A DNA stretch of 64,000 nt, taken from the NCBI RefSeq assembly GCF_019880305.1, contig NZ_CP082301.1, positions 1,612,001-1,676,000 on the forward strand. Direction: 5' to 3'. Position 1 is the first letter of the stretch, and the number at the start of each line of letters is the position of its first letter. This document shows positions 1 through 64,000 of the stretch, piece after piece. This stretch comes from Streptomyces decoyicus. GTDB taxonomy: Bacteria > Actinomycetota > Actinomycetes > Streptomycetales > Streptomycetaceae. Below the pieces are notes generated by a model that searched no databases, was not told the origin of the DNA, and saw only the letters and a list, made by a program, of their open reading frames with translations. A program made the translations under genes and the position numbers.

Positions 1-824
1 TGCGCACCGTTCTTGCCCAGCACCGGCAGCCCCGCATTGGGCATACACGCGATCGGCACCCGCGAATGCCGCGCCAGATACCGCAGATGCTCACTCATCT
101 CCGCCGGACCGGTCGCACAGTTCAGACCGATCATGTCGATGCCCAGCGGCTCCAGCGCCGTCAGCGCCGCACCGATCTCCGACCCCAGCAGCATCGTGCC
201 GGTCGTCTCCACCGTCACCGAACAGATCACCGGCAGATTACTGCCCGTGACCGCCAGCGCACGGCGCGCACCCAGGATGGCGGCCTTCGTCTGGAGCAGG
301 TCCTGCGTCGTCTCCACCAGCAGCGCGTCCGCACCGCCGGCGATCATCCCCTCGGCGTTCTGCTGATAGGCATCGCGCAGCGTCACATACGGGGCATGGC
401 CCAGCGTCGGCAGCTTCGTCCCCGGACCCATCGACCCCAGCACATAGCGCTGCTGACCCGTCGAGGCGGTGAACTCATCCGCCACCTCCCGGGCGATGCG
501 CGCACCCGACTCCGACAGCTCGAAGACCCGCTCGGGAATGTCGTACTCCGCCAGCGCCGCAAAGTTCGCACCGAAGGTGTTGGTCTCCACACAGTCCACA
601 CCGACCGCGAAGTACTCCTCGTGCACCGAACGCACGATGTCGGGCCGGGTGACGTTGAGGATCTCGTTGCAGCCCTCCAGCTGCTGGAAGTCCTCCATGG
701 TCGGGTCCTGCGCCTGCAGCATGGTGCCCATCGCACCGTCGGCGACCACCACCCGCGAGGCCAGGGCCGCACGCAGCGACTCGACGCGGGACGTATTGAA
801 GGACGATGGCATGTTCGAGGCCAT
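1..824 (-). CDS. metH: Methionine synthase (cobalamin-dependent), N-terminal part, cut by window start
   Basis: Only the first 274 or so residues are inside the window. The start codon is the ATG at 824-822, giving MASNMPSSFNTSRVESLRAA, with GGGAG about 8 nt upstream. Visible motifs are VVVADGAMGTMLQ near residue 26 and NVTRPDIV...VDCVETNTFGANFAAL, the signature of the homocysteine S-methyltransferase (Hcy-binding) barrel of MetH. The enzyme remethylates homocysteine to methionine with methylcobalamin and methyl-tetrahydrofolate. It is divergent from gylR across 261 bp. The downstream zinc-binding cysteines, the pterin and the B12 domains lie outside the window, so the MetH call rests on the barrel N-terminus and on conserved placement next to the glycerol operon. 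Confidence 0.93.
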   Translation of the reverse strand, partial: MASNMPSSFNTSRVESLRAALASRVVVADGAMGTMLQAQDPTMEDFQQLEGCNEILNVTRPDIVRSVHEEYFAVGVDCVETNTFGANFAALAEYDIPERVFELSESGARIAREVADEFTASTGQQRYVLGSMGPGTKLPTLGHAPYVTLRDAYQQNAEGMIAGGADALLVETTQDLLQTKAAILGARRALAVTGSNLPVICSVTVETTGTMLLGSEIGAALTALEPLGIDMIGLNCATGPAEMSEHLRYLARHSRVPIACMPNAGLPVLGKNGA

Positions 825-1018
825 GGAGATGCTCCCGTGGTTGCGACGGCTGTCGGCTTTGCACCCTCCGGCAGAGGGCGCACCCGGCCAGCGTAGCTGC
901 CGGTTCGGTACACGTGTTCCCCGTTCCACGCCGTGGACAGCACTCTTCCACCCCGCTGCCTGCACCAACCGTGATCGTTGGCAGACTCCGGTTCGCTCAG
1001 CAAGAAGTTCCCGGATCG

Positions 1019-1063
1019 CTGACTCCAGTCGGCATGGGCCGATATCGTTCAGCATTGTCGAAC
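1019..1063 (+). promoter_or_regulatory. Candidate gylR promoter and GylR autoregulatory operator
   Basis: A -35-like CTGACT (1019-1024) and a -10-like TATCGT (1043-1048) are separated by 18 bp. The -10 overlaps GTTC-N9-GAAC (1047-1063), which includes GCATTGTCGAAC (1052-1063). The same 12-mer recurs at 1941-1952 in front of glpF, so the two sites are probably bound by the IclR-type regulator encoded just downstream. The rest of 825-1018 between metH and gylR shows no B12-riboswitch box and no clear ORF. Confidence 0.5.
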
Positions 1064-1085
1064 CGCTCACTTCGGAGGTTGCCCG

Positions 1086-1850
1086 ATGGCACGCACCATC
1101 CAGTCGCTGGAGCGCGCCGCAGCGATGCTGCGGCTGCTCGCAGGAGGGGAACGGCGACTGGGACTCTCCGACATCTCCTCCTCGCTGGGACTGGCGAAGG
1201 GCACCGCCCACGGGATCCTGCGCACGTTGCAGCAGGAGGGCTTCGTCGAGCAGGACGCCACTTCCGGCCGCTACCAGCTGGGCGCGGAGCTGCTGCGGCT
1301 GGGCAACAGCTACCTGGACGTGCACGAGCTGCGGGCCCGCGCCCTGGTATGGACCGACGATCTGGCCCGCTCCAGCGGTGAGGCCGTCTACCTGGGCGTA
1401 CTGCACCAGCAGGGCGTGCTGATCGTCCACCACGTCTTCCGGCCGGACGACAGCCGGCAGGTGCTGGAGGTGGGCGCGATGCAGCCGCTGCACAGTACGG
1501 CGCTGGGCAAGGTGCTGTCGGCGTACGACCCGGTGGCGCACAGCGAGATCGTCGAGGCGGACCGGACGGCGTTCACCCCGCACACGGTGACCGGCCTGGC
1601 GGACTTCGAGGGACTGCTGGACATGACGCGGGCGCGGGGCTGGGCCGCGGACGTGGAGGAGACCTGGGAGGGCGTGGCGTCGGTGGCCGCGCCGATCCAT
1701 GACCGGCGGCGGATGCCGGTGGGTGCGGTGGGGGTCACAGGAGCGGTGGAGCGGGTCTGTCAGGAGGGTGAAGTGCGGCCGGAAATCATCGCTGCCGTGA
1801 GGGATTGCGCACGCGCTGTATCCCGGGATCTTGGTGCAGGGCGATTCTGA
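1086..1850 (+). CDS. gylR: IclR-family transcriptional regulator of the glycerol operon (GylR)
   Basis: The 254-residue protein has the IclR layout: an N-terminal winged helix-turn-helix (about residues 5-70, with the helix LGLSDISSSLGLAKGTAHGILRTL) and a GAF-like effector domain (about 75-250) containing QPLHSTALGKVLSAY. Streptomyces GylR represses the glycerol operon and its own gene, and is relieved by glycerol or glycerol-3-phosphate. The identification follows from family plus position: it sits directly upstream of glpF, glpK and glpD on the same strand, with metH divergent. The start has GGAGG (1074-1078) 7 nt upstream. Candidate operators lie in front of it and in front of glpF. Confidence 0.93.
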   Translation: MARTIQSLERAAAMLRLLAGGERRLGLSDISSSLGLAKGTAHGILRTLQQEGFVEQDATSGRYQLGAELLRLGNSYLDVHELRARALVWTDDLARSSGEAVYLGVLHQQGVLIVHHVFRPDDSRQVLEVGAMQPLHSTALGKVLSAYDPVAHSEIVEADRTAFTPHTVTGLADFEGLLDMTRARGWAADVEETWEGVASVAAPIHDRRRMPVGAVGVTGAVERVCQEGEVRPEIIAAVRDCARAVSRDLGAGRF

Positions 1851-1896
1851 CCGGATTCACCCCATAAGTTCACCTAAGTTTTTGGCCACGGAACCC

Positions 1897-1970
1897 TTGA
1901 CGGGGTTCTCACGGTGAACAAAACTGCCGTTCGTCGGTCGGCATTGTCGAACACCTAACGACAATATTCG
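1897..1970 (+). promoter_or_regulatory. Candidate glycerol-operon promoter and GylR operator
   Basis: The 229-bp gap between gylR and glpF holds a perfect inverted repeat ATTGTCG (1943-1949) / CGACAAT (1959-1965) with a 9-nt spacer. It overlaps GCATTGTCGAAC (1941-1952), which is shared with the gylR upstream region. A TTGACG (1897-1902) upstream could be a -35, but the hexamer 17-18 bp further on (AAAACT) is a poor -10, so the exact start point is uncertain. The operator assignment is inferred from the repeat and the operon context. Confidence 0.5.
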
Positions 1971-2079
1971 CTATGGTGGGGCATCGCCGCGGGCCGACCA
2001 TCGCCCTCTCGGAGGGCGCGGACCACCGGACGGGACCCGGGGTTCGTCTTCCCCTGGACGAAGGACAAAGGAGTCGCGG

Positions 2080-2868
2080 GTGTCCAGCTCCGACATCTTC
2101 ATCAGCGAGACCATCGGTACCGCTGTTCTGATCTTGCTCGGCGGTGGCGTCTGCGCCGCCGTCACCTTCAAGCGCTCCAAGGCGTTCAACGCCGGATGGG
2201 TCGCCATTGCCTTCGGGTGGGGCTTCGCCGTCCTCACGGGTGCCTACATCGCCGCGAAGTCCGGCGCACACCTCAACCCTGCGGTCACCATCGGTGTCGC
2301 CATCAAGGGCGGCATCGAGTGGAACCAGGTGCCCGTCTACCTCGGCGGCGAGATGCTCGGCGCCATGATCGGCGCGGTGCTGGTGTGGATCACGTACTAC
2401 GGACAGTTCCAGGCCCATCTGAGTGACCCCGAGGTCCTGGCCGACCACACCGGCGAAGAGGGAATGGTCGACCAGTCCGCCGCGCCGTCGGCCGGACCGG
2501 TCCTCGGCATCTTCTCCACCGGCCCGGAGATCCGGAACGTGGTGCAGAACCTGGCCACCGAGATCATCGCCACCATCGTGCTCGTGCTGTCGATCCTGAC
2601 TCTCGGTCTGAGCGACAACGGAAAGGGCGTCGGCGTCATCGGCACCCTGCTGGTCGCGCTGGTCGTCACCGGCATCGGTCTGTCGCTGGGCGGTCCGACC
2701 GGGTACGCGATCAACCCGGTCCGCGACCTCGGTCCGCGCATCGTGCATGCGCTTCTGCCGCTGAAGAACAAGGGCGGTTCAGACTGGGGCTACGCCTGGA
2801 TCCCGGTCGTCGGCCCGCTCATCGGCGGGGCCATCGCCGGGGGCATCTACCAGGTGGCTTTCGCCTGA
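2080..2868 (+). CDS. glpF: Glycerol facilitator / aquaglyceroporin (MIP family)
   Basis: This 262-residue integral membrane protein lets glycerol enter by facilitated diffusion. It has about six hydrophobic segments and the two MIP half-repeats: NPA at 66-68 ([10 protein letters not shown]) and NPV at 212-214 followed by Arg-Asp ([10 protein letters not shown]). The NPxRD form with Asp after Arg is typical of glycerol-conducting members rather than pure water channels. NPV instead of NPA in the second half is a mild deviation seen in some actinobacterial proteins. The start is GTG, chosen because AAAGGAG (2067-2073) sits 6 nt upstream. It is the first structural gene of the operon, 49 bp before glpK. 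Confidence 0.95.
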
Positions 2869-2917
2869 GCCGCCTGACCGCCCCGACTCCGCCCGCACAG
2901 ACTTCTTGGAGCACACC

Positions 2918-4468
2918 ATGAGCGACACCCCCAGCACCTCCTCGCACGGGCACGGCCCGTTCATCGCGGCCATCGACCAGGGCACCACGTCCAGCCGCTG
3001 CATCGTCTTCGACAAGGACGGCCGGATCGTCTCGGTCGACCAGAAGGAGCACGAGCAGATCTTCCCGAAGCCGGGCTGGGTCGAGCACGACGCCACCGAG
3101 ATCTGGACCAACGTCCAGCAGGTCGTCGACAGCGCCGTCCACAAGGCCGGGCTGACCGCCGCCGACGTCAAGGCGATCGGTATCACCAACCAGCGCGAGA
3201 CCACCGTCCTGTGGGACCGCACCACCGGTGAGCCGGTCCACAACGCCATCGTCTGGCAGGACACCCGCACCGACGCGCTCTGCAAGGAGCTCGGCCGCAA
3301 CGTCGGCCAGGACCGCTTCCGCCGCGAGACCGGCCTGCCGCTGGCCTCGTACTTCGCCGGCCCGAAGATCCGCTGGCTGCTCGACAACGTCGAGGGCCTG
3401 CGCGAGCGCGCCGAGCGCGGCGACATCCTCTTCGGCACGATGGATTCCTGGGTCATCTGGAACCTGACCGGCGGCGTCGACGGCGGAGTGCACGTCACCG
3501 ACGTCACCAACGCCTCGCGCACCATGCTGATGAACCTCCACCGTCTCGAGTGGGACCCGAAGATCCTCGCGTCGATGGAGATCCCGGCGGCCGTGCTGCC
3601 GGAGATCAAGTCGTCCGCCGAGGTCTACGGCCGTACCACCAGCGGTGTGCTGGCCGGTGTCCCGGTCGCCTCGGCGCTCGGCGACCAGCAGGCCGCGCTG
3701 TTCGGCCAGACCTGCTTCGAGCAGGGCGAGGCCAAGTCCACGTACGGCACCGGCACCTTCATGCTGATGAACACCGGCCACGAGCCGGTCAACTCCTACA
3801 ACGGGCTGCTGACCACCGTCGGCTACCGCATCGGCGACCAGCAGCCGGTCTACGCCCTGGAAGGCTCCATCGCCGTCACCGGCTCGCTCGTCCAGTGGAT
3901 GCGCGACCAGATGGGGCTGATCAACAGCGCGGCCGAGATCGAGACCCTGGCCAGCACGGTCGAGGACAACGGCGGCGCGTACTTCGTGCCGGCCTTCTCC
4001 GGCCTGTTCGCCCCCTACTGGCGCTCGGACGCGCGCGGTGTCATCGCGGGCCTGACCCGCTATGTCACCAAGGCGCACATCGCGCGCGCCGTGCTCGAGG
4101 CCACCGCCTGGCAGACCCGCGAGATCACCGACGCCATGACCAAGGACTCCGGCGTCGAGCTGACCGCGCTCAAGGTCGACGGCGGTATGACCTCCAACAA
4201 CCTGCTGATGCAGACCATCTCGGACTTCCTGGACGCTCCTGTGGTGCGCCCGATGGTCGCCGAGACGACCTGCCTCGGCGCTGCCTACGCGGCCGGACTG
4301 GCCGTCGGCTTCTGGTCCAGCACCGACGAGCTGCGCGCCAACTGGCGCCGGGCCGCCGAGTGGACCCCCCGGATGGATGCGGCCACCCGTGACCGCGAGT
4401 ACAAGAGCTGGCTCAAGGCCGTGGAACGGTCCATGGGCTGGCTCGATGACAGCACTGTCGAGGAGTAA
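2918..4468 (+). CDS. glpK: Glycerol kinase
   Basis: The 516-residue cytoplasmic protein phosphorylates glycerol to sn-glycerol-3-phosphate with ATP. FGGY kinase features are intact: the phosphate-1 loop [16 protein letters not shown] near the N-terminus, [28 protein letters not shown], the [14 protein letters not shown] stretch, and [14 protein letters not shown] near residue 420. The length fits the family. The start is the ATG at 2918 with GGAG 6 nt upstream; an in-frame TTG at 2906 overlaps that Shine-Dalgarno and is unlikely. It is followed after 2 nt by glpD, so the two are probably translationally coupled. Confidence 0.97.
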
Positions 4469-4470
4469 AC

Positions 4471-6075
4471 ATGAGCACCCTGCAGAGCGTCCCGGCACTC
4501 GGGACGCACCCGGCCAGTGGTTCGCACGCGAGCCGTGCCGAGACTCGGGAGCAGCTTTCCAAGGCGACGTACGACCTCCTGGTGATCGGCGGCGGCATCC
4601 TGGGCATCTCCACCGCCTGGCACGCCGCACAGGCCGGACTGCGGGTGGCGCTGGTGGACGCCGGTGACTTCGCCGGCGCCACCTCCTCCGCCTCCTCCAA
4701 GCTGCTGCACGGCGGTCTGCGCTACCTGCAGACCGGTGCGGTCAAGCTGGTGGCGGAGAACCACTTCGAGCGGCGTGCGGTGTCCCGTCAGGTGGCACCG
4801 CACCTCGCCAACCCCCTGACCTTCTACCTGCCCGTCTACAAGGGCGGACCGCACGGCGCGGCCAAGCTCGGCGCGGGCGTCTTCGCCTACTCCGCGCTGT
4901 CCGCGTTCGGCGACGGCGTCGGCCATGTCATATCCCCGGCCAAGGCCCAGCGCGACGTGCCGGAGCTGCGGACGGACAACCTCAAGGCCGTGGCCGTGTA
5001 CGGCGACGACCAGATGAACGACTCCCGGATGGCGCTGATGACCGTCCGTGCGGCGGTCGAGGCCGGCGCCACGGTCCTCAACCACGCCGAGGTCACCGGC
5101 CTGCGCTTCACCCAGGGCCGGGTCACCGGTGCGGAGCTCAAGGACCGGACGGACGCCCAGGAGTTCGGCGTCAACGCCCGGCTGGTCCTCAACGCCACCG
5201 GCCCGTGGGTGGACCACCTGCGCAAGATGGAGGACCCGAACGCGGCCCCCTCCATCCGGCTGTCGAAGGGTGCGCACCTGGTCCTGAAGCGGACCGCGCC
5301 CTGGAAGGCCGCGCTGGCCACCCCGATCGACAAGTACCGCATCACCTTCGCCCTCCCCTGGGAGGACATGCTGCTGCTGGGCACCACGGACGAGGAGTTC
5401 GAGGGCGACCCGGCGGATGTCGCGGTCACCGAGAAGGACACCGCGCAGATCCTGGACGAGGCGGCCTTCTCCGTCCGCGACCAGCAGCTGTCGCGTGATC
5501 TGATCACGTACTCCTTCGCGGGTCTGCGGGTGCTGCCCGGCGGCCCCGGCGACACCTCCAAGGCCAAGCGCGAGACGGTCGTGACCGAGGGCAGCGGCGG
5601 CATGCTGTCGGTGGCCGGCGGAAAGTGGACGACCTTCCGGCACATCGGCCGTACGGTCATGAACAAGCTCGCCGCGCTGCCCGGCCACCCGCTGGCCGAC
5701 GACATGGAGCCGATCGCGCACCTGCCGAAGAAGCTCCCGCTGCCCGGTATCGCGAACCCGAACGCGGTCGCGCACCGGCTGCTCATCGACGGCGGTACGC
5801 CCGGTCCGCGGATGGCCCCGGAGACCGCGCGGCACCTCGCCACCCACTACGGCTCGCTGTCCTTCGACATCGCCCGGCTGGCGAACGAGAACCCGGCGCT
5901 GGCCGAGCGCATCCACCCGGACGCGCCGGAGATCTGGGCGCAGGTCGCCTACGCCCGTGACAACGAGTGGGCCGAGACGGTCGACGACGTGCTGCGCCGC
6001 CGCACGACCCTGATGATCCGCGGCCTGGACACGGAGGACGTGCGGGCCAAGGTCAAGGACATGCTGGCCGGCTGA
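4471..6075 (+). CDS. glpD: Glycerol-3-phosphate dehydrogenase (FAD-dependent)
   Basis: The 534-residue flavoprotein oxidises glycerol-3-phosphate to dihydroxyacetone phosphate and passes electrons to the membrane quinone pool. The N-terminal FAD Rossmann motif is VIGGGILGISTAWHAA (about residues 32-47), followed by SSKLLHGGLRYL, the conserved signature of the aerobic GlpD family, and later TTDEEFEGDP and SVAGGKWTTFRHIGRTVMN. The start ATG has GAGGAG 5 nt upstream, which overlaps the glpK stop. It is the last gene of the glycerol operon and is followed by a strong hairpin at 6150-6180. Confidence 0.96.
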   Translation: MSTLQSVPALGTHPASGSHASRAETREQLSKATYDLLVIGGGILGISTAWHAAQAGLRVALVDAGDFAGATSSASSKLLHGGLRYLQTGAVKLVAENHFERRAVSRQVAPHLANPLTFYLPVYKGGPHGAAKLGAGVFAYSALSAFGDGVGHVISPAKAQRDVPELRTDNLKAVAVYGDDQMNDSRMALMTVRAAVEAGATVLNHAEVTGLRFTQGRVTGAELKDRTDAQEFGVNARLVLNATGPWVDHLRKMEDPNAAPSIRLSKGAHLVLKRTAPWKAALATPIDKYRITFALPWEDMLLLGTTDEEFEGDPADVAVTEKDTAQILDEAAFSVRDQQLSRDLITYSFAGLRVLPGGPGDTSKAKRETVVTEGSGGMLSVAGGKWTTFRHIGRTVMNKLAALPGHPLADDMEPIAHLPKKLPLPGIANPNAVAHRLLIDGGTPGPRMAPETARHLATHYGSLSFDIARLANENPALAERIHPDAPEIWAQVAYARDNEWAETVDDVLRRRTTLMIRGLDTEDVRAKVKDMLAG

Positions 6076-6149
6076 CGGCAGCGCACGGCCGCGGCGGACC
6101 GCGGCCGACGGGACCTGACGGCACCTCACGGTGACGTACAGCGCGTGAC

Positions 6150-6180
6150 GATGGGGCGGTCCACGGGGGGCCGCCCCATC
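6150..6180 (+). terminator. Terminator of the glycerol operon
   Basis: A perfect 10-bp stem, GATGGGGCGG (6150-6159) and CCGCCCCATC (6171-6180), encloses an 11-nt loop 75 nt after the glpD stop. There is no U-tract, as is usual for Streptomyces hairpin terminators. Confidence 0.75.
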
Positions 6181-6291
6181 ACCGTCTCCGCCGGTGGCAC
6201 CGCATGCGGGGCCGGGGCGGGGCGGGTCGGCGGTCACTGTCAGTGGCGGCTGCGATGATGTGCACCGAGACACATCAACGGGGGGACGACG

Positions 6292-7341
6292 ATGGCTCGG
6301 CAAGGCGGGCGCCGATGGCGGCGGGCGGGGAAGTGGGCGGCCTGGGCGGTCGCCCTGCTGATCGTGCTGCCGGTGGCGCTGGCGGGTACGGCACTGCGCG
6401 CCCAGTACGCGGGAGCGGCCGCTCCGCAGACGACGACCCGGGGGCGGGATGCGCTCTGGCTGGGGCACGCCTGGGTGGACGGGCGGCGGGACGCCTCCGA
6501 TGTGGCGGCGCTGCGGCGGCGGCTCGAAGGCTCCGGTATACGCGATCTGTACGTACACGCCGGGCCGTTGGAGCATGACGGCACCCTGCCGCCGGCCCGT
6601 CGCGCCTATCCGCGGGCGCGGTGGCTGATCGGCGCGCTGCACCGTGCCCTGCCGTCGGTGCGGGTGCACGCCTGGCTGGGCGACCGGCTGGTGTACGAGG
6701 CGGGTGAGCGGGGCGGGCTGCGCCTCTCGGATGCCGCGGCCCGCCGGGCGATCGTGGCAAGCGCCCGTCAGGTGCGGGCGGACGGGTTCGCCGGCGTCCA
6801 TCTGGATCTGGAGCCCCTGCACTCCGACAACGCCGACTATCTGCGGCTGCTGGACCGGCTCGGGCCCGCGGTCCGGGAGGGGGGCGGGCTGTTGTCCGTC
6901 GCCGTGCACCAGATCGATCCGCTGCCCGGACTGCACACGGTCAGCGGGGCGGTCACGGGCCACCGCAAGTGGATATCCCAGCACTTCTTCGGACAGGTGG
7001 CGCGCCGGGTCGACCAGATCGCGCTGATGTCGTACGACACCGGCATGCCGGCCGAGAGCCTGTACGGCGGCTATGTGGCGCAGCAGACCCGGCTGGCGCT
7101 GGAGGCGACGGGGCCGGACACCGATCTGCTGATGGGGCTGCCGTTCTTCCACACCGACGGCATCGGCCATCACGCCTCGGCGGAGACGGTACGGGCCGCG
7201 GTGCGGGGCATACGTCTCGGGCTGACCCGCGAGGACCCGGGGCGCCGGCGGTTCGGAACGGCGCTGTATGTCGACTTCGCCGCCACGGACGAGGACTGGG
7301 CTGCTTACGGGAGCGGATGGGGGGCGCGTGACGGGTCATAA
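6292..7341 (+). CDS. Membrane-anchored TIM-barrel protein resembling GH18-type hydrolases
   Basis: The 349-residue protein begins with a basic stretch and one hydrophobic segment (about residues 14-32), giving a signal anchor or uncleaved signal. The rest looks extracytoplasmic. The segment FAGVHLDLEPLH (about residues 165-176) resembles the DxxDxDxE strand of GH18-like barrels, where the final Glu would be the acid. Later IALMSYDTGMP corresponds to the M-x-Y-D strand also seen in that superfamily. The exact substrate is not recognisable. A GGGGGA Shine-Dalgarno lies 5 nt before the ATG. It stands alone between the glycerol terminator and the GntR regulator, whose candidate operator begins 6 nt after its stop. 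Enzyme activity is inferred from motif resemblance only. Confidence 0.6.
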   Translation: MARQGGRRWRRAGKWAAWAVALLIVLPVALAGTALRAQYAGAAAPQTTTRGRDALWLGHAWVDGRRDASDVAALRRRLEGSGIRDLYVHAGPLEHDGTLPPARRAYPRARWLIGALHRALPSVRVHAWLGDRLVYEAGERGGLRLSDAAARRAIVASARQVRADGFAGVHLDLEPLHSDNADYLRLLDRLGPAVREGGGLLSVAVHQIDPLPGLHTVSGAVTGHRKWISQHFFGQVARRVDQIALMSYDTGMPAESLYGGYVAQQTRLALEATGPDTDLLMGLPFFHTDGIGHHASAETVRAAVRGIRLGLTREDPGRRRFGTALYVDFAATDEDWAAYGSGWGARDGS

Positions 7342-7347
7342 TGAGCT

Positions 7348-7364
7348 CAGACATCGGATGTCTG
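7348..7364 (+). promoter_or_regulatory. Palindromic operator for the FCD-type GntR regulator
   Basis: CAGACAT-CGG-ATGTCTG is a perfect 7-bp inverted repeat around CGG, 51 bp before the regulator start. Its core ACATCGGATG recurs on the minus strand at 16914-16905 in front of the fucose-type operon, pointing to one regulator controlling both. Sites of this form are typical of FadR-subfamily GntR proteins. Confidence 0.65.
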
Positions 7365-7415
7365 TGACGGCATCCGGGTGGCGATATCCGGGCGGGTCCG
7401 AGCGGGGAGGTCGGC

Positions 7416-8087
7416 ATGGCGGTCACCGACGAGGCCATCGAGAAGATCAAGGGCATGATCGTCTCCGGCGCGCTGCGGCCGGGCGACCGGCTGCCGAAGG
7501 AGAGCGAGCTGGCGGCCGAGCTCGGCCTGTCCCGCAACTCGCTGCGCGAGGCGGTGCGCGCACTGTCCCTCATCCGCATCCTGGACGTGCGCCAGGGCGA
7601 CGGTACGTACGTCACCAGCCTCGATCCGCAACTGCTGCTGGAGGCCATGAGCTTCGTGGTGGACTTCCACCGCGATGACACGGTGCTGGAGTTCCTCGCC
7701 GTCCGCCGGATCCTGGAGCCGGCCGCCACGGCGATGGCGGCCGGCCGGATAGGCCCGGCGGAACTGGATTCCCTGGAGGCCCAGTTGGACGCGCTGGGGC
7801 CCAGACCTTCGGTCGAGGACCTGGTCGCCGCCGATCTGGAGTTCCACCGCGGGATCGTCGCGGCGTCCGGCAACTCCGTGCTCTGCTCGCTGCTGGACGG
7901 GCTGTCCGGACCGACCACCCGGGCCAGGGTCTGGCGGGGGCTGACCCAGAAGGACGCGGTGGCCCGCACCCTCACCGAACACCGCGCGATCCTCGGCGCG
8001 CTGCGCGACCGGGACGCGGAGGCGGCGCGGGCGTGGGCCACGGTCCATATCGCCAGCGTGGAGCAGTGGTTGCGCTCGTCGCTGTGA
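7416..8087 (+). CDS. GntR-family (FadR/FCD subgroup) transcriptional regulator
   Basis: The 223-residue protein has an N-terminal winged helix (about residues 8-75, with GDRLPKESELAAELGLSRNSLREAVRAL and GDGTYVTS) and a C-terminal all-helical FCD ligand domain (about 95-215) that usually binds a metal and a small carboxylate or sugar acid. The metal-ligand pattern is suggested by DLEFHRGIVAASGN and by LTEHRAILGAL. It starts at ATG 7416 after GGGGAGG. It reads toward the downstream SDR and fucose-type operon, which lie on the opposite strand, and shares an operator-like motif with that operon. It is therefore the probable local regulator, answering to an acid intermediate of the pathway (inference). 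Confidence 0.85.
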   Translation: MAVTDEAIEKIKGMIVSGALRPGDRLPKESELAAELGLSRNSLREAVRALSLIRILDVRQGDGTYVTSLDPQLLLEAMSFVVDFHRDDTVLEFLAVRRILEPAATAMAAGRIGPAELDSLEAQLDALGPRPSVEDLVAADLEFHRGIVAASGNSVLCSLLDGLSGPTTRARVWRGLTQKDAVARTLTEHRAILGALRDRDAEAARAWATVHIASVEQWLRSSL

Positions 8088-8114
8088 GGTCCGCGCCCGC
8101 CGCCGCGCCGCCGG

Positions 8115-8900
8115 TCAGACCGCGAACCCGCCGTCCACCGCGATCGAGGCGCCGGTGATGTAGCGGCCGCCCTCGCCCGCCAGATGGGCCACGGTCGCCG
8201 CGACATCCCGGGCCTGGCCGTACGCCCCCAGGGCGGTGAGCCCGGCCTGCATCTCCGCGCTCTCGCCGTCGGCCGGGTTCATCTCGGTGTCGATGGGACC
8301 CGGCGTGACGAGGTTGGCGGTGATGCCGCGCGGCCCCAGCTCCTTGGCCAGGGTCCGGGTCAGGCCGGTGAGGGCGGCCTTGCTGGTGGCGTAGAGGGTG
8401 CCGCCGGGGAAGGCGACCCGCTCGGCCATGCAGCTGCCGATGGAGATGATCCGGCCGCCCTCGGCCAGATGCGCGGCCGCGGCCTGCGCCGCCAGGAACG
8501 GCCCCCGGACATTGGTCCGCAGCACCCGGTCGACATCGTCGAGGGAGATCCCCTCGAAGGGGCCCATCACGCCGGTGCCCGCGTTGTTCACCAGGATGTC
8601 CAGCCGCCCGAACCGTTCGACGGTGGCGGCCACCGAGAACCGCACCGCCTCCGCGTCAGCGCTGTCGGCCCGTACCGCCCAGGCCTGTCCGCCGCCCCGC
8701 TCGATCTCCTTGACCACCTGCTCGGCCTGGTCCTGCCGGCTCAGGTAGGTCAGGGCCACCGCCGCGCCGTCGGCGGCCAGCCGCAGCGCCGTCGCCTCGC
8801 CGATGCCCCGGCTGCCGCCGGTCACCAGGGCCACCTTGCCGGTGAGGGGCCGGGTGCCGTTCGCCGCCGCAGTCGTCGCCGTCATCACGGTCGCCGTCAT
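8115..8900 (-). CDS. SDR-family oxidoreductase (3-oxoacyl-ACP-reductase-like)
   Basis: The 261-residue classical short-chain dehydrogenase has an NAD(P)-binding TGGSRGIGEATALRLAADG (about residues 28-46), NNAG, the active-site Ser in IISIGSCM, and YATSK as the YxxxK catalytic pair. The C-terminus ends with ASIAVDGGF, typical of the family. The start ATG at 8900 is chosen because AAAGGTG sits about 5 nt upstream; an earlier in-frame ATG would lack a site. It converges with the GntR gene (27 bp apart) and is separated from the lactonase-ended operon by 200 bp, so it probably has its own promoter. The substrate is not predictable. Confidence 0.85.
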   Translation of the reverse strand: MTATVMTATTAAANGTRPLTGKVALVTGGSRGIGEATALRLAADGAAVALTYLSRQDQAEQVVKEIERGGGQAWAVRADSADAEAVRFSVAATVERFGRLDILVNNAGTGVMGPFEGISLDDVDRVLRTNVRGPFLAAQAAAAHLAEGGRIISIGSCMAERVAFPGGTLYATSKAALTGLTRTLAKELGPRGITANLVTPGPIDTEMNPADGESAEMQAGLTALGAYGQARDVAATVAHLAGEGGRYITGASIAVDGGFAV

Positions 8901-8932
8901 GTCATCACCTTTGTGTCGAGTCATCCGTTGTC

Positions 8933-8968
8933 GTCCGCAGCCGTACGCAGCTGTCCGCAGGCGTACGG
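8933..8968. promoter_or_regulatory. Direct and inverted repeats upstream of the SDR gene
   Basis: GTCCGCAGCCGTACG (8933-8947) is repeated with one change at 8953-8967, a 20-bp period. Inside this, CCGTACGC (8941-8948) and GCGTACGG (8961-8968) form an exact inverted repeat. The block lies 33-68 bp before the SDR start, where a repressor site would be expected. The regulator is unknown. Confidence 0.4.
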
Positions 8969-9100
8969 AGCCGGCTGGAGTCCGCCGGAGGTGCACCGCT
9001 GTGCCGGTGTTCTCCGCGGTATGACTCGATCCTCCGGCGCGGCGCGATCCGAAGCTGGCGGAATCCGGACGCCGCATCGGCGGGGCCGGGGGCCCTGCGG

Positions 9101-9934
9101 CTACGAGGCCCCGACTCCGTAGACCCGCCCGGCCGTTCCCCCGAAGACATCCGACCGTTCCACCGTCCCGAGGTGGCCGGTGGCCGACTGCGCGAGCGCC
9201 ACGACGTCCTCGTAGCCGGCGGCCAGCGTGCACACCGGCCAGTCGGAGCCGAACATCACCCGGCCGGGTCCGAAGGCCTCCAGGACGTGCCGGGCGTAGG
9301 GGAGGATCTGCTGCGGCCGCCAGGCGTCCCAGTCGGCCTCGGTGACCAGCCCGGACAGCTTGCAGCTGACGTTCGGCAGGCCGGCGAGCGCGGTGACGGC
9401 GTCCGCCCAGGGCTGCCAGTCCCCCGCGGCGACGGCCGGTTTGGCCGCGTGGTCCAGCACGAAGGACAGCCGCGGCACGGCGCGTACCGCGGTCTGTGCG
9501 GCGGGCAGTTCGCGCGGGGTGACCAGCAGGTCGTAGACCAGGCCGGCGTCGGCCAGCATGCCCAGCCCCCGGAGCACCTCCGGCCGGACGAGCCAGTCGG
9601 GGTCCGGTTCGTCCTGCACCTGATGCCGGACGCCGACCAGCCCGGGGGGCAGCGCCGCGAGGACCTCCGTGAGCGCGGGATCGGGCAGATCGGCCCAGCC
9701 GACGACTCCGGCGACCGGGCCCTCCCCCGCGGCCAGGGTGAGCAGTTCGGCGGTCTCCTCGTACGAGGACGACGACTGGACGAGGATCGTGGCGTCGACG
9801 CCGTGCGCGGTCAGATGCGGAGTGAGGTCGGTCAGCGCATAACTGCGGCGGATCGGATCGGCCCACGGCCCGTTCATCCACGGCTGTTCGCGCCGGCTCA
9901 GATCCCACAGATGGTGATGGGCGTCGATACGCAT
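9101..9934 (-). CDS. Amidohydrolase-superfamily lactonase (probable L-fuconolactonase, COG3618 type)
   Basis: The 277-residue protein starts MRIDAHHHLWDLSRREQPWM, the typical N-terminus of sugar-lactone amidohydrolases, where the HxH motif starts the barrel. It continues with GVRHQVQDEPD, LDHAAKP, CKLSGLVTEA and MFGSDWPVC near residue 230, the last carrying the conserved catalytic Asp. These enzymes open sugar 1,4/1,5-lactones such as L-fucono-lactone and L-rhamnono-lactone. It is the last gene of a minus-strand operon, 23 nt after the aldo/keto reductase that would make its substrate. Assignment to fucose rests on the neighbouring fuconate dehydratase. Confidence 0.85.
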   Translation of the reverse strand: MRIDAHHHLWDLSRREQPWMNGPWADPIRRSYALTDLTPHLTAHGVDATILVQSSSSYEETAELLTLAAGEGPVAGVVGWADLPDPALTEVLAALPPGLVGVRHQVQDEPDPDWLVRPEVLRGLGMLADAGLVYDLLVTPRELPAAQTAVRAVPRLSFVLDHAAKPAVAAGDWQPWADAVTALAGLPNVSCKLSGLVTEADWDAWRPQQILPYARHVLEAFGPGRVMFGSDWPVCTLAAGYEDVVALAQSATGHLGTVERSDVFGGTAGRVYGVGAS

Positions 9935-9957
9935 CAGTGGCGCGCTCCGGGTCGGGC

Positions 9958-10959
9958 TCAGTGGTGCAGGGGCAGCGGCAGATCGGGGTCGAGCAGGCCG
10001 CGGGCGACGAGCGTATGCCACAGCTCGTCCGGGATGTCATGGGTGAACAGTGCGGCGTTCTCGGCCATCTCCTCGGGGGTGGCGGCGCCGACGACGGCGG
10101 AGGCGACGCTGCGGTGCCCGAAGGGGAAGCGGAGCGCGGCGGCCTTGAGGGGAACATCGAACTGCGCGCAGACGGCGGCAAGTTGACGAGCCCGCTCCAC
10201 GAGGGCGGCGGGCGCGGGTGCGTAGTTGTACGGCGCTCCGGGTGACGGGTCGGCCAGCAGACCGGAGTTGTAGACGCCGCCGACGACCACCGAGGTGCCG
10301 CGGCGCTCGCACTCCGGCAGCAGATCGTCGAAGGCGGTGCGCTCCAGCAGGGTCCAGCGGCCGGCGCAGAGCACCACATCCACGTCCAGGCCGGCGACCA
10401 GGCGGGCCAGCACATCGCTGTGGTTCATGCCGAAGCCGATGGCGCGCACCACGTGCTGGGCGCGCAGCTCGGCGAGGGCCGGGAAGCCGGTCTCGTACAC
10501 CTCGCGCAGGTGGTCCTCGACGTCGTGCAGATAGACGATGTCGACGGCGTCCACACCGAGCCGCTCCAGGGACGCGTCCAGCGTGGCGCGGATACCGTCG
10601 CGGGAGAGGTCCCGCACCCGGGCCCGTGCGGGGGTGCCGACAAAGCCCTCACCGGCCGCCCGCTCCCCCGGCGCGAGCGGGCGCAGCCGCCGGCCGACCT
10701 TGGTGGAAAGGGTGTAGCCGGCCCGGTCGCGGCCGCGCAGCGCCCGGCCGAGGCGCTCCTCGGACAGCCCGACGCCGTAGTGCGGCGCGGTGTCGAAGTA
10801 GCCGGCGCCGGTGGCGAGGGCGGTGTGGACGACGTGCCGGGCCTGCTCCTCGGGGATCGCGCGGTAGAGGTTGCCGAGCGGGGCGCAGCCCAGGCCCAGG
10901 GGCGGGACGGTGACGCCGGTCCGCCCCAACTCCCGTGGGCCGTACGGGGGATGACTCAT
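9958..10959 (-). CDS. Aldo/keto reductase, probable L-fucose (D-threo-aldose) 1-dehydrogenase
   Basis: This is a 333-residue AKR barrel. Motifs are ELGRTGVTVPPLGLGCAPLGNLYR at the start, GYFDTAPHYGVGLSEERLGRAL with the catalytic Asp and Tyr, STKVGR with the Lys, and VYLHDVEDH. The insertion and overall sequence resemble the D-threo-aldose/L-fucose dehydrogenase branch, which oxidises the anomeric carbon of L-fucose to the lactone using NAD(P)+. The start ATG at 10959 lies 8 nt after the permease stop, so it belongs to the same transcript. It would carry out the first step after uptake. Confidence 0.85.
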   Translation of the reverse strand: MSHPPYGPRELGRTGVTVPPLGLGCAPLGNLYRAIPEEQARHVVHTALATGAGYFDTAPHYGVGLSEERLGRALRGRDRAGYTLSTKVGRRLRPLAPGERAAGEGFVGTPARARVRDLSRDGIRATLDASLERLGVDAVDIVYLHDVEDHLREVYETGFPALAELRAQHVVRAIGFGMNHSDVLARLVAGLDVDVVLCAGRWTLLERTAFDDLLPECERRGTSVVVGGVYNSGLLADPSPGAPYNYAPAPAALVERARQLAAVCAQFDVPLKAAALRFPFGHRSVASAVVGAATPEEMAENAALFTHDIPDELWHTLVARGLLDPDLPLPLHH

Positions 10960-10967
10960 GCAGCACC

Positions 10968-11999
10968 TCAGTCCTGCTTCTCGCCGCTGGTGAAGCGGGA
11001 GATGACCAGCGCGATGATGATGATCATGCCGTTGAGGAACTGGGTCCACAGCGGTGGCACGCCGCCCAGGGTCATCACATTGATGACGAGCTGGAGGGTG
11101 AGGACGCCGGTGAGCGCGCCGAAGAGGGTGCCCCGGCCGCCCTTGAGGCTGATGCCGCCGATCACCGCGGCGGCGAACACCTGGAAGATCCAGCCGTTGC
11201 CCTGGCTCGCGGAGACCGCGCCGTAGTGGCCGGTGTAGAGGATGCCCGCGAAGGCGGCGAGCACCCCGCCGACGGCCAGCACGATCCAGGTGATGCGGTC
11301 CACCCGTACGCCGGCCGCGCGGGCCGCCTCCGGGTTGCCGCCGATGGCGTACAGCGCCCGCCCGTGCCGGAGGTAGCCGAGAGCCGCGCCGCCGAGCCCG
11401 AAGAGGGCGAGGCAGATCCAGACGGCGGCCGGGATGCCGAGCCAGTCGGCCTTGCCCAAGTAGGCGAAGGATTCCGGGACATTGCCGAGGGACTGGCCCT
11501 CGGAGATGCCCACTTGCAGGCCGCGGAGCATGGTGAGCATGCCGAGGGTGGCGATGAAGCCGTTGACCCGCAGGGTGAGGATGAGAAAGCCGTTGGCGGC
11601 GCCGATCGCCGCGCCCACGGCCAGGCAGAGCGGGACCGCCGTCCAGGCGGGGAGGAGTTCCAGCCCGGCGAAGCGGGCGCCGTGGGCGGGCATCACCAGC
11701 CACAGGGCCACCACCGGGGCCAGCCCGATGGTGGACTCCAGCGACAGGTCCATCCGCCCGCTGATGAGGATCAGCGCCTCGCCGAGCACCAGCAGACCCA
11801 GTTCCGTGGACTGCTGGATGACGCCGACGAGGTTGTCCTGGGTGAGGAACGCGGGCGACACGATGAAGCCGATGACGCCCAGCACGAAGATCACCGGCAC
11901 CAGGGAGAAGTCCCGCCAGCGGGCCGGATCGATCCGGGGCCGGCTGCGCGGCGGGCCGTCCACCGCGTCGGTGGCCGACGGCGTTGCGGTCTCGGTCAT
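10968..11999 (-). CDS. Sugar ABC transporter permease (RbsC/AraH type)
   Basis: The 343-residue membrane protein has about ten hydrophobic segments after a soluble N-terminal tail of about 30 residues. It matches the BPD_transp_2 family of carbohydrate uptake class 2 (CUT2) permeases, for example [33 protein letters not shown] and the [14 protein letters not shown] loop that contacts the ATPase. Its start ATG overlaps the stop of the ATPase gene (ATGA), showing translational coupling. A single permease gene means a homodimer. It would import the monosaccharide that the operon degrades. Confidence 0.92.
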
Positions 12000-13621
12000 G
12001 GCGCGGTTCCTTCCGTTCCTTGCGTCGTACGGAGGTCCGGTGCGGGTGCCCGGCCGGCGCCGGCCGCGCCGGGCCGGGCGTCCTCGGCGGCGCCCGTGCT
12101 GCCCGGCGGGGCGTCCTCGGCGCCGGCCGCCATGCCCTCCATCGCGGCGACCAGTTCGTGGTCGCGCCAGCCGGCGGCGAATTCGGCGGTCACCCGGCCG
12201 TGGAAGACCGCCAGCACCCGGTCACAGATCCGCAGATCGTCCAGCTCGTCGGAGACGATCACGGCGCCGCTGCCGCCGTCCGCGACCGCCCGTACGACGC
12301 CCAGCAGCGCGTCCTTCGACTTCACGTCGACGCCGTTGGTGGGCCGGACGGCGACCAGCACGGCGGGCTCGCGGGCCAGCGCGCGGGCGATCACGACCTT
12401 CTGCTGGTTGCCGCCGGAGAGCCCGGACACCGGCTGGCCCGGCCCGGTCGTCCTGATGTCCAGTGACGCGATCATCCGCCGGGCGAAGGCGCGGGTCCGG
12501 GAGGGCAGTACGGTGCCCAGCGGCCCGAGCTGGTCGGCGACGGTGAGGGTGGCGTTCTCGGCGACGCTGCGGCCCGGGACGAGCCCCTCGCGGTGCCGGT
12601 CCTCGGGGACGTAGCCGATGCCCGCGGCGAGGGCGTGCGGCACGCTGCCGGTACGGACCGGCCGCCCGCGTACCGCGATCCGGCCGCCGTCCGGGGCCCG
12701 CAGCCCCGCCAGCGTCTCGCCGATCACGGTGTTCCCGCTGGCCGTGGCGCCCGCGAGCCCCACCACCTCACCGGCCCGTACGGTCAGGTCGAGCGGTGCG
12801 AAGTGCCCTTCGGCGGACAGCCCCCGGGTCCGCAGCACCGGCTCGCCCGCCGGGCGCGCCCCCGGCCGCGGCTGCCGCGCGGGCGCCGCCTGCTCGCCGG
12901 TCATCGCCGCCACCAGCGCGTCCTTGGCCAGCCCGGGGACGGGCGCGGTCAGTACATGCCGGGCGTCACGGAAGACGGTGACGGTGTCGCACAGTTCGTG
13001 GACCTCCTGGAGGTGGTGCGAGATGAACAGGAAGGCCACGCCCTGGGCGCGCAGTGCACGCAGTTTGCCGAAAAGCCGGTCGATCCCGCCGGCGTCCAGC
13101 CGGGCGGTGGGCTCGTCGAGGATGATCAGCCGGGCGCCGAAGGACAGCGCGCGGGCGATCTCCACGAACTGCCGCTGCTCGACGCCGAGTTCCTTGATCC
13201 GGGCGGCCGGGTCGACCTCGACGCCGTATCCGGCGAGCAGCTCGCGGGCCCGCTCACGCAGCGCCCGCCAGCGGATGGTGCGCTCGCCCTGGAAACGGTT
13301 CAGATAGAGGTTCTCCGCGACGGTCAGCTCCGGCACGGTCATCGACTTCTGGTACACGCAGGCGACCTTGCGCTGCCAGGCCACGGTGTCACCCCAGCCG
13401 GGCGCGGGCTCGCCGCCGAAGGTGACCCGGCCGGCATCCGGGCGTGCCATGCCGGTCAGCACGGACACCAGGGTGGACTTGCCGGCCCCGTTGCGGCCCA
13501 CCAGGGCGTGCGCCTCCCCGGGCCGTACGGTCAGCCGGGCGCCGTCGAGGGCGACGGTGGGACCGTAGCGTTTGACGATTCCCTCGGCGTGCACCGCCGC
13601 CGTGCGGTCGTCCGTCTCCAC
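11996..13621 (-). CDS. Sugar ABC transporter ATP-binding protein (double NBD, RbsA/XylG type)
   Basis: The 541-residue protein carries two ATPase domains in one chain, as CUT2 sugar importers do. NBD1 has the Walker A GRNGAGKST near residue 42 and LDEPTARLD. NBD2 has ATASGNTVIGETLAGL in place of a canonical P-loop, LSGGNQQKVVIARAL as signature and VAVRPTNGVDVKSKD as a degenerate Walker B. A degenerate second site is usual in this family. The GTG start at 13621 is chosen because it follows the stop of the binding-protein gene by 2 nt; a longer form would overlap it. A Pro/Ala/Gly-rich tail follows the second domain. Confidence 0.92.
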   Translation of the reverse strand: METDDRTAAVHAEGIVKRYGPTVALDGARLTVRPGEAHALVGRNGAGKSTLVSVLTGMARPDAGRVTFGGEPAPGWGDTVAWQRKVACVYQKSMTVPELTVAENLYLNRFQGERTIRWRALRERARELLAGYGVEVDPAARIKELGVEQRQFVEIARALSFGARLIILDEPTARLDAGGIDRLFGKLRALRAQGVAFLFISHHLQEVHELCDTVTVFRDARHVLTAPVPGLAKDALVAAMTGEQAAPARQPRPGARPAGEPVLRTRGLSAEGHFAPLDLTVRAGEVVGLAGATASGNTVIGETLAGLRAPDGGRIAVRGRPVRTGSVPHALAAGIGYVPEDRHREGLVPGRSVAENATLTVADQLGPLGTVLPSRTRAFARRMIASLDIRTTGPGQPVSGLSGGNQQKVVIARALAREPAVLVAVRPTNGVDVKSKDALLGVVRAVADGGSGAVIVSDELDDLRICDRVLAVFHGRVTAEFAAGWRDHELVAAMEGMAAGAEDAPPGSTGAAEDARPGAAGAGRAPAPDLRTTQGTEGTAP

Positions 13622-13623
13622 CG

Positions 13624-14655
13624 TTACTTCTTCTTCTCGAGCTGGTTGGCCCACAGTTTCCTGTCGTCGACGGTGTCCTTGGTGACCAGGGGCGCGGGCA
13701 GCTGGTCCTCCAGACCGTTCTTGATCTTCACGATGGTGGAGCCGTGGTCGGTGGGCCCCGGCTTGAAGGTCTTCCCCTCCAGGCCGGCCCTGGCGTAGTA
13801 CAGGGCGTACTTGGCGTAGAGGTCGGCGGGCTGGGAGAGGGTGGCGTCGATCTTTCCGGCGCGGATCGCGTCCAGTTCGTCCGAGATGCCGTCGTTGGAG
13901 ATGATGGTGATGTGCCCGTCGGAGCCGGCCGGCTTCAGGCGCTTCTTCTGTTCCAGGAGGGCGAGCGTCGGCTGGAGGAAGGCGCCGCCGGCCTGCATAT
14001 AGATGCCGTCGAGGTCCGGGTGCTGGGCGAGCAGGCTCTGGAGCTTGCCGGAGGCGACCTCGCCCTTCCAGTCGGTGGCCAGCTCATGCACGGTGATCTT
14101 CGGGAACTTCTTCTTCATGCACGCCGCGAACGCCTCGGAGCGGTCCCGGCCGTTGATCGAGCTGAGGTCGCCCTGGAGTTCGGCGACCCGGCCCCTGCCG
14201 CCCAGTTTTCTGCCGAGGTAGTCGCAGGACTTCTCGCCGTAGGCGCGGTTGTCGGCGCGTACGACCATGTAGACCTTGCCCTCGTCGGGGCGGGTGTCGA
14301 CGCTCACCACCGGGATCTTCTTCTGCTCCAGGCGCTGTAGTGCGGCGGCGATGGCGCCGGTGTCCTGCGGTGCCACCACGATCGCCTTGGCACCCTGGTC
14401 GGTCAGCGCCTGCACATTGGAGACGACCTTGGCGATGTCGTTCTGCGAGTTGGACAGCGGCAGCGCGGCCGGTCCGCCGTGGTCCAGGTCCTTTTCGAGG
14501 TACTGCTGGTAGGAGTTCCAGAAGTCGGTGTCCGTACGGGGCATGTCGATGCCGATCTTGCCGCCCGCGGCGCTGCTGCCGCGGTTGCAGCCGGCCAGCG
14601 CGGCGGTGGCGAGCACCGCGGCGCAGGCCGCCGCGCCGGTCGTACGCAGTCTCAT
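13624..14655 (-). CDS. Sugar ABC transporter substrate-binding lipoprotein
   Basis: The 343-residue protein starts with a lipoprotein signal, with lipobox LAGC placing the lipidated Cys near residue 23. It then shows the periplasmic-binding-protein type 1 fold of ribose/galactose binders: IGIDMPRTDTDFWNSYQQYL, DQGAKAIVVAPQDTGAI, VVSVDTRPDE, ISNDGISDELDAIRAGKIDATLSQP. It captures the sugar outside the membrane and hands it to the permease. It is 61 nt downstream of the SDR gene and 2 nt before the ATPase gene, inside one operon. The ligand is inferred to be L-fucose or a close relative from the enzymes around it. Confidence 0.9.
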   Translation of the reverse strand: MRLRTTGAAACAAVLATAALAGCNRGSSAAGGKIGIDMPRTDTDFWNSYQQYLEKDLDHGGPAALPLSNSQNDIAKVVSNVQALTDQGAKAIVVAPQDTGAIAAALQRLEQKKIPVVSVDTRPDEGKVYMVVRADNRAYGEKSCDYLGRKLGGRGRVAELQGDLSSINGRDRSEAFAACMKKKFPKITVHELATDWKGEVASGKLQSLLAQHPDLDGIYMQAGGAFLQPTLALLEQKKRLKPAGSDGHITIISNDGISDELDAIRAGKIDATLSQPADLYAKYALYYARAGLEGKTFKPGPTDHGSTIVKIKNGLEDQLPAPLVTKDTVDDRKLWANQLEKKK

Positions 14656-14716
14656 GGGTGGTCCCTCGGTCGTGGTGTGCGGCTGGGATGCGGGGCGCTG
14701 TACGGGTCGTGGCCGG

Positions 14717-15517
14717 TCAGGTGGCGGGCCGCAGCCGCAGCCCGTGCATTCCCCCGTCCACGGCGAGCGCCGTCCCCGTGATGCCGGAGGCGGCCGGGGA
14801 CGCCAACGAGGCGATGGCGGCGGCCACTTCGTCGGCGGTGACCATCCGGCCCATCGGCTGGCGGGCGTGGAGGGCGGCGCGTTCGGCGGCCGGGTCGTCG
14901 GCCCGGTCCAGCAGCCGGCCGACCCACGGGGTGTCGGCGGTGCCCGGATTGACGCAGTTGACGCGGATGCCCTCACGGAGGTGGTCGGCGGCCATCGCGA
15001 GGGTCAGCGAGAGGACCGCGCCCTTGCTGGCGCTGTAGAGCGCGCGCTGCGGCAGACCGGCGGTGGCGGCGATGGAGCAGGTGTGGGTGAGGGAGACCCG
15101 GCCCGGGGCGTCGGCGGCGGCACGGCGCAGCGCCGGGAGCGCGGCGCGGGCGGTGCGCACCAGGCCCAGCACGTTCACGTCCAGGACCCGGCTCCACTCC
15201 CCGTCGTCGTTGTCCTCGACGGTGCCGACGGCGCCGATGCCGGCATTGCCGACGAGGGTGTGCAGGGCGCCGCCCAGCTCCCCCAGCGCTTCGGCGACGG
15301 CGGCGCGTACCGCGGCGTCGGAGGTGACATCGCCCTTGACCTGGATGGTCCCGGCGGGCGCGCCGGAGGGGTCACGGTCGAGGACGGCGACCTTGGCGCC
15401 GCGCGCCAGCAGCAGGGCGGCAGTGGCCGCTCCGATGCCGGAGCCGCCGCCGGTGACGAGTGCGGTCATCCCCTCGAAGTCGGCCGGCGGCCGGCCGTGG
15501 TGCGGTCCGGAACTCAT
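14717..15517 (-). CDS. SDR-family dehydrogenase, probable 2-keto-3-deoxy-L-fuconate dehydrogenase
   Basis: The 266-residue short-chain dehydrogenase has [19 protein letters not shown] near residue 22, GNAGIG, catalytic Ser in [15 protein letters not shown] and [17 protein letters not shown]. The last element resembles sugar-acid SDRs whose PG is followed by TADTPW. In the known nonphosphorylated fucose route this enzyme oxidises 2-keto-3-deoxy-L-fuconate to the diketo acid with NAD+. Its ATG overlaps the stop of the fuconate dehydratase gene (ATGA), which supports the coupled step. The activity is inferred from family and context. Confidence 0.82.
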
Positions 15518-16857
15518 GCGGGGACCTCCTGTTCGCCGTGCCGGCTCTGCGGGGGCTGACGGGCACGCCACACGGGCCCGTCGGGGAAACGGTGGGCGGC
15601 GACCGACGCGGGCTTCATCCGGGCCGAGAAGCCGGGCGCGGTCGGGGCGCGGTAGCGGCCGCGCTCGACGACGACGGGATCGCTGAAGTGGTCGTGCAGA
15701 TGGTCGACGTACTCGATCACCCGGTCCTCCCAACTGCCGGACACCGCGACGTAGTCGAACATCGCCAGATGCTGCACCAGCTCGCACAGCCCGACCCCGC
15801 CCGCGTGCGGGCACACCGGTACGCCGTACTTCGCGGCCAGCAGGAGGATCGCGAGGTTCTCGTTGACCCCGGCCACCCGCGCCGCGTCGATCTGGACGAA
15901 GTCCACGGCGCCGGCCTGGAGCAGCTGTTTGAAGACCACCCGGTTGGCGACGTGCTCGCCGGTGGCGACCTTCACGGGCTGGCCCGAGCGCACCGCGGCA
16001 TGCCCCAGGACGTCGTCCGGGCTGGTCGGTTCCTCGATCCAGTGCGGGGCGTACGGCGCGAGTTCGGTCATCCAGCGGACCGCCTCGGCCACGTCCCAGC
16101 GCTGGTTGGCGTCGACGGCGATCCGTACGCCGGGGCCGACCGCGTCCCTCGCCAGCCGCATCCGCCGTCTGTCGTCGTCGAGGTCGGCCCCCACCTTCAG
16201 CTTGATCTGCCCGAAGCCGTCGGCCACCGCCTCTTTCGCCAGCCGCACCAGTTTGCTGTCGTCGTAGCCGAGCCAGCCGGGCGAGGTGGTGTAGGCGGGG
16301 TAGCCCTCGGCCTTGAGGCGGGCGGCGCGCTCGGCCCGGCCCGGGGCGGCGGCGCGCAGGATGGCCAGCGCCTCGTGGGGGGTCAGGGCGTCCGAGAGGT
16401 AGCGGAAGTCGACGAGGGAGACCAGTTCCTCGGGCGTCAGCGCGGCGAGGAACTCCCAGACCGGCAGGCCGGCCCGGGCGGCGGCCAGGTCCCAGGCGGC
16501 GTTGATCACGGCGCCGGCCGCCATCTGCATCACGCCCTTTTCGGGGCCGAGCCAGCGCAGCTGGGAGTCGTGGGTGAGGTCGTGGTGCAGTGCGGCGAGC
16601 GCGGCGGCGGTGACGGGCACGGGGCGGCCGACGACGTACGGCGCGAGGGACCGGATCGCGGCGGCCATGACATCGTTGCCGCGTCCTATCGTGAAGCAGA
16701 GGCCGTGTCCCGGAGGTCCGCCGGCGGAGTGCAGCACGACGTAGGCGGCGGAGTAGTCGGGGTCCGGGTTCATGGCGTCCGAGCCGTCGAGCTGCTCCGA
16801 GGTGGGGAAGCGGACGTCGTGGACCTCGAGCCCGGTGACGGTGTCGGTCACAGCCAT
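15514..16857 (-). CDS. L-fuconate dehydratase (enolase superfamily)
   Basis: The 447-residue protein matches the fuconate dehydratase/ENOSF1 branch: [21 protein letters not shown] at the N-terminus, catalytic IKLKVG in the barrel, metal ligands in [18 protein letters not shown] and ATGEHVANR, and the general-base His in CPHAGGVGL. It dehydrates L-fuconate to 2-keto-3-deoxy-L-fuconate. The start chosen is ATG 16857, because AGGGGG lies 7 nt upstream and family members begin just before the VRFPTS segment. An alternative ATG at 16890 has GGAAAGG before it and would add [11 protein letters not shown]. It is the first gene of the operon. Confidence 0.9.
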
Positions 16858-16886
16858 GCGCATGCCCCCTGGGATGTTGCGGAAGA

Positions 16887-16919
16887 ACATCGGACCTTTC
16901 CGGGTCATCCGATGTATAG
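16887..16919 (-). promoter_or_regulatory. Operator and promoter of the fucose-type operon
   Basis: On the minus strand, TATACATCGGATGACC (16917-16902) joins a good -10 hexamer TATACA to the 10-mer ACATCGGATG, which is also the core of the palindrome in front of the GntR gene. A second partial copy, ACATCGGA, lies at 16888-16895 on the plus strand. Overlap of operator and -10 implies repression by the GntR protein. The remaining divergent gap to parJ (16920-17118) shows no other clear element. Confidence 0.6.
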
Positions 16920-17118
16920 ACCCGCCGCCAAGGCAGCGTCCAGACCCCGTACGGAAGTTGACCGAACAGCCCCCGCAACAGATCGGATGAATCGCGACCC
17001 CTTCACGCAAAGGGGCTGCGGACCGGCACCACGGACGCCGTAGTCTGGGGAACGCACGTAATGGAACTGCTGCCGGCAGCCGCCCCAGGCGGCCGGACCG
17101 GTCGGAAGGAGGCGCTGG

Positions 17119-18240
17119 GTGATCGAGCTCGAGGGGGTGCCCGAGCTGATCGACCCGGTCATGGTGGCCGCGTTCGAAGGCTGGAACGACGCCGGCGACG
17201 CCGCCTCCGCCGCGGTCGCACATCTGGACCGGGAATGGAAGGGCGAGGTCTTCGCCGCGCTGGACGCGGAGGACTACTACGACTTCCAGGTGAACCGTCC
17301 CACCGTCTTCCTGGACGGCGGCGTACGCAAGATCACCTGGCCGACGACCCGGCTCTCCGTCGTCCGCGTCGGCGACCCGAACGGCAAGGGGCGGACCCGC
17401 GATCTCGTCCTGGTCCGCGGTATCGAGCCCAGCATGCGCTGGCGCTCGTTCTGCAACGAAATCCTGGGCTTCGCCCATGAGTTGGGCGTGGAGATGCTGG
17501 TGGTGCTGGGCTCGCTGCTCGGCGACACCCCGCACACCCGCCCGGTCCCGGTCAGCGGGGTGACATCCGACGCGGATCTCGCCCGCCGGCTGGATCTGGA
17601 GGAGTCCCGCTACGAAGGCCCGACGGGCATCGTCGGCATCCTCCAGGAAGCCTGCACCCACGCGGGCGTCCCCGCGGTGAGCCTGTGGGCGGCGGTGCCG
17701 CACTACGTGTCCCAGCCGCCCAACCCGAAGGCCAGCCTCGCCCTGCTCAACCGCCTGGAGGACCTCCTCGACGTCCGTATCCCGCTCGGTGAGCTGAGCG
17801 AGGACGCGCGCGCCTGGCAGCTGGGCGTGGACCAGCTGGCGGCCGAGGACAGCGAGGTCGCCGAGTACGTCCAGTCGCTGGAGGAGGCGCGGGACACCGC
17901 GGACCTCCCGGAGGCGTCCGGCGAGGCCATCGCCCGCGAGTTCGAGCGCTATCTGCGCCGCCGTGACCCCCAGGCCGGTCCCGGCGTGGCGACCGAAGGC
18001 GGGCTCACGGAAGGACGCGACAGCTCCTACCTCCGCGACTCCCCCAGCGGCCGCACCCGCCCGCCCCGCCCGGTGTCCAAGGAGCCGCGCGAGCCGAAGC
18101 CCGGCGACGAGACGGGTACGGGACCGAAGGACGCGGGCAAGGGCTCCGCGGACGCTGCCGACCCCTCAGGTGGCCCGGACTCCGCCGGCTCCGCCGATTC
18201 CCCGAAGCCGGAGGACGACCCGGAGGACACCGGCAGCTGA
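17119..18240 (+). CDS. parJ: PAC2-family protein, ParJ-like regulator of ParA
   Basis: The 373-residue protein has an N-terminal PAC2 (proteasome-assembly-chaperone-like) domain over about residues 1-270: [62 protein letters not shown] and [18 protein letters not shown]. An acidic, Pro/Gly-rich, probably disordered tail of about 100 residues follows. From memory, the S. coelicolor orthologue SCO1662 was named ParJ, an actinobacterial signature protein that controls ParA polymerisation during sporulation. The position between the glycerol operon and mshC fits that locus. GTG start with GGAAGGAGG (17104-17112). Orthology is inferred from synteny and family. Confidence 0.8.
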
Positions 18241-18276
18241 GGGCGCGGAGCGCACCACAGCGCACCAGCACACCAT

Positions 18277-18312
18277 GGGCGCCGGACCGGCCATCGAGCC
18301 GGTCCGGCGCCC
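18277..18312. terminator. Bidirectional terminator between parJ and the GH31 gene
   Basis: A perfect 15-bp stem, GGGCGCCGGACCGGC (18277-18291) and GCCGGTCCGGCGCCC (18298-18312), has a 6-nt loop. It lies between convergent genes, 37 nt after the parJ stop and 35 nt after the stop of the minus-strand gene. Confidence 0.8.
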
Positions 18313-18346
18313 GTGCGTCACACCGCCCGCCCGGTGCGGGCCCCGG

Positions 18347-21300
18347 TCATCCCGAGCAGTGGAAGCGCGCCCCCGCCCAGTCGCCGTGATCGCCGGACTT
18401 CTTGCCGTCCGTATCGGTCACCTTGAGCCGGACGTGCCGGGCCCCGCCGAGCGGCACCTCCACCGCCACCGGCGCCGACTTCCCGGTCAGCTTCGGTGAG
18501 GCCCACAGCACCTTGCCGTCCGCCTCCACGGAGAAGGCGGCCTCCCCGTAGTCGGCGATCTCGTCGTCGATCCCGGCGTCCGCGGTGAAGGACGTACAGC
18601 GCCCGCCGGTGAAGAACTCCAGGTCCGAGTCGGCGTGTGTCCCGATGCCCTTGTCGTACGTCTTCCCGGCGAGGGTGAGCCGATGGCCGTCCGACGCCCC
18701 CGACTCCCCGTTGCTGCGGTCGCGTTCGGCCGGCCCGTACCCATTGGCTTCGCTCAGCCACTCCAGATCACTCGCCCAGGTGTCCTCGGCCGGCGCCGGC
18801 GGTACGGGCCGCACCTCGAAGCGGTGCACCGCCGTCCGCGGCGCACCGGCCGAGCGGTAGCGGACGGTCGCGGTGACCGTGACCGGGTCGGCGCTCCTGG
18901 CATCCTTGGGCGCGGTGAGCGTCAGCGCGTCGCGCCGGGTGGTGCCGGCGGCGATCCGTGCATGGCGCACCGGCGCCGAGACCGTCCAGCCCTCCGGCGC
19001 GGACAGCGACACCGACACCCCGTGTGCCGTACGGGTTCCCGCGGTGACGGCCGTCCGTACGGTCGTCACCGCGCCCTTGGTCACCTCCTGGCCGCCCGGT
19101 GAGGTGACCGTGACCCCCGCGCCCGGAGTCCGGCCGCCGACCGCGCTCGCGCCCGTCAGTTTCAGCCCGAAGGCGCGGTCGGTGGGGCGGGAGGCGGTCT
19201 TGATCCGGACGACACCCGCGCGGTCGGCCGGGTCGTGGAACCAGCCCTCCCGCGCCGCCTCGAACGCGCCCGCGGACGGCAGCCGCTTCAACGCCCGGCC
19301 GTCCAGTGCGACGCCGCGCGGCGCGTCCCCGGTGTGCACGGTGAAGCGGTACGGCCGGGCGGTCTGCTTGCCCCGGAACGAGCCCCGGGAGGCGCCGACG
19401 TCGATCCGTACGTCGCCGCCCCCGGAGCGCGGCGCCGCCACCCGCACCCGCTGGGTGGCACTGTGGCCGTCCCGGTGCGCACGGGTCACCCCGTCGTCCT
19501 CGTAGAGCGTGAACGAGGAACGGCCCTGCGGATAGATGTCCCAGGCGAGCGGCGAGTGTGCCGTCCGGTCCTGGTACGACCTGATGCCCGGCCACATGGG
19601 CACGGCGGCACCGGCCTTGACGAACAGCGGCAGGGTGTCCAACGGGGCGCTGTAGCCGTCGACCGTGACCGGGCCCTGGTAGGTGCGCCCTGACCAGTAG
19701 TCGACCCAGGTGCCCTTCGGCAGATAGATGCCGTCGCGGGTGTCGCTGTCCTGGTAGACGGGCGCGACGAGGAAGTCCCGGCCGGTCAGGAACTCGTACT
19801 TGGCGGCGTCGGTGGCGGCCTTCGGGTCATCGGGGTATTCCAGCGACAACGGGCGCACCGGCCCCACGCCGGTCCGGGTCGCCTCCGCCGCGTAGGAGTA
19901 CATGTACGGCAGCAGCGACTCCTTCAGCTTCAGATACTTCCGGCTGATGGAGGTGTAGGGCTCACCGCGGCGATAGGGCTGTTTGTCGCTGTCGGCCCAG
20001 CCGTCCATCGTCATCATCGCCGGGAGGAAGGACTTCCACTCCAGATCGCGGACGTAGGTCTTGGCGCTGCCGCCGAAGATGCCGTCCACATCGCCGGTCG
20101 TGTAGGCGAGGCCGGACAGCGTCGCGCCCGCGTAGGTCGGTATCTGCCAGCGGATGTAGTCCCAGGTGCCGCTCTGGTCACCGGACCACTGGACACCGCA
20201 GCGCTGGGCCCCCGACCAGCTCTCCGGGGCCCAGGTGAAGCCCCGCGCATCGCTGTTGTCCTCGATGCCCCGGTACGCGTCCTTGCAGCCGTCCAGCGCG
20301 AATTTGTAGCCGTCGCCGACCCAGGCGACATCCAGCTTGGCGATCCGCTGGCCGGCCTTGACCTGGTCGGCGAGTTTGCCGATACCGTCCTCGGTCCACA
20401 GGCCGAGCTTCATCTTCCGCTCGCCGAGGCCCTTCGAGGTCTCGGCGAGGTTCTCGTAGCCGCATCCGTAGCCGTCGTTGACCAGCATCCAGCCGTTGGG
20501 CAGGTCGTGCTGCACATACCCGTCGGCGGTCTTCAAGGAGTCCAGGGTGTGCCGCTCCCCCCGGTTCGCATTGTGCAGATAGCAGTCCGAATCGCCGATC
20601 TCCAGGCCGTACACCGGCGGCAGGAAGGGCTTTCCGGTCAGCGAGGTGTACTGGCCGATGACGTCCTTGGCACTCGGCCCGGCGAAGTAGTAGGCGTCAA
20701 AGCGCCGTTCCTTCGCGCGTGTCGTCACCGGCTGGCCGAAGGTGTAGGTGTTGGGCGCGTACGTGTTGCGGAAGACCCCGTACCCCGCGGAGGAGAGGTA
20801 GAACGGCACGGAGTTGGGGTGTCCGCCGTCGTCCCAGTGGTAGTCGACGCCGACCTCGACGGTGTGGCCGCGGTGTGAGGTGTTGCCGCGCCCGTTCTGC
20901 ATGCCGGCGCCGTAGAACTGCTCGTCGGCGCCGCGCGCAAGGGCCTGGGTGGTGGTCTTGTCGTCCCAGCTCAGCCCCTTCGCCTCGGACCACACCAGCG
21001 AGCCGTCGGCCCGTCGCAGCTCGAAGCGCAGCGGCGCCTTGAAGGCCTTCAGGGTGACCTGGGAGGTGCTGAGTTCGTAGGCGTCCCCGGCGTCCCGCCA
21101 GTGGGTGGCGGGCGGCGCGCCCTGGGGCAGCACGATGTCCTTGCCGGTGGGGTCGGAGAACGCGCCGTCCGGGGCGAGTTCGACGCGGAAGGTGCGGTCC
21201 GTCACGAAGCTGACGCGGGCCTCGGCGCGGCCGGCGTGCAGATGGTAGACGGGCCCGTCCGCCGCGAAGCCGGTGATGTCGCCGACGGTCTGTGCGGGTG

Positions 21301-21403
21301 CGGGGCCGTCGGCCCGTACGCTGCCCACCGGCCCCGCGACGGCCGCCGCGAGCCCCAGCAGCGCGGCAACGACCGCCGCCCGCAGTCCTGTTGGTTTCCT
21401 CAT
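18347..21403 (-). CDS. Secreted glycoside hydrolase family 31 enzyme with NEW3 and NPCBM domains
   Basis: The 1018-residue protein has a Sec signal (about residues 1-31, ending VGSVRA). An N-terminal GH31 beta-sandwich and a barrel follow (about 60-560): GMQNGRGNTSHRG, VFRNTYAPNTYTF, nucleophile Asp in RIAKLDVAWVGDG, proposed acid/base in QWSGDQSGTWDYIRW. Then come a GH31 C-terminal sandwich (DFLVAPVYQDSDTRDGIYLPKG), an NPCBM-associated NEW3 domain (about 780-870) and a C-terminal NPCBM lectin-like domain (about 880-1018) ending FHCSG. The catalytic loops look more like the alpha-galactosidase-type GH31 branch than classical alpha-glucosidases. It is a single-gene unit. Polysaccharide or glycan degradation outside the cell is inferred. 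Confidence 0.88.
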   Translation of the reverse strand: MRKPTGLRAAVVAALLGLAAAVAGPVGSVRADGPAPAQTVGDITGFAADGPVYHLHAGRAEARVSFVTDRTFRVELAPDGAFSDPTGKDIVLPQGAPPATHWRDAGDAYELSTSQVTLKAFKAPLRFELRRADGSLVWSEAKGLSWDDKTTTQALARGADEQFYGAGMQNGRGNTSHRGHTVEVGVDYHWDDGGHPNSVPFYLSSAGYGVFRNTYAPNTYTFGQPVTTRAKERRFDAYYFAGPSAKDVIGQYTSLTGKPFLPPVYGLEIGDSDCYLHNANRGERHTLDSLKTADGYVQHDLPNGWMLVNDGYGCGYENLAETSKGLGERKMKLGLWTEDGIGKLADQVKAGQRIAKLDVAWVGDGYKFALDGCKDAYRGIEDNSDARGFTWAPESWSGAQRCGVQWSGDQSGTWDYIRWQIPTYAGATLSGLAYTTGDVDGIFGGSAKTYVRDLEWKSFLPAMMTMDGWADSDKQPYRRGEPYTSISRKYLKLKESLLPYMYSYAAEATRTGVGPVRPLSLEYPDDPKAATDAAKYEFLTGRDFLVAPVYQDSDTRDGIYLPKGTWVDYWSGRTYQGPVTVDGYSAPLDTLPLFVKAGAAVPMWPGIRSYQDRTAHSPLAWDIYPQGRSSFTLYEDDGVTRAHRDGHSATQRVRVAAPRSGGGDVRIDVGASRGSFRGKQTARPYRFTVHTGDAPRGVALDGRALKRLPSAGAFEAAREGWFHDPADRAGVVRIKTASRPTDRAFGLKLTGASAVGGRTPGAGVTVTSPGGQEVTKGAVTTVRTAVTAGTRTAHGVSVSLSAPEGWTVSAPVRHARIAAGTTRRDALTLTAPKDARSADPVTVTATVRYRSAGAPRTAVHRFEVRPVPPAPAEDTWASDLEWLSEANGYGPAERDRSNGESGASDGHRLTLAGKTYDKGIGTHADSDLEFFTGGRCTSFTADAGIDDEIADYGEAAFSVEADGKVLWASPKLTGKSAPVAVEVPLGGARHVRLKVTDTDGKKSGDHGDWAGARFHCSG

Positions 21404-21525
21404 GCCCGCAGCTCTAGCGCGCCGCCGGGCGCGGCGACCATGGATTCTCGGGTCCCGTTGCTGGACTTCTGGCCGGCGGGGCGGGGGTGGGTTCGGGGCG
21501 GGGCAGTAAAAGCGGGGCAGTGAAA

Positions 21526-21557
21526 GGGGCGCCCCCGCCACTCGGCGGAAGCGCCCC
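21526..21557 (-). terminator. Terminator downstream of mshC
   Basis: Nested inverted repeats GGGGCGC...GCGCCCC (21526-21532 / 21551-21557) with an inner CCGCC/GGCGG stem lie 34 nt after the mshC stop. The rest of the 187-bp gap before the GH31 gene holds that gene's presumed promoter, with no clear hexamers. Confidence 0.6.
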
Positions 21558-21590
21558 GAAGGACGGAAGGCGTCGGTCAGCGGGCTGCCG

Positions 21591-22820
21591 TCACAGGGCC
21601 ACGCCGAGGAGCGCGTCGACCGCGCGGGAGACGAGGCCGGGGGCGCCCTCGTCGGTGCCGCCGTCGGACGCCTGCGCGGCGGCCCAGCGGTCCACGGCCG
21701 CGAGGGCGGCCGGGGAGTCCAGGTCGTCGGCGAGCGCCGTACGGATCTCCTCCAGGAGCGCGTCGGCGGACGGGCCGTCGGGACGGGAGACCGCGGCACG
21801 CCAGCGCGCCAGCCGCTCCTCGGCCTCCGTCAGCACCGAGTCGGTCCACTCCCAGTTGGCGCGGTAGTGGTGCGCGAGCAGCGCCAGACGGATCGCCGCC
21901 GGGTCGGTCCCGTCGCGCCGCACCGTGGAGACGAAGACGAGATTGCCCTTGGACTTGGACATCTTCTCGCCGTTCAGGGCCACCATCCCGGCGTGCACAT
22001 ACGCCTTGGCGAACGGGTACTCGCCGGTGAGCGCCTGGGCGTGCGAGGCGCCCATCTCGTGGTGCGGGAAGGCGAGGTCGGAGCCGCCGCCCTGGACGTC
22101 GAAGCCCATGCCGAGGTGGTCCAGGGCGATGGCGACACACTCGATGTGCCAGCCGGGCCGGCCGCGGCCCAGCGAGGCGCCGTCCCAGCTCGGCTCGCCG
22201 TCACGGGCGGCCATCCACAGCATCGGGTCGAGCGGGTTCTTCTTGCCCTCGCGCTCCGGGTCGCCGCCGCGCTCGGCGGACAACAGCCGCATCGCCGCGG
22301 CGTCCAGGCCGGACACCTCGCCGAAGTGCGCGTCGGACTCGACGGAGAAGTAGGTGTCACCGTCCAACTCGTAGGCGGCGCCGGCCTCGCGCAGCCGCTC
22401 CACCAGCGGGACGATGCCGGGTATCGACTCGACGGCGCCTATGTAGTGGCGGGGCGGCAGCATCCGCAGGGCCGTCATGTCCTCGCGGAAGAGAGCGGTC
22501 TCCCGCTCGGCGAGCGCCGTCCAGTCGTCGCCGGTGGCCACGGCCCGCTCCAGCAGCGGATCGTCGACATCGGTGACGTTCTGCACGTAGTGAACCTGGC
22601 GCTTCGTGTCGAGCCACACGCGCTGAACGAGGTCGAACGCGTTGTAGGTCGCCGCGTGCCCCATGTGGGTGGCGTCGTACGGCGTGATGCCGCAGACGTA
22701 GATACGGGCGACGGGACCGGGGTCGAGGGTTACCCGTCCGCCGGTCGCGGTGTCGTGGATCCTCAGGTCGCGGCCCTGGCCAGGCAGGGCGGGGACCTCA
22801 GAAGCGGGCCATGCATGCAT
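21591..22820 (-). CDS. mshC: Cysteine--1-D-myo-inosityl 2-amino-2-deoxy-alpha-D-glucopyranoside ligase (MshC)
   Basis: The 409-residue enzyme joins cysteine to GlcN-inositol in mycothiol synthesis, using ATP. It descends from cysteinyl-tRNA synthetase: zinc Cys in [16 protein letters not shown] (Cys43, HxGH-type motif at residues 52-55), [37 protein letters not shown], and the KMSKSKGN signature at 286-293. It is shorter than CysS because the tRNA-binding end is missing, which separates MshC from CysS. Mycothiol is the main actinobacterial thiol. It follows the SCO1664-like gene by 132 bp on the same strand. Confidence 0.97.
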
Positions 22821-22952
22821 GACCTGAGCCTAACCGGACGGATGTTCCGCATACGAACCGGATCAGAGGTCTGGCCGGAAAGGCGGTCTTGTGCGCGGCG
22901 GCCGAACATGCAAGGGAAGTCCGGCGATGCCACCCGGCGCCCCGCCCGGAGG

Positions 22953-23834
22953 TCACACGGGCGGCCAGGGAATGGCGGGCCATTCGCCGCTCGGCTCCGG
23001 GTGCCGGCCGCTGCTCAGCAGTGCGGCCACCCGCGCCCGCAGCGCGTCGATCTCGTCATCCGTGATCAGTTCGGCCAGTCGGGCGGCGAGCGGCGTGGCG
23101 TCCGCCAGTTCCCGCTCCAGGCCGCGCAGGGCCTCCAGTGCCTCGTCGGTCAGCGGCTCCCCCGCCCACCCCCACAGGAGCGTGCGCAGCTTGTCCTCGG
23201 CGTTGAACGTCACGCCGTGATCGATCGCGAAGAACTGTCCGCCGGCGCCCGGCAGCAGATGGCCGCCCTTGCGGTCCCCGTTGTTGATCACGGCGTCGAG
23301 CACCGCGAGCCGCCGCAGCCGTGGATGGTCGGCATGCACCAACAGCGCCGTACGGCCCTCACCGATCTGCGCGAGGCCGACCGCCTTCCAGCCGGGCCCC
23401 GGCTCCTCGTCCTCCACCAGCGCCAGCAACTCGGGCACCTCGTCGCTGTTCTCCGGCGGATCGATCCACTCCTGGACCATGCCGGTGCCGTACGGGCCCT
23501 CGCGCAGCACCGTCGGGGGGATCAGATCCCAGCCGCAGGCGCGGGAGACCTCGTACGCGGCGACCTCGCGCTGGGCGAGCGTGCCGTCGGGGAAGTCCCA
23601 CAGCGGGCGCTCGCCCGCGACCGGCTTGTAGACGCAGGCGGCGGTGTGGCCGTCGTGGGCGACCGTGCAGTAGAGCACGGCGTTGGACGCCTCCTGGATG
23701 CGGCCGCGTACGGTCAGCTCACCGTCGGCGAGCACGGCGTCCGGCAGGCCTGCGGCGGTCTCCGGTGCGGTCGGCGGCTCCTGCGCCTCGGCGGGACCGG
23801 GCAGCGGCGCGGCCGGCTCGACTGCGGGCTCCAT
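22953..23834 (-). CDS. SCO1664-family protein (PI3/PI4-kinase-like fold)
   Basis: This 293-residue conserved actinobacterial protein is known only as the SCO1664 family, related to PI3/PI4-kinase-like folds. Visible features are CVYKPVAGERPLWDFPDGTLAQREVAAY, with a Lys in a kinase-like ATP-site position, and LDAVINNGDRKGGHLLP plus FFAIDHGVTFNAEDKLRTLLW, which resemble the catalytic loop (N-x-D-R) and metal loop. The first 40 residues are Pro/Ala-rich. Start ATG 23834 lies 5 nt after the DUF3090 stop; an upstream in-frame ATG inside that gene is less likely. The biochemical role is unknown. Neighbours are DUF3090 and the histidine phosphatase. Confidence 0.85.
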   Translation of the reverse strand: MEPAVEPAAPLPGPAEAQEPPTAPETAAGLPDAVLADGELTVRGRIQEASNAVLYCTVAHDGHTAACVYKPVAGERPLWDFPDGTLAQREVAAYEVSRACGWDLIPPTVLREGPYGTGMVQEWIDPPENSDEVPELLALVEDEEPGPGWKAVGLAQIGEGRTALLVHADHPRLRRLAVLDAVINNGDRKGGHLLPGAGGQFFAIDHGVTFNAEDKLRTLLWGWAGEPLTDEALEALRGLERELADATPLAARLAELITDDEIDALRARVAALLSSGRHPEPSGEWPAIPWPPV

Positions 23835-23839
23835 GGCGC

Positions 23840-24430
23840 TCAGGCGTCCCGTCGGTATCCGTTCTGGCGCGGGCATACGTGTCCCTCCGGGTCGAGCGGC
23901 AGGCTGCACAGCGGGCACGGCGGGCGGCCGGCGTTCACGACTTCCAGCGCCCGCTTGGCGAACGCCCTGGCCATGGTTCCGGTGAGGCGCACCCGGAGCA
24001 TCGGCGGGCCGTTCTCGTCGTCCTGGAGCAGCCGCTCCTCGGCGTCGGCGAGGTCCTCGTCGGTGTCCGCGTCCAGCTCGACCAGGGCCTGGGCCTCGAC
24101 GATCATCCGCTCGTCCTCGCCGTCCCAGGCGAGCGCCATCGTGCCGACCCGGAACTCTTCCTCGACGGGCGATTCCAGCGGGGCGGTGTCGGTCAGCTCG
24201 GTGGGCGAGACGGCGGGCACCGGGGCGTTGCCGCCGCTGCGCCGCACGACCTCGTCCAGCAGCTCGTCGATCCGCTCGGCGAGGGCTGCGACCTGGGTCT
24301 TCTCCAGGGCGACGCTGGTGGTGCGGCCGGAGGCGGTGGCCTGGAGGTAGAAGCTACGGCGGCCAGGCAGCCCGACCGTACCGGCCACGAAGCGGTCCGG
24401 CGCGTCGTAGAAGAACACCTGACGGGACAA
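23840..24430 (-). CDS. DUF3090 family protein
   Basis: The 196-residue conserved actinobacterial protein has unknown function. The family begins S-R-Q-V-F-F-Y-D-x-P-x-R-F-V-A-G-T-V-G, and that segment is encoded directly after a TTG codon (24430-24428) with GGAG 7 nt upstream, so TTG is taken as the start. An upstream in-frame start at 24490 would add unrelated residues. The C-terminus has a CPLCSLPLDPEGHVCPRQNGYRR zinc-ribbon-like cluster (CxxC...C) next to a conserved Arg/Tyr end. It is immediately followed by the SCO1664-like gene. The two are always neighbours in the genomes I remember, suggesting one complex or pathway. Confidence 0.88.
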   Translation of the reverse strand: MSRQVFFYDAPDRFVAGTVGLPGRRSFYLQATASGRTTSVALEKTQVAALAERIDELLDEVVRRSGGNAPVPAVSPTELTDTAPLESPVEEEFRVGTMALAWDGEDERMIVEAQALVELDADTDEDLADAEERLLQDDENGPPMLRVRLTGTMARAFAKRALEVVNAGRPPCPLCSLPLDPEGHVCPRQNGYRRDA

Positions 24431-24550
24431 CGTCCTGCTCCGATTGCTCGACTGCGGGGTCACTGCGGTCGCTGCACGTCCTGCGGTCACTGCGCGGATC
24501 GCAGGTGCGTGGCGGGCAGCGCCGTCGCACCACCCTACTGCGCCGACTGA

Positions 24551-25249
24551 TCACGCTGCTCCCGCACCACCGCCGACTGCCGCGTCCCGCTCGGCCGCCG
24601 GGCTGCCGCCGTCCTCCCGGGGCGCGAGCGATCCGAAATCACCGGTGTCCCCGAGCCGTACGAGGTAGGGACGCAGCCGGGTGTAGCGGATCGCGGTGAC
24701 CGAGCAGGGCTCGACGGAGATCCGCTGGAAGAGGTCGAGGTGCATGCCCAGCGCGTCGGCGACCAGGGATTTGATGATGTCGCCGTGCGAGCACATGACG
24801 TAGGCCGCCTCGGGGCCGTGCGCCTCCTCGATACGGGCGTTCCAGTCTCGCACCGCGTCCACCGCGCGGGCCTGCATCGCGCGCATCGACTCGCCGCCGG
24901 GGAAGGCGGCAGCGGACGGGTGCTGCTGGACGACCTCCATCAGCGGCTCGTCGCCCAGTTCGGCGAGTTTGCGGCCCGACCAGTCGCCGTAGTCGCATTC
25001 GCTGATCCGGTCCTCGATGTGCAGCGAGAGCCACGGCCGGGCGTCCAGCAGCGGCGCCACGGTCTCCCGGCAGCGCTGCAGCGGACTGGAGACGACGGCG
25101 GTCAGCGGCACCTGGGACAGCCGTGCGGGCAGCGCGGCGGACTGGGCGGCGCCACGCTCGTCGAGCGCGACGCCGGGGGCCCGTCCGGCGAGCACTCCGG
25201 CGGTGTTGGCGGTGGAGCGGCCGTGCCGCAGCAGGATCAGCGTGGGCAT
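24551..25249 (-). CDS. Histidine phosphatase family protein (MSMEG_4193-type putative phosphomutase)
   Basis: The 232-residue protein has the phosphoglycerate-mutase-like active site: LLRHGRSTAN with the catalytic His at position 9, SSPLQRCRETV, ISECDYGDWSG, and CSHGDIIKSLVADALGM with the second His. The C-terminal 25 residues are low-complexity. It heads a minus-strand run with DUF3090 and the SCO1664-like gene (120 bp and 5 bp gaps), an arrangement shared with other actinobacteria. The physiological substrate is not known. It is divergent from corA. Confidence 0.9.
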   Translation of the reverse strand: MPTLILLRHGRSTANTAGVLAGRAPGVALDERGAAQSAALPARLSQVPLTAVVSSPLQRCRETVAPLLDARPWLSLHIEDRISECDYGDWSGRKLAELGDEPLMEVVQQHPSAAAFPGGESMRAMQARAVDAVRDWNARIEEAHGPEAAYVMCSHGDIIKSLVADALGMHLDLFQRISVEPCSVTAIRYTRLRPYLVRLGDTGDFGSLAPREDGGSPAAERDAAVGGGAGAA

Positions 25250-25308
25250 GAGCGCCACCCTACGTTCCTTGCCGGTGTTCCTGGCAGGTGACGCTGCGAC
25301 GAGCGAGA

Positions 25309-26304
25309 ATGCCAAGTGTGATCGTGGACAGCGCCATCTACCGGGACGGCCGCCGCGCCGAGTGTGCGACCGACTTCTCCCGTGCGCTGGAGGAGGCGCG
25401 GGCCAAGGGGGACGCCTTCCTGTGGCTGGGGATGCACGAGCCGACGGAGGAGGAGTTCGTCCTCGTCAGCAGCGAATTCGGGCTGCACCCGCTGGCCGTC
25501 GAGGACGCGCTCAAGGCACACCAGCGGCCCAAGCTGGAGGTCTATGACGACTCGCTGTTCATGGTGCTGAAGCCGATCACCTACGACGACCAGGCCGACA
25601 CGGTGACCGCGTCGGAGCTGATGGTCTTCGTGGGCGAGGCGTTCGTCGTCACCGTCCGGCACGGGGAGGCCAGCCCGCTGGCGACGGTGCGGCGCCGGCT
25701 GGAGGAGCACCCGGAGATCCTGCGGCACGGTCCGGGGGCGGTGCTGTACGCGGTCAGTGACGCGGTGGTGGACCACTACATCGAGGTGTCCGCCGAACTC
25801 CAGCTGGATCTGGAGGAGTTGGAGGCGGAGGTGTTCGCCCCGGTACGCGGCCGGGACACCAAGAACACCGCCGCCGAGATCTATGCGTTCAAGCGCGAGG
25901 TGCTCGAATTCCGCCGGGCGACCGGCCCGTTGGCGGAGCCGATGGCCCGCCTGCAGAGTCCCGGGGTGCCGTTCGTACACGACCACGCCCGGCCCTTCTT
26001 CCGAGATGTCGACGACCATCTCACCCGCGCCAACGAGTCGGTGGAGGGCCTGGACCGGCTGCTCTCGGACATCCTCTCCGCCCATCTGGCGCAGATGGGC
26101 GTACGGCAGAACGACGACATGCGCAAGATCTCGGCCTGGGCGGCGCTGGCGGCCGTGCCGACCCTGATCGCCGGTATCTACGGCATGAACTTCGACTACA
26201 TGCCGGAGCTGAAGTGGCATCTGGGCTATCCGACGATTCTGCTGGTGATGGTCATCATCGAGGTGTCGCTGTACCGGCTGTTCAAGCGCCGCGGCTGGCT
26301 GTGA
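25309..26304 (+). CDS. corA: CorA-family magnesium/cobalt transporter
   Basis: The 331-residue protein has a long cytoplasmic alpha/beta and coiled-coil domain and two C-terminal membrane helices. The selectivity signature GMN is present in IYGMNFDYMPEL near residue 298, followed by the periplasmic loop and the last helix ending in a basic tail (FKRRGWL). This is the pentameric divalent-cation channel architecture. The start is ATG 25309, reading MPSVIVDSAIY; an upstream in-frame ATG overlaps the divergent promoter and lacks family support. It is a single gene and converges with the ferritin-like gene. Confidence 0.92.
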   Translation: MPSVIVDSAIYRDGRRAECATDFSRALEEARAKGDAFLWLGMHEPTEEEFVLVSSEFGLHPLAVEDALKAHQRPKLEVYDDSLFMVLKPITYDDQADTVTASELMVFVGEAFVVTVRHGEASPLATVRRRLEEHPEILRHGPGAVLYAVSDAVVDHYIEVSAELQLDLEELEAEVFAPVRGRDTKNTAAEIYAFKREVLEFRRATGPLAEPMARLQSPGVPFVHDHARPFFRDVDDHLTRANESVEGLDRLLSDILSAHLAQMGVRQNDDMRKISAWAALAAVPTLIAGIYGMNFDYMPELKWHLGYPTILLVMVIIEVSLYRLFKRRGWL

Positions 26305-26356
26305 CGCCGCGGGGCCGGACGGGCGGAGGCGCCGGACCGCTGGACGGCCGGACGAC

Positions 26357-27145
26357 TCAGGCGAACTCCGGCGCCGAGGCGGCCGGGCCGCCCAGCGGAT
26401 CCCGGCGCTCGGGCATCCGGAGGCTGACCATCCGCCGCCAGCCGCCCAGCCGCTCATACCCGTACATCGCCCGGATCCCGGCGGTGAGCGCGGCGGATTT
26501 CGCCGTCGGCCACTGCAGAATGCGGCCCATGTGGTCCATCACGGCCAGGCTGACGTCCCGGTAGACGACGATCTCGGCGTGCGCGCAGTCGAGCAGGATC
26601 CGCTGGATGGCCCGGCCGTGGCCGAGGCGGGCCAGCCGCAGCAGCTCCTCGTGGCAGTACGCGAGGTGGTTGTCCTCGTCGTGGGAGATCACCTTGATCG
26701 CGTTGCCCACCTCGGGGTGGTGGCCGAAGTGCTTGTTGAGCATCACCATCTGGTCGGCGGCGCGCTGTTCGGTGACCCGGCTGTGGGCGAGGTAGGTGAT
26801 GATGTCGAGCTCGGTGAGCGGCTCGTCGCGGCGCAGCTTGTCGTGCGCCAGGCCGATGCCCTGCCGCTCCAGCAGCGCGGTGTAGTCGGTCTCCTCGGGG
26901 ACGTCGGCCGGCGTCAGGCCGCGCTTGCGCAGCAGGGCGTGGAAGATCCGGCCGTGCTTGTCCTCGTCGGCGCCGTGCCGGGTGACCTTGGGGGCCAGCT
27001 CGCGCATGGAGGCGGGCATCAGGGCGGCGATCCTGCCGTTCTCCCAGCCGCCCTGGGCCTCACCGCTGGCCGCGATGGAGCAGAACAGGCGGTAGGAGTC
27101 GTCGTTGTCGACGATCTCCTGGAACAGGCTTCGGGCCGAGAACAT
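26357..27145 (-). CDS. Ferritin-like domain-containing protein
   Basis: The 262-residue protein is helix-rich, with repeated E/H carboxylate-histidine pairs suited to a di-iron site: AASGEAQGGWENG, GADEDKHGRIFHALL (E..H) and SHDEDNHLAYCHEELL (E-x-x-H). This suggests a ferritin-like four-helix bundle extended by extra helices. The substrate or role is unknown. The ATG at 27145 is chosen because GGAGG ends 8 nt upstream; the GTG at 27154 overlaps that site. It has its own promoter region to the right. Confidence 0.75.
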   Translation of the reverse strand: MFSARSLFQEIVDNDDSYRLFCSIAASGEAQGGWENGRIAALMPASMRELAPKVTRHGADEDKHGRIFHALLRKRGLTPADVPEETDYTALLERQGIGLAHDKLRRDEPLTELDIITYLAHSRVTEQRAADQMVMLNKHFGHHPEVGNAIKVISHDEDNHLAYCHEELLRLARLGHGRAIQRILLDCAHAEIVVYRDVSLAVMDHMGRILQWPTAKSAALTAGIRAMYGYERLGGWRRMVSLRMPERRDPLGGPAASAPEFA

Positions 27146-27507
27146 CTGCGCCACCTCCGAACGGACACACCCGTAAAGGAAAAGTCAAATGGGGTGTGCC
27201 GTGCGCGGCAACCGCAGCGGTGGCCCGTACGGCCGTTCGGGCGATATCTGTCCTGGTGGAAGGCGTAACCCGCGCACTCGTCACCGCGTTGTGCTGCGTG
27301 ACGGCCGTGGCGGGGAAGATCCCCCGAGCCCCCACCACGGCCGCGGGCCTCGCCGGCCCGGCGCCGCGGGCGCCGGGCCGGGTGCGGGGCCTTCGGGCAG
27401 GCTCCCCCGGAGGACGCCGCCGCCTCCGTGACCCAGGGTCTTTCGCCTGAATCCGGCCGGACCAGCGACCGGGGCACGCGAGCCCGGTCTGACCCGAACG
27501 AGAGGCC
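27146..27507 (-). other. 362-bp non-coding gap; one hairpin, one candidate -35
   Basis: I see no convincing gene here. A perfect 12-bp stem CGGCCCGGCGCC (27354-27365) / GGCGCCGGGCCG (27369-27380) could terminate the upstream F420-type oxidoreductase transcript, although it is 128 nt past that stop. On the minus strand TTGACT (27189-27184) lies 39 bp before the ferritin-like start and may be its -35, but no matching -10 is clear. Confidence 0.45.
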
Positions 27508-28563
27508 CTACGCCAGACCGGCGCGCTCCAGGGCCTCGGTACCGGCCCGCAGCGACGCCAGCCGGTCTTCCAGGGTGAAGCCCGCCGGGGCCAGCGTCAG
27601 GGTCGTGACTCCGGCCGCCGCGTAGGCCTGCATCCGCTCGGCGATCCGCTCCACGGAACCGAGCAGCGTGGTCTGGTCGATGAGCCGCTCCGGGATCGCG
27701 GCGGCGGCACCTTCCTTGTCGCCGGACAGGTACTTGCCCTGGATCTCGGCGGCTTCCTTCCCGTAGCCCATGCGCTGTGCGAGCTGGTTGTAGAAGTTCT
27801 GCTTCGGGCTGCCCATACCGCCGACGTACAGGGCGGTGTACGGACGGAACATGTCGGCCAGCGCGCTGATGTCCTTGTCCGCGCCGACGGCCAGCGGCAG
27901 CGTCGGACAGACGTCGAAGCCGTCCAGGGTCTTGCCCGCCTTCTCCCGGCCGGCCCGGAGGTGCGAGATCGCGGTCTCCTCCAGGTGGTCGGCCGAGGGG
28001 AAGATCAGCAGCGCGCCGTCGGCGATCTCACCGGTCTGCTGGAGGTTCTTGGGGCCGATCGCGGCGATGTAGAGCGGGATGTGTTCACGCTGCGGGTGCA
28101 CGGTGAGCTTCAGCGGCTTGCCGGGGCCGTCGGGCAGCGGCAGCGTCCAGTGCTCGCCCTGGTAGGACAGCCGCTCGCGCGTCATGGCCTTGCGGACGAT
28201 GTCCACGTACTCGCGGGTGCGCGCCAGCGGCTTGTCGAACTTGACGCCGTACCAGCCCTCGGAGACCTGCGGCCCCGAGACGCCCAGGCCGAGCCGGAAG
28301 CGGCCGCCGGAGAGCGAGTCCAGGGTCGCGGCCGTCATCGCGGTCATCGCGGGCGTACGCGCCGGGATCTGGAAGATCGCCGAACCGATGTCGATCTGCT
28401 CGGTCTGCGCCGCGACCCAGGAGAGCACGGTGGCGGCGTCGGAGCCATAGGCCTCCGCGGCCCAGCAGACGGAGTAGCCGAGGCGGTCGGCCTCCTGTGC
28501 CACCGCGAGATTGTCGGAGTCCATCCCGGCGCCCCAGTAGCCGAGGTTGATGCCAAGCCTCAT
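27508..28563 (-). CDS. LLM-class F420-dependent oxidoreductase
   Basis: The 351-residue protein is a luciferase-like monooxygenase barrel: MRLGINLGYWGAGMDSDNLAVAQEADRLGYSVCWAAEAYGSDA at the start, IPARTPAMTAMTAATLDSLSGGRFRLGLGVSGPQV in the middle, and a C-terminal ERIAERMQAYAAAGVTTLTL strand. The sequence style is that of the actinobacterial F420-dependent subgroup rather than FMN-dependent luciferases. The substrate cannot be told. ATG 28563 follows GGGGAG by 4 nt. It is a single gene, divergent from the aldo/keto reductase. Confidence 0.88.
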   Translation of the reverse strand: MRLGINLGYWGAGMDSDNLAVAQEADRLGYSVCWAAEAYGSDAATVLSWVAAQTEQIDIGSAIFQIPARTPAMTAMTAATLDSLSGGRFRLGLGVSGPQVSEGWYGVKFDKPLARTREYVDIVRKAMTRERLSYQGEHWTLPLPDGPGKPLKLTVHPQREHIPLYIAAIGPKNLQQTGEIADGALLIFPSADHLEETAISHLRAGREKAGKTLDGFDVCPTLPLAVGADKDISALADMFRPYTALYVGGMGSPKQNFYNQLAQRMGYGKEAAEIQGKYLSGDKEGAAAAIPERLIDQTTLLGSVERIAERMQAYAAAGVTTLTLAPAGFTLEDRLASLRAGTEALERAGLA

Positions 28564-28640
28564 GCCGCTCCCCTTACCCATCAGTAACGTCGCTGTTGCG
28601 GGGACTGTAGCGCGCGCCCCCGCCGGTCGTCATCGGCAGG

Positions 28641-28649
28641 TTGTCCACA
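28641..28649 (+). other. Isolated DnaA-box-like 9-mer
   Basis: TTGTCCACA is a perfect match to the Streptomyces DnaA-box consensus and sits 42 bp before the aldo/keto reductase start, in the divergent promoter gap. It stands alone, so it is not an origin. It could be a transcriptional DnaA site or chance. Confidence 0.35.
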
Positions 28650-28690
28650 GGTCCCCTGTTCCCGGCTCATGGCCAGTAATCTCAAGGCCC

Positions 28691-29674
28691 ATGGAGCAAA
28701 GGCACCTCGGCCGTACGGGTCTTCGCGTGTCCCGCCTCGGGCTCGGCACCCTGAACTGGGCCCGCGACACGGACGAGCAGGAAGCCGCCGACCAGCTCAA
28801 GGCGTTCTGGGAGGCCGGCGGCACCCTCGTGGACACCGCCGACATCTACGCCGACGGCGGTGCCGAGTACCTCCTGGGCCGACTGACGGAAGGGCTCGTT
28901 CCGCGCGAGGACCTGGTGATCGCGACCAAGGCCGGCAGCGTCCTGGAGGCGGACCGCCGCGTCGACGGCTCCCGGCGCCATCTCCTGGCCGCCCTGGACG
29001 CCTCCCTGGCGCGGCTGGGCACCGACTACATCGACCTGTGGCAGCTGCACGCCTTCGATCCGCACACGCCGCTGGAGGAGACCCTGCACGCCCTCGACCT
29101 CGCCGTCACCAGCGGCCGGGCGCGCTACGTGGGGCTGTCGAACTTCTCCGGCTGGCAGCTCGCCAAGGCCGGCACCTGGCAGCTCGCGGCGCCCGGGGTG
29201 CGCAACCGGCTGGCGAGCGCACAGATGGAGTACTCCCTGCTCCAGCGCGGCGTCGAGCGGGAGGTGCTGCCCGCGGCGGCCGATCTCGGTATCGGTCTGC
29301 TGCCGTCGTCGCCGCTCGGCCGCGGCGTGCTGACCGCCAAATACCGCCATGCCACTCCGGCCGACTCGCGGGGCGCCTCGGAGCATCTGGCGGCGTTCGT
29401 CGCGCCCTATCTCGACGAGACGGCGGGCCGGGTCGTCGAAGCGGTCAGCACCGCCGCCGACGGACTGGCCGTCACCCCGCTCCAGGTCGCGCTCTCCTGG
29501 GTCCGCGACCGCCCCGGAGTCACCGCACCGATCCTGGGCGCCCGCACAGCGCAGCAGCTCAGAGCCGCATTGTCAGTGGAGACCCTTAGTCTTCCTGACG
29601 AGATCCGCCGGGCGCTGGACGATGTATCGGCTCCGGTGCACCACTACCCCGATCACGACTGGAGCACGCTGTGA
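28691..29674 (+). CDS. Aldo/keto reductase
   Basis: The 327-residue AKR barrel has MEQRHLGRTGLRVSRLGLGTLNWAR, LVDTADIYADGGAEYLLGRL (catalytic Asp and Tyr), IATKAG (Lys), VGLSNFSGWQLA and LGARTAQQLRAAL in the cofactor-binding end. It looks like the YajO/Tas-like NADPH-dependent branch, and the physiological substrate is unknown. Its TGA overlaps the GTG of the downstream RecD2-like gene, so the two are translationally coupled. A TTGTCCACA motif lies in the upstream gap. Confidence 0.9.
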   Translation: MEQRHLGRTGLRVSRLGLGTLNWARDTDEQEAADQLKAFWEAGGTLVDTADIYADGGAEYLLGRLTEGLVPREDLVIATKAGSVLEADRRVDGSRRHLLAALDASLARLGTDYIDLWQLHAFDPHTPLEETLHALDLAVTSGRARYVGLSNFSGWQLAKAGTWQLAAPGVRNRLASAQMEYSLLQRGVEREVLPAAADLGIGLLPSSPLGRGVLTAKYRHATPADSRGASEHLAAFVAPYLDETAGRVVEAVSTAADGLAVTPLQVALSWVRDRPGVTAPILGARTAQQLRAALSVETLSLPDEIRRALDDVSAPVHHYPDHDWSTL

Positions 29675-32397
29675 GTACCGACCGCCTCGCCGGCGAAACC
29701 CCGCCCGAGCAGGAGGCCGCGCCCGGGACTGCGGATGCCCAGACACCCGAGCACACCTCGGCACCGGGCGCGGACGCGCCGGCCCCGGAAGACTCCGCGA
29801 ACCCGGACGAGGACGCAACGACCCCGGAGAACTCGGCGAACCCGGGCGACGACGCAACGACCCCGGAGAACTCCGCGACCCCGGGCGACGGCCCAACGAC
29901 CCCGGAGAACTCGACGACCCCAGGCGACGGCCCAACGACCCCGGAGAACTCCGCGAACCCGGGCGAAGACCAAGCGACTCCGGACGGCCCCGTGACCCCG
30001 GGCGCGGACGCGGACGCGGCGGTGAGCGAGTCGGCGCCCGCGGCAGCCGGTGTCGAGGCCGGGACCCAGGACTCCAGTGCGGCGCAGCAGCCTTCGGTGT
30101 CCGCGTCGGCCAAGGCGACCGCGGACGCGCTGGCGGCGGCCGTGCGGGCCGTGGAGAGCGGCGAGCGCGCGGCCGCTTCGTTCTTCAATGACGCCCCGCG
30201 CCCCGCCAAGCCGGCCGCCCGTCCCCCCAAGGACGCCCGGGACAGCGGCGGCAGCACCCCGCAGGGCGGCCCCACTACGGGCCCGGTCCCGGAGATGGCC
30301 GGGCCGCGTGCCGCAGAGGCGACCGACGGCCCGGCCCGTCCTCCCGTCGCGGACGCCGGCGCCACGAACCCGGCCGGCGCAGCTGCCCCTGCCGGTCCGG
30401 CCCCCGCCGCCCGCCCCGCCGTGACCACGGCTCCCGGGATCGAGGGCGTACGGCAGGTCCTCGCGGCGGGCGGCGCTCCGGAGTCGCTGGCGGAGCCGGC
30501 CGCTGAGGCGCTCGGGGAGCGGGCGGCCGAGGCATTGAGCGAGGACCCCTGGCAGCTGCTCGGCGTGCCCGGGGTGCGCCCCGAACAGGCCGACGGCTTT
30601 GCCCGGGCACTACTCGGCCCCGCCTGCGGGCCGGGCGACGAGCGGCGCGCCCAGGCGCTGGTCGGCTGGCTGCTGGAGCAGGCCGCCGTGGCCGGGCACT
30701 CCGCCCTGGAGGCCGCCGCGCTGCGTGCGGCGCTCACCCAGCGCTCGGTGCCCGACCCCGATGAGGCCCTGCAGACCGCCATCGCGGATGGTGCCGTGCT
30801 GGTGTTCCAGGACGCGATCGAGGAGCCGGGCCGCGCCCGTCCCGCCGCGGGTGACGACGACGAGGAGGAGCAGCCGGTCCGGATCCTGCTCGGCCTGGAC
30901 CGGTTCGCGATGGCCGAGGAGAGCGTCGCCGATGGTCTGGCGCGGCTGCTGAACACCTTCGAAGCGGTGGCGGAGCCGGAGCAGGACCCGGCGGCGGAGG
31001 CCGAGGGGCCCGGCGACGGAACGGCCGGTGCGCAGCCGACGGCCGCCGACGGCGGCCCGTCCGCGGAGAGCGCCGCCGACCCCGCTTCCCGGGCCGAAAC
31101 CGCCGGCGCCCCCGCCGGCGTCGACGACACCCCGCACCGGCCCGTCCGCCCCTCCGCCGCCGCCTGGGAGGCCGCGGCGGCCGCCGCCCCGTCCCCGTCG
31201 GCCGCGGAGCTCATCCGCGCCGCCGCGCACAGCGGTCTGGTGGCACACACCGGCGCCGAGGCGGCCCGCGCCGAACCGGCCGCGCTGATCGCCGCGGCCC
31301 GCTCGCTGGGGCTGCGGGCGTTCGGCGCCACGCACACCGAGAACGGCCGCCGGCGCCTGGCCGCACACCTCACCGAGAGCGCGCCGGACGACGCTGCCGC
31401 CGGCCCCACGGGCCTCGACGCGGCCGCGGTGACCGTCTCCGGCCTGTTGTCCGGGCAGCAGGGACCGGGCCGGGACGCGCACGGGGCGCTCGCGCTCGAT
31501 CTGCTGGTCGTGCTGGACGCCTCGCAGCTGGATCTGGAGACCGCCGCGCTGCTCGTCGAGTCGCTGACCGACGGGACCCGCCTGGTGCTCAGCGGCGACC
31601 CGGGCGTCCTGTGGTCCGCCGGTCCGGGCCGGCTGTTCGCCGATCTGCTCGCGGCCCGCTTCTGCCCCCAGGTCGCCTCGCGTACCCCGGACTTCGGCCC
31701 GATCGGCGAGCTGGTGTCGGGCATCGGCATCGGTGAGCTGAGCCAGGTCGAGGCGCCCGGCAAGGAAGTGGTGATCGTCCCGGTGCGGGATGCCGGCGAG
31801 GCGGTGCACCGCACCGTCCAGCTGGTCGCCGACTCCGTGCCCCGGGCGCTGGGTGTTCCCGCGGACCGGACGCAGGTCATCACGGTCGGCCACGGCGGCG
31901 CGGCCGGCACCCGCGCGCTCAACGCCGCCCTCAAGGAGCGGCTCAACCCCGGCCCCGGCCGGTTCGGTGGTTTCGACCCCGGCGACCGCGTGGCCTACGC
32001 CCCGGCACCCGGCCGCACGGTCCCCGGCACGGTCACCGGCGCGGACGCGGCAGGGCTGCATCTCGACTGCGACGGCTCCGCGACCGTGGTGCCGCGCGAG
32101 CAGGTCGGCGCGGGAGCCGTACGCCACGGCTGGGCGCTCACCGCGCATCAGGCGGCCGGGATGCGCTGGCCCGCCACGGTGGTCGTACTTCCCGGGGACG
32201 CCGCCGGCGGTCTGACCCGCGCCTGGGTCTACACGGCCTTCAGCCGCGGCGAGCAGCATCTGTCGGTCGTCCAGGGCGTCGACCAGGCGCTGCCCCGTGC
32301 GGTCGCCGAGGTGCCCGTCAAGGAGCGCACCACCCGGCTGCGGACCCTGCTGCAGCAGAGCGTGCAGAGCGCCGAGGAGCCCTCGACGGCCGGCTGA
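29671..32397 (+). CDS. RecD2-like helix-hairpin-helix protein with degenerate helicase motifs
   Basis: The 908-residue protein has an acidic N-terminal region with seven 13-residue repeats (residues 25-115), an Ala-rich linker, a helix-hairpin-helix segment EDPWQLLGVPGVRPEQADGF (about 290) and a C-terminal region aligned by eye to superfamily 1B RecD2. The expected P-loop (GGPGTGKT) is replaced by VAHTGAEAARAEPAAL (about 521-536), with no Lys. Motif II DEAS is VLDASQLD (about 613), motif III LVLSGDPG (about 639), and the C-terminal GWALTAHQAAGMRWPATVV and WVYTAFSRGEQHLSVV mark motifs V/VI. ATP hydrolysis is therefore doubtful. GTG start overlapping the previous stop. Family members are annotated only as helix-hairpin-helix proteins. 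Confidence 0.7.
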   Translation: MSTDRLAGETPPEQEAAPGTADAQTPEHTSAPGADAPAPEDSANPDEDATTPENSANPGDDATTPENSATPGDGPTTPENSTTPGDGPTTPENSANPGEDQATPDGPVTPGADADAAVSESAPAAAGVEAGTQDSSAAQQPSVSASAKATADALAAAVRAVESGERAAASFFNDAPRPAKPAARPPKDARDSGGSTPQGGPTTGPVPEMAGPRAAEATDGPARPPVADAGATNPAGAAAPAGPAPAARPAVTTAPGIEGVRQVLAAGGAPESLAEPAAEALGERAAEALSEDPWQLLGVPGVRPEQADGFARALLGPACGPGDERRAQALVGWLLEQAAVAGHSALEAAALRAALTQRSVPDPDEALQTAIADGAVLVFQDAIEEPGRARPAAGDDDEEEQPVRILLGLDRFAMAEESVADGLARLLNTFEAVAEPEQDPAAEAEGPGDGTAGAQPTAADGGPSAESAADPASRAETAGAPAGVDDTPHRPVRPSAAAWEAAAAAAPSPSAAELIRAAAHSGLVAHTGAEAARAEPAALIAAARSLGLRAFGATHTENGRRRLAAHLTESAPDDAAAGPTGLDAAAVTVSGLLSGQQGPGRDAHGALALDLLVVLDASQLDLETAALLVESLTDGTRLVLSGDPGVLWSAGPGRLFADLLAARFCPQVASRTPDFGPIGELVSGIGIGELSQVEAPGKEVVIVPVRDAGEAVHRTVQLVADSVPRALGVPADRTQVITVGHGGAAGTRALNAALKERLNPGPGRFGGFDPGDRVAYAPAPGRTVPGTVTGADAAGLHLDCDGSATVVPREQVGAGAVRHGWALTAHQAAGMRWPATVVVLPGDAAGGLTRAWVYTAFSRGEQHLSVVQGVDQALPRAVAEVPVKERTTRLRTLLQQSVQSAEEPSTAG
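29743..30015 (+). repeat. Seven tandem 39-bp coding repeats
   Basis: Seven in-frame units of 13 residues follow the pattern TPENSANPGDDAT, with drift at the ends (first TPEHTSAPGADAP, last TPDGPVTPGADAD). The central three units are nearly identical at DNA level, which suggests recent expansion and likely copy-number variation between strains. Confidence 0.9.
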
Positions 32398-32443
32398 GCC
32401 CGTCCCGCCCGCTCCCCCGCTCGCAACACCGAAAGGCCGCCGC

Positions 32444-32478
32444 CCCGGCCGTCGGCAGGTTTCTGCCGGCGGGCCGGG
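32444..32478. terminator. Hairpin between the convergent RecD2-like and 32540 genes
   Basis: CCCGGCC...TCGGCAG on the left pairs with CTGCCG...GGCCGGG on the right, with a GTTT-type loop and one bulge. It lies 47 nt after the RecD2-like stop and 62 nt after the opposing stop, so it may act both ways. Confidence 0.55.
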
Positions 32479-32539
32479 ACAGCGGCGTATGCGGTCAGGG
32501 TGCGGCGACGGCAGGGCAGGAGCGCACCCCGGGGAGCCC

Positions 32540-33214
32540 TCACCGCTCGTGGTCGAGCGGCTCCAGCAGGTCGTCGTCGCCGAGCTCCTCGTCGAAGACC
32601 GCGCTGACGTCGAAGCGGCACACCACCCGTTGCGGGTCTGCCTGGTCGAACGGCGCGGACAACCACTCCCCCGGCTCGGCCGGGTCGTCGGCGGCCGCCA
32701 CCCAGAGGGTGGAGTCGCCCTCCTCCAGGCCGAACTCCTTGTGCCGGGAGGCGATCTCGTCCGGTTCGAACTCCCCGAAGAGCACACCGAGCGCGGCATG
32801 CACGCTGGTGCCGACGACCGCGGCGGCATCGGCCCCGGCGCCCGCCGCCTCGTCGGCGGCGTCCGGATCAAGATCGGCGATGCGCTGGGCCTGGTGCAGC
32901 AGCCGCTGCGGTTCGGCGACGGTGTAATCGCGCCGGATCAGCACGCTCAGCGCGCTCGGTTCCTCCGGGCCCGCGTAGGCGGGCAGCGCATCGTTCCCGG
33001 GGATCTCGAAGGGGGTGACCTCGTCGTAGGTGTCGTAGAGCAACTCGTCATAGACCTCAGCCGCCGCGGCGAGCTCGTCGAACGCGGCGTAGACGGCCGG
33101 GTCATCCTGCCCCGAGCGGCGTTCGACCGCGTCGAGGTGACGGTCCAGCGCGGCTTTGACCGCCTCGGCGGCGGCACGTACCTCGGCAGCGGAAGGCTGC
33201 GCAGCATCAGACAT
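32540..33214 (-). CDS. Conserved hypothetical actinobacterial protein
   Basis: I do not recognise a domain in this 224-residue acidic protein. It is helix-rich with no signal peptide or membrane segment: residues 5-45 are predicted helical (SAAEVRAAAEAVKAALDRHL), the middle contains a DELLYDTYDEVTPFEIPGND motif, and the C-terminus has a beta-like RVVCRFDVSAVFDEEL. It starts at ATG 33214 and is divergent from the DUF5703 gene across 47 bp. It looks cytoplasmic, and no function can be assigned. Confidence 0.8.
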   Translation of the reverse strand: MSDAAQPSAAEVRAAAEAVKAALDRHLDAVERRSGQDDPAVYAAFDELAAAAEVYDELLYDTYDEVTPFEIPGNDALPAYAGPEEPSALSVLIRRDYTVAEPQRLLHQAQRIADLDPDAADEAAGAGADAAAVVGTSVHAALGVLFGEFEPDEIASRHKEFGLEEGDSTLWVAAADDPAEPGEWLSAPFDQADPQRVVCRFDVSAVFDEELGDDDLLEPLDHER

Positions 33215-33261
33215 AGTGCAGACGCTATCCGTACCGGGGCCGGTCCCGCACAATAGATGCG

Positions 33262-33450
33262 ATGCCGGAATACGAATTCTGCGATGTGTACGTGCCCCGG
33301 GGAGTGTCCCGGAAGGCCGCCACACGCCTGCTGACCGACCATGCCGAGTACGGACACTGGGAGTTGGACCGACTGCGCCTGAACCCGGACGGCAGCCGCA
33401 AGGTGCGGCTGCGCCGCCGGATCATCCGCCAGCTCCGCGCCACCTGGTGA
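33262..33450 (+). CDS. DUF5703 family small protein
   Basis: The 62-residue basic protein MPEYEFCDVYVPRGVSRKAA... has the characteristic GHWELDRLRLNPDGSRKVRLRRRI end of DUF5703, a family found across Streptomyces and relatives. The function is unknown; the Arg-rich C-terminus could bind nucleic acid (inference). It is nearly invariant in the family, which argues that it is a real gene despite its size. Confidence 0.88.
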   Translation: MPEYEFCDVYVPRGVSRKAATRLLTDHAEYGHWELDRLRLNPDGSRKVRLRRRIIRQLRATW

Positions 33451-33468
33451 GCGCCACCAGCGCCTGAA

Positions 33469-33508
33469 CACGGCAGAGCGGGCCCCGCTCGGCAGGGCCC
33501 GCTCCGTG
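33469..33508. terminator. Strong hairpin between DUF5703 and chpC genes
   Basis: GAGCGGGCCC (33476-33485) pairs perfectly with GGGCCCGCTC (33495-33504), with an outer CACG/CGTG extension, between two convergent genes. Confidence 0.78.
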
Positions 33509-33535
33509 GAGCGCCAGGGCGCTATCTGCTGCTGA

Positions 33536-34345
33536 TCACCGGCGTGCGGCGCGCGCCTTGCGGTAGAGCAGGGCGCCCCCCAGCAGCATTCCGGCGCTGG
33601 CCGGAACCGCGTAGCCGATCGTTCCGGCACCCGTCTGCGCGAGATGCCCGGCAGGCTTGTGCGGCGTCACGGTCTGCGGATGCGACCCCGGGGTGTGCGG
33701 CTTGCTGGGCTTGCCCGGCTGCTGGGGCTTGCCCGGCTGCTGGGGCTTGCCCGGGTGGTGGCCGTCCCCCGGGTGGTGCGGCTTCTCCGGCTTGCCCGGG
33801 TGATGCGGCTTGCCGGGGTGGTGGGGCTTGCCGGGGTGGTGGGGCTTGCCCGGGTGGTGGGGCTTCCCCGGGTGGTGCGGCCTGCCCGGGGTGTGCGAAG
33901 ACCCGTTGGAGCAGTGGTTGCCGAAGGCCGGGTTCAGCAGCCCGCCCCCCGAGACATTGTTGCCGCAGGCATTCACCGGTACGTCGACCGGAGCCTGGAC
34001 ATTGTTGCCCGACACGACCCCCGGCGAGTTCGAGGTGCTGCCGGCGGCGCCGGCGCCCGTGTGCCCGCCCTGGTTGTGGTGACCGGCGTGCTGCCCGCCG
34101 CCGCCGACGTTGGCGCAGCGGTTGCCGAACGCGGGGTTCAGCAGCCCGACGGCATTGACGGTGTTACCGCAGGCGTTCACCGGAACGTGAACCGGTACCT
34201 GAACATTGTTGCCGGATCCCACGCCGGGCGAGTTCGCCGCGCCTCCGGCGGCTCCCGCGTCGGCGTGTGCATAGCCGGCGGCCAGGGCGAGTACGCCACT
34301 GGCGGCCGCCATGGTGATCAGGCCCTTTCGTGCGACCTGTCTCAT
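33536..34345 (-). CDS. chpC: Long chaplin with sortase signal (ChpC-type)
   Basis: The 269-residue cell-wall protein has a signal peptide (about 1-28, ending AHA) and two chaplin domains (about 30-78 and 97-145), each with VPVNACGN...GLLNPAFGN.C, i.e. two Cys for a disulfide. An extended (H)HPGKP / QQPGKP repeat spacer (about 150-205) follows, then the sorting signal LAQTG (235-239) with a hydrophobic segment and basic tail. Long chaplins are sortase-anchored to the hyphal wall and help short chaplins assemble the amyloid surface film for aerial growth. It is next to chpH, as in S. coelicolor. ATG 34345 follows AGGGGA. Confidence 0.93.
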   Translation of the reverse strand: MRQVARKGLITMAAASGVLALAAGYAHADAGAAGGAANSPGVGSGNNVQVPVHVPVNACGNTVNAVGLLNPAFGNRCANVGGGGQHAGHHNQGGHTGAGAAGSTSNSPGVVSGNNVQAPVDVPVNACGNNVSGGGLLNPAFGNHCSNGSSHTPGRPHHPGKPHHPGKPHHPGKPHHPGKPHHPGKPEKPHHPGDGHHPGKPQQPGKPQQPGKPSKPHTPGSHPQTVTPHKPAGHLAQTGAGTIGYAVPASAGMLLGGALLYRKARAARR

Positions 34346-34517
34346 AGGTTGTTCCCCTGCCTAGTGCCTTACAGGAATACGAGCAAGTGGCGTTGCTTGA
34401 AAAGATCCACCCGCCCGCCGAATACCCAGCGGCTCCGGAATGCGTGGCGCGCGTTCCGGAGCCGAGCTGAGCCAGACCCTTACGGATGCAAATACAACGC
34501 CAAAGGAAGCCGGAAGG

Positions 34518-34751
34518 TCACTTGTTGACGCAGCCCACACCGAACGCGGGGTTCAGCAGCCCGATCACGGAGACCGTGTTGCCACAGGCGTTCACCGGAA
34601 CGTGGACCGGCACCTGGATGGTGTTACCGGAAACCACACCAGCGGAGTTCAGGGCCGCGCCCTGGGCACCCGAGTCGGCAACGGCCAGGCCCGCACCGGC
34701 GAGCACGACACCACCGGCAACTGCCGCAGCGGCGACGATCTTCTTGATCAT
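34518..34751 (-). CDS. chpH: Short chaplin (ChpH-type)
   Basis: This 77-residue secreted protein has a Sec signal (about 1-25) and one chaplin domain with two Cys (VPVNACGNTVSVIGLLNPAFGVGC), ending VNK. Short chaplins such as ChpH and ChpE self-assemble into amyloid fibrils that lower water surface tension. It has a very strong Shine-Dalgarno, AAGGAGG, 5 nt before ATG 34751, which fits high expression. It lies 172 bp upstream of chpC on the same strand, and the gap shows no obvious terminator. Confidence 0.95.
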   Translation of the reverse strand: MIKKIVAAAAVAGGVVLAGAGLAVADSGAQGAALNSAGVVSGNTIQVPVHVPVNACGNTVSVIGLLNPAFGVGCVNK

Positions 34752-34893
34752 TATTCCTCCTTGTAGGCAATACGATCCCAGCCGCGGACCGCACTCACTG
34801 CAACGAAGAAAATGCTGTTGAAGCTACGAACACATCGGCCCGTTCACTCTTTTCAGCGAAGGCAGCGCGAAAGGCAGGAAATCCGCGCCGAAT

Positions 34894-36219
34894 TCAGCTC
34901 TGGTCGATGAACCGGTCGAGCACCCGCACCCCGAACTTCAGTCCGTCCACCGGCACCCGCTCGTCCACACCATGGAACATCCCTGCGAAGTCCAGCTCCG
35001 GCGGCAACTTCAGCGGGGCGAACCCGAAGCCGCGGATCCCGAGGTCGTCGAAGGACTTGGCGTCCGTGCCCGCGGAGAGCATGTACGGCACGGCGCGTGC
35101 GATCGGGTCCTCGGCCTGGAGCGCCGACTGCATCGCGTCGACCAGCGCACCGTCGAAGGTGGTCTCCAGTGCCTTGTCCGCGTGGACGTCCTCGCGCTTG
35201 ACGCGGGGGCCCAGGATCCGGTCCAGGTCGGCCAGGAACTCCTCCTCGTGGCCCGGCAGGAAGCGGCCGTCGACATGCGCGGTGGCCTGTCCCGGGATGA
35301 CGTTGACCTTGTAGCCGGCGCCCAGCTGCGTGGGGTTGGCGGTGTTCTTGAGCGAGGCGCCGATCAGCTTGGCGATACCGCCGAGCTTGGCCAGCGTGGC
35401 GTCCATGTCCTCCGGGTCGAGCTCGGTACCCAGCGCGTCCCCGAGCTGGTCGAGGAAGGACCGCAGCGTCTTGGTCACCCGCACCGGGAACTCGTGCCGG
35501 CCCAACCGCCCGACCGCCTCGGACAGTTCGGTGATGGCGTTGTCCTTGTGGATCATCGAACCGTGTCCGGCGTTGCCGTCCACGGTCAGCTTCATCCAGT
35601 GCATGCCCTTCTGGGCCGTCTCGATGAGGTAGAGCCGCACCTGCTCGTTGACGGTGAAGGAGAAGCCGCCGACCTCGCTGATCGCCTCCGTGACGCCCTC
35701 GAAGAGGTGCGGGTGGTGGTCGACGAGGTAGCGCGCGCCGTAGGTGCCGCCGGCCTCCTCGTCCGCGAGGAACGCCAGCACGATGTCGCGCGGCGGCTTG
35801 CGGCCGCTGCGCAGCCGGTCACGGACGACGGCCAGCGTCATCGCGTCCATGTCCTTCATGTCGACCGCGCCCCGGCCCCAGACGCAGCCGTCGGCGATCT
35901 CGCCGGAGAAGGGGTGGTGGGTCCAGTCGTCGGCGTTGGCCGGCACGACGTCGGTGTGCCCGTGGATCAGCAGCCCGGGCCGGGAGCGGTCCTCGCCCTC
36001 GATTCGGGCGACGGTCGAGGCACGGCCCTTGTGGGACTCGAAGATCTGCGGCTCGAGTCCGACCTCGGCGAGCTTCTCCGCGACGTACTCGGCGGCGGCC
36101 CGCTCTCCCGGGCCGGAGTGATCGCCGTAGTTGCTGGTGTCCATCCTGATCAGATCCCGGCACAGGTCGACGACCTCGTCCTCGCCGGTGACCGTACCCG
36201 GCTGCTGCGACTCGCTCAT
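34894..36219 (-). CDS. M20-family metallopeptidase (DapE/ArgE-like)
   Basis: The 441-residue cytoplasmic enzyme has the di-zinc hydrolase pattern: LLIHGHTDVVPANADDW with the first His and Asp, GRGAVDMKDMDAM with the bridging Asp, LAFLADEEAGGTYGARYLV with the catalytic and ligand Glu, and the dimerisation domain containing GNAGHGSMIHKDNA. Near the end FHGVDERVPVDGLKF supplies the last ligand His. Substrates of this subgroup are dipeptides or N-acyl amino acids; the precise one is unknown. The start ATG 36219 reads MSESQQPG, and the upstream in-frame codons lack support. Confidence 0.88.
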   Translation of the reverse strand: MSESQQPGTVTGEDEVVDLCRDLIRMDTSNYGDHSGPGERAAAEYVAEKLAEVGLEPQIFESHKGRASTVARIEGEDRSRPGLLIHGHTDVVPANADDWTHHPFSGEIADGCVWGRGAVDMKDMDAMTLAVVRDRLRSGRKPPRDIVLAFLADEEAGGTYGARYLVDHHPHLFEGVTEAISEVGGFSFTVNEQVRLYLIETAQKGMHWMKLTVDGNAGHGSMIHKDNAITELSEAVGRLGRHEFPVRVTKTLRSFLDQLGDALGTELDPEDMDATLAKLGGIAKLIGASLKNTANPTQLGAGYKVNVIPGQATAHVDGRFLPGHEEEFLADLDRILGPRVKREDVHADKALETTFDGALVDAMQSALQAEDPIARAVPYMLSAGTDAKSFDDLGIRGFGFAPLKLPPELDFAGMFHGVDERVPVDGLKFGVRVLDRFIDQS

Positions 36220-36526
36220 GCCGAAACCTCGCTTCGCCCGGCCCCGCATTCGCAGGGCACCCACCTCTCCATGGTTCGCTCGCGGAGCTGACTCACAGTG
36301 CCTCCTCTGGCTTCACGGCCGCATCGCGCACCCTGAGGAGCACGGCCCGCGGCGGGGTCCATCGCCATCCTCCACCCGGCACCCGCTGTGCCCAAGGCCG
36401 CAATACTCCCGACACGCCCTGGTCACAGCCCCGCATCCGGCCGCATGTGCGGGTGATCGACCACCCGCGAAGGTTTGCTATTGTTTTCCACGTCGGAACG
36501 GCCCAGGCCGCACCGGCAGACACCTT
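36220..36526. other. 307-bp intergenic gap with a palindrome before tRNA-Leu
   Basis: There is no gene here. GCGGGTG (36449-36455) and CACCCGC (36462-36468) form an inverted repeat 58 bp before the tRNA. An AT-richer stretch with TATTGT (36479-36484) follows and is the likely -10 region of the tRNA promoter. The left part carries the M20 peptidase promoter, without clear boxes. Confidence 0.4.
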
Positions 36527-36614
36527 GTCCGGGTGGCGGAATGGCAGACGCGCTAGCTTGAGGTGCTAGTGCCCTTTATCGGGCGTGGGGGTTCAAGTCC
36601 CCCCTCGGACACCA
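36527..36614 (+). tRNA. tRNA-Leu (anticodon GAG), CCA encoded
   Basis: The 88-nt class II tRNA has acceptor arms GTCCGGG/CTCGGAC with one G-U pair. The anticodon stem CTAGC/GCTAG encloses loop TTGAGGT, anticodon GAG, which reads CUC/CUU. The variable arm is long (GTGCCCTTTATCGGGCG), as in leucine tRNAs, and the T-arm GGGGG-TTCAAGT-CCCCC is perfect. CCA is encoded at 36612-36614. Confidence 0.97.
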
Positions 36615-36621
36615 TCACGAG

Positions 36622-36660
36622 GCAAAAGGTGCCGGCTGAGCTTCAGCCGGCACCTTTTGC
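36622..36660 (+). terminator. Perfect 18-bp hairpin terminator after tRNA-Leu
   Basis: GCAAAAGGTGCCGGCTGA (36622-36639) and its exact complement TCAGCCGGCACCTTTTGC (36643-36660) are separated by a 3-nt loop, 8 nt past the tRNA. The A-tract 5' and T-tract 3' make it a good intrinsic terminator. Confidence 0.85.
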
Positions 36661-36809
36661 GTTTCCTGTCGCGGGCGGTGTGCGGCACCCGGGGCGCAGG
36701 ACATCAGCTGTGCCGGCGGCCACTCCCTGCCCTCCGGTGCGGCGGGCCGGGGTGCCGCGGCCCGGCCCGCGCATTGCGCGGCGCGGCCGAGCTGGGGTTT
36801 TCTTGCCGG

Positions 36810-37751
36810 GTGAGACGCAGATCCCCCCTTCCTCCCGCACCGCTGCCCCAGCGTGACGGGATCGATCCCGTACGGGTGCGGCTGCCCGCCGATCCGGACG
36901 GGGCCTGGGGCACGGTCCGGGATCATCTGGTGGACCGGTTCCAGGGGGCGATCGGGGCGCAGCGGGTGGACGCGATGCTGGGTGCCGGGCGGTTCGTCGG
37001 GACGGGCGGGGCGCTGAGCGGGGGTGAGCCGTACGAGCCGGGGCGGTATGTCTGGTTCCACCGGGACTTCGCGCCGGAGGTGCCGGTGCCGTTCGAGGTG
37101 GGGATCGTCCATCGTGACGAGCGGATCGTGATCGCCGACAAACCGCACTTCCTCGCCACGACTCCGCGCGGGCGGCACATCACCGAGACCGCGCTGGCCC
37201 GGCTGCGGCGCGACCTGTCGCTGCCCGCGCTCCAGCCCGCGCACCGGCTCGACCGGCTGACGGCGGGGCTGGCGCTGTTCGTCGTACGGCCCGAGGACCG
37301 GGGCGCGTACCAGAGTCTGTTCAGTGGCCGGCAGGTGCGCAAGGAGTACGAAGCGGTGGCGCCGTACGACGGGAAGGTGGCGCTGCCGGTGACCGTGCGC
37401 AGCCGGATCGTGAAGGAGCGCGGAGTGATGGCCGCGGCCGAGGAGACCGGGGCGCCGAACGCGGAGAGCCGGATCGAACTGGTCGAACGGCGGGGCGGGC
37501 TCGGGCGGTACCGGCTGCTGCCCGCCACCGGCCGCACCCACCAGCTGCGGGTTCATATGAACGGCCTCGGGCTGCCGATCCTCAACGATCCGGTCTATCC
37601 GGTCGTCGGGGACCCGGCCCCCGACGACTTCACCGCGCCGCTTCAACTGCTGGCGAAGGTACTGGAGTTCACCGATCCGGTGAACGGGCGGACGCGGCGG
37701 TTCGAGAGCGGGCTGCGGCTGGCGGGGTGGGCCCCGGGCCCGATGGCGTGA
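36810..37751 (+). CDS. RluA-family pseudouridine synthase
   Basis: The 313-residue protein isomerises uridine in RNA. The core is IVHRDERIVIADKPHFLATTPRG, then LQPAHRLDRLTAGLALF carrying the HRLDxxTxG motif with the catalytic Asp near residue 145, and RTHQLRVHMNGLGLPILNDPVYP. There is no N-terminal S4 domain. The start is taken as GTG 36810, the first plausible start outside the terminator hairpin, but no strong Shine-Dalgarno is visible, so a later start is possible. The RNA target (rRNA or tRNA) is not predictable. Confidence 0.87.
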   Translation: MRRRSPLPPAPLPQRDGIDPVRVRLPADPDGAWGTVRDHLVDRFQGAIGAQRVDAMLGAGRFVGTGGALSGGEPYEPGRYVWFHRDFAPEVPVPFEVGIVHRDERIVIADKPHFLATTPRGRHITETALARLRRDLSLPALQPAHRLDRLTAGLALFVVRPEDRGAYQSLFSGRQVRKEYEAVAPYDGKVALPVTVRSRIVKERGVMAAAEETGAPNAESRIELVERRGGLGRYRLLPATGRTHQLRVHMNGLGLPILNDPVYPVVGDPAPDDFTAPLQLLAKVLEFTDPVNGRTRRFESGLRLAGWAPGPMA

Positions 37752-37763
37752 TCGTGGGCCCCG

Positions 37764-37819
37764 GGGGGTGTCTTTCGGACCCGGCCCCGCGAGCCCGCCC
37801 TGATCCGAAAGACGCCCCC
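37764..37819. repeat. Long near-perfect inverted repeat before the EACC1 operon
   Basis: GGGGGTGTCTTTCGGA (37764-37779) faces TCCGAAAGACGCCCCC (37804-37819) with a 24-nt spacer; 15 of 16 positions pair. It begins 13 nt after the pseudouridine synthase stop, so it may be a terminator, but it also ends 65 bp before the EACC1 start and could be an operator. A TTATGCT box (37837-37843) lies just downstream. Confidence 0.6.
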
Positions 37820-37883
37820 AGGGTGCGGGGCGCCACTTATGCTGGCCGCTCGGACGGGTTCACGGACGGCGGCGGGGGCGGCG

Positions 37884-38294
37884 GTGCGCGTACGGATCGG
37901 GGTCGAGCAGGACACGGAGACCGGTGAGGCGGCACAGTCGCTGTACACGTGGCTGAGCGGTGATCCCGAGGTGCTCGCGGGAGCCGGGCTGTCGCCGGTG
38001 CGGCGGGCCGGGGAGCCCGGGCCCATGGGGCCGGTCCTGGAGGCCGTCGAGGCGGTGTTCGACAGCGGTGTGCAGCTGGCCTCGCTGGTGGTGGCGGTGG
38101 CGAGCTGGCGCAGCACGCGGCCGCGCGCCGGGCGCGTCCACATCGAACGCGCGGGGGCCAGGGTGACGGTCGACGGCGGGGATCCCGAGGCCGTCGCGCG
38201 GGTGCTGCGGGCGCTCGGCGAGGGCGGCGACCCGGAGGTGGGGCGCGGCGAGGGCGACGCGGCGCCGGCGGACCGGCCCGGCCGGCAGGACTAG
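37884..38294 (+). CDS. EACC1 (effector-associated constant component 1)
   Basis: The 136-residue protein matches the EACC1 family in pattern: a first strand VRIGVE, SLYTWLSGDPEV, a Gly-rich turn ending PGPMGPVLEAVEAVFDSGVQLASLVVAVASWRSTR, then VHIERAGARVTVDGGDPEAVARVLRAL. These small proteins were described computationally as constant partners of effectors such as caspases in bacterial conflict systems; their biochemistry is unknown. The C-terminal 25 residues are acidic and disordered. GTG start 37884, chosen to keep the VRVRIGVE strand. It is the first gene of a four-gene operon, with a 4-nt gap to the caspase gene. Confidence 0.82.
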   Translation: MRVRIGVEQDTETGEAAQSLYTWLSGDPEVLAGAGLSPVRRAGEPGPMGPVLEAVEAVFDSGVQLASLVVAVASWRSTRPRAGRVHIERAGARVTVDGGDPEAVARVLRALGEGGDPEVGRGEGDAAPADRPGRQD

Positions 38295-38298
38295 TGCG

Positions 38299-39801
38299 TT
38301 GGCGGGAGCGCTGTCCGACCCGTCCCGTTCACGCGCCGTCCTGATCGGTACGGATGCGTATACGGAGCTGGACGACATCCCCGCGGTGGCGAACAACATC
38401 GGCCGGCTGCGGGAGTTGCTGGGCGATCCGGCGGTCTGGGGGCTGGCGGACGAGCGGTGCAGCGTACTGCGGCAGCCGTCCCGGCAGACGGTCCTGGACA
38501 CGGTGTTCGACGCCGCCGCCGAGGCGACCGACACCATGGTGCTCTATTACGCGGGCCATGGCCTGGTCCACCCGCAGTCAGGGGAGCTCCACCTCGCGCT
38601 GCCCGGGTCGCACCCGGACCGGCCGCACACGGCGCTGCGTTACGAGGAGCTGCGCTCGATCCTGCTGTCCCCGGCGGGCGGGCGTCCCTCGGCCCGGCGC
38701 AAGGTGGTCATTCTGGACTGCTGCTGGAGCGGTCTGGCGCTGGGCGGCCTCATGCACGGCGGGGATCTCGTGCCCGGGGTCGCCGTCGAGGGGGCCTTCG
38801 TACTGACCGCCACCGCGGCGACGCGTCAGGCGCTGGCCCCGCCGGGAGAGACCTATACCGCGTTCACCGGTGAGCTGATCCGTCTGCTGGACGCCGGGGT
38901 GCCGGGGCGGCCTGCGCTGCTGAGCATGTCGGCGCTCTTCGAGGAGCTGGCCGCGGCGCTCCTCGCGAAGTCCCGGCCGCAGCCCCAGCAGAGCAACCGC
39001 AACTCCGCCGGGCAGATCTGTCTGTTCCGTAACCGTGCCGGGGCGGCGGGGGCGGACACTCCGCACGCCGGGGGCGGTCCGCCGGAGGCCGCGGTGCCGC
39101 GGGCGGCTGAGCGTCGTGCCGGGGCCCCGGCACGCCGTACGGCGCCGTCGCCCCCGGTGGCAGTGCCGGACGAGGAAGCGCCTTCGTGGCCGGAGCTGGC
39201 AACGGTGGCGCTGACGGAGACCACGACGGTGCGGCTGGGCCGGTATCCGGTGACGCACGCCCAGTTCCGTGCGTTCCTCCGCGATCCGGACAACGCGCAC
39301 TGGCGCCCGGAGGCCGCGCGGGCGGCGGGAACGTACGTGGACGACAACTATCTGCGCGGCTGGGACGGGCTGGACTTTCCGGTGGGGCGCGGCGGCCATC
39401 CCGTGGTGGCGGTGAGCTTTCCCGCCGCCCGCGCCTATGCGGCCTGGGCGGGCCGCCGGCTGGGGGTCGCGCTGCGGCTGCCGACCGTGGCGGAGTGGGC
39501 GCTGGCGGCACGGGCCGGGCGGACCGGGGAGTGGTGGCGCGAGGACATCGCCGCGGGCCGGGTCAACTTCCGTGGCAGTCATGCCGCGTTGGCCCCGGTC
39601 GGGGAATTCCCACCGAACCCGTACAACATCGGCGATCTGCTCGGTAACGTCTGGGACATCTGCGTGGACGACACGGGTGCACCGGTGCTGCGCGGCGGGG
39701 CGTATGACACTCCCGCGGCGCGGCTGCGGGAGGAACTGTCGCCACGGTCACCGGCCGAGTGCCGCGGGAACGTCGGATTCCGGTGTGCCGGCGACAGGTG
39801 A
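38299..39801 (+). CDS. Caspase-like protease fused to a SUMF1/FGE-like domain
   Basis: The 500-residue protein has an N-terminal caspase-like (C14) domain, about residues 12-230: SRAVLIGTDAYTELDDIPAVANNIGRL, MVLYYAGHG with the catalytic His87, and KVVILDCCWSGLA with Cys142 as the likely nucleophile. A Pro/Ala-rich linker (about 235-290) leads to a formylglycine-generating-enzyme-like domain (about 295-500): GRYPVTHAQFRAF, HPVVAVSFPAARAYAAWAG, RLPTVAEWALAAR, NVWDICVDD, RGGAY and GFRCAGD. The paired cysteines that make FGE catalytic are absent from the RGGAYDTPAARLREEL stretch, so this half is probably a binding module. TTG start at 38299; no better in-frame start is visible. Confidence 0.87.
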   Translation: MAGALSDPSRSRAVLIGTDAYTELDDIPAVANNIGRLRELLGDPAVWGLADERCSVLRQPSRQTVLDTVFDAAAEATDTMVLYYAGHGLVHPQSGELHLALPGSHPDRPHTALRYEELRSILLSPAGGRPSARRKVVILDCCWSGLALGGLMHGGDLVPGVAVEGAFVLTATAATRQALAPPGETYTAFTGELIRLLDAGVPGRPALLSMSALFEELAAALLAKSRPQPQQSNRNSAGQICLFRNRAGAAGADTPHAGGGPPEAAVPRAAERRAGAPARRTAPSPPVAVPDEEAPSWPELATVALTETTTVRLGRYPVTHAQFRAFLRDPDNAHWRPEAARAAGTYVDDNYLRGWDGLDFPVGRGGHPVVAVSFPAARAYAAWAGRRLGVALRLPTVAEWALAARAGRTGEWWREDIAAGRVNFRGSHAALAPVGEFPPNPYNIGDLLGNVWDICVDDTGAPVLRGGAYDTPAARLREELSPRSPAECRGNVGFRCAGDR

Positions 39802-39817
39802 CGACGAGAGGAGATCC

Positions 39818-42349
39818 ATGCGGGGGGACGCCGTCGACGAGCTGCTGAAGCGGTTGCCGTACACCTGGACCACGAAGGAGGCCGAGCAGGTCGGCCGGCG
39901 GTTCCGGGAGAGCCGGCCGGCCGTGCCGAAGCGCCTGGTGAGAAGCCTGTGGCAGTACTGGCTCCGGATGTGCCCGGACGAGCTGCTGTTCGGCGACACC
40001 GAGGACGATCTCGCACTGGTGCTGCACGCCCGCGCGCTGGGGCTCCAGGTCCCCGGCGGCGACCTCGGGGCGGACGACAGCCCGGTCGCACGGTGTGCCC
40101 GGCGGGCCCGGGAGTCCACGGAGTGCGGGCCGCTGTTCCCCGCGCCACCGGTGTGGGGGCCGAAGGCGGCGCTCGCGCCGCAGGTGCGCGCCGCGCTGCC
40201 CTCGTCGCTGCTGCGGGCGTGGGTGGCGGGGGACGAACAGGGCCCCGTGGAAGTGCTGGTGGTCGGCGAGGGCATTCCCGAGATCCGGCAGCAGGTGGTG
40301 CAGGCGGCGCTCACGACCTGTCTGCGGGTCAACGGCCTGAGCGACCCGGACAGCGGTGACTTCGTCGGGGACCACATCGGCGTCGGGCTGATCCGGGTGA
40401 CGGCCGGGCTGTCCGGCAAACAGCCCTCGCTCGACATCCCGTCGGCCTTCCGTGCGCGGTCGGTGACGGTGGCGGACGCCGCGTCGTCGACGGCCCGCGG
40501 GGCGCTGCGCGACTTCGTCGGGCTGCTGCGGTCGCTGGCCCATGAGACCAGCCTGGTGGAGGTCGCGGATATCGCGTATGCGGATCTGGTGACGTACGCC
40601 CAGGGGTTGCGGGCGCTCGCGGACCGGGCGGCGGGTGAGACGGACCGGGCTTTCCTGCGGGCGCCGCGCTCACCGGACGGCGCTCTGGTGTCGCTTCAGC
40701 CGTACCTCCGTACCGCCAAGGGGCACGGGGCCACCGTGGGACTGGAGTTCAGCCCGGACCTGTTCACCACGGACGCCTATCTGGGCGTCGAGCAGGCCCA
40801 CCAGCGGGTGCTCTCCCAGCGGCTGACCATGGACGCACGGCTGCGCCTGGACCAGCTGGAGGCGGAGATCCGGCAGCTGACGGCCGATCTGGCGGCCTTC
40901 AGCCGGGCGAATGCGGCGGAGCGGCGGGCGCTGTGGCCGGCGACGGTGCTGCTGGTGGAGCGGTTCGACGAGCCGACCGGCCGGACGATCCGGCTGACCG
41001 AGCCCGAGGAGCGCGAGACCGAGCAGTACTACGAGGTCAATGTCCCGCAGCTGATCTCCATGCGGGAGAAGTGGGCCCGGCGCATGGCCGAGCTGGTCGA
41101 GCAGTTGGAGACGGCGGTGCACCGGCCGCATGCACCGGCGCGGCAGGTGGCCGCCGGACGGTTCCTCGATGCCGCCTTACGGGGCGTCGCACCGGACGAG
41201 AGCCCGGCCACCGAACGGGCCTTCCTCGCGTGGTGCAAGGAGGCCGCGCCGATGCTGTGGTTCGAGTGGCGGTGCGCACTGCGCCGGTACGGCATCGCGC
41301 CGTCGGATGTCTTCACCCCGCACACGGTGCTGATCAGCCGCTATCTGCCGCCGACCGCGGAGGATGCGGCGCTGCTGTTCAGCCACCCGTACACCCTGGT
41401 GGACACCGCCCGGTCCGCGGTGCTCGCCGATGCCGAGCGCGGCGTGCTGGTGGTGCGGGACGCCACCGACCACGCCGAGCCCGCCCCGTCCGACGCCGCC
41501 GGGCCCGGCGCGCAGTCACTCTGGGACGGCCTCGCCCGGCTGGCCGAAGAGCCGGGCACCGAGGAGGAGTTCGGTGACCGGTTCCTCGACGCGCTGCGGG
41601 CGCAGCCGCACGGTATCGCCCGCCGGATGATCGAGGCCCTCCAGCCGGCCGGGCCCGCCGCCACCGAGGCGGACGAGATCGAGACCGCGCTGCGGACCGC
41701 GGAACGCCACACCTCGCTCGGCGAAGGGATGGACCGGGCGCTGATGGCGATGCGTTCGGAGGCGTTCCTGACCGCTCTGGAGTGCCTGGACGGGATCCGT
41801 ACCGAGCCGCAGTGGCAGACCCGGGTCTGGCTGCTGCGGGCGATCGTGGAGTGCCGCGCCGCGCGGCTGGAGCCGCGCGAGATCCCCGGTCTGCTCGGCC
41901 ACCAGATGCCCGGACTTCCCGAGGCGGCGCTACGGGCCCTGGACGAAGCGGGCAGCACCGACGAGGAGTTCACCCGGGTCTGGCTGGAGGCCCTGCCGGA
42001 GGCCGGTCTGGACAAGGGCATCCGGCGGCTGTTCCAGGGCCTGCCGCGGGCCCGGGCCGGCTGCAAGGGGGACCCGTTGCACAAGGTGAGCGCCGAGCGG
42101 GAGTACGCGGTGTGGCTCTTCCGTCGTGCGGTGGAGAACGCCCGGCTGGCCCGTCAGCTGGACGAGGCCGGTGAGGAGCTCGCCGAGGATCAGGAGGCCG
42201 TCGATACGGCGCTGGCCAAGCTGGGCCGGGCACTGGAGGAGATTCTTGTGGGGCCGTACGTCGGGGGTTCGCGGGGTGAGGCCGAGGAGCTCTTCGAGGT
42301 GCTCTCCGGGCAGGAACCCCCGCGCTACGGCCGTGTGGCGGGGAGATGA
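39818..42349 (+). CDS. Unrecognised 843-residue protein of the caspase operon, with TTA codon
   Basis: I do not recognise this protein. It has no signal peptide, membrane segment or P-loop. The N-terminus (1-75) is helical with WQYWLRMCPDELLFGDTEDDL. A beta-rich stretch (about 143-215) contains VEVLVVGEGIPEIRQQVVQ. A coiled coil spans about 336-372 (RLRLDQLEAEIRQLTADLAAF). The C-terminal third is helical and repeat-like (ECLDGIRTEPQWQTRVWLLRAIVECRAA). Codon 454 is TTA (41177-41179), decoded only by the bldA tRNA in Streptomyces. ATG 39818 follows AGGAGA; 16 nt after the caspase stop and 3 nt before the next gene. By position it is the partner or target of the caspase. Confidence 0.8.
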   Translation: MRGDAVDELLKRLPYTWTTKEAEQVGRRFRESRPAVPKRLVRSLWQYWLRMCPDELLFGDTEDDLALVLHARALGLQVPGGDLGADDSPVARCARRARESTECGPLFPAPPVWGPKAALAPQVRAALPSSLLRAWVAGDEQGPVEVLVVGEGIPEIRQQVVQAALTTCLRVNGLSDPDSGDFVGDHIGVGLIRVTAGLSGKQPSLDIPSAFRARSVTVADAASSTARGALRDFVGLLRSLAHETSLVEVADIAYADLVTYAQGLRALADRAAGETDRAFLRAPRSPDGALVSLQPYLRTAKGHGATVGLEFSPDLFTTDAYLGVEQAHQRVLSQRLTMDARLRLDQLEAEIRQLTADLAAFSRANAAERRALWPATVLLVERFDEPTGRTIRLTEPEERETEQYYEVNVPQLISMREKWARRMAELVEQLETAVHRPHAPARQVAAGRFLDAALRGVAPDESPATERAFLAWCKEAAPMLWFEWRCALRRYGIAPSDVFTPHTVLISRYLPPTAEDAALLFSHPYTLVDTARSAVLADAERGVLVVRDATDHAEPAPSDAAGPGAQSLWDGLARLAEEPGTEEEFGDRFLDALRAQPHGIARRMIEALQPAGPAATEADEIETALRTAERHTSLGEGMDRALMAMRSEAFLTALECLDGIRTEPQWQTRVWLLRAIVECRAARLEPREIPGLLGHQMPGLPEAALRALDEAGSTDEEFTRVWLEALPEAGLDKGIRRLFQGLPRARAGCKGDPLHKVSAEREYAVWLFRRAVENARLARQLDEAGEELAEDQEAVDTALAKLGRALEEILVGPYVGGSRGEAEELFEVLSGQEPPRYGRVAGR

Positions 42350-42352
42350 GGC

Positions 42353-43717
42353 ATGGACAACGAGCTGTATGTCGTGTGGATGGTGCGGACCTCGGACCGC
42401 GCGATGGCGGCGGCCGAGGAGGCGCTGGGGAACTTCGCCGCGCATGATCTGCTGCACCGGATCGGCCGGTTCAGCGAGGCCGAGAGCCGGCTGGCGGAGC
42501 TGGCCGCCCGTATCCGGGCCGCCTTCACGCCACCGGAGCTGCCGGCCGTGTTCACCGGGCGCCATCTGCATCTGCTGGTCGGCCCCACCGCACAGCCGCT
42601 GCTCGCGAAGATCCTCCGGTGCCCGGAGTCCGATGTGTTCGCCACCCTCTTCGACGCGCATCAGCTCGCTCAGGCACTGCGCGAGACGGGGGCGCACCAA
42701 GACGGCATCGACGACGCCGAGTTGCTGCTGCTGGCGCTGCTGGCCCGGCTGCCGCGGCTCGCCGCCCGGCACGGTCTGGAGTCGCGCGACTGGGGCGGTT
42801 TCGTCGAGGGGCGGGCCTGGCTGACCCCGTACGCACTGGACCGGCTCACCGAGCTCGCCCGGCGGCGCGGATGGTCCGCCGACGCCGCCCCCACCCAGAT
42901 CCTCGCGGGCGTGCTGGAAGGCGTCGGCGGGCGGCAGGACGCCGACCGGTCGGCGCAGTTCGACGCGCTGGCGCTGATCGAGCTCCGCCGGCGGATCGGC
43001 CTGCTCAGCGAGCAGTTGCGCGGCGACGCGCTGGAACACGCCGAGGAGGCCGCGCGGCTGGCGCCCGATCTCACCAGCGTCAGCCGGCTGCCCGCATGGC
43101 TGGAGCTGTACGAGCACCATGCGGTGGCCGTGGGCATGCGGCGGCTGTTCACCGGCTCCGTGACGGTCGCCGAGCAGTTCGAGGGTCTGCACAGCCAGCC
43201 GCCCCCGGAGACGGGCAGGCCGAAGCCGGACGAGCATCTGGACGTGATCAACGAGGTCCGCTACGGCTTCCTGAAGCGGCGGATGTCGTTCGACATCGCC
43301 TGCGAGGTGGAGGGGGCGTCGCACCCGCTGGTCGTGCTGCGCTGCCGTGGGGTGCTGCCGGAGCACTACCCCGCCCTGCGCGACACCGTCCGTCGGCTGC
43401 GCGGCAGTGACCTCTCGACGCAGGGCGAGAGCCTGGGCGAGCGGCTGCTCCGCACGGCGGTGCCGCAGCGCCTGGGCCTGCCGGGCCGGCTGCGGTCCGC
43501 GCTGCAGCACCACAGCGCCGAGGCGGTGCAGTGCGTGGTGCTGACCGGGATCCGCCAGCCGGTCGCCGTGCCCGCGCCATGGCGCGATCATCTGGGCACG
43601 TCGCTGCCGTACGCGGCGCCGCCCGGCGGGGACACCGTGTTCGCCGCGACGCCGGAGGTGACCCGTGCGCTGCGGGAGAGCGTGCCCCGCACACGGCGGG
43701 TCGTGGAGGTGGAGTGA
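42353..43717 (+). CDS. Unrecognised 454-residue protein of the caspase operon
   Basis: I recognise no family here. The protein is cytoplasmic, helix-rich and Arg/Leu-rich, beginning MDNELYVVWMVRTSDRAMAA, with SDVFATLFDAHQLAQAL, a central helical part (LALIELRRRIGLLSEQLRGDALEHAEEAARL), VINEVRYGFLKRRMSFDIACEVEGASHP and a beta-like end (VQCVVLTGIRQPVAVPAPW). There are no catalytic motifs. The start ATG 42353 lies 3 nt after the preceding stop, so it is translationally coupled. As the last gene of the operon it may be a regulator, immunity or adaptor component; this is positional inference only. Confidence 0.78.
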   Translation: MDNELYVVWMVRTSDRAMAAAEEALGNFAAHDLLHRIGRFSEAESRLAELAARIRAAFTPPELPAVFTGRHLHLLVGPTAQPLLAKILRCPESDVFATLFDAHQLAQALRETGAHQDGIDDAELLLLALLARLPRLAARHGLESRDWGGFVEGRAWLTPYALDRLTELARRRGWSADAAPTQILAGVLEGVGGRQDADRSAQFDALALIELRRRIGLLSEQLRGDALEHAEEAARLAPDLTSVSRLPAWLELYEHHAVAVGMRRLFTGSVTVAEQFEGLHSQPPPETGRPKPDEHLDVINEVRYGFLKRRMSFDIACEVEGASHPLVVLRCRGVLPEHYPALRDTVRRLRGSDLSTQGESLGERLLRTAVPQRLGLPGRLRSALQHHSAEAVQCVVLTGIRQPVAVPAPWRDHLGTSLPYAAPPGGDTVFAATPEVTRALRESVPRTRRVVEVE

Positions 43718-43866
43718 GCCGGTCCGGGGCGGATTGACACCCTCCGCAACTATGCTGTCACCACGAGGAGTTGAGCACCGGCGGGGCGCCCGTTGCGGCG
43801 GCGTGCACACCGTCGTGCACACCCCTCGCCACCCACTGTGTGACATCCGATCCGCCGGGAGGGCCG

Positions 43867-44628
43867 GTGCCCACGACGAGCAACCCTGCGATCCGTAACC
43901 TGCTGACGCTGGACGGTGCGGTGGCGCCGGCCGGCCCGAGCCCGAGCGGCGGTGCGGTCAGGGCTGCGGCCACGGACCGTCCGATCACCCTCGACGACAT
44001 CGTCATCAAGACCCTGGCCGTCTTCGGCGTCCTCACGGCGAGCGCCTTCCTCACCGTCTACCTGGAACTCGGGTTCCTCGTCCTGCCCGCGCTGCTGGCC
44101 GGACTGGGCCTCGGGATCTTCCTGGCCCTGCGGCCCCGGCCCAGCGCCCCGCTGGCCCTGCTCTACGCGACGGCTCAAGGGGTGGTGCTCGGCGGGGCGA
44201 CGCAGTTCTTCGACGCGCTGTACCCGGGTGTCGGCACCCGGGCCGTCATCGGCACCGGCTGCATCTTCGCCGGCATGCTGGCGGCGTATCACACACGGGT
44301 GGTGCGGGTCAGTGCGAAGGCGACCCGCTGGGCGGTCGGTACGGCGTGCGGGCTGCTGGTGCTGTTCCTGGCGGATCTGGTGGCGTCGTGGGTGTTCGGT
44401 GCGGACCTCGGTCTGCGGGACGGCGGCGGCCTGGCGATCGCCGTGAGTGTGGTGGCGATCGCCGCCGCGTCCTACTTCCTCCTGCTGGAGTTCGAGTCCG
44501 CCGACCGCTTTCTGCGGTCCGGTGCCTCGCACCGCTGGGCCTGGTACGTCGCCTTCGGGCTGACGATGACCCTGGTGTGGCTCTACTTGGAGATCCTGCG
44601 GCTGCTGTCGTACCTGCGGTGGTGGTGA
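43867..44628 (+). CDS. Bax inhibitor-1/YccA-family membrane protein
   Basis: The 253-residue protein has an N-terminal soluble segment of about 45 residues (starting SNPAIRNLLTLDG, with ITLDDIVIKTLAVFGVLTASAF before helix 1), then seven hydrophobic helices. It matches the Bax1-I family of putative calcium-leak channels, including a C-terminal FESADRFLRSGASHRWAWYVAFG...LYLEILRLLSYL, typical of actinobacterial members. GTG 43867 is taken as start because GGGAGG lies 4 nt upstream. It follows the caspase operon by 149 bp but has its own upstream gap. Partnership with the caspase system is speculative. Confidence 0.85.
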   Translation: MPTTSNPAIRNLLTLDGAVAPAGPSPSGGAVRAAATDRPITLDDIVIKTLAVFGVLTASAFLTVYLELGFLVLPALLAGLGLGIFLALRPRPSAPLALLYATAQGVVLGGATQFFDALYPGVGTRAVIGTGCIFAGMLAAYHTRVVRVSAKATRWAVGTACGLLVLFLADLVASWVFGADLGLRDGGGLAIAVSVVAIAAASYFLLLEFESADRFLRSGASHRWAWYVAFGLTMTLVWLYLEILRLLSYLRWW

Positions 44629-44734
44629 GGGCAGGACACGGCTCCCCTCCCCCGCACTAATTCCCGTCGCGGACGGCCGCCGGGCCTGCGTAGGGTGCGC
44701 GGGTCGACGGAGTACGAGAGGGGCGGGCCGGCGG

Positions 44735-45409
44735 ATGCTGATCTTCGATGCGGATGACACGTTGTGGGAGAACAACGTGGTCTTCGAGCGGGTCATCGAC
44801 GAGTTCCTGGAGTGGATGACCCCGCCGGGACACGACCGGTCCGGGGTGCGGGCCGTGCTCGACGGGATCGAAGCGGCGAACGCTTTGACCCTCGGATACG
44901 GCAGCAAGGTGTTTCTGCACAGCCTCGGGGAGTGCGTGGCGCGGCTGCGGGGGCGGGCCGCGACGGCCGAGGAGTCGGCGCGGATCTCCGGGTGGGCGGC
45001 GGCCTTCGACGGGGGCACGGTGGAGCTGATGCCCGGGGTGGCCGAGACCCTGGCCGAGCTGGCCCGGCGGCACGAACTGCTGCTGCTGACCAAGGGCGAC
45101 GCCGAGGAGCAGCAGCGGAAGGTGGCGGCCTCCGGGCTGGCCCGGTACTTCCGGGGCGTCCACATCGTGGCGGAGAAGAACACCGCCACCTATGAGGACC
45201 TTACCCGCGCCTACGACCTGGTGCCGGCCTCGGCATGGATGATCGGGAACTCCCCCAAGTCGGACATCCTGCCGGCCCGTTCGGCCGGTCTGAACGCGGT
45301 GTTCATCCCGCACGAGCACACCTGGGTCCTGGAGCACAGCGAACTCGACCCCGACGACAAGAAGGTACTGCGACTGCCGACGTTCGGTGAGTTGCTGCGG
45401 CACTTCTGA
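44735..45409 (+). CDS. HAD-superfamily hydrolase
   Basis: The 224-residue protein begins MLIFDADDTLW, the HAD motif I with nucleophile and acid Asp. It continues with ELLLLTKGDAEEQQRKVAA (motif II Thr and motif III Lys region) and AWMIGNSPKSDILPARSAGLNAVFIPH as motif IV Asp. The helical cap sits between motifs I and II. It is most similar in style to phosphatases that remove phosphate from small metabolites. The substrate is unknown. It lies 14 nt before the NUDIX gene on the same strand, so a shared transcript is likely. Confidence 0.9.
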   Translation: MLIFDADDTLWENNVVFERVIDEFLEWMTPPGHDRSGVRAVLDGIEAANALTLGYGSKVFLHSLGECVARLRGRAATAEESARISGWAAAFDGGTVELMPGVAETLAELARRHELLLLTKGDAEEQQRKVAASGLARYFRGVHIVAEKNTATYEDLTRAYDLVPASAWMIGNSPKSDILPARSAGLNAVFIPHEHTWVLEHSELDPDDKKVLRLPTFGELLRHF

Positions 45410-45423
45410 GAGGGGTGAGGGAT

Positions 45424-45873
45424 ATGACAGCCAGGGGGCCCAAGGTGTCCTGTGTCTTCGTGTGCCATGACGGCGCGGGGCGGGTGCTGTTGGCACGGCG
45501 GAGCGCGGGGGCCAGGGACGAGCCGGGGACCTGGGACTGCGGTGCGGGGGCGCTGGAGTTCGGTGAGTCCTTCGAGACGGCCGTGGCACGGGAGGTGCAT
45601 GAGGAGTACGGCGTGCGCCCGCTCGGTATCGAACAGATCGGGGTGCGCAATGTGCTGCGCGGCGAGCCGGTCGACTCGCACTGGGTCGCGGTGGTCTTCG
45701 CCGCACGCGTGGAGCCGGACGAGGTGAAGATCGGCGAACCGCACAAGTTCGATGCGCTCGCGTGGTTCGCTCCCCATGAGCTGCCGGTGCCGCTGCACTC
45801 GCAGTGCGGGGAGACGCTGGAGCTGTACGGCACGGGTGCCCGGGGGCGGCAGTCCGGCCGTCCGCAGGGCTGA
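45424..45873 (+). CDS. NUDIX hydrolase
   Basis: The 149-residue enzyme carries the complete NUDIX box GALEFGESFETAVAREVHEEYGV (about residues 42-64), matching G-x5-E-x7-R-E-x2-E-E-x-G-V for Mg2+ binding. It probably hydrolyses a nucleoside diphosphate derivative. ATG 45424 follows GAGGGGTGAGGG. It is transcribed with the upstream HAD gene. A 12-bp hairpin follows at 45885-45913. Confidence 0.9.
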   Translation: MTARGPKVSCVFVCHDGAGRVLLARRSAGARDEPGTWDCGAGALEFGESFETAVAREVHEEYGVRPLGIEQIGVRNVLRGEPVDSHWVAVVFAARVEPDEVKIGEPHKFDALAWFAPHELPVPLHSQCGETLELYGTGARGRQSGRPQG

Positions 45874-45884
45874 CCGCTGCTGGT

Positions 45885-45913
45885 GGTGGGGCGGGGGGTG
45901 TCCCCGCCCCACC
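45885..45913. terminator. Bidirectional terminator between NUDIX and ABC-F genes
   Basis: GGTGGGGCGGGG (45885-45896) pairs perfectly with CCCCGCCCCACC (45902-45913) around a 5-nt loop, between convergent stops. Confidence 0.78.
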
Positions 45914-45916
45914 GGT

Positions 45917-47542
45917 CTACAGCGGTGCGATGTCGGTCAGTTCACCGTCCTCCAGCCCCATCCACCGGGTGATGCCGATGTCCCGGAGGAATGCCAGGTC
46001 GTGGCTGACGACGAGGAGCGCGCCCTCGTAGGACTCCAGGGCCGTGACGAGCCGGCGGACCGACGCGATGTCGAGGTTGTTCGTCGGCTCGTCGAGCATC
46101 AGCAGCTGCGGGGCCGGCTCGGCCAGCATCAGCGCGGCGAGCGAGGCGCGGAAGCGTTCACCGCCGGAGAGCGTGCCGGCCTGCTGGTCGGCCCGTGCGC
46201 CCTTGAACAGGAAGCGGGCGAGCCGGGCCCGGATGCGGTTGTTGGTGGCGTCCGGGGCGAAGCGGGCGACGTTCTCGACCACGGTCAGCGCAGGGTCGAG
46301 CACCTCCAGCCGCTGTGGGAGGAAGCGGTAGGGGACATGGGTCTGCGCCGTGCCGTCCTGCGGTGGGATCTCACCGGCGACGGTCCGCAGCAGGGTGGTC
46401 TTGCCGGAGCCGTTGCGGCCGGTCAGCGCGATCCGTTCGGGGCCGCGCACCTCCAGGTCGGCACGGGCGCCGTAGCGGGCCTGGAGGGCGTGCAGGGTGA
46501 GGACGGTCCGGCCCGGCGGCACGGCGGTGTGCGGCAGGTCGATGCGGATCTCGTCGTCGTCCCGGACCGCTTCGACCGCCTCGTCGAGGCGTTCCCTGGC
46601 CTCCTTGAGGCGTTCGGTGTGCATGATGCGGTGCTTGCCCGCCGATACCTGGGCCTCCCTCTTGCGCTCGTTCATGACGATCTTCGGCTCGCGCTTGGTG
46701 GCGTTCATCTTGTTGCCGTAGCGGACCCGGCGGGCCAACTTGGTGTGTGCGTCCGCCAGTTCGCGCTTCTGGCGCTGTACGTCGGCCTCGGCGGACCGCA
46801 CCATCCGCTCGGCCGCTTCCTGTTCGACGGCCAGGGCGTGCTCATAGGCGCTGAAGTTGCCGCCGTACCAGTGGACCTCTCCGTCGCGGAGGTCGGCGAT
46901 CCGGTCGACGAGTTCGAGGAGTTCACGGTCGTGGCTGACCACGACGAGGACGCCGGTCCAGCCGGAGACCGCCGTGTACAGCCGCTGCCGGGCCGCCCGG
47001 TCGAGGTTGTTGGTGGGCTCGTCGAGCAGCAGGACGTCCGGCCGGCGCAGCAGCAGGGCCGCCAGCCGCAGCAGCACGGACTCGCCGCCGGACACCTCGC
47101 CGATGGTGCGGTCGAGATCGAGGCCGGGCAGTCCGAGCTGGTCGAGGGTGGCGCGGGCGCGCTCCTCGACGTCCCAGTCGTCGCCGATGACGGTGAAGTG
47201 CTCCTCGCGCGCGTCGCCGCCCTCGATGGCGTGCAGGGCGGCGCGCGCCGCGGCGATGCCGAGCGCCTCGTCCACCCGCAGCTCGGTGTCGAGCGGGGCG
47301 TGCTGGGGGAGGTAGCCGACCTCGCCGGCGACCTTGATGCTTCCCGCGGTCGGGGTCAGTTCGCCCGCGATGAGCTTCAACAGGGTGGACTTTCCGGCCC
47401 CGTTGAGACCGATGAGGCCCGTGCGGCCGGGGCCGACGGTCAGCGGGAAGCCCTCCAGGACGGGGCTGCCGTCGGGCCAGGTGAAGCCGAGGCCGGTGCA
47501 GACGATGGCCGCGGAGGATGCGGAGGTGGGTGACTTTGACAC
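45917..47542 (-). CDS. ABC-F family ATP-binding protein (ribosome-associated)
   Basis: The 541-residue protein has no membrane segment. It carries two ATPase domains, with Walker A GLNGAGKST (about 45-53) and GRNGSGKTT, signatures EVSGGES and TLSGGERFRAS, and both LLLDEPTNNLD/LMLDEPTNNLD Walker B motifs. The inter-domain linker is long, charged and helical (about 230-320). ABC-F proteins act on the ribosome, either rescuing stalled ribosomes or displacing antibiotics. The GTG start at 47542 is supported by AGGAG 6 nt upstream; the upstream in-frame Arg-rich stretch is not conserved-looking. It lies downstream of a P450 gene on the same strand. Confidence 0.88.
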   Translation of the reverse strand: MSKSPTSASSAAIVCTGLGFTWPDGSPVLEGFPLTVGPGRTGLIGLNGAGKSTLLKLIAGELTPTAGSIKVAGEVGYLPQHAPLDTELRVDEALGIAAARAALHAIEGGDAREEHFTVIGDDWDVEERARATLDQLGLPGLDLDRTIGEVSGGESVLLRLAALLLRRPDVLLLDEPTNNLDRAARQRLYTAVSGWTGVLVVVSHDRELLELVDRIADLRDGEVHWYGGNFSAYEHALAVEQEAAERMVRSAEADVQRQKRELADAHTKLARRVRYGNKMNATKREPKIVMNERKREAQVSAGKHRIMHTERLKEARERLDEAVEAVRDDDEIRIDLPHTAVPPGRTVLTLHALQARYGARADLEVRGPERIALTGRNGSGKTTLLRTVAGEIPPQDGTAQTHVPYRFLPQRLEVLDPALTVVENVARFAPDATNNRIRARLARFLFKGARADQQAGTLSGGERFRASLAALMLAEPAPQLLMLDEPTNNLDIASVRRLVTALESYEGALLVVSHDLAFLRDIGITRWMGLEDGELTDIAPL

Positions 47543-47870
47543 AAGGGTCTCCTGGGCGCGGGTGGGAGTGCGGGGAATGCGCTGGGAGACACCGCGTCGC
47601 CGGAACGCCGGGGTGCGTCGGGTACGCCGTACGTACGCCGAGGTCGCGGACGGGCCGCGCGAGGCATGATTCGCCGCTCCGGATACCGGAAGCGCAGGGC
47701 GAATCACCGTCGCGGGCGCGGTGTCTCAGGACCTCAGACGAGCAACGGCCTTCTCCGATCGGCGGCAATGGGACCGGGAACGACGATACGGGGGACGCCG
47801 CCGAAACGCAAACGCTATTTTCGTTGCGTTTGCGTTTTCCACTGTGCGGCGGGTGCGGCGCCCCCGGGTC
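47543..47870 (-). promoter_or_regulatory. 328-bp leader/intergenic region of the ABC-F gene with AT-rich inverted repeat
   Basis: AAACGCAAACG (47804-47814) and CGTTTGCGTTT (47827-47837) are exact 11-bp arms with a 12-nt spacer. The stretch is conspicuously AT-richer than its surroundings. It could be an operator for the ABC-F gene or the terminator of the P450 gene, whose stop is 34 nt away. The remaining 260 nt leading to the ABC-F start is Arg-rich when translated but shows no gene. Such long leaders are common before antibiotic-inducible ABC-F genes. Confidence 0.5.
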
Positions 47871-49301
47871 CTACTCCCGCGCCCCCTCGTGCGGGCGCAG
47901 GCGCACGCGGGCCGGGCCGGTCGCCTGGAGGGTGATGCCGGCGGCGACCGGCACCTCCTGGTCCACGGCGTCGAGTTCGTACGCACGGAGCACCATGGCC
48001 AGCGCCAGTACGGACTCCAGCATCGAGAAGTGCTGCCCGATGCAGGCCCGCGGCCCGCCGCCGAACGGGAACCACGCATAGCGGTGCCGCCCGGCCTCCC
48101 GTTCGGGTGCGAAGCGCTGCGGATCGAAGCGTTCCGGGTCCTCCCACAGGTCCGGGTTGCGGTGGGTGACCCAGGGCGCGACGACCACATCGGCGCCGGC
48201 CGGGATGCGGAATCCGCCGATCTCCGTGGCCTCCACGGCCCGCCGGCTGACGACCGGTGCCGCCGGATACAGCCGCATCGACTCCTTGAGGGCCTGTGTC
48301 AGATACGGCAGACGGTCCAGATCCGCGGCCGTGGGGGTGCGGTCCCCCAGCACCTCGTCGATCTCCTCGCGGACCCTCGTCTGCTCCTCGGGGTGCCGGG
48401 CGAGGAGGTGGAGGGTGAAGGCGAGGGAGGTCGCGGTGGTCTCGTGCCCCGCCAGCAGGAAGATCAGGACCTGTTCGCGGACCTCGGTCGCGTCGAGCGA
48501 GCCGTCCTCGTCATTGCCGGCCGCGGCCAGCAAGGAGAGCAGGTCGTCACCCTCGTCCGCCGCCTCTCCCGCCGTTGCGCCTGCCGCCCGCCGGTCCGCG
48601 ATGATGCGGTCGCACAGCGCGTTCAGCTCGTCGGTGGCGGCGCGGGCCCGCCGGTTCCCGGGGGTGGGCCATGCCCGCGGGACCTTCACGGGCACATAGG
48701 CACGCCGCACGACATAGGCGTTGATGACCGGGGCGCACCGGTGGAAGGCGTCCTCCGCCGCCCCCGCGTCGAGGCCGAACAGGATCCGGGCGACGGTGCG
48801 CAGCGCCAGCCGGTTCATTTCCGGGACCAGGTCGACGGTGTGCGCGTCCGCGGTCCGCCAGCGGTCGACGAGGGTGTCGGCCTCGCTCGTCACGGCCGCC
48901 GCATAGCTGTCGACGCGGCGCTTGGTGAACAGCGGCTGCACCAGCCGCCGCTGCCTGAGGTAGTCGGTGTCCTGGCTGGTGAGCAGGCCGTTGCCGAAGG
49001 CCTGCCGGACCTCCTCGTAGAGCGGGTGGTCCTTACGGAAGTTGGTGGCCCGGGAGGCGAGGATCTGCTGCACGCCCTCGGGCGCGAAGACGGCGTGGAA
49101 CACGCTGCGCAGACCGGGCGGGCCGGCCTCCAGACGGACCACATCGCCGTGCGCACGCCCGGCGTTCAGGAATGTGCCGAGGGAGTCACGCCGGAGGTCG
49201 AGCATCGAGCCGAGCACGGGCAGACCGGCCGGGCCGGGTATCGCGCGCTTCGGTGCGGGACCGGGGTGGGAGGAGTGGGAGTGGGACTCGGTCATGGGCA
49301 T
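47871..49301 (-). CDS. Cytochrome P450
   Basis: The 476-residue protein has all P450 marks: I-helix LIFLLAGHETTATSLAF with the acid-threonine, ExxR in LKESMRLYPAAPVVSR, the PERF-like DPERFDPQRF, and heme ligand Cys in FGGGPRACIGQHFSMLES. The long N-terminus (GPAGLPVLGSML) and the AGHETT form point to the class that resembles CYP102/eukaryotic-type P450s rather than the short soluble class I enzymes. The redox partner is not encoded beside it, although a 2Fe-2S ferredoxin-like gene is divergent. ATG 49301 or 49295 are both possible starts. The substrate is unknown. Confidence 0.92.
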   Translation of the reverse strand: MPMTESHSHSSHPGPAPKRAIPGPAGLPVLGSMLDLRRDSLGTFLNAGRAHGDVVRLEAGPPGLRSVFHAVFAPEGVQQILASRATNFRKDHPLYEEVRQAFGNGLLTSQDTDYLRQRRLVQPLFTKRRVDSYAAAVTSEADTLVDRWRTADAHTVDLVPEMNRLALRTVARILFGLDAGAAEDAFHRCAPVINAYVVRRAYVPVKVPRAWPTPGNRRARAATDELNALCDRIIADRRAAGATAGEAADEGDDLLSLLAAAGNDEDGSLDATEVREQVLIFLLAGHETTATSLAFTLHLLARHPEEQTRVREEIDEVLGDRTPTAADLDRLPYLTQALKESMRLYPAAPVVSRRAVEATEIGGFRIPAGADVVVAPWVTHRNPDLWEDPERFDPQRFAPEREAGRHRYAWFPFGGGPRACIGQHFSMLESVLALAMVLRAYELDAVDQEVPVAAGITLQATGPARVRLRPHEGARE

Positions 49302-49470
49302 GCCGGATGTCTATCCCGCGGGCGACGCTTCCTACCCCCGTATACCGAGTTGCTCTCCCGCGCATCTTCCGCAGATCCGGATCACCCGCCCGGCGCCGCG
49401 CCCCGGCTCGCCCGCCCGCGGAGTGCGCGGCTGCCCTCCCGGCGTCGTGCCCGGCATCGGCCCCCGTAGC

Positions 49471-49881
49471 ATGAACCGGATGATCGACAAGCCTGCCGAA
49501 CGGGCAGCCACCGCGACCCCGTGCCGGGTCACCGTATGCCGCGGCTGCTGCTGCGGCGATGCAGCCAAGATCCCGGGCGTCGACCACGCCGGGCAGATAC
49601 CGAAGCTGCGCGCGGCGCTCGACGGCGCGGCCCCGGTGCGGGCCTCGGAGTGTCTGGACGTCTGTGACCAGGCGAATGTGGTGGTGGTCCAGCCGTCGCC
49701 CGCGGGCCGGGCGGCGGGCGGGCGCCCCGTCTGGCTGGGGCTGGTCAACGACGACGAGGCGCTGGCGGACATCGCCGCCTGGATCCGCGCCGGCGGCCCC
49801 GGCCTCGCCGATCCGCCGGGCGTGCTCGACCTGTACGCGATCACGGTGTCGCGGCGGGTACGGGAGGGGCTGGAGAGCTGA
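49471..49881 (+). CDS. (2Fe-2S) ferredoxin domain protein, thioredoxin-like fold
   Basis: The 136-residue protein has Cys clusters VCRGCCCGDA near residue 25 and ECLDVCDQANVVVV near residue 60. They follow the C-x(n)-C...C-x3-C pattern of thioredoxin-like [2Fe-2S] ferredoxins. The C-terminal half ends in helices without motif. ATG 49471 or 49480 are possible starts. No Shine-Dalgarno is visible, so translation may be leaderless. It is divergent from the P450 across 169 bp; an electron-donor role is possible but unproven, since this ferredoxin type is not the usual P450 partner. Confidence 0.78.
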   Translation: MNRMIDKPAERAATATPCRVTVCRGCCCGDAAKIPGVDHAGQIPKLRAALDGAAPVRASECLDVCDQANVVVVQPSPAGRAAGGRPVWLGLVNDDEALADIAAWIRAGGPGLADPPGVLDLYAITVSRRVREGLES

Positions 49882-49956
49882 GGCGCCGCGCCCCGGCCCG
49901 CCCGTGCCGCGCCCGGCCCCGTCGCCCGTCGTCGCCTCCGAAGGCACCGCCCACGG

Positions 49957-49973
49957 TTACCGGAGTCTTACGG
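49957..49973 (+). promoter_or_regulatory. Direct repeat of TTACSG, candidate OmpR-type site
   Basis: TTACCG (49957-49962) and TTACGG (49968-49973) are spaced 11 bp apart, one helical turn, as expected for tandem binding of an OmpR-family regulator. The site lies 84 bp before the response-regulator gene. Confidence 0.4.
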
Positions 49974-50056
49974 CAGCGGACCGGGCCGCCCGCCACCGCG
50001 CGTCCTGGTGTTGGCTGGGACCATGACCTCCCTCCCCGGAATGGCACGCTGACCCC

Positions 50057-50860
50057 GTGCACCACCCCACACCGCCTTCCGCGCCCCCGCCCGCCCCGCT
50101 GAACGGGCCGCCGCGCCGCGTCCTGGTCGTCGAGGACGATCCGACCGTCGCCGAGGTCGTCACCGGCTACCTCTCCCGCGCCGGCTACACCACCCGGCAC
50201 GCCGCCGACGGTTTCGCCGCCCTCGACCGGGCCGCGGAGTTCCGTCCGCATCTCATCGTGCTCGATCTGATGCTGCCGGGCATCGACGGTCTGGAGGTGT
50301 GCCGCCGGCTGCGCCGCGCCGGCAACGGCCCGGCGGTCCCGGTCGTGATGCTGACGGCCCGCGGCGAGGAGGCGGACCGCATCCTCGGCCTGGAGCTGGG
50401 CGCGGACGACTATGTGACCAAGCCGTTCAGCCCGCGGGAGCTGGTGCTGCGGATCGGCTCGGTGCTGCGCCGGGCGGAGGCCGCGCCGCCGGCCGCCGCG
50501 CCCTCCTCCGTGCTGCGGGCCGGGGAGCTCAGCGCCGACCCCGGCGGCCGGCGCGCCGACCGGGGCGGCCGGGAACTCTCCCTCACGGCTCGCGAGTTCG
50601 ACCTGCTGGTCTTCTTGATGCGCCACCCCGGGCAGGTCTTCTCCCGGGAGGAACTGCTGCACCGGGTCTGGGGCTGGGAGTTCGGCGATCTGTCCACGGT
50701 GACCGTGCACGTGCGGCGGCTGCGCGAGAAGATCGAGGAGGATCCGGCCGCGCCACGGCTGGTGACGACGGTCTGGGGCGCGGGCTACCGCTTCGACCCC
50801 CTGGGCGACGAGGAGCAGCCGGAGCCCGGTCCGCTGCCGGGAGGTGAGCTTCGGCCATGA
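50057..50860 (+). CDS. OmpR-family response regulator
   Basis: The 267-residue protein has a receiver domain (about 20-135) with RVLVVEDDP acidic pair, phospho-acceptor Asp in LIVLDLMLPGIDG, Thr in VMLTARG and Lys in DDYVTKPF. A winged-helix OmpR DNA-binding domain follows (about 160-250): LSLTAREFDLLVFLMRHPGQVFSREELLHRVWGW and VHVRRLREKIEEDP. The N-terminus is Pro-rich. GTG start 50057. The kinase gene starts inside its 3' end (ATGA overlap). Confidence 0.95.
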   Translation: MHHPTPPSAPPPAPLNGPPRRVLVVEDDPTVAEVVTGYLSRAGYTTRHAADGFAALDRAAEFRPHLIVLDLMLPGIDGLEVCRRLRRAGNGPAVPVVMLTARGEEADRILGLELGADDYVTKPFSPRELVLRIGSVLRRAEAAPPAAAPSSVLRAGELSADPGGRRADRGGRELSLTAREFDLLVFLMRHPGQVFSREELLHRVWGWEFGDLSTVTVHVRRLREKIEEDPAAPRLVTTVWGAGYRFDPLGDEEQPEPGPLPGGELRP

Positions 50861-52086
50861 CGGACTTCCTGGTCATCGTGGCGCTGGCGGCGCTCGGCGC
50901 GGCGCTGGCGGGACTGCTCGCCGCGCCCGCGGTACGGGCCCTGCGGCGGCGCTCGGTCGCCCTGTCGCTGTTCGCGGTGGCGGCGCTGGCGGTGGCCGCG
51001 ATGGCGGCGGGGACGGTGGCGGTCGCCCAGGCGATGTTCCTGTCCGGGCACGACCTGGGCGTGGTGATGGCCGTGGTGGCCGTATCCGGGGTGGTGTCGC
51101 TGGCGGCCGCGCTGCTCTTCGGGCGGCGGATCGCGGCGGGCAGCCGGGAGCTGGCGCGCTCGGCCCGTACGGTCGGCAGCGAGGGCGGCTTCGTGGCGCC
51201 CGCCGAGCCGCCCACCGCCGAACTGGCCGCACTGTCCCGGGCGTTGGAGGAGACCAGCGGGCGGCTCGCCGCGGCACGGGAGCGGGAGCGGGCGCTGGAT
51301 GCCTCCCGGCGCGAACTGATCGCCGGGATCTCGCACGATCTGCGCACCCCGCTCGCCGGGCTGCGGGCGATGGCCGAGGCGCTGGAGGACGGCGTCGCCG
51401 AGGACACCGCGCGCTACCACGCACGGATGCGGATCGAGGTGGACCGGCTGGCCGCGATGGTCGACGACCTCTTCGAACTGTCCCGTATCCAGGCCGGGGC
51501 GCTGGCCCTGACGCTGTCGCGGGTGTCGGTGTACGACCTGGTGGACGACGCGCTCGCGGGAGCCAGGCCGCTGGCGCGGGTGAGCGGGGTGCGGCTGGTG
51601 GACGGCGGGGTGGTACCGCTGCCGGTGCGGGTGGACGCCCAGCAGATCACCCGCGTACTGGGCAATCTGCTGGTCAACGCGATCCGTGCGACACCGTCCG
51701 ACGGCACGGTCGCGGTCAGCGCCCGGCACGAGGCGGGCCGGGTGGTGCTCGCGGTCGAGGACGGCTGCGGCGGCATCCCGCCGGAGGATCTGGCGCGGGT
51801 CTTCGACACCGGCTGGCGCGGCGGTGCGGCACGCACCCCGCGCGCGGACGGCAAGGGCGGCGCCGGGCTGGGCCTGGCGATCGTCCGCGGCATCGTGGAG
51901 GCCCATGAGGGCCGCGCGACGGTGCGCAATACCGCCTCCGGCTGCCGCTTCGAGGTCGAACTGCCGTCGGCGGAACAGCAGGTGGAGCCGCAGACCGAGC
52001 AGCGGACGGGCCCGCCGGCGGAGCGGCAGACGGAGCCACGGCCGGAGCGGCGGACCGGCTCGCAGGCGGAGCCGCCAACGGCCTGA
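50857..52086 (+). CDS. Two-component sensor histidine kinase
   Basis: The 409-residue membrane kinase has two N-terminal hydrophobic segments on each side of a very short extracytoplasmic loop (about 2-24 and 34-88), then a HAMP-like linker. The H-box is LIAGISHDLRTPLAGLRAM (phosphorylated His), then NLLVNAIRAT (N-box), EDGCGGIPPEDLARVFDTGWRG (G1/F) and GGAGLGLAIVRGIVEAHEG (G2). The tiny sensing loop suggests it senses the membrane itself. The last 35 residues are a hydrophilic degenerate repeat (EQRTGPPAERQTEP) whose DNA repeats continue past the stop. The partner is the preceding regulator. Confidence 0.94.
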   Translation: MTDFLVIVALAALGAALAGLLAAPAVRALRRRSVALSLFAVAALAVAAMAAGTVAVAQAMFLSGHDLGVVMAVVAVSGVVSLAAALLFGRRIAAGSRELARSARTVGSEGGFVAPAEPPTAELAALSRALEETSGRLAAARERERALDASRRELIAGISHDLRTPLAGLRAMAEALEDGVAEDTARYHARMRIEVDRLAAMVDDLFELSRIQAGALALTLSRVSVYDLVDDALAGARPLARVSGVRLVDGGVVPLPVRVDAQQITRVLGNLLVNAIRATPSDGTVAVSARHEAGRVVLAVEDGCGGIPPEDLARVFDTGWRGGAARTPRADGKGGAGLGLAIVRGIVEAHEGRATVRNTASGCRFEVELPSAEQQVEPQTEQRTGPPAERQTEPRPERRTGSQAEPPTA

Positions 52087-52161
52087 GCACAAGGTCCCGC
52101 AGGCGGAGCCGCCGCCGGGCTGAACGTAACGGGCCCGCAAGCGGAGCCGCCGGCCTGAGCG
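52061..52161 (+). repeat. Three tandem copies of a 37-38-bp unit spanning the kinase stop
   Basis: Copies begin at 52061, 52098 and 52136, each starting CGCAGGCGGAGCCGCC (third copy CGCAAGCGGAGCC) and each containing a TGA at the same relative place. The first copy encodes the kinase C-terminus and stop codon; the other two lie between the convergent kinase and MFS genes. Confidence 0.8.
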
Positions 52162-52180
52162 TACGGGCGCCCGGGGTGCC

Positions 52181-53554
52181 TCAGCGCCGTGCCGACGCGC
52201 CGTCGCGCCCCTCCGTACCGGGGCCCGGCCCGTCGCCCTGCTCGGGGTCCGGGCCGCCACGGCGCTCGGGATCCGGGCCGCCCTCGCCGGGCTCCCGCTG
52301 CTCCTCCCCCGTAGGGCGCGTCGGCAGGTCGCGGACGGTCCCCACCGGCGAGAAGAGGAGAATCAGGGCGGCCAGCGGCACACCGGCGGTCATGATCCAC
52401 ATTGCCGGGCGGAGGCCGAGGGCGGAGCCGAGGGCACCGCCGAGCAGCGCGCCCAGGGGCAGCGTGCCGTAGTTGACGAAGGAGCTGCTGGCGATCAGCC
52501 GGCCGAGCAGGGCCGGCGGGCAGTAGCGCTGCTGGAAGCTCGCCTTGAGGATGTTTCCGGCCACCACCCCGGCGGAGACACCGAAGCTGCCCGCGACATA
52601 GAGCAGTGCCCCGGCGCCGTGGGCCGCGAGCGGGATGAGCAACGCGGCTCCGGGCAGGCCCAGTTCGCACAGCAGCATGGCACGGGCCGTGCCGAACCGG
52701 TCGGCGGCCCGTCGTGCCAGGAAAGCGCCCGCGATCCCGCCCGTACTGGCCAGCGCCAGCACCCCGCCGACCGTGCCGGGCGACAGGCCGACCTCACGGA
52801 CCAGGAAGACCGTCGCCATCGACTGGTACCCCATGAGCGCGAGGTTGGAGGCGGCGCCGAAGAGCGTCAGGGTACGGAACCACCTGTCGCCGGCCACCAG
52901 GCGCAGTCCCTCGGCGACCTCCGCGGTCAGTGCCCGCGGTGCGGCCCGGGGAGCCGGGCGCGGTTCGCGGTGCCGGATGCCGAGCAGGCACAGCAGGGCG
53001 ATGAGGAAGGTGGCCGCGTGGGCGAACAACCCGTTGACCGCGCCCGCCAGTTGGGCGATGAGGCCGCCCGCCCCCTGTCCCGCGATCTGCGCCGCGGAGG
53101 CGCTGCCGTGCAGCTTGGCGTTGCCCTCGGGCTGGTCGGCCGGTGCGAGCAGGGCGGGGAGGTAGGCGCTGTAGGCGGTCTGGAAGACCACCGCTGCCGC
53201 ACCGGTCAGCAGGGCCACGGTGATCAGCAGGCCGAGGCTGAGCCCGCCGTACCGGGCGAGGACCGGTACGGCGGCGAACAGCACCAGCGACAGTCCGGCG
53301 GCACCCAGCATCAGGGGGCGGCGGCGCAGCCGGTCCACCCAGACGCCCACCGGGAGGCCGATGAGCAGCCAGGGCAGCCAGGTACAGGCACTGAGCAGCC
53401 CGACCGCGAAGGTGGGCGCATGGAGGGTGGACACCGCCACCAGGGGCATCGCCACGTTGGTGACCGCCGCCCCGAACTTCCCCGCCGTCTCGCCGCACCA
53501 CAACAGCCGGAAGTCACGATGGCGGCGCAGCAGTCCGGGGCTCCGCCCGGTCAT
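52181..53554 (-). CDS. MFS transporter
   Basis: The 457-residue membrane protein has about twelve hydrophobic helices and the MFS loop signature GLPVGVWVDRLRRRPLMLG between helices 2 and 3. The second half contains RRAADRFGTARAMLL. It looks like the MFS_3 (enterobactin/drug exporter-like) group, with a cytoplasmic Gly/Pro/Glu-rich tail of about 50 residues. The substrate is unknown. Its start overlaps the stop of the small upstream gene by 4 nt (ATGA), so the pair is coupled. Confidence 0.88.
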   Translation of the reverse strand: MTGRSPGLLRRHRDFRLLWCGETAGKFGAAVTNVAMPLVAVSTLHAPTFAVGLLSACTWLPWLLIGLPVGVWVDRLRRRPLMLGAAGLSLVLFAAVPVLARYGGLSLGLLITVALLTGAAAVVFQTAYSAYLPALLAPADQPEGNAKLHGSASAAQIAGQGAGGLIAQLAGAVNGLFAHAATFLIALLCLLGIRHREPRPAPRAAPRALTAEVAEGLRLVAGDRWFRTLTLFGAASNLALMGYQSMATVFLVREVGLSPGTVGGVLALASTGGIAGAFLARRAADRFGTARAMLLCELGLPGAALLIPLAAHGAGALLYVAGSFGVSAGVVAGNILKASFQQRYCPPALLGRLIASSSFVNYGTLPLGALLGGALGSALGLRPAMWIMTAGVPLAALILLFSPVGTVRDLPTRPTGEEQREPGEGGPDPERRGGPDPEQGDGPGPGTEGRDGASARR

Positions 53555-53850
53555 GCGCCGGTGTCCGGGGCGGCGCCCGTACGCAGAAGGAGTTGGTTGA
53601 CGCCTCCGGAGTGCGCCACCTCCACCTCCACCTCCGTGGCCGCGTCCTCGTCGAAGCGGAGGGTGAAGTGCGGTCCGGCGTCGATGAGCAGTGGGAGGCC
53701 TTCCCCCGCGTCGCGGTCAAGAGGCGGCGGGACAGTGGCGTTCCAGGTGCCGTGGCCGGCCGCGGGGACGAGCCTGACGGGGAGGCGTGCCAGACAAGTG
53801 GAGCGGTTGGCCCACCACTCCAGGTGTGCGGTGCCCTCGTAGCGGTCCAT
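53551..53850 (-). CDS. Small hypothetical protein coupled to the MFS transporter
   Basis: The 99-residue protein MDRYEGTAHLEWWANRS... is beta-rich with RLVPAAGHGTWNATVPPPL and FTLRFDEDAATEVEVEVAHSGGVNQLLLR. There is no signal or membrane segment. I recognise no family. Translational overlap with the downstream transporter suggests a joint function, perhaps substrate binding or stress response. Confidence 0.72.
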   Translation of the reverse strand: MDRYEGTAHLEWWANRSTCLARLPVRLVPAAGHGTWNATVPPPLDRDAGEGLPLLIDAGPHFTLRFDEDAATEVEVEVAHSGGVNQLLLRTGAAPDTGA

Positions 53851-53942
53851 TCCCCGAGAGTATGCGGCGTGGCGGCGGATCTGCGGCCGAGTGCCCCGTG
53901 GAACGGAGTCCGGGCGCGGCAACGGCCGTAACCGGACCGCCT

Positions 53943-54689
53943 TCAGGCATCCTCCTTGCCCTCGCCCCCACGTCCGTCCTCGTCGCCGTCGTCCACGTCA
54001 TGCACCCCGTCCACGGCGTCCGCCCCGTCCACCCACAACGGATGCTCACGCCGGGCCCATTGGGCGTCGACGGTGCCGGTGCGCAGGCCGCGCCGGGACT
54101 CGGGATCGCCGAACGCCTTCCAGACATGGCCGGCGATCACGATGACCACGGCGAGCGCGAGCCAGTCGTGGACGAAGGTGGCGCCGGTGCGCCAGACCAG
54201 GGGCACGAGGGTCCCCCCTGCCCGGGTGAGGCCGAGGGCCTGGGGGAGGGTGGACCACATCAGCAGGCCGGTGCCGAGCATCACGAGGACGGCGCCGGCG
54301 ATCCAGGCCGCGTAGAGCTTCTGTCCGGCGTTGAACTTTCCGGCCCGGCGGCCCCCTCGGCGGCGCAGGGCGGCGCGCAGCCAGTGGCGGTCGTGCGGGC
54401 CGTAGCGGTTGAGGCGGGTGAGGTCGGCGCGCAGGGCGCGGGAGCCGAGGCCCAGCAGCAGGGGGAGGGGCAGCAGGATGCCGGACCACTCGTGGACGGT
54501 GACCACCAGGGCGCGGCGGCCGACGAGTTCGGCGAGGAAGGGCAGATAGAGGCAGCCCGCGGTGAGGACGCAGACGGCCATCAAGGTGGCGGTGGCGCGG
54601 TGCACCTGGTGTTCGACGGCGGTGAAGCGCCGGATGCGGGGACGCGCGGTGGCGGGCTCGGAGGGGCTCTCAGGTGGTCGGGGCATCAT
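53943..54689 (-). CDS. Cytochrome b/b6 domain membrane protein (partner of molybdopterin oxidoreductase)
   Basis: The 248-residue protein has four hydrophobic segments with His residues suited to heme ligation: VEHQVHRATATLMAVCVLTAGCLYLPF, ALVVTVHEWSGILLPLP and ATFVHDWLALAVVIVIAGHVWKAF. This matches the b561/b6-type electron-transfer subunit family. The C-terminal tail is acidic, Asp/Gly-rich. The start ATG 54689 lies inside the 3' end of the molybdopterin gene (20-nt overlap), showing tight coupling. It would carry electrons between the oxidoreductase and the quinone pool. Confidence 0.85.
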   Translation of the reverse strand: MMPRPPESPSEPATARPRIRRFTAVEHQVHRATATLMAVCVLTAGCLYLPFLAELVGRRALVVTVHEWSGILLPLPLLLGLGSRALRADLTRLNRYGPHDRHWLRAALRRRGGRRAGKFNAGQKLYAAWIAGAVLVMLGTGLLMWSTLPQALGLTRAGGTLVPLVWRTGATFVHDWLALAVVIVIAGHVWKAFGDPESRRGLRTGTVDAQWARREHPLWVDGADAVDGVHDVDDGDEDGRGGEGKEDA

Positions 54690-55419
54690 CGCGTCCGTTC
54701 GACCGGCCGACCCAGGCGTCGATGTCATATCCGCGGTTCTCCCAGTATCCGGGCTGCACATGGTCGGTGACGGTGATCCCGGAGAGCCACTTCGCCGACT
54801 TGTAGAAGTACATGGGCGCGGCATAGAGGCGCACCGGACCGCCGTGTGCATGGGTGAGCGGTTTGTCCTGCATCCGCAGGGCGACCAGGACGTCGTCGCG
54901 GCGGGCCTGTTCGAGGGTGAGGGACTCGCTGTAGGCGCCGTCGAAACAGGTGAAGCGGACGGCCTTGGCCTCGGGGCGGACACCCGCGGCGTCGAGGAGG
55001 GCGGCGAGGCGTACGCCCTCGAAGGGGGTGCCGGGCACCCGCCAGCCGGTGACGCACTGGACATCGCGGACGAGCCGGGTCTGCGGCAGATGCCGGAGGT
55101 CGGCGAGGCGGTAGCTGGTGCGGTGACGGACCAGGCCGTCGATCGTGAGGCGGTAGGTGCGTTCGGTCTTTTCCGGTACGGAGCCGGTCACCGAGTAGTA
55201 GCGGAAGCCGCCGCCGCCCGGGAGCAGACCGGACAGGCCGGTGGGGTCCTGCTGCGCGGCGGCACCGAGGGTGTTGTCGTAGGCGCTCTGGAGGAAGGGG
55301 GCCGCGGCAACGCCGGCGGCACCGGCGGCGAGCATGCCGAGCACCACACGTCGGCCCACGGGGGTGCCCCGCCCGTCCTCGCCGCCCGCCGTGCGGGCCG
55401 GATTCACGTCCTTGGTCAC
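54670..55419 (-). CDS. Molybdopterin-dependent oxidoreductase (sulfite-oxidase/YedY family)
   Basis: The 249-residue protein has an N-terminal RR-containing signal, GRRVVLGMLAAGAAGVAAAPF, consistent with Tat export. It then has the sulfite-oxidase fold core: YRLTIDGLV, the molybdenum-ligating Cys in VRDVQCVTGWRVPGTPFEGVRL, CFDGAYSESLTLEQARRDDVLVA, and GGPVRLYAAPMYFYKSAKWLSGI. It resembles MsrP/YedY-type enzymes, which reduce oxidised substrates on the outer face, using the cytochrome b protein encoded next. GTG start. The substrate is uncertain. Confidence 0.88.
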   Translation of the reverse strand: MTKDVNPARTAGGEDGRGTPVGRRVVLGMLAAGAAGVAAAPFLQSAYDNTLGAAAQQDPTGLSGLLPGGGGFRYYSVTGSVPEKTERTYRLTIDGLVRHRTSYRLADLRHLPQTRLVRDVQCVTGWRVPGTPFEGVRLAALLDAAGVRPEAKAVRFTCFDGAYSESLTLEQARRDDVLVALRMQDKPLTHAHGGPVRLYAAPMYFYKSAKWLSGITVTDHVQPGYWENRGYDIDAWVGRSNGRDDAPTT

Positions 55420-55498
55420 CCTTCGATTCGAGCACCCGGCGGGCAGCGGGGCCAGCGTCCGGGCCCCCGCGTCAGACTTTCGTCATCAGCGCCGGGGG

Positions 55499-56482
55499 TC
55501 ACGGGGCGGCGGCGTCCCCGGCCCGGCGGAGTGCCGTGGCCCGTGCGGCCCGGAAGGCGCCTTCGGCGTCGCGGCCCGGGTACGACCACGGTGCGCGGGT
55601 GGGGTACGGGCCGATGCGCCCGAAGAGCGCGGCGGCCTCGGCCATCCTCCCTTGGTGGAACGTGGCATGGGCCAGGAAGTTGAGATCGATCTTCCGGCGC
55701 GGATGCTCCTCGCCCTCCCATTCCAGCCACCAGTCGACGGCGCTCTGGAGGACCTGCCGGGCGCGCCGGGTGGACCAGGGGCCCCAGTCCGCGGGGTCGG
55801 GGGGCGCCAGTCCCGCGGCGGCCAGTACGCGGTAGCGCTCGGCGTGCGCCACGACGGGGAGGAGCGCGAGCGGGGAGTCGGCGGGGGCGCCTGCCGCGGA
55901 CCGGGCCGCGAAGGCGTGGGCCGGGTGCCGCGGGTCGTCGGTGGCACCGGGCCACTGTTCGGCCAGGGAGGCCGTCATGAGGTGGTGTGCGTGGTGGTGG
56001 TCGCGGTGGCGGGCACGTACCTGGTGGAAGGCGTGTGCCCGTTCGTCCGGGGTGCCGGTGCGGCGGGCGAGGATCAGCGCGCCGAGCCAGGGGGTGGGGT
56101 CGTCGGGCAGCATCCGGGCGGCGGTGGCACAGGCCTTGGCGGCGGCCTCGGCGCTGCTCTCGCCGCGCAGGGCGAGATGGACGGTGGCGAGGGCGAGGAG
56201 GGTGGCTGCGTCGCCGCTGTCCGGTTCGGCGAGCTGCCAGTCGCCGGCCCAGGCGGCGCTGCCGGGACCGGTGGCCAGGACGGTTAATCGGTGGCCGCGC
56301 AGATCCCAGTCCTCGCCGGTCCCGGCGAGCAGGGTGCGCACCCGGGCCCATTGGCCCAGCGCCAACGCCTCGGCGGCGATGGCCAGTTGGGTGTCGTCCA
56401 GGGCCGGCGCGAGCACCGGGGCACCCGGGCAGCGGGTACGTCCGAGGGACGGCGGCGGTGGCGAAGGAGAAATCGAAATCAC
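55499..56482 (-). CDS. Hypothetical protein with helical repeat-like architecture and TTA codon
   Basis: The 327-residue protein has no recognised family. It is Ala/Arg-rich and helical (LAIAAEALALGQWARVRTLL, EGAFRAARATALRRAG), reminiscent of TPR/alpha-solenoid proteins. WWLEWEGEEHPRRKIDLNFLAHATFHQGRMAEAAALF near the end looks like one repeat. GTG start 56482 is uncertain. Codon 66 is TTA (56287-56285, minus strand), so translation may depend on bldA. It stands alone between the molybdopterin pair and the KstD-like gene. Confidence 0.62.
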   Translation of the reverse strand: MISISPSPPPPSLGRTRCPGAPVLAPALDDTQLAIAAEALALGQWARVRTLLAGTGEDWDLRGHRLTVLATGPGSAAWAGDWQLAEPDSGDAATLLALATVHLALRGESSAEAAAKACATAARMLPDDPTPWLGALILARRTGTPDERAHAFHQVRARHRDHHHAHHLMTASLAEQWPGATDDPRHPAHAFAARSAAGAPADSPLALLPVVAHAERYRVLAAAGLAPPDPADWGPWSTRRARQVLQSAVDWWLEWEGEEHPRRKIDLNFLAHATFHQGRMAEAAALFGRIGPYPTRAPWSYPGRDAEGAFRAARATALRRAGDAAAP

Positions 56483-56683
56483 GGGTCAGGGGCTCCATGG
56501 CGCGCCGCACCGGCCGTCTCACCGCACCGAGTCGTCCTCGGTGGGAGGGGGTCGGATCCGCGCACGCCTCTACAGAGGGTGATGGCTTGGTCCGCACCAG
56601 TCATCACGGACAGCAAAGCGGTACGCAGAGCTCCGCGTCAAGACGAGAAAAGGAATGGCCGGATCCGCCCGCCCCGGCCCCCG

Positions 56684-58339
56684 TCAGGACACCGACCGCG
56701 CCGCCGCCCGCCCCGCCATCCGCCCGGAGAACAGACAGCCGCCGAGGAAGGTGCCCTCCAGCGAGCGATAGCCGTGCACCCCGCCACCGCCGAACCCGGC
56801 CGCCTCGCCCGCCGCGTACACGCCGGGCAGCGGCTCCCCGCCCTCGGTCAGCACCCGCGAGGAGAGGTCGGTCTCCAGACCGCCGAGCGTCTTGCGGGTG
56901 AGGATGTTCAGCCGTACGGCGATCAGCGGGCCGGCCTTGGGGTCGAGCAGCCGGTGCGGGACGGCGGTGCGGATCAGACGGTCGCCGAGGTATTTTCGGG
57001 CCCCGCGCATCGCGGTCACCTGGAGGTCCTTGGTGAAGGAGTGCGCGATCTCCCGGTCCCGCGCCACGATCTCGCCGCGCAGCGCCTCCTCCGATATCAG
57101 CTTCTCCTGGGTCACCTCGTTCATCCGCCGCACCAGATCGGTCAGCGAACGCTCGACGATGAAGTCCGCGCCGTGGTCCATGAACGCCTGCACCGGGCCC
57201 GGCGCGCCGGCCCTGGCCCGGCCCAGCACCCCGCGGATGCTCTTGCCGGTCAGATCGGGGTTCTGCTCCGAGCCGGAGAGCGTGAACTCCTTCTCGATGA
57301 TCTTCTGGGTGAGCACGAACCAGGTGTGGTCATGGCCGGTCCGCATGATGTGTTCCAGCGTGCCGAGGGTGTCGAAGCCGGGGAACAGCGGGACCGGCAG
57401 CCGCTTGCCGCGGGCGTCCAGCCACAGCGGGGACGGGCCGGACAGGATCCGGATGCCGTGCAGCGGCCAGAGGGGGTTCCAGTTGTCGATGCCCTCCGTG
57501 TAGTGCCACATCCGGTCCCGGTTGATGATCCGGCCGCCGGCCGCCTCGGCGATGCCCAGCATCTTGCCGTCCACATGCGCGGGCACCCCGGACAGCATCC
57601 GCCGCGGGGGCTTGCCGAGCCGCTCGGGCCAGTTGGCGCGCACCAGGGCGTGATTGCCGCCGATCCCGCCCGAGGTGACGATCACCGCCTGGGCCTTGAG
57701 CTCGAAGGCACCGGCCACCTCACGGCTGCTGGGCCTGCCGCGCTCGGCATCCGAGGGCTCCAGGATCTCGCCGCTGACGGTGTCCACGCTGCCCGCGGTG
57801 CGCGAGAGCCCGGTCACCCGGTGGCGGAAGCGCAGCTCGACCAGCCCCCGGGCGGCCCCGGCCCGCACCCGGCGCTCGAACGGGGCGACCAGACCGGGCC
57901 CGGTGCCCCAGGTGATGTGGAAGCGGGGGACGGAGTTGCCGTGCCCGGTCGCGTCATAGCCGCCGCGTTCGGCCCAGCCGACGACGGGGAAGAGCCGGAC
58001 GCCCTGCCGGTGCAGCCAGGAGCGCTTCTCGCCGGCCGCGAAGTCGACGTAGGCCTCCGCCCATTTGCGCGGCCAGTGGTCCTCCGGCCGGTCAAAGCCG
58101 GCCGTGCCCAGCCAATCCTGCCAGGCCAGCTCGTGGCTGTCGCGGATCCGCAGCCGGCGCTGCTCGGGGGAGTTCACCAGGAAGAGACCGCCGAAGGACC
58201 AGTGGGCCTGTCCGCCGAGGGACTGTTCCGGCTCCTGATCGAGGAGGATCACCTTCCGTCCGGCGGCCACCAGCTCCGCGGTGGCCGCCAGGCCCGCGAG
58301 CCCCGCTCCGATCACGATCACATCAGCGTCGTACGCCAT
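56684..58339 (-). CDS. FAD-binding dehydrogenase (KstD-like)
   Basis: The 551-residue flavoprotein has the FAD motif VIVIGAGLAGLAATAELVAAGRKVILLDQE at the N-terminus, GGQAHWSFGGLFLVN, IVTSGGIGGNHALVRANWP, and the C-terminal GVYAAGEAAGFGGGGVHGYRSLEGTFLGGCLFSGRMAG. It belongs to the FAD_binding_2 group, which includes 3-ketosteroid-delta1-dehydrogenases and fumarate-reductase-like proteins; this subgroup is annotated as FAD-binding dehydrogenase of unknown substrate. It is divergent from the DMT-type transporter across a gap with two perfect palindromes. Confidence 0.9.
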   Translation of the reverse strand: MAYDADVIVIGAGLAGLAATAELVAAGRKVILLDQEPEQSLGGQAHWSFGGLFLVNSPEQRRLRIRDSHELAWQDWLGTAGFDRPEDHWPRKWAEAYVDFAAGEKRSWLHRQGVRLFPVVGWAERGGYDATGHGNSVPRFHITWGTGPGLVAPFERRVRAGAARGLVELRFRHRVTGLSRTAGSVDTVSGEILEPSDAERGRPSSREVAGAFELKAQAVIVTSGGIGGNHALVRANWPERLGKPPRRMLSGVPAHVDGKMLGIAEAAGGRIINRDRMWHYTEGIDNWNPLWPLHGIRILSGPSPLWLDARGKRLPVPLFPGFDTLGTLEHIMRTGHDHTWFVLTQKIIEKEFTLSGSEQNPDLTGKSIRGVLGRARAGAPGPVQAFMDHGADFIVERSLTDLVRRMNEVTQEKLISEEALRGEIVARDREIAHSFTKDLQVTAMRGARKYLGDRLIRTAVPHRLLDPKAGPLIAVRLNILTRKTLGGLETDLSSRVLTEGGEPLPGVYAAGEAAGFGGGGVHGYRSLEGTFLGGCLFSGRMAGRAAARSVS

Positions 58340-58420
58340 GTCAGCTTCTCCTCAACGGGGCACACCGGGCGCCCCGGCCGCCGTGGTGGAACGATCCTCA
58401 GCGCACCCGACTGCCGCGTC

Positions 58421-58443
58421 AACCACGTGGTTACCGCGCGGTA
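58421..58443. promoter_or_regulatory. Two abutting perfect palindromes in the divergent promoter gap
   Basis: AACCACGTGGTT (58421-58432) and TACCGCGCGGTA (58432-58443) are each perfect 12-bp palindromes and share one base. They sit between the KstD-like (minus) and DMT-type (plus) genes, 82 and 108 bp from the starts, where a TetR-type repressor could control both. No regulator gene is adjacent. Confidence 0.6.
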
Positions 58444-58550
58444 CACCGGGACGCGCGGGAGAATGGTGGGTGACGAGGGCCACCCCACGCCCGCCGCCGG
58501 ATGACTATCCTCAGGCGCAATCCCCCACCCCGCGCGATACGAGGTGTGAC

Positions 58551-59444
58551 GTGACGGTGATACTGCTCGCCCTGGGAGCGGCGTGCTGTCTCGGACTCGG
58601 TTTTGTGTTCCAGCAGGCCGCGGCGCAGCGCGCCCCGATGAAGGACTTCCTGTCCGTGCGGCTGCTGCTGGACCTGGTGCGGATGCCGCTGTGGCTGGCC
58701 GGTATCGGTCTGATGGTGGTGGGGATGGCGCTCGGCGCGGTGGCGCTGGGCATGGGCGACATCACTCTCGTGGAGCCACTGCTGGCGACCAATCTGCTGT
58801 TCGCGATGGCTCTGTCGCGGCGGCTGACCCGGCAGCGGCTCGGCCGCAGCGGCTGGGCCGGACTGTGGCTGCTGGCGGGCGGGGTGACGGCCTTCATCGT
58901 GGCCGGGCGTCCACAGGGCGGGGAGCGCAGCCCCGATCATCTGTGGCAGTGGCTGATCATGGGCATGGTGCTGGGCACCGCTTTGCTGCTGGCGGCGGTC
59001 GCCAAGCGCGAGCGGGTGCATGTGAGCCTGGAGGCCGCACTGCTGGGCATCGCGGCGGGGCTGATCTACGGACTCCAGGACGCGCTGACCCGGATCAGCG
59101 GGGAGCATTTCGGCGAGGGCGGCTGGTCGGCCCTGCTCACCAGCTGGCAGCCGTACGCCATTGTCGTGCTCGGTGTGCTGGCGCTGGTGTTCGTCCAGAG
59201 CGCCTTCGAGTCGGCCCCGCTGCGGCTTTCGCTGCCCGCGCTGACCGCCGCCCAGCCGCTGGCCGGTATCGCCTGCGGGGTGGGTTTCCTCGGCGACCAG
59301 CTCCAGGTGACGGCCGGGGCGCTGGCGTGGGAGGTGATCGGGATCATCGCCGTCGTCGCGGGCATCGTGCTGATCGGCAGCCATCCGGCGATGCCGCCGG
59401 GGTCCGGCCGGACGCAGAACGTACGGGAGCTCCAGCCGCACTGA
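58551..59444 (+). CDS. DMT-superfamily (EamA-like) membrane transporter
   Basis: The 297-residue protein has nine or ten hydrophobic helices arranged in the two halves of the DMT superfamily, with AVALGMGDITLVEPLLATNLLFAMALSRRL (the conserved V-x-P-L-x-x-x-x-L of the first half) and LRLSLPALTAAQPLAGIACGVGFLGD in the second. The substrate is not known. GTG start 58551 gives a first helix immediately after the start. It is divergent from the KstD-like gene, with shared palindromes upstream. Confidence 0.85.
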   Translation: MTVILLALGAACCLGLGFVFQQAAAQRAPMKDFLSVRLLLDLVRMPLWLAGIGLMVVGMALGAVALGMGDITLVEPLLATNLLFAMALSRRLTRQRLGRSGWAGLWLLAGGVTAFIVAGRPQGGERSPDHLWQWLIMGMVLGTALLLAAVAKRERVHVSLEAALLGIAAGLIYGLQDALTRISGEHFGEGGWSALLTSWQPYAIVVLGVLALVFVQSAFESAPLRLSLPALTAAQPLAGIACGVGFLGDQLQVTAGALAWEVIGIIAVVAGIVLIGSHPAMPPGSGRTQNVRELQPH

Positions 59445-59532
59445 GCCGGCCGCCCGGCGCGGCCGTCCCCTTCCCGATGGGTGCCCTCTTCCCGGTGGGT
59501 GCCGGCCCGGGCCCGGGTGGTTGCATGGGCCC

Positions 59533-60066
59533 ATGACGGATCAGCAACCGCTCAGTGCGGACGAAATCCTCGATGTCGTCGATGAGAACGATCAGGTCGT
59601 GGGACAGGCTCCGCGCGGCGAGGCCTATGCGCGCAGGATGCGCACCCGCTGCGCCTTCGTCCTCGCCCGGGACGACCGGGACCGGATCTTCGTGCACCGC
59701 CGCACCCCGCAGAAGCTCGTCTTCCCCTCGCACTACGACATGTTCGTCGGAGGGGTGGTGGGCACCGGCGAGACCTACGACCAGGCGGCGCTGCGCGAGG
59801 CGGAGGAGGAGCTGGGCGTGCAGGGGCTGGCACCACCGGAACCGCTGTTCAAGTTCCTCTACGAGACCGCCGAGCACACCTGGTGGTCCGCGGTCTACCA
59901 GGTGCGCTGCACCCTGCCGGTCGCCCCGCAGGAGTCGGAGATCGACTGGTCCGCCTTCCTGACCGAGGAGGAGCTGGCCCGGCGGATCGACGAGTGGCCG
60001 TGGACACCGGACGGACTCGCCGCGTACGGGGAGCTGCTCGCCCGCCGGGAGGCGGGGGAGCTCTGA
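59533..60066 (+). CDS. NUDIX hydrolase (isopentenyl-diphosphate-isomerase-like subgroup)
   Basis: The 177-residue protein begins with the LDVVDENDQVVGQAPRGEAY segment of the YfcD/IDI-like subgroup. It carries the NUDIX box GGVVGTGETYDQAALREAEEELGV with the catalytic Glu cluster. The substrate of this subgroup is uncertain. ATG 59533 is chosen because it starts the family-typical N-terminus. It lies 43 bp before the DUF202 pair. Confidence 0.92.
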   Translation: MTDQQPLSADEILDVVDENDQVVGQAPRGEAYARRMRTRCAFVLARDDRDRIFVHRRTPQKLVFPSHYDMFVGGVVGTGETYDQAALREAEEELGVQGLAPPEPLFKFLYETAEHTWWSAVYQVRCTLPVAPQESEIDWSAFLTEEELARRIDEWPWTPDGLAAYGELLARREAGEL

Positions 60067-60109
60067 TGGGTCCCGGTCACGGGTCGGGCCGGCCGATAGG
60101 GTTTCGGCC

Positions 60110-60520
60110 ATGATCCTCACTGAGGCGCTGCGGTCGGCCGGCGCGGCCGTACGGCTGTGGTTCTCGCCCGCGCGGATCCGCGAGGAGGGCGCGACCCCCG
60201 ACTACCGCTTCTCGCTCGCCAATGAGCGCACCTTTCTCGCCTGGCTGCGCACCGGGCTGGCACTGATCGGCGGCGGGTTCGCGGTGGACCAGTTCCTGCC
60301 CCGGCTGCACCAGGGGCTGCGGGTGACCTTCACCGTCGTCCTGCTGGTGGGCGGCGCGCTGTGTGCGCTGCGGGCGGTCAATCACTGGGTGCGCTGCGAG
60401 CGCGCGATGCGGCGCGGCGGCGACCTGCCGGTCACCCGCTTCCCCACGGCGCTGGCGCTGGGCGTCGGCGTGCTGGCGGTGGCGGTGGTCGTGCTGGTCC
60501 TGCTGGGCTGGACGAACTAG
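60110..60520 (+). CDS. YidH family protein (DUF202), first of a pair
   Basis: The 136-residue membrane protein has the DUF202 signature DYRFSLANERTFLAWLRTGLALIGGGFAVDQFLP in the first half, followed by two more hydrophobic helices. It resembles YidH, an inner membrane protein of unknown role. It is followed after 3 nt by a second DUF202 gene. A heteromer is likely. Confidence 0.88.
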   Translation: MILTEALRSAGAAVRLWFSPARIREEGATPDYRFSLANERTFLAWLRTGLALIGGGFAVDQFLPRLHQGLRVTFTVVLLVGGALCALRAVNHWVRCERAMRRGGDLPVTRFPTALALGVGVLAVAVVVLVLLGWTN

Positions 60521-60523
60521 CCG

Positions 60524-60886
60524 ATGGCGGACGGAGCGCGGCCGGACGCGGGGCCGCCGCGGCCGGCTCCCGACCGGGACCCCGGACTGCAGCCGGAGCG
60601 GACCCGGATGGCGTGGCGGCGTACGACCCTGTCCGCCACGGCGATGGCGGTGCTGGCCGGGCGTCAGCTGCTTCAGAGCGCGGCCCCGGGACCGGTGGAG
60701 GTGGTTCTGGCGGTGCTGATAGGGCTGTTGTGGCTCGCGTTCGTGGCGCTCTCGCACCGCCGGATGCAGGCGTTGGCCACCGGCCGTCCGCCGGGTCTGC
60801 CGCCGCGGACCGCACTGCTGCTGGTCGGCTGCACCCTCGCCCTGGCGCTGTGCGGCGCGGTGCTCCTGGTACGGCCGGGGCAGTGA
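60524..60886 (+). CDS. DUF202 family membrane protein, second of a pair
   Basis: This 120-residue protein has a Pro/Arg/Asp-rich N-terminus (1-25), then PERTRMAWRRTTLSATAMAVLAGRQLL, the DUF202 start with the R-T-x-x-A-W pattern, and three hydrophobic helices. The function is unknown. Its start lies 3 nt after the stop of the YidH-like gene, so the two are translated together. Confidence 0.85.
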   Translation: MADGARPDAGPPRPAPDRDPGLQPERTRMAWRRTTLSATAMAVLAGRQLLQSAAPGPVEVVLAVLIGLLWLAFVALSHRRMQALATGRPPGLPPRTALLLVGCTLALALCGAVLLVRPGQ

Positions 60887-61017
60887 GCCGGGGCGCGGCG
60901 CCACCGTGGCCGGCGGCGGAGATACCGTGGCGTGACCCTCGCGTTCCGGGAGCGGGCCCCATCCCCGCCCCGGCCGCGGCGGCATGAGGGACCATCGGAC
61001 GAGGGGACACGACCCAC

Positions 61018-62109
61018 ATGTGCGACTCGGCAGCACGGAACACGCCGGCGCAGGCCTCGGCGGCGCAGACGGCGGCACGGTCCTCCGGGCCCGGCGCCAC
61101 CGGACCGGACGCCGCGCCACCACCGGGCGCCGCGACGCCTGTGGGCACCTCCCCCGCGGACGCCTCCCGCGTGGACGCCTCCCCCGCCACCGAGGGCCCC
61201 GTCGTCCCCGAGCCCTACCTCACCGAACTCGCCGCCGGCGTCCATGCCTTCATCCAGCCGGACGGCGGCTGGTGCCTGAACAACGCGGGCTTCGTCACCG
61301 ACGGGGACGCCACCCTGGTCGTGGACACCGCCGCCACCGAGCGCCGGGCACGTCTGCTGCGCCGCCGGATCGCCGAGAGCGGCGCGCCGGCGCCCCGGAT
61401 GGTGGTGAACACCCACCACCACGGCGACCACACCTACGGCAACGGCGTCTTCGCACCCGAGGCGACGGTGATCGGGCATGCCTCCTGCCGCCGTGAGCTG
61501 CTGGCCGCCGGGCAGCAGCTGCATGCGGTGTGGCCGCAGGTGGACTACGGCGACATCCGTCTGACGGCGCCGGAGATCACCTACACCGACGAGCTGGCCC
61601 TGCACGTCGGCGACATCGAGGTGCGGCTGATCCATCCGGGCGTGGCGCACACCACCGGCGACACCCTCGTCTGGCTGCCCCGGCAGCGCATCGTCTTCGC
61701 CGGCGATCTGGTCTTCCACGGCGGCACACCGTTCGTCTTCATGGGTTCGCTGGCCGGCTCGCTGCGTGCGCTGGAGCTGCTGCGCACCCTGGACGCGGTC
61801 ACCGTCGTCCCCGGGCACGGCCCGGTGACCGGCCCCGAGGTGTACGACGGCATCGAGCGCTATCTGCGGTTCGTCGGCCGGCTGGCGCAGGAGGGTCGGG
61901 CGGCCGGCCGTACGCCGCTGGAGGTGGCCCGGGAGGCGGACCTGGGGCCGTTCGCCGGGCTGGCCGAGAGCGAGCGGCTGGTGGCGAATCTGCATCGGGC
62001 GTACGCGGAGCTGGCGGGCGTCGCCCCCGGTGCCCCGCTCGACCTCGTGGCCGGATTCGGCGACATGACGGTGATGAACGGCGGAGTGCCGATGGCTTGT
62101 CACGCCTGA
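61018..62109 (+). CDS. MBL-fold metallo-hydrolase
   Basis: The 363-residue protein starts with a disordered Ala/Pro/Ser-rich region (about 1-65). A metallo-beta-lactamase fold follows: NTHHHGDHTYGN with the HxHxDH zinc motif, GVAHTTGDTLVWLPRQRIVFAGDLVFHG with the bridging Asp, and VVPGHGPVTGPEVY with the last His. It probably hydrolyses a small ester or thioester. A distant ATG is used; a later start removing the tail cannot be excluded. No N-terminal export signal is visible. Confidence 0.88.
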   Translation: MCDSAARNTPAQASAAQTAARSSGPGATGPDAAPPPGAATPVGTSPADASRVDASPATEGPVVPEPYLTELAAGVHAFIQPDGGWCLNNAGFVTDGDATLVVDTAATERRARLLRRRIAESGAPAPRMVVNTHHHGDHTYGNGVFAPEATVIGHASCRRELLAAGQQLHAVWPQVDYGDIRLTAPEITYTDELALHVGDIEVRLIHPGVAHTTGDTLVWLPRQRIVFAGDLVFHGGTPFVFMGSLAGSLRALELLRTLDAVTVVPGHGPVTGPEVYDGIERYLRFVGRLAQEGRAAGRTPLEVAREADLGPFAGLAESERLVANLHRAYAELAGVAPGAPLDLVAGFGDMTVMNGGVPMACHA

Positions 62110-62144
62110 GCCCGGCCGCTCGTGCCTGAGCCGCCCGGCGCGGC

Positions 62145-62233
62145 CGGGGAAGCCGGGGTGATCGGGGAAGCAGGGGTGCTCGGGGAAGCAGTGGTGACCG
62201 GGGAGCAGGGGCCGCCGGGGAAGCAGGGGCCGC
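62145..62233 (+). repeat. Five tandem 17-18-bp units (CGGGGAAGCMGGGG...)
   Basis: Units start at 62145, 62163, 62181, 62199 and 62216, with consensus CGGGGAAGCAGGGGTGCT and a few substitutions. It lies in the non-coding gap before the phosphotransferase-like gene, downstream of the MBL gene, and is probably polymorphic between strains. Confidence 0.8.
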
Positions 62234-62292
62234 CGACGTGGCGGAAAATCCCCGCGTGACCGACGCCCCACGTCCCGGCACTGGACTCCATA

Positions 62293-62304
62293 CCGACTAG
62301 TCGG
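62293..62304 (+). promoter_or_regulatory. Perfect 12-bp palindrome, TetR-type operator candidate
   Basis: CCGACTAGTCGG lies 50 bp before the phosphotransferase-like gene, flanked by TA and CA. TetR-family regulators of acyl-CoA dehydrogenase gene sets often use such an ACCGACT/AGTCGGT motif, and the genes it precedes fit that role. Confidence 0.55.
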
Positions 62305-62354
62305 CATGATCGTGCTGCGACCGATGGACCGTCCACTCCGTACGGAGGAGCACG

Positions 62355-63413
62355 ATGAGCAAGGGCACCCCTCCCCCGCAGGCCCCCGGCCGGGAGGACG
62401 CGGAACCTCCCGGCCTCGACCTGGAGCGATTGCGCGAGCATCTGGACCGGGAGCGGCCGGGGCTGACCGGCGGCCCGCTGCGGGCCCAGCTGATCGAGGG
62501 CGGGCGGTCCAACCTCACCTACCGCGTCAGTGACGGCGCCGCGTCCTGGGTCGTCCGCCGGCCGCCGCTCGGCCATGTGCTCGCCACCGCGCACGACATG
62601 CGGCGCGAGCACCGCGTCATCAGTGCCCTGCACACCACACCGGTGCCGGTGCCCGAGACGCTGCTGCTGTGCGAGGACGAGTCGGTCATCGGCGCGCCCT
62701 TCTATGTGATGGAGCTGGTCGAGGGCGTGCCGTACCGCACGGCCGGCCAGCTGGCCCCGCTCGGGCCCGAGCGCACCCGCGCCGTGGTGCTCTCCCTGGT
62801 CGATACGCTCGTGGACCTGCACGCGGTGGAACCGGAAGCGGTCGGACTCGGCGACTTCGGCCGGCCCGAGGGCTTCTTGGAGCGCCAACTGCGCCGCTGG
62901 GGAAAGCAGTTGAGCGCCTCCAAGAACCGCGATCTGGCGGGGATCGACGAGCTGCACGAGTCGCTGGGCCGGGCGCTGCCCGCTTCGCCCGCACCGGCCG
63001 TCGTCCACGGCGACTACCGCCTCGACAACGTCCTGGTCGGCGCCGACGACACGATCAGGGCCGTACTGGACTGGGAGATGTCCACGCTCGGCGATCCGCT
63101 GACCGACCTCGGCCTGCTGGTGATGTACAGCTCGGACCTCGGCCTGCCCGAGTCGCCGGTCAGCACCACCAGCGGCGCCCCCGGCCACCCCTCGCCGGCC
63201 GAACTGATCGAGCGCTATGCCGCCCGCTCCGGCCGGGACACCTCCGCCATCGCCTGGTACACGGCGTTCGCCTGGTTCAAGCTCGCCGTGATCCTCGAAG
63301 GCATCCACTACCGCTTCACGCTCGGCCAGACCGTCGGCGCCGGGTTCGACCGGATCGGCGAGCTCGTCCCCGTCTTCATCGACCACGGACTCACCACCCT
63401 CAAGGAAGGCTGA
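62355..63413 (+). CDS. Phosphotransferase family protein (APH/ACAD10-like)
   Basis: The 352-residue kinase-like protein of the aminoglycoside-phosphotransferase fold has SNLTYRVSDG, the ATP-site VVRRPPLG, HGDYRLDNVLV with the catalytic Asp, and LDWEMSTLGDPLTDLGLLV with the metal-binding Asp. Acyl-CoA dehydrogenase genes usually sit next to this variant, as seen here; it resembles the phosphotransferase half of ACAD10/11 proteins, which act on 4-hydroxy acids. The start ATG 62355 has GAGGAG. The downstream gene begins 7 nt after its stop. Confidence 0.9.
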   Translation: MSKGTPPPQAPGREDAEPPGLDLERLREHLDRERPGLTGGPLRAQLIEGGRSNLTYRVSDGAASWVVRRPPLGHVLATAHDMRREHRVISALHTTPVPVPETLLLCEDESVIGAPFYVMELVEGVPYRTAGQLAPLGPERTRAVVLSLVDTLVDLHAVEPEAVGLGDFGRPEGFLERQLRRWGKQLSASKNRDLAGIDELHESLGRALPASPAPAVVHGDYRLDNVLVGADDTIRAVLDWEMSTLGDPLTDLGLLVMYSSDLGLPESPVSTTSGAPGHPSPAELIERYAARSGRDTSAIAWYTAFAWFKLAVILEGIHYRFTLGQTVGAGFDRIGELVPVFIDHGLTTLKEG

Positions 63414-63420
63414 GAGACCC

Positions 63421-64000
63421 ATGGACTTCGCATTCGACGCCCGCACGGAGGAGCTCCGCGAGAAGCTCCTGACGTTCATGGACGAGCATGTCCATCCGGC
63501 CGAGCAGACCGCCCATGAGCAGCGGTCCTCGCTCGCCTCGCCGTGGGACACCCCGGCCGTCGTCGAGGAGCTCAAGGCCGAGGCCCGCCGGCAGGGCCTG
63601 TGGAACCTCTTCCTCCCCGACGCGGAGCACGGCGCCGGGCTGACGAACCTCCAGTACGCGCCGCTGGCCGAAATCACCGGCCGCAGCCCCCAGTTGGCTC
63701 CCACCGCGCTGAACTGCGCGGCGCCGGACACCGGCAACATGGAGGTGCTGACGCAGTTCGGCAACGAGGCGCAGAAGAAGCAGTGGCTGGAGCCGCTGCT
63801 GGCCGGTGAGATCCGGTCGGCATTCGCGATGACCGAGCCGGAGGTGGCCTCGTCGGACGCCACCAACATCGAGACGCATATCGCACGCGATGGCGACGAC
63901 TACGTCATCAACGGCCGGAAGTGGTACATCTCCGGGGCGATGAACCCCCGGTGCCAGATCTTCATCGTGATGGGCAAGACCGACCCGGACGGCGCGGACC
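63421..64000 (+). CDS. Acyl-CoA dehydrogenase, N-terminal part, cut by window end
   Basis: About 193 residues are visible: FDARTEELREKLLTFMDEHVHPAEQ, LWNLFLPDAEHGAGLTNLQYAPLAEITGRS, EPLLAGEIRSAFAMTEPEVASSDATNIETHIARDG, GRKWYISGA. These are the FAD-binding and substrate-cavity elements of ACADs, with the conserved AMTEPEVASSD. The branch fits ACAD10/11-like enzymes, especially beside the phosphotransferase gene. It oxidises an acyl-CoA to enoyl-CoA with transfer to ETF. The catalytic Glu and the C-terminus lie outside. Confidence 0.93.
   Translation, partial: MDFAFDARTEELREKLLTFMDEHVHPAEQTAHEQRSSLASPWDTPAVVEELKAEARRQGLWNLFLPDAEHGAGLTNLQYAPLAEITGRSPQLAPTALNCAAPDTGNMEVLTQFGNEAQKKQWLEPLLAGEIRSAFAMTEPEVASSDATNIETHIARDGDDYVINGRKWYISGAMNPRCQIFIVMGKTDPDGAD

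Follow-up and report, generated by a model that had tools for sequence, protein, structure and literature searches.

Described systems related to the locus

In Streptomyces, the TTA codon is read solely by the bldA tRNA, which is developmentally timed, and the 64,000-nucleotide stretch of Streptomyces decoyicus DNA analysed here (the window) carries one such codon in the third gene of an operon whose first two genes resemble a described conflict system. The closest relative in the literature is the EACC1-caspase "System 4" (Kaur et al. 2020, PMC7159879), which occurs in multicellular actinobacteria and has an EACC1 gene 5' of a gene for a caspase whose C-terminal domain varies, as is the case here; its reported traits include a conserved transmembrane helix in EACC1 and effectors that are released by proteolysis, and the passages concerned make no mention of TTA or bldA. 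Unlike System 4, which is described as two genes, the operon of the window comprises two more genes (843 and 454 aa) that match no searched family.

A second term of comparison is provided by the known bldA-dependent TTA genes, adpA and others (PMC4255298, PMC10327506). As in their case, gene 3 of the operon has one in-frame TTA, one UAA tRNA gene was found in the genome, and conservation of the codon is low, as is typical; unlike in their case, the TTA lies mid-gene instead of early, there is no sign of a regulator, and the dependence on bldA is predicted. Streptomyces TTA codons have been reported to be biased toward gene starts (PMC4255298), and a survey of 213 species counted a mean of 177 TTA genes each, with most TTA codons poorly conserved and horizontal transfer offered as a source (PMC10327506).

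The eCIS regions tied to developmental cell death in S. coelicolor (PMC10020575) are likewise linked to death and have TTA at some of their loci (42/56 eCIS regions, against 34/96 of the EACC1-caspase loci counted below). In the eCIS regions, 22 of the genes with TTA are putative regulators, and measured promoter activity peaks late, whereas here the codons stand in the system's own genes and are known from sequence alone. In S. venezuelae, aerial development is reported to contain phage infection, in an account that does not name bldA where this is described, although the expression of many developmental genes falls there soon after infection begins (PMC10117723); a 2026 paper proposes a similar gating for TTA genes of a Streptomyces phage (PMC13350457). 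Literature searches that left most subscription journals outside their reach found no paper linking the TTA codon with conflict systems or NLR in Streptomyces, and for TTA codon, caspase and Streptomyces together only papers unrelated by their title and the start of their abstract.

The operon and its TTA codon

The operon is made up of four genes on the forward strand, with spacings of 4, 16, and 3 bases in gene order:

37884..38294 (+), EACC1 gene; our own gene finder starts it at GTG 37884 (136 aa), and a start at ATG 37839 would give 151 aa; PF19953 matches the 151-aa version at E 8.1e-24
38299..39801 (+), EACC1-associated caspase with a fused FGE-sulfatase-like domain; 500 aa; NF047832, PF00656, PF03781; without TTA
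39818..42349 (+), gene 3; 843 aa; no family above cut-off; carries the TTA
41177..41179 (+), the TTA, codon 454 of gene 3, read from the sequence
42353..43717 (+), gene 4; 454 aa; no family found; without TTA; begins 3 bases past the gene 3 stop

The EACC1 gene lies directly 5' of the caspase gene (it ends at 38294, and the caspase ORF runs from 38299), whose product scores 223.4 bits against NF047832 (cut-off 140) and is covered by the FGE-sulfatase domain PF03781 over residues 310-497. The caspase operon of the original prediction is thus borne out, its first two genes fitting the published EACC1-caspase conflict-system type (PF19953, NF047832). Conversely, the description of gene 3 as the central component of the system finds no support, as no family lies above cut-off: for gene 3 and gene 4, NCBIfam and PADLOC gave no match with E of 0.1 or less, and Pfam none above its cut-off, a PDB sequence search with the gene 3 protein returned two matches (E 0.12 and 0.16) and no notable relative, and its AlphaFold model, built from 2 sequences, has a mean pLDDT of 34 and is unusable.

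The TTA at 41177-41179 (+) is in frame, 54% along gene 3 and away from its start, and is followed on the 3' side by CGG. A longer ORF of 970 aa is possible from 39437; the start at ATG 39818 is preferred since 39437 lies inside the caspase gene and the same MRGD start, with alike ends, is aligned in three orthologs. Upstream of ATG 39818, GGAGAT resembles by eye a ribosome site. Between the window and the ortholog of genome G064, differences at codon positions 1, 2, and 3 number 79, 61, and 177 over 843 codons, so their prevalence at third positions is the pattern of a coding frame. The bases read directly, the ortholog alignment, and this third-position bias establish the predicted codon as real and in frame. 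RNA structure near codon 454 shows no excess over chance (z -0.75), and promoter and terminator scans gave zero matches.

The surroundings of the operon include a Bax-inhibitor-1-like gene (PF12811; 43867-44628, +) about 150 bases past it, in conserved synteny; its presence there is probably coincidental. Upstream are a chaplin-domain gene (ChpA-C, two stretches; 33536-34345, -), with which a small ORF at 34518-34751 cross-matches in DNA, and a tRNA-Leu(GAG) gene (36527-36614, +) just before a pseudouridine synthase gene and the operon; the tRNA gene is a possible integration landmark, yet the operon is in place in all four species in which it was found.

Rarity of TTA and its reader in the genome

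The genome (G000) is a single contig of 8.63 Mb. Its tRNA matches number 66; typing covered 11 of them, namely the tRNA-Leu(GAG) of the window and all 10 long-form matches elsewhere, the other 55 being shorter. One tRNA-Leu(UAA) of the bldA type was found (G000:C1:3460401-3460482, -), so that the expected reader exists; leucine tRNAs are long-form, and the 55 shorter matches should therefore hold no second UAA. In some species, a little bldA tRNA may already be present in early growth, which would weaken the case for gating.

The frequency of TTA was estimated from 20 stretches of 20 kb (400 kb, in even steps) together with the window, gene 3 itself being excluded; genes were called with our own codon-score finder and not an annotation pipeline, and TTA was scored zero to avoid biasing the count. 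TTA occurs in 7/348 called genes of this sample, or 0.062 per 1000 codons, in agreement with the rarity that had been assumed. The expectation for 843 codons is 0.053, and the probability of at least one is about 0.05, so one TTA in so long a gene is unusual rather than remarkable. With the same gene finder, the window holds two TTA genes, gene 3 and, as the original prediction had it, a single other one (55499-56416, -, TTA at codon 44). The latter codes for 305 aa, and Pfam assigns it to none of its families at a threshold of E 0.001.

Five caspase-family matches are present in the genome, 3/5 of them with TTA in the caspase gene or an adjoining gene:

Window operon, TTA in gene 3, which adjoins the caspase gene
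G000:C1:6456395 (L286), caspase with fused DnaJ parts and its TTA at codon 106
G000:C1:1995256 (L287), caspase behind EACC1 (24.0 bits), below the NF047832 cut-off; TTA at codon 250, gene cut by the locus end
Two further weak caspase matches, without TTA in the part seen; one is a VMAP-M2 protein

For the small gene that precedes 6456395, Pfam gave nothing with E of 0.01 or less.

A predicted bldA-dependent step on gene 3

On balance, we lean toward a bldA-dependent step on gene 3, in a class of systems that tolerates such gating and in which the sites turn over rapidly. Given how TTA is read in Streptomyces, translation of full-length gene 3 would require the bldA tRNA. With charged tRNA-Leu(UAA) in short supply, the ribosome would stall midway in gene 3 and less of its product would be made; the stall would probably also lower gene 4 by polarity, through the 3-base junction and exposure of the mRNA, and EACC1 and caspase-FGE, upstream of the stall, would be affected only via mRNA stability. 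A precedent is found in a bldA mutant of S. coelicolor, in which the product of the TTA gene SCO6638 is reported to be lost and both RNA and protein of the overlapping downstream SCO6637 to be reduced (PMC2000904). If the operon behaves likewise, a shortage of the tRNA would reduce the products of gene 3 and gene 4 while EACC1 and caspase-FGE would still be made, and the gating idea, though a prediction, is sound in kind. If gene 3 restrains the caspase, the gating would act in the opposite direction.

In evolutionary terms, the codon would be tolerated and passing, with no fixed switch, and TTA codons would come and go at shifting positions, a class that is not purged of them thereby giving single species a bldA-gated copy. 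The tolerance may reflect a system that is unneeded, or better kept low, in vegetative growth, and a tie to aerial development may be inferred.

TTA codons across EACC1-caspase loci

The class was sampled from 126 listed matches above the cut-off in 121 genomes of the genus, 100 of which were fetched in score order; of the 26 remaining, the 20 lowest-scoring were left out and six were passed over (duplicates in G049 and G055, a neighbour in G101, one with stops in G006, the window, and L045). Four of 102 examined loci were dropped because no caspase gene was called, and the set used, which excludes the window and L045, comprises 96 loci from 61 genomes, one of them another locus of the window's genome. 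Operon genes were defined as those on the same strand with gaps below 60 bases, and flank genes include partial ones.

TTA was found in 36/203 operon genes and 36/729 flank genes, and the totals are 41 TTA among 86,311 codons in the operons and 41 among 200,812 in the flanks; a cruder first count that included the window and L045 gave 35/203 and 32/739 genes. The rate ratio is 2.33 (1.50-3.61), or 1.80 after adjustment for GC3 (1.17-2.78; 1.16-2.87 by genome bootstrap) and 1.98 with the GC3 correction when the first 30 codons are removed. At least one TTA is carried by 34 of the 96 loci, where the flank rate predicts 15.8. Outside Streptomyces, the first 20 listed loci yielded 16 usable ones (four were missed by the gene finder), with 7 TTA among 18,071 codons of operons and 8 among the 32,633 set against them, an underpowered comparison (rate ratio 1.58, 0.57-4.40).

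These counts could also arise by neutral drift in weakly expressed accessory genes, in which lax codon choice lets TTA and AGA accumulate with no regulatory effect beyond a slight slowing, an explanation that is possible but to our judgement somewhat doubtful. In its favour, an enrichment close to that of TTA is seen for AGA, a codon not read by bldA (GC3-adjusted rate ratio 1.71), so that general codon laxity may be the whole cause, and GC3 of the EACC1-caspase operons (0.873) is below that of the flanks (0.902). Drift also agrees with the published view that most TTA codons are poorly conserved and may stem from horizontal transfer (PMC10327506), and with the turnover of the sites within the class: in 25 pairs of caspases with at least 60% identity, TTA was kept at 0/5 positions where the residue is identical, alongside 2/22 for CTA, 16/110 for TTG, 12/82 for CTT, and 0/25 for AGA. 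On the other hand, CTA and ATA are without enrichment (0.81 and 0.76 after GC3 adjustment).

A further point against drift comes from N6-methyltransferases, a hard control in that they are well conserved and needed early. From their matches in the 121 genomes, the first 40 listed loci were used; TTA occurs in 0/40 methyltransferase genes (28,263 codons) and in 27/96 caspase genes (31 in 68,402 codons; Fisher p 3e-5), although the mean lengths (707 and 713) and GC3 (0.864 and 0.873) are closely matched. Whole methyltransferase operons equal their own flanks (0.218 and 0.219 TTA per 1000). These loci, too, are patchy and their operon GC3 is lower still (0.859), yet they are purged of TTA, which argues that patchiness and GC alone are insufficient.

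The 98 caspase proteins, window and L045 included, fall into 80 clusters at 60% identity, 25 of them with any TTA; when a single caspase is taken from each cluster, the density is nearly unchanged (0.474 per 1000), and kinship is thus not the driver of the count. Recurrent homologous TTA positions in the caspase genes were rejected, the sites being scattered, although a few alignment columns (161, 277, 486) are shared, as was a special 3' context (TTA followed by C, 35/42 in EACC1-caspase operons), since GTA and CTA are similarly biased in every set.

A neutral yardstick and the VMAP loci

The ratio TTA/(TTA+CTA) was used as a neutral yardstick, as the two codons are one base apart and most composition effects cancel. 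In EACC1-caspase operons, here including the window and L045, the counts are 42:77 (0.353), indistinguishable from the intergenic DNA of the same loci (697:1333, 0.343; p 0.85). Flank codons of these loci stand at 0.201, below the intergenic value (p 8e-6) and below the operons (Fisher p 0.004); the coding sample of the window's genome stands at 0.127 against 0.383 in the intergenic DNA of its own set (p 4e-5), and the methyltransferase loci at 0.111 against 0.366 in theirs (p 1e-20). Flanks and methyltransferase loci are purged of TTA, whereas the EACC1-caspase operons, by their equality with intergenic DNA, appear unpurged and not enriched past neutrality, as drift would also have it. The class does carry more TTA than its neighbour genes, but a neutral ratio denotes a lack of purging and not a maintained switch.

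A different picture is given by the VMAP-C set (L290-L319, 30 loci in score order), in which 27 VMAP genes, possibly cut at locus ends, were counted and three were missed. TTA is found in 12/27 VMAP genes, 13 TTA in 14,832 codons (rate ratio 4.2 against pooled flanks), and all genes called at the 30 loci, VMAP or not, give a TTA:CTA ratio of 27:17, above neutrality at p 3e-4 with kinship ignored; two pairs of TTA-bearing VMAP are 86% and 90% identical. This excess, which speaks against drift, is the strongest hint of selection for TTA, on few loci, and marks the VMAP genes as the most promising place to look for bldA gating among conflict systems; selection for gating is conceivable, chiefly in VMAP. 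A shared TTA alignment column in VMAP was discarded, as a better alignment lost 1/4 of its members and the rest lie in a gappy linker.

A broader proposition is that bldA gating is general to the multicellularity-linked conflict systems of Streptomyces, with death-type immunity restrained while hyphae are young and let loose only later or where development advances, and with codons that move within the operon while the gating of the class persists. The VMAP loci, which keep TTA above the neutral ratio, and the unpurged EACC1-caspase loci would both agree with it, and we regard it as unlikely, though conceivable.

Conservation of the codon in orthologs

Gene 3 is present in 3/392 genomes of the genus, the window's own counted, and in 3/248 relatives, which are the identical three genomes; a repeat draw of the genus found it in 2/371 genomes, the same two others and none new. 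A fourth copy comes from one further genome record, S. inhibens, and tblastn found no orthologs on plasmids. The neighbourhood of the operon is alike in all four species as far as the fetched flanks extend, so the operon appears to have been inherited in place. At the TTA site, the window and G064 have TTA, S. inhibens CTG, and G137 GTG (Val), with protein identities to the window of 85% for G064, 88% for S. inhibens, and 80% for G137; the nearest ortholog by this measure, S. inhibens, thus has CTG. TTA is kept in 2/4 sequences only, and the alignment across orthologous operons, which the original prediction had called for, does not show a firmly conserved codon and goes halfway toward the outcome named there as refuting.

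A dedicated developmental switch, in which selection keeps the TTA to confine firing of the death system to late or aerial growth, is very improbable on this evidence. It would account for the TTA common to the window and G064, in the same syntenic place at 87.5% nucleotide identity, for the TTA at 3/5 caspase-family loci of the genome, and for the eCIS regions tied to developmental cell death with TTA in 42/56 (PMC10020575). The shared codon is a hint of retention among four sequences, too few to weigh or to tell gain from loss, and it says little by itself, since 3/8 of the other uncommon leucine codons of gene 3 (TTG, CTT, CTA) are also kept in G064. Against the switch, two of the four orthologs, S. 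inhibens and G137, lack TTA at the site and, by our own gene calls, in the remaining operon genes; moreover, none of the five comparable TTA sites is kept in the caspase pairs, and the ratio of the class is neutral and not higher. A firmly conserved codon is ruled out by the CTG of S. inhibens and the GTG (Val) of G137, a conserved bldA switch in gene 3 is not supported by the alignment, and the TTA-less orthologs largely refute a switch for this gene, unless those species gate the operon otherwise. As poor conservation is the rule for TTA codons in the genus (PMC10327506), conservation is not a strict criterion for a bldA-regulated gene, and the bldA-dependent step with rapid site turnover is compatible with this pattern. 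Lastly, a wrong frame or a sequencing error is scarcely credible: the exact strain is represented by one genome only, but the frame is identical in four species and G064 has the TTA too, and a frame error is ruled out by the ORF position, the ortholog alignment, and the codon-position pattern of substitutions.

Significance for Streptomyces

The meaning of the single codon is modest, and the useful product is the comparison of classes with a neutral yardstick, which separates systems that are "not purged" of TTA (EACC1-caspase) from those "above neutral" (VMAP), both of which are worth following. If translation of conflict systems passes through the bldA tRNA, a single tRNA would tie both immunity and programmed death to development, and such a coupling, if true, would fit the containment of phage by aerial development described in S. 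venezuelae (PMC10117723).
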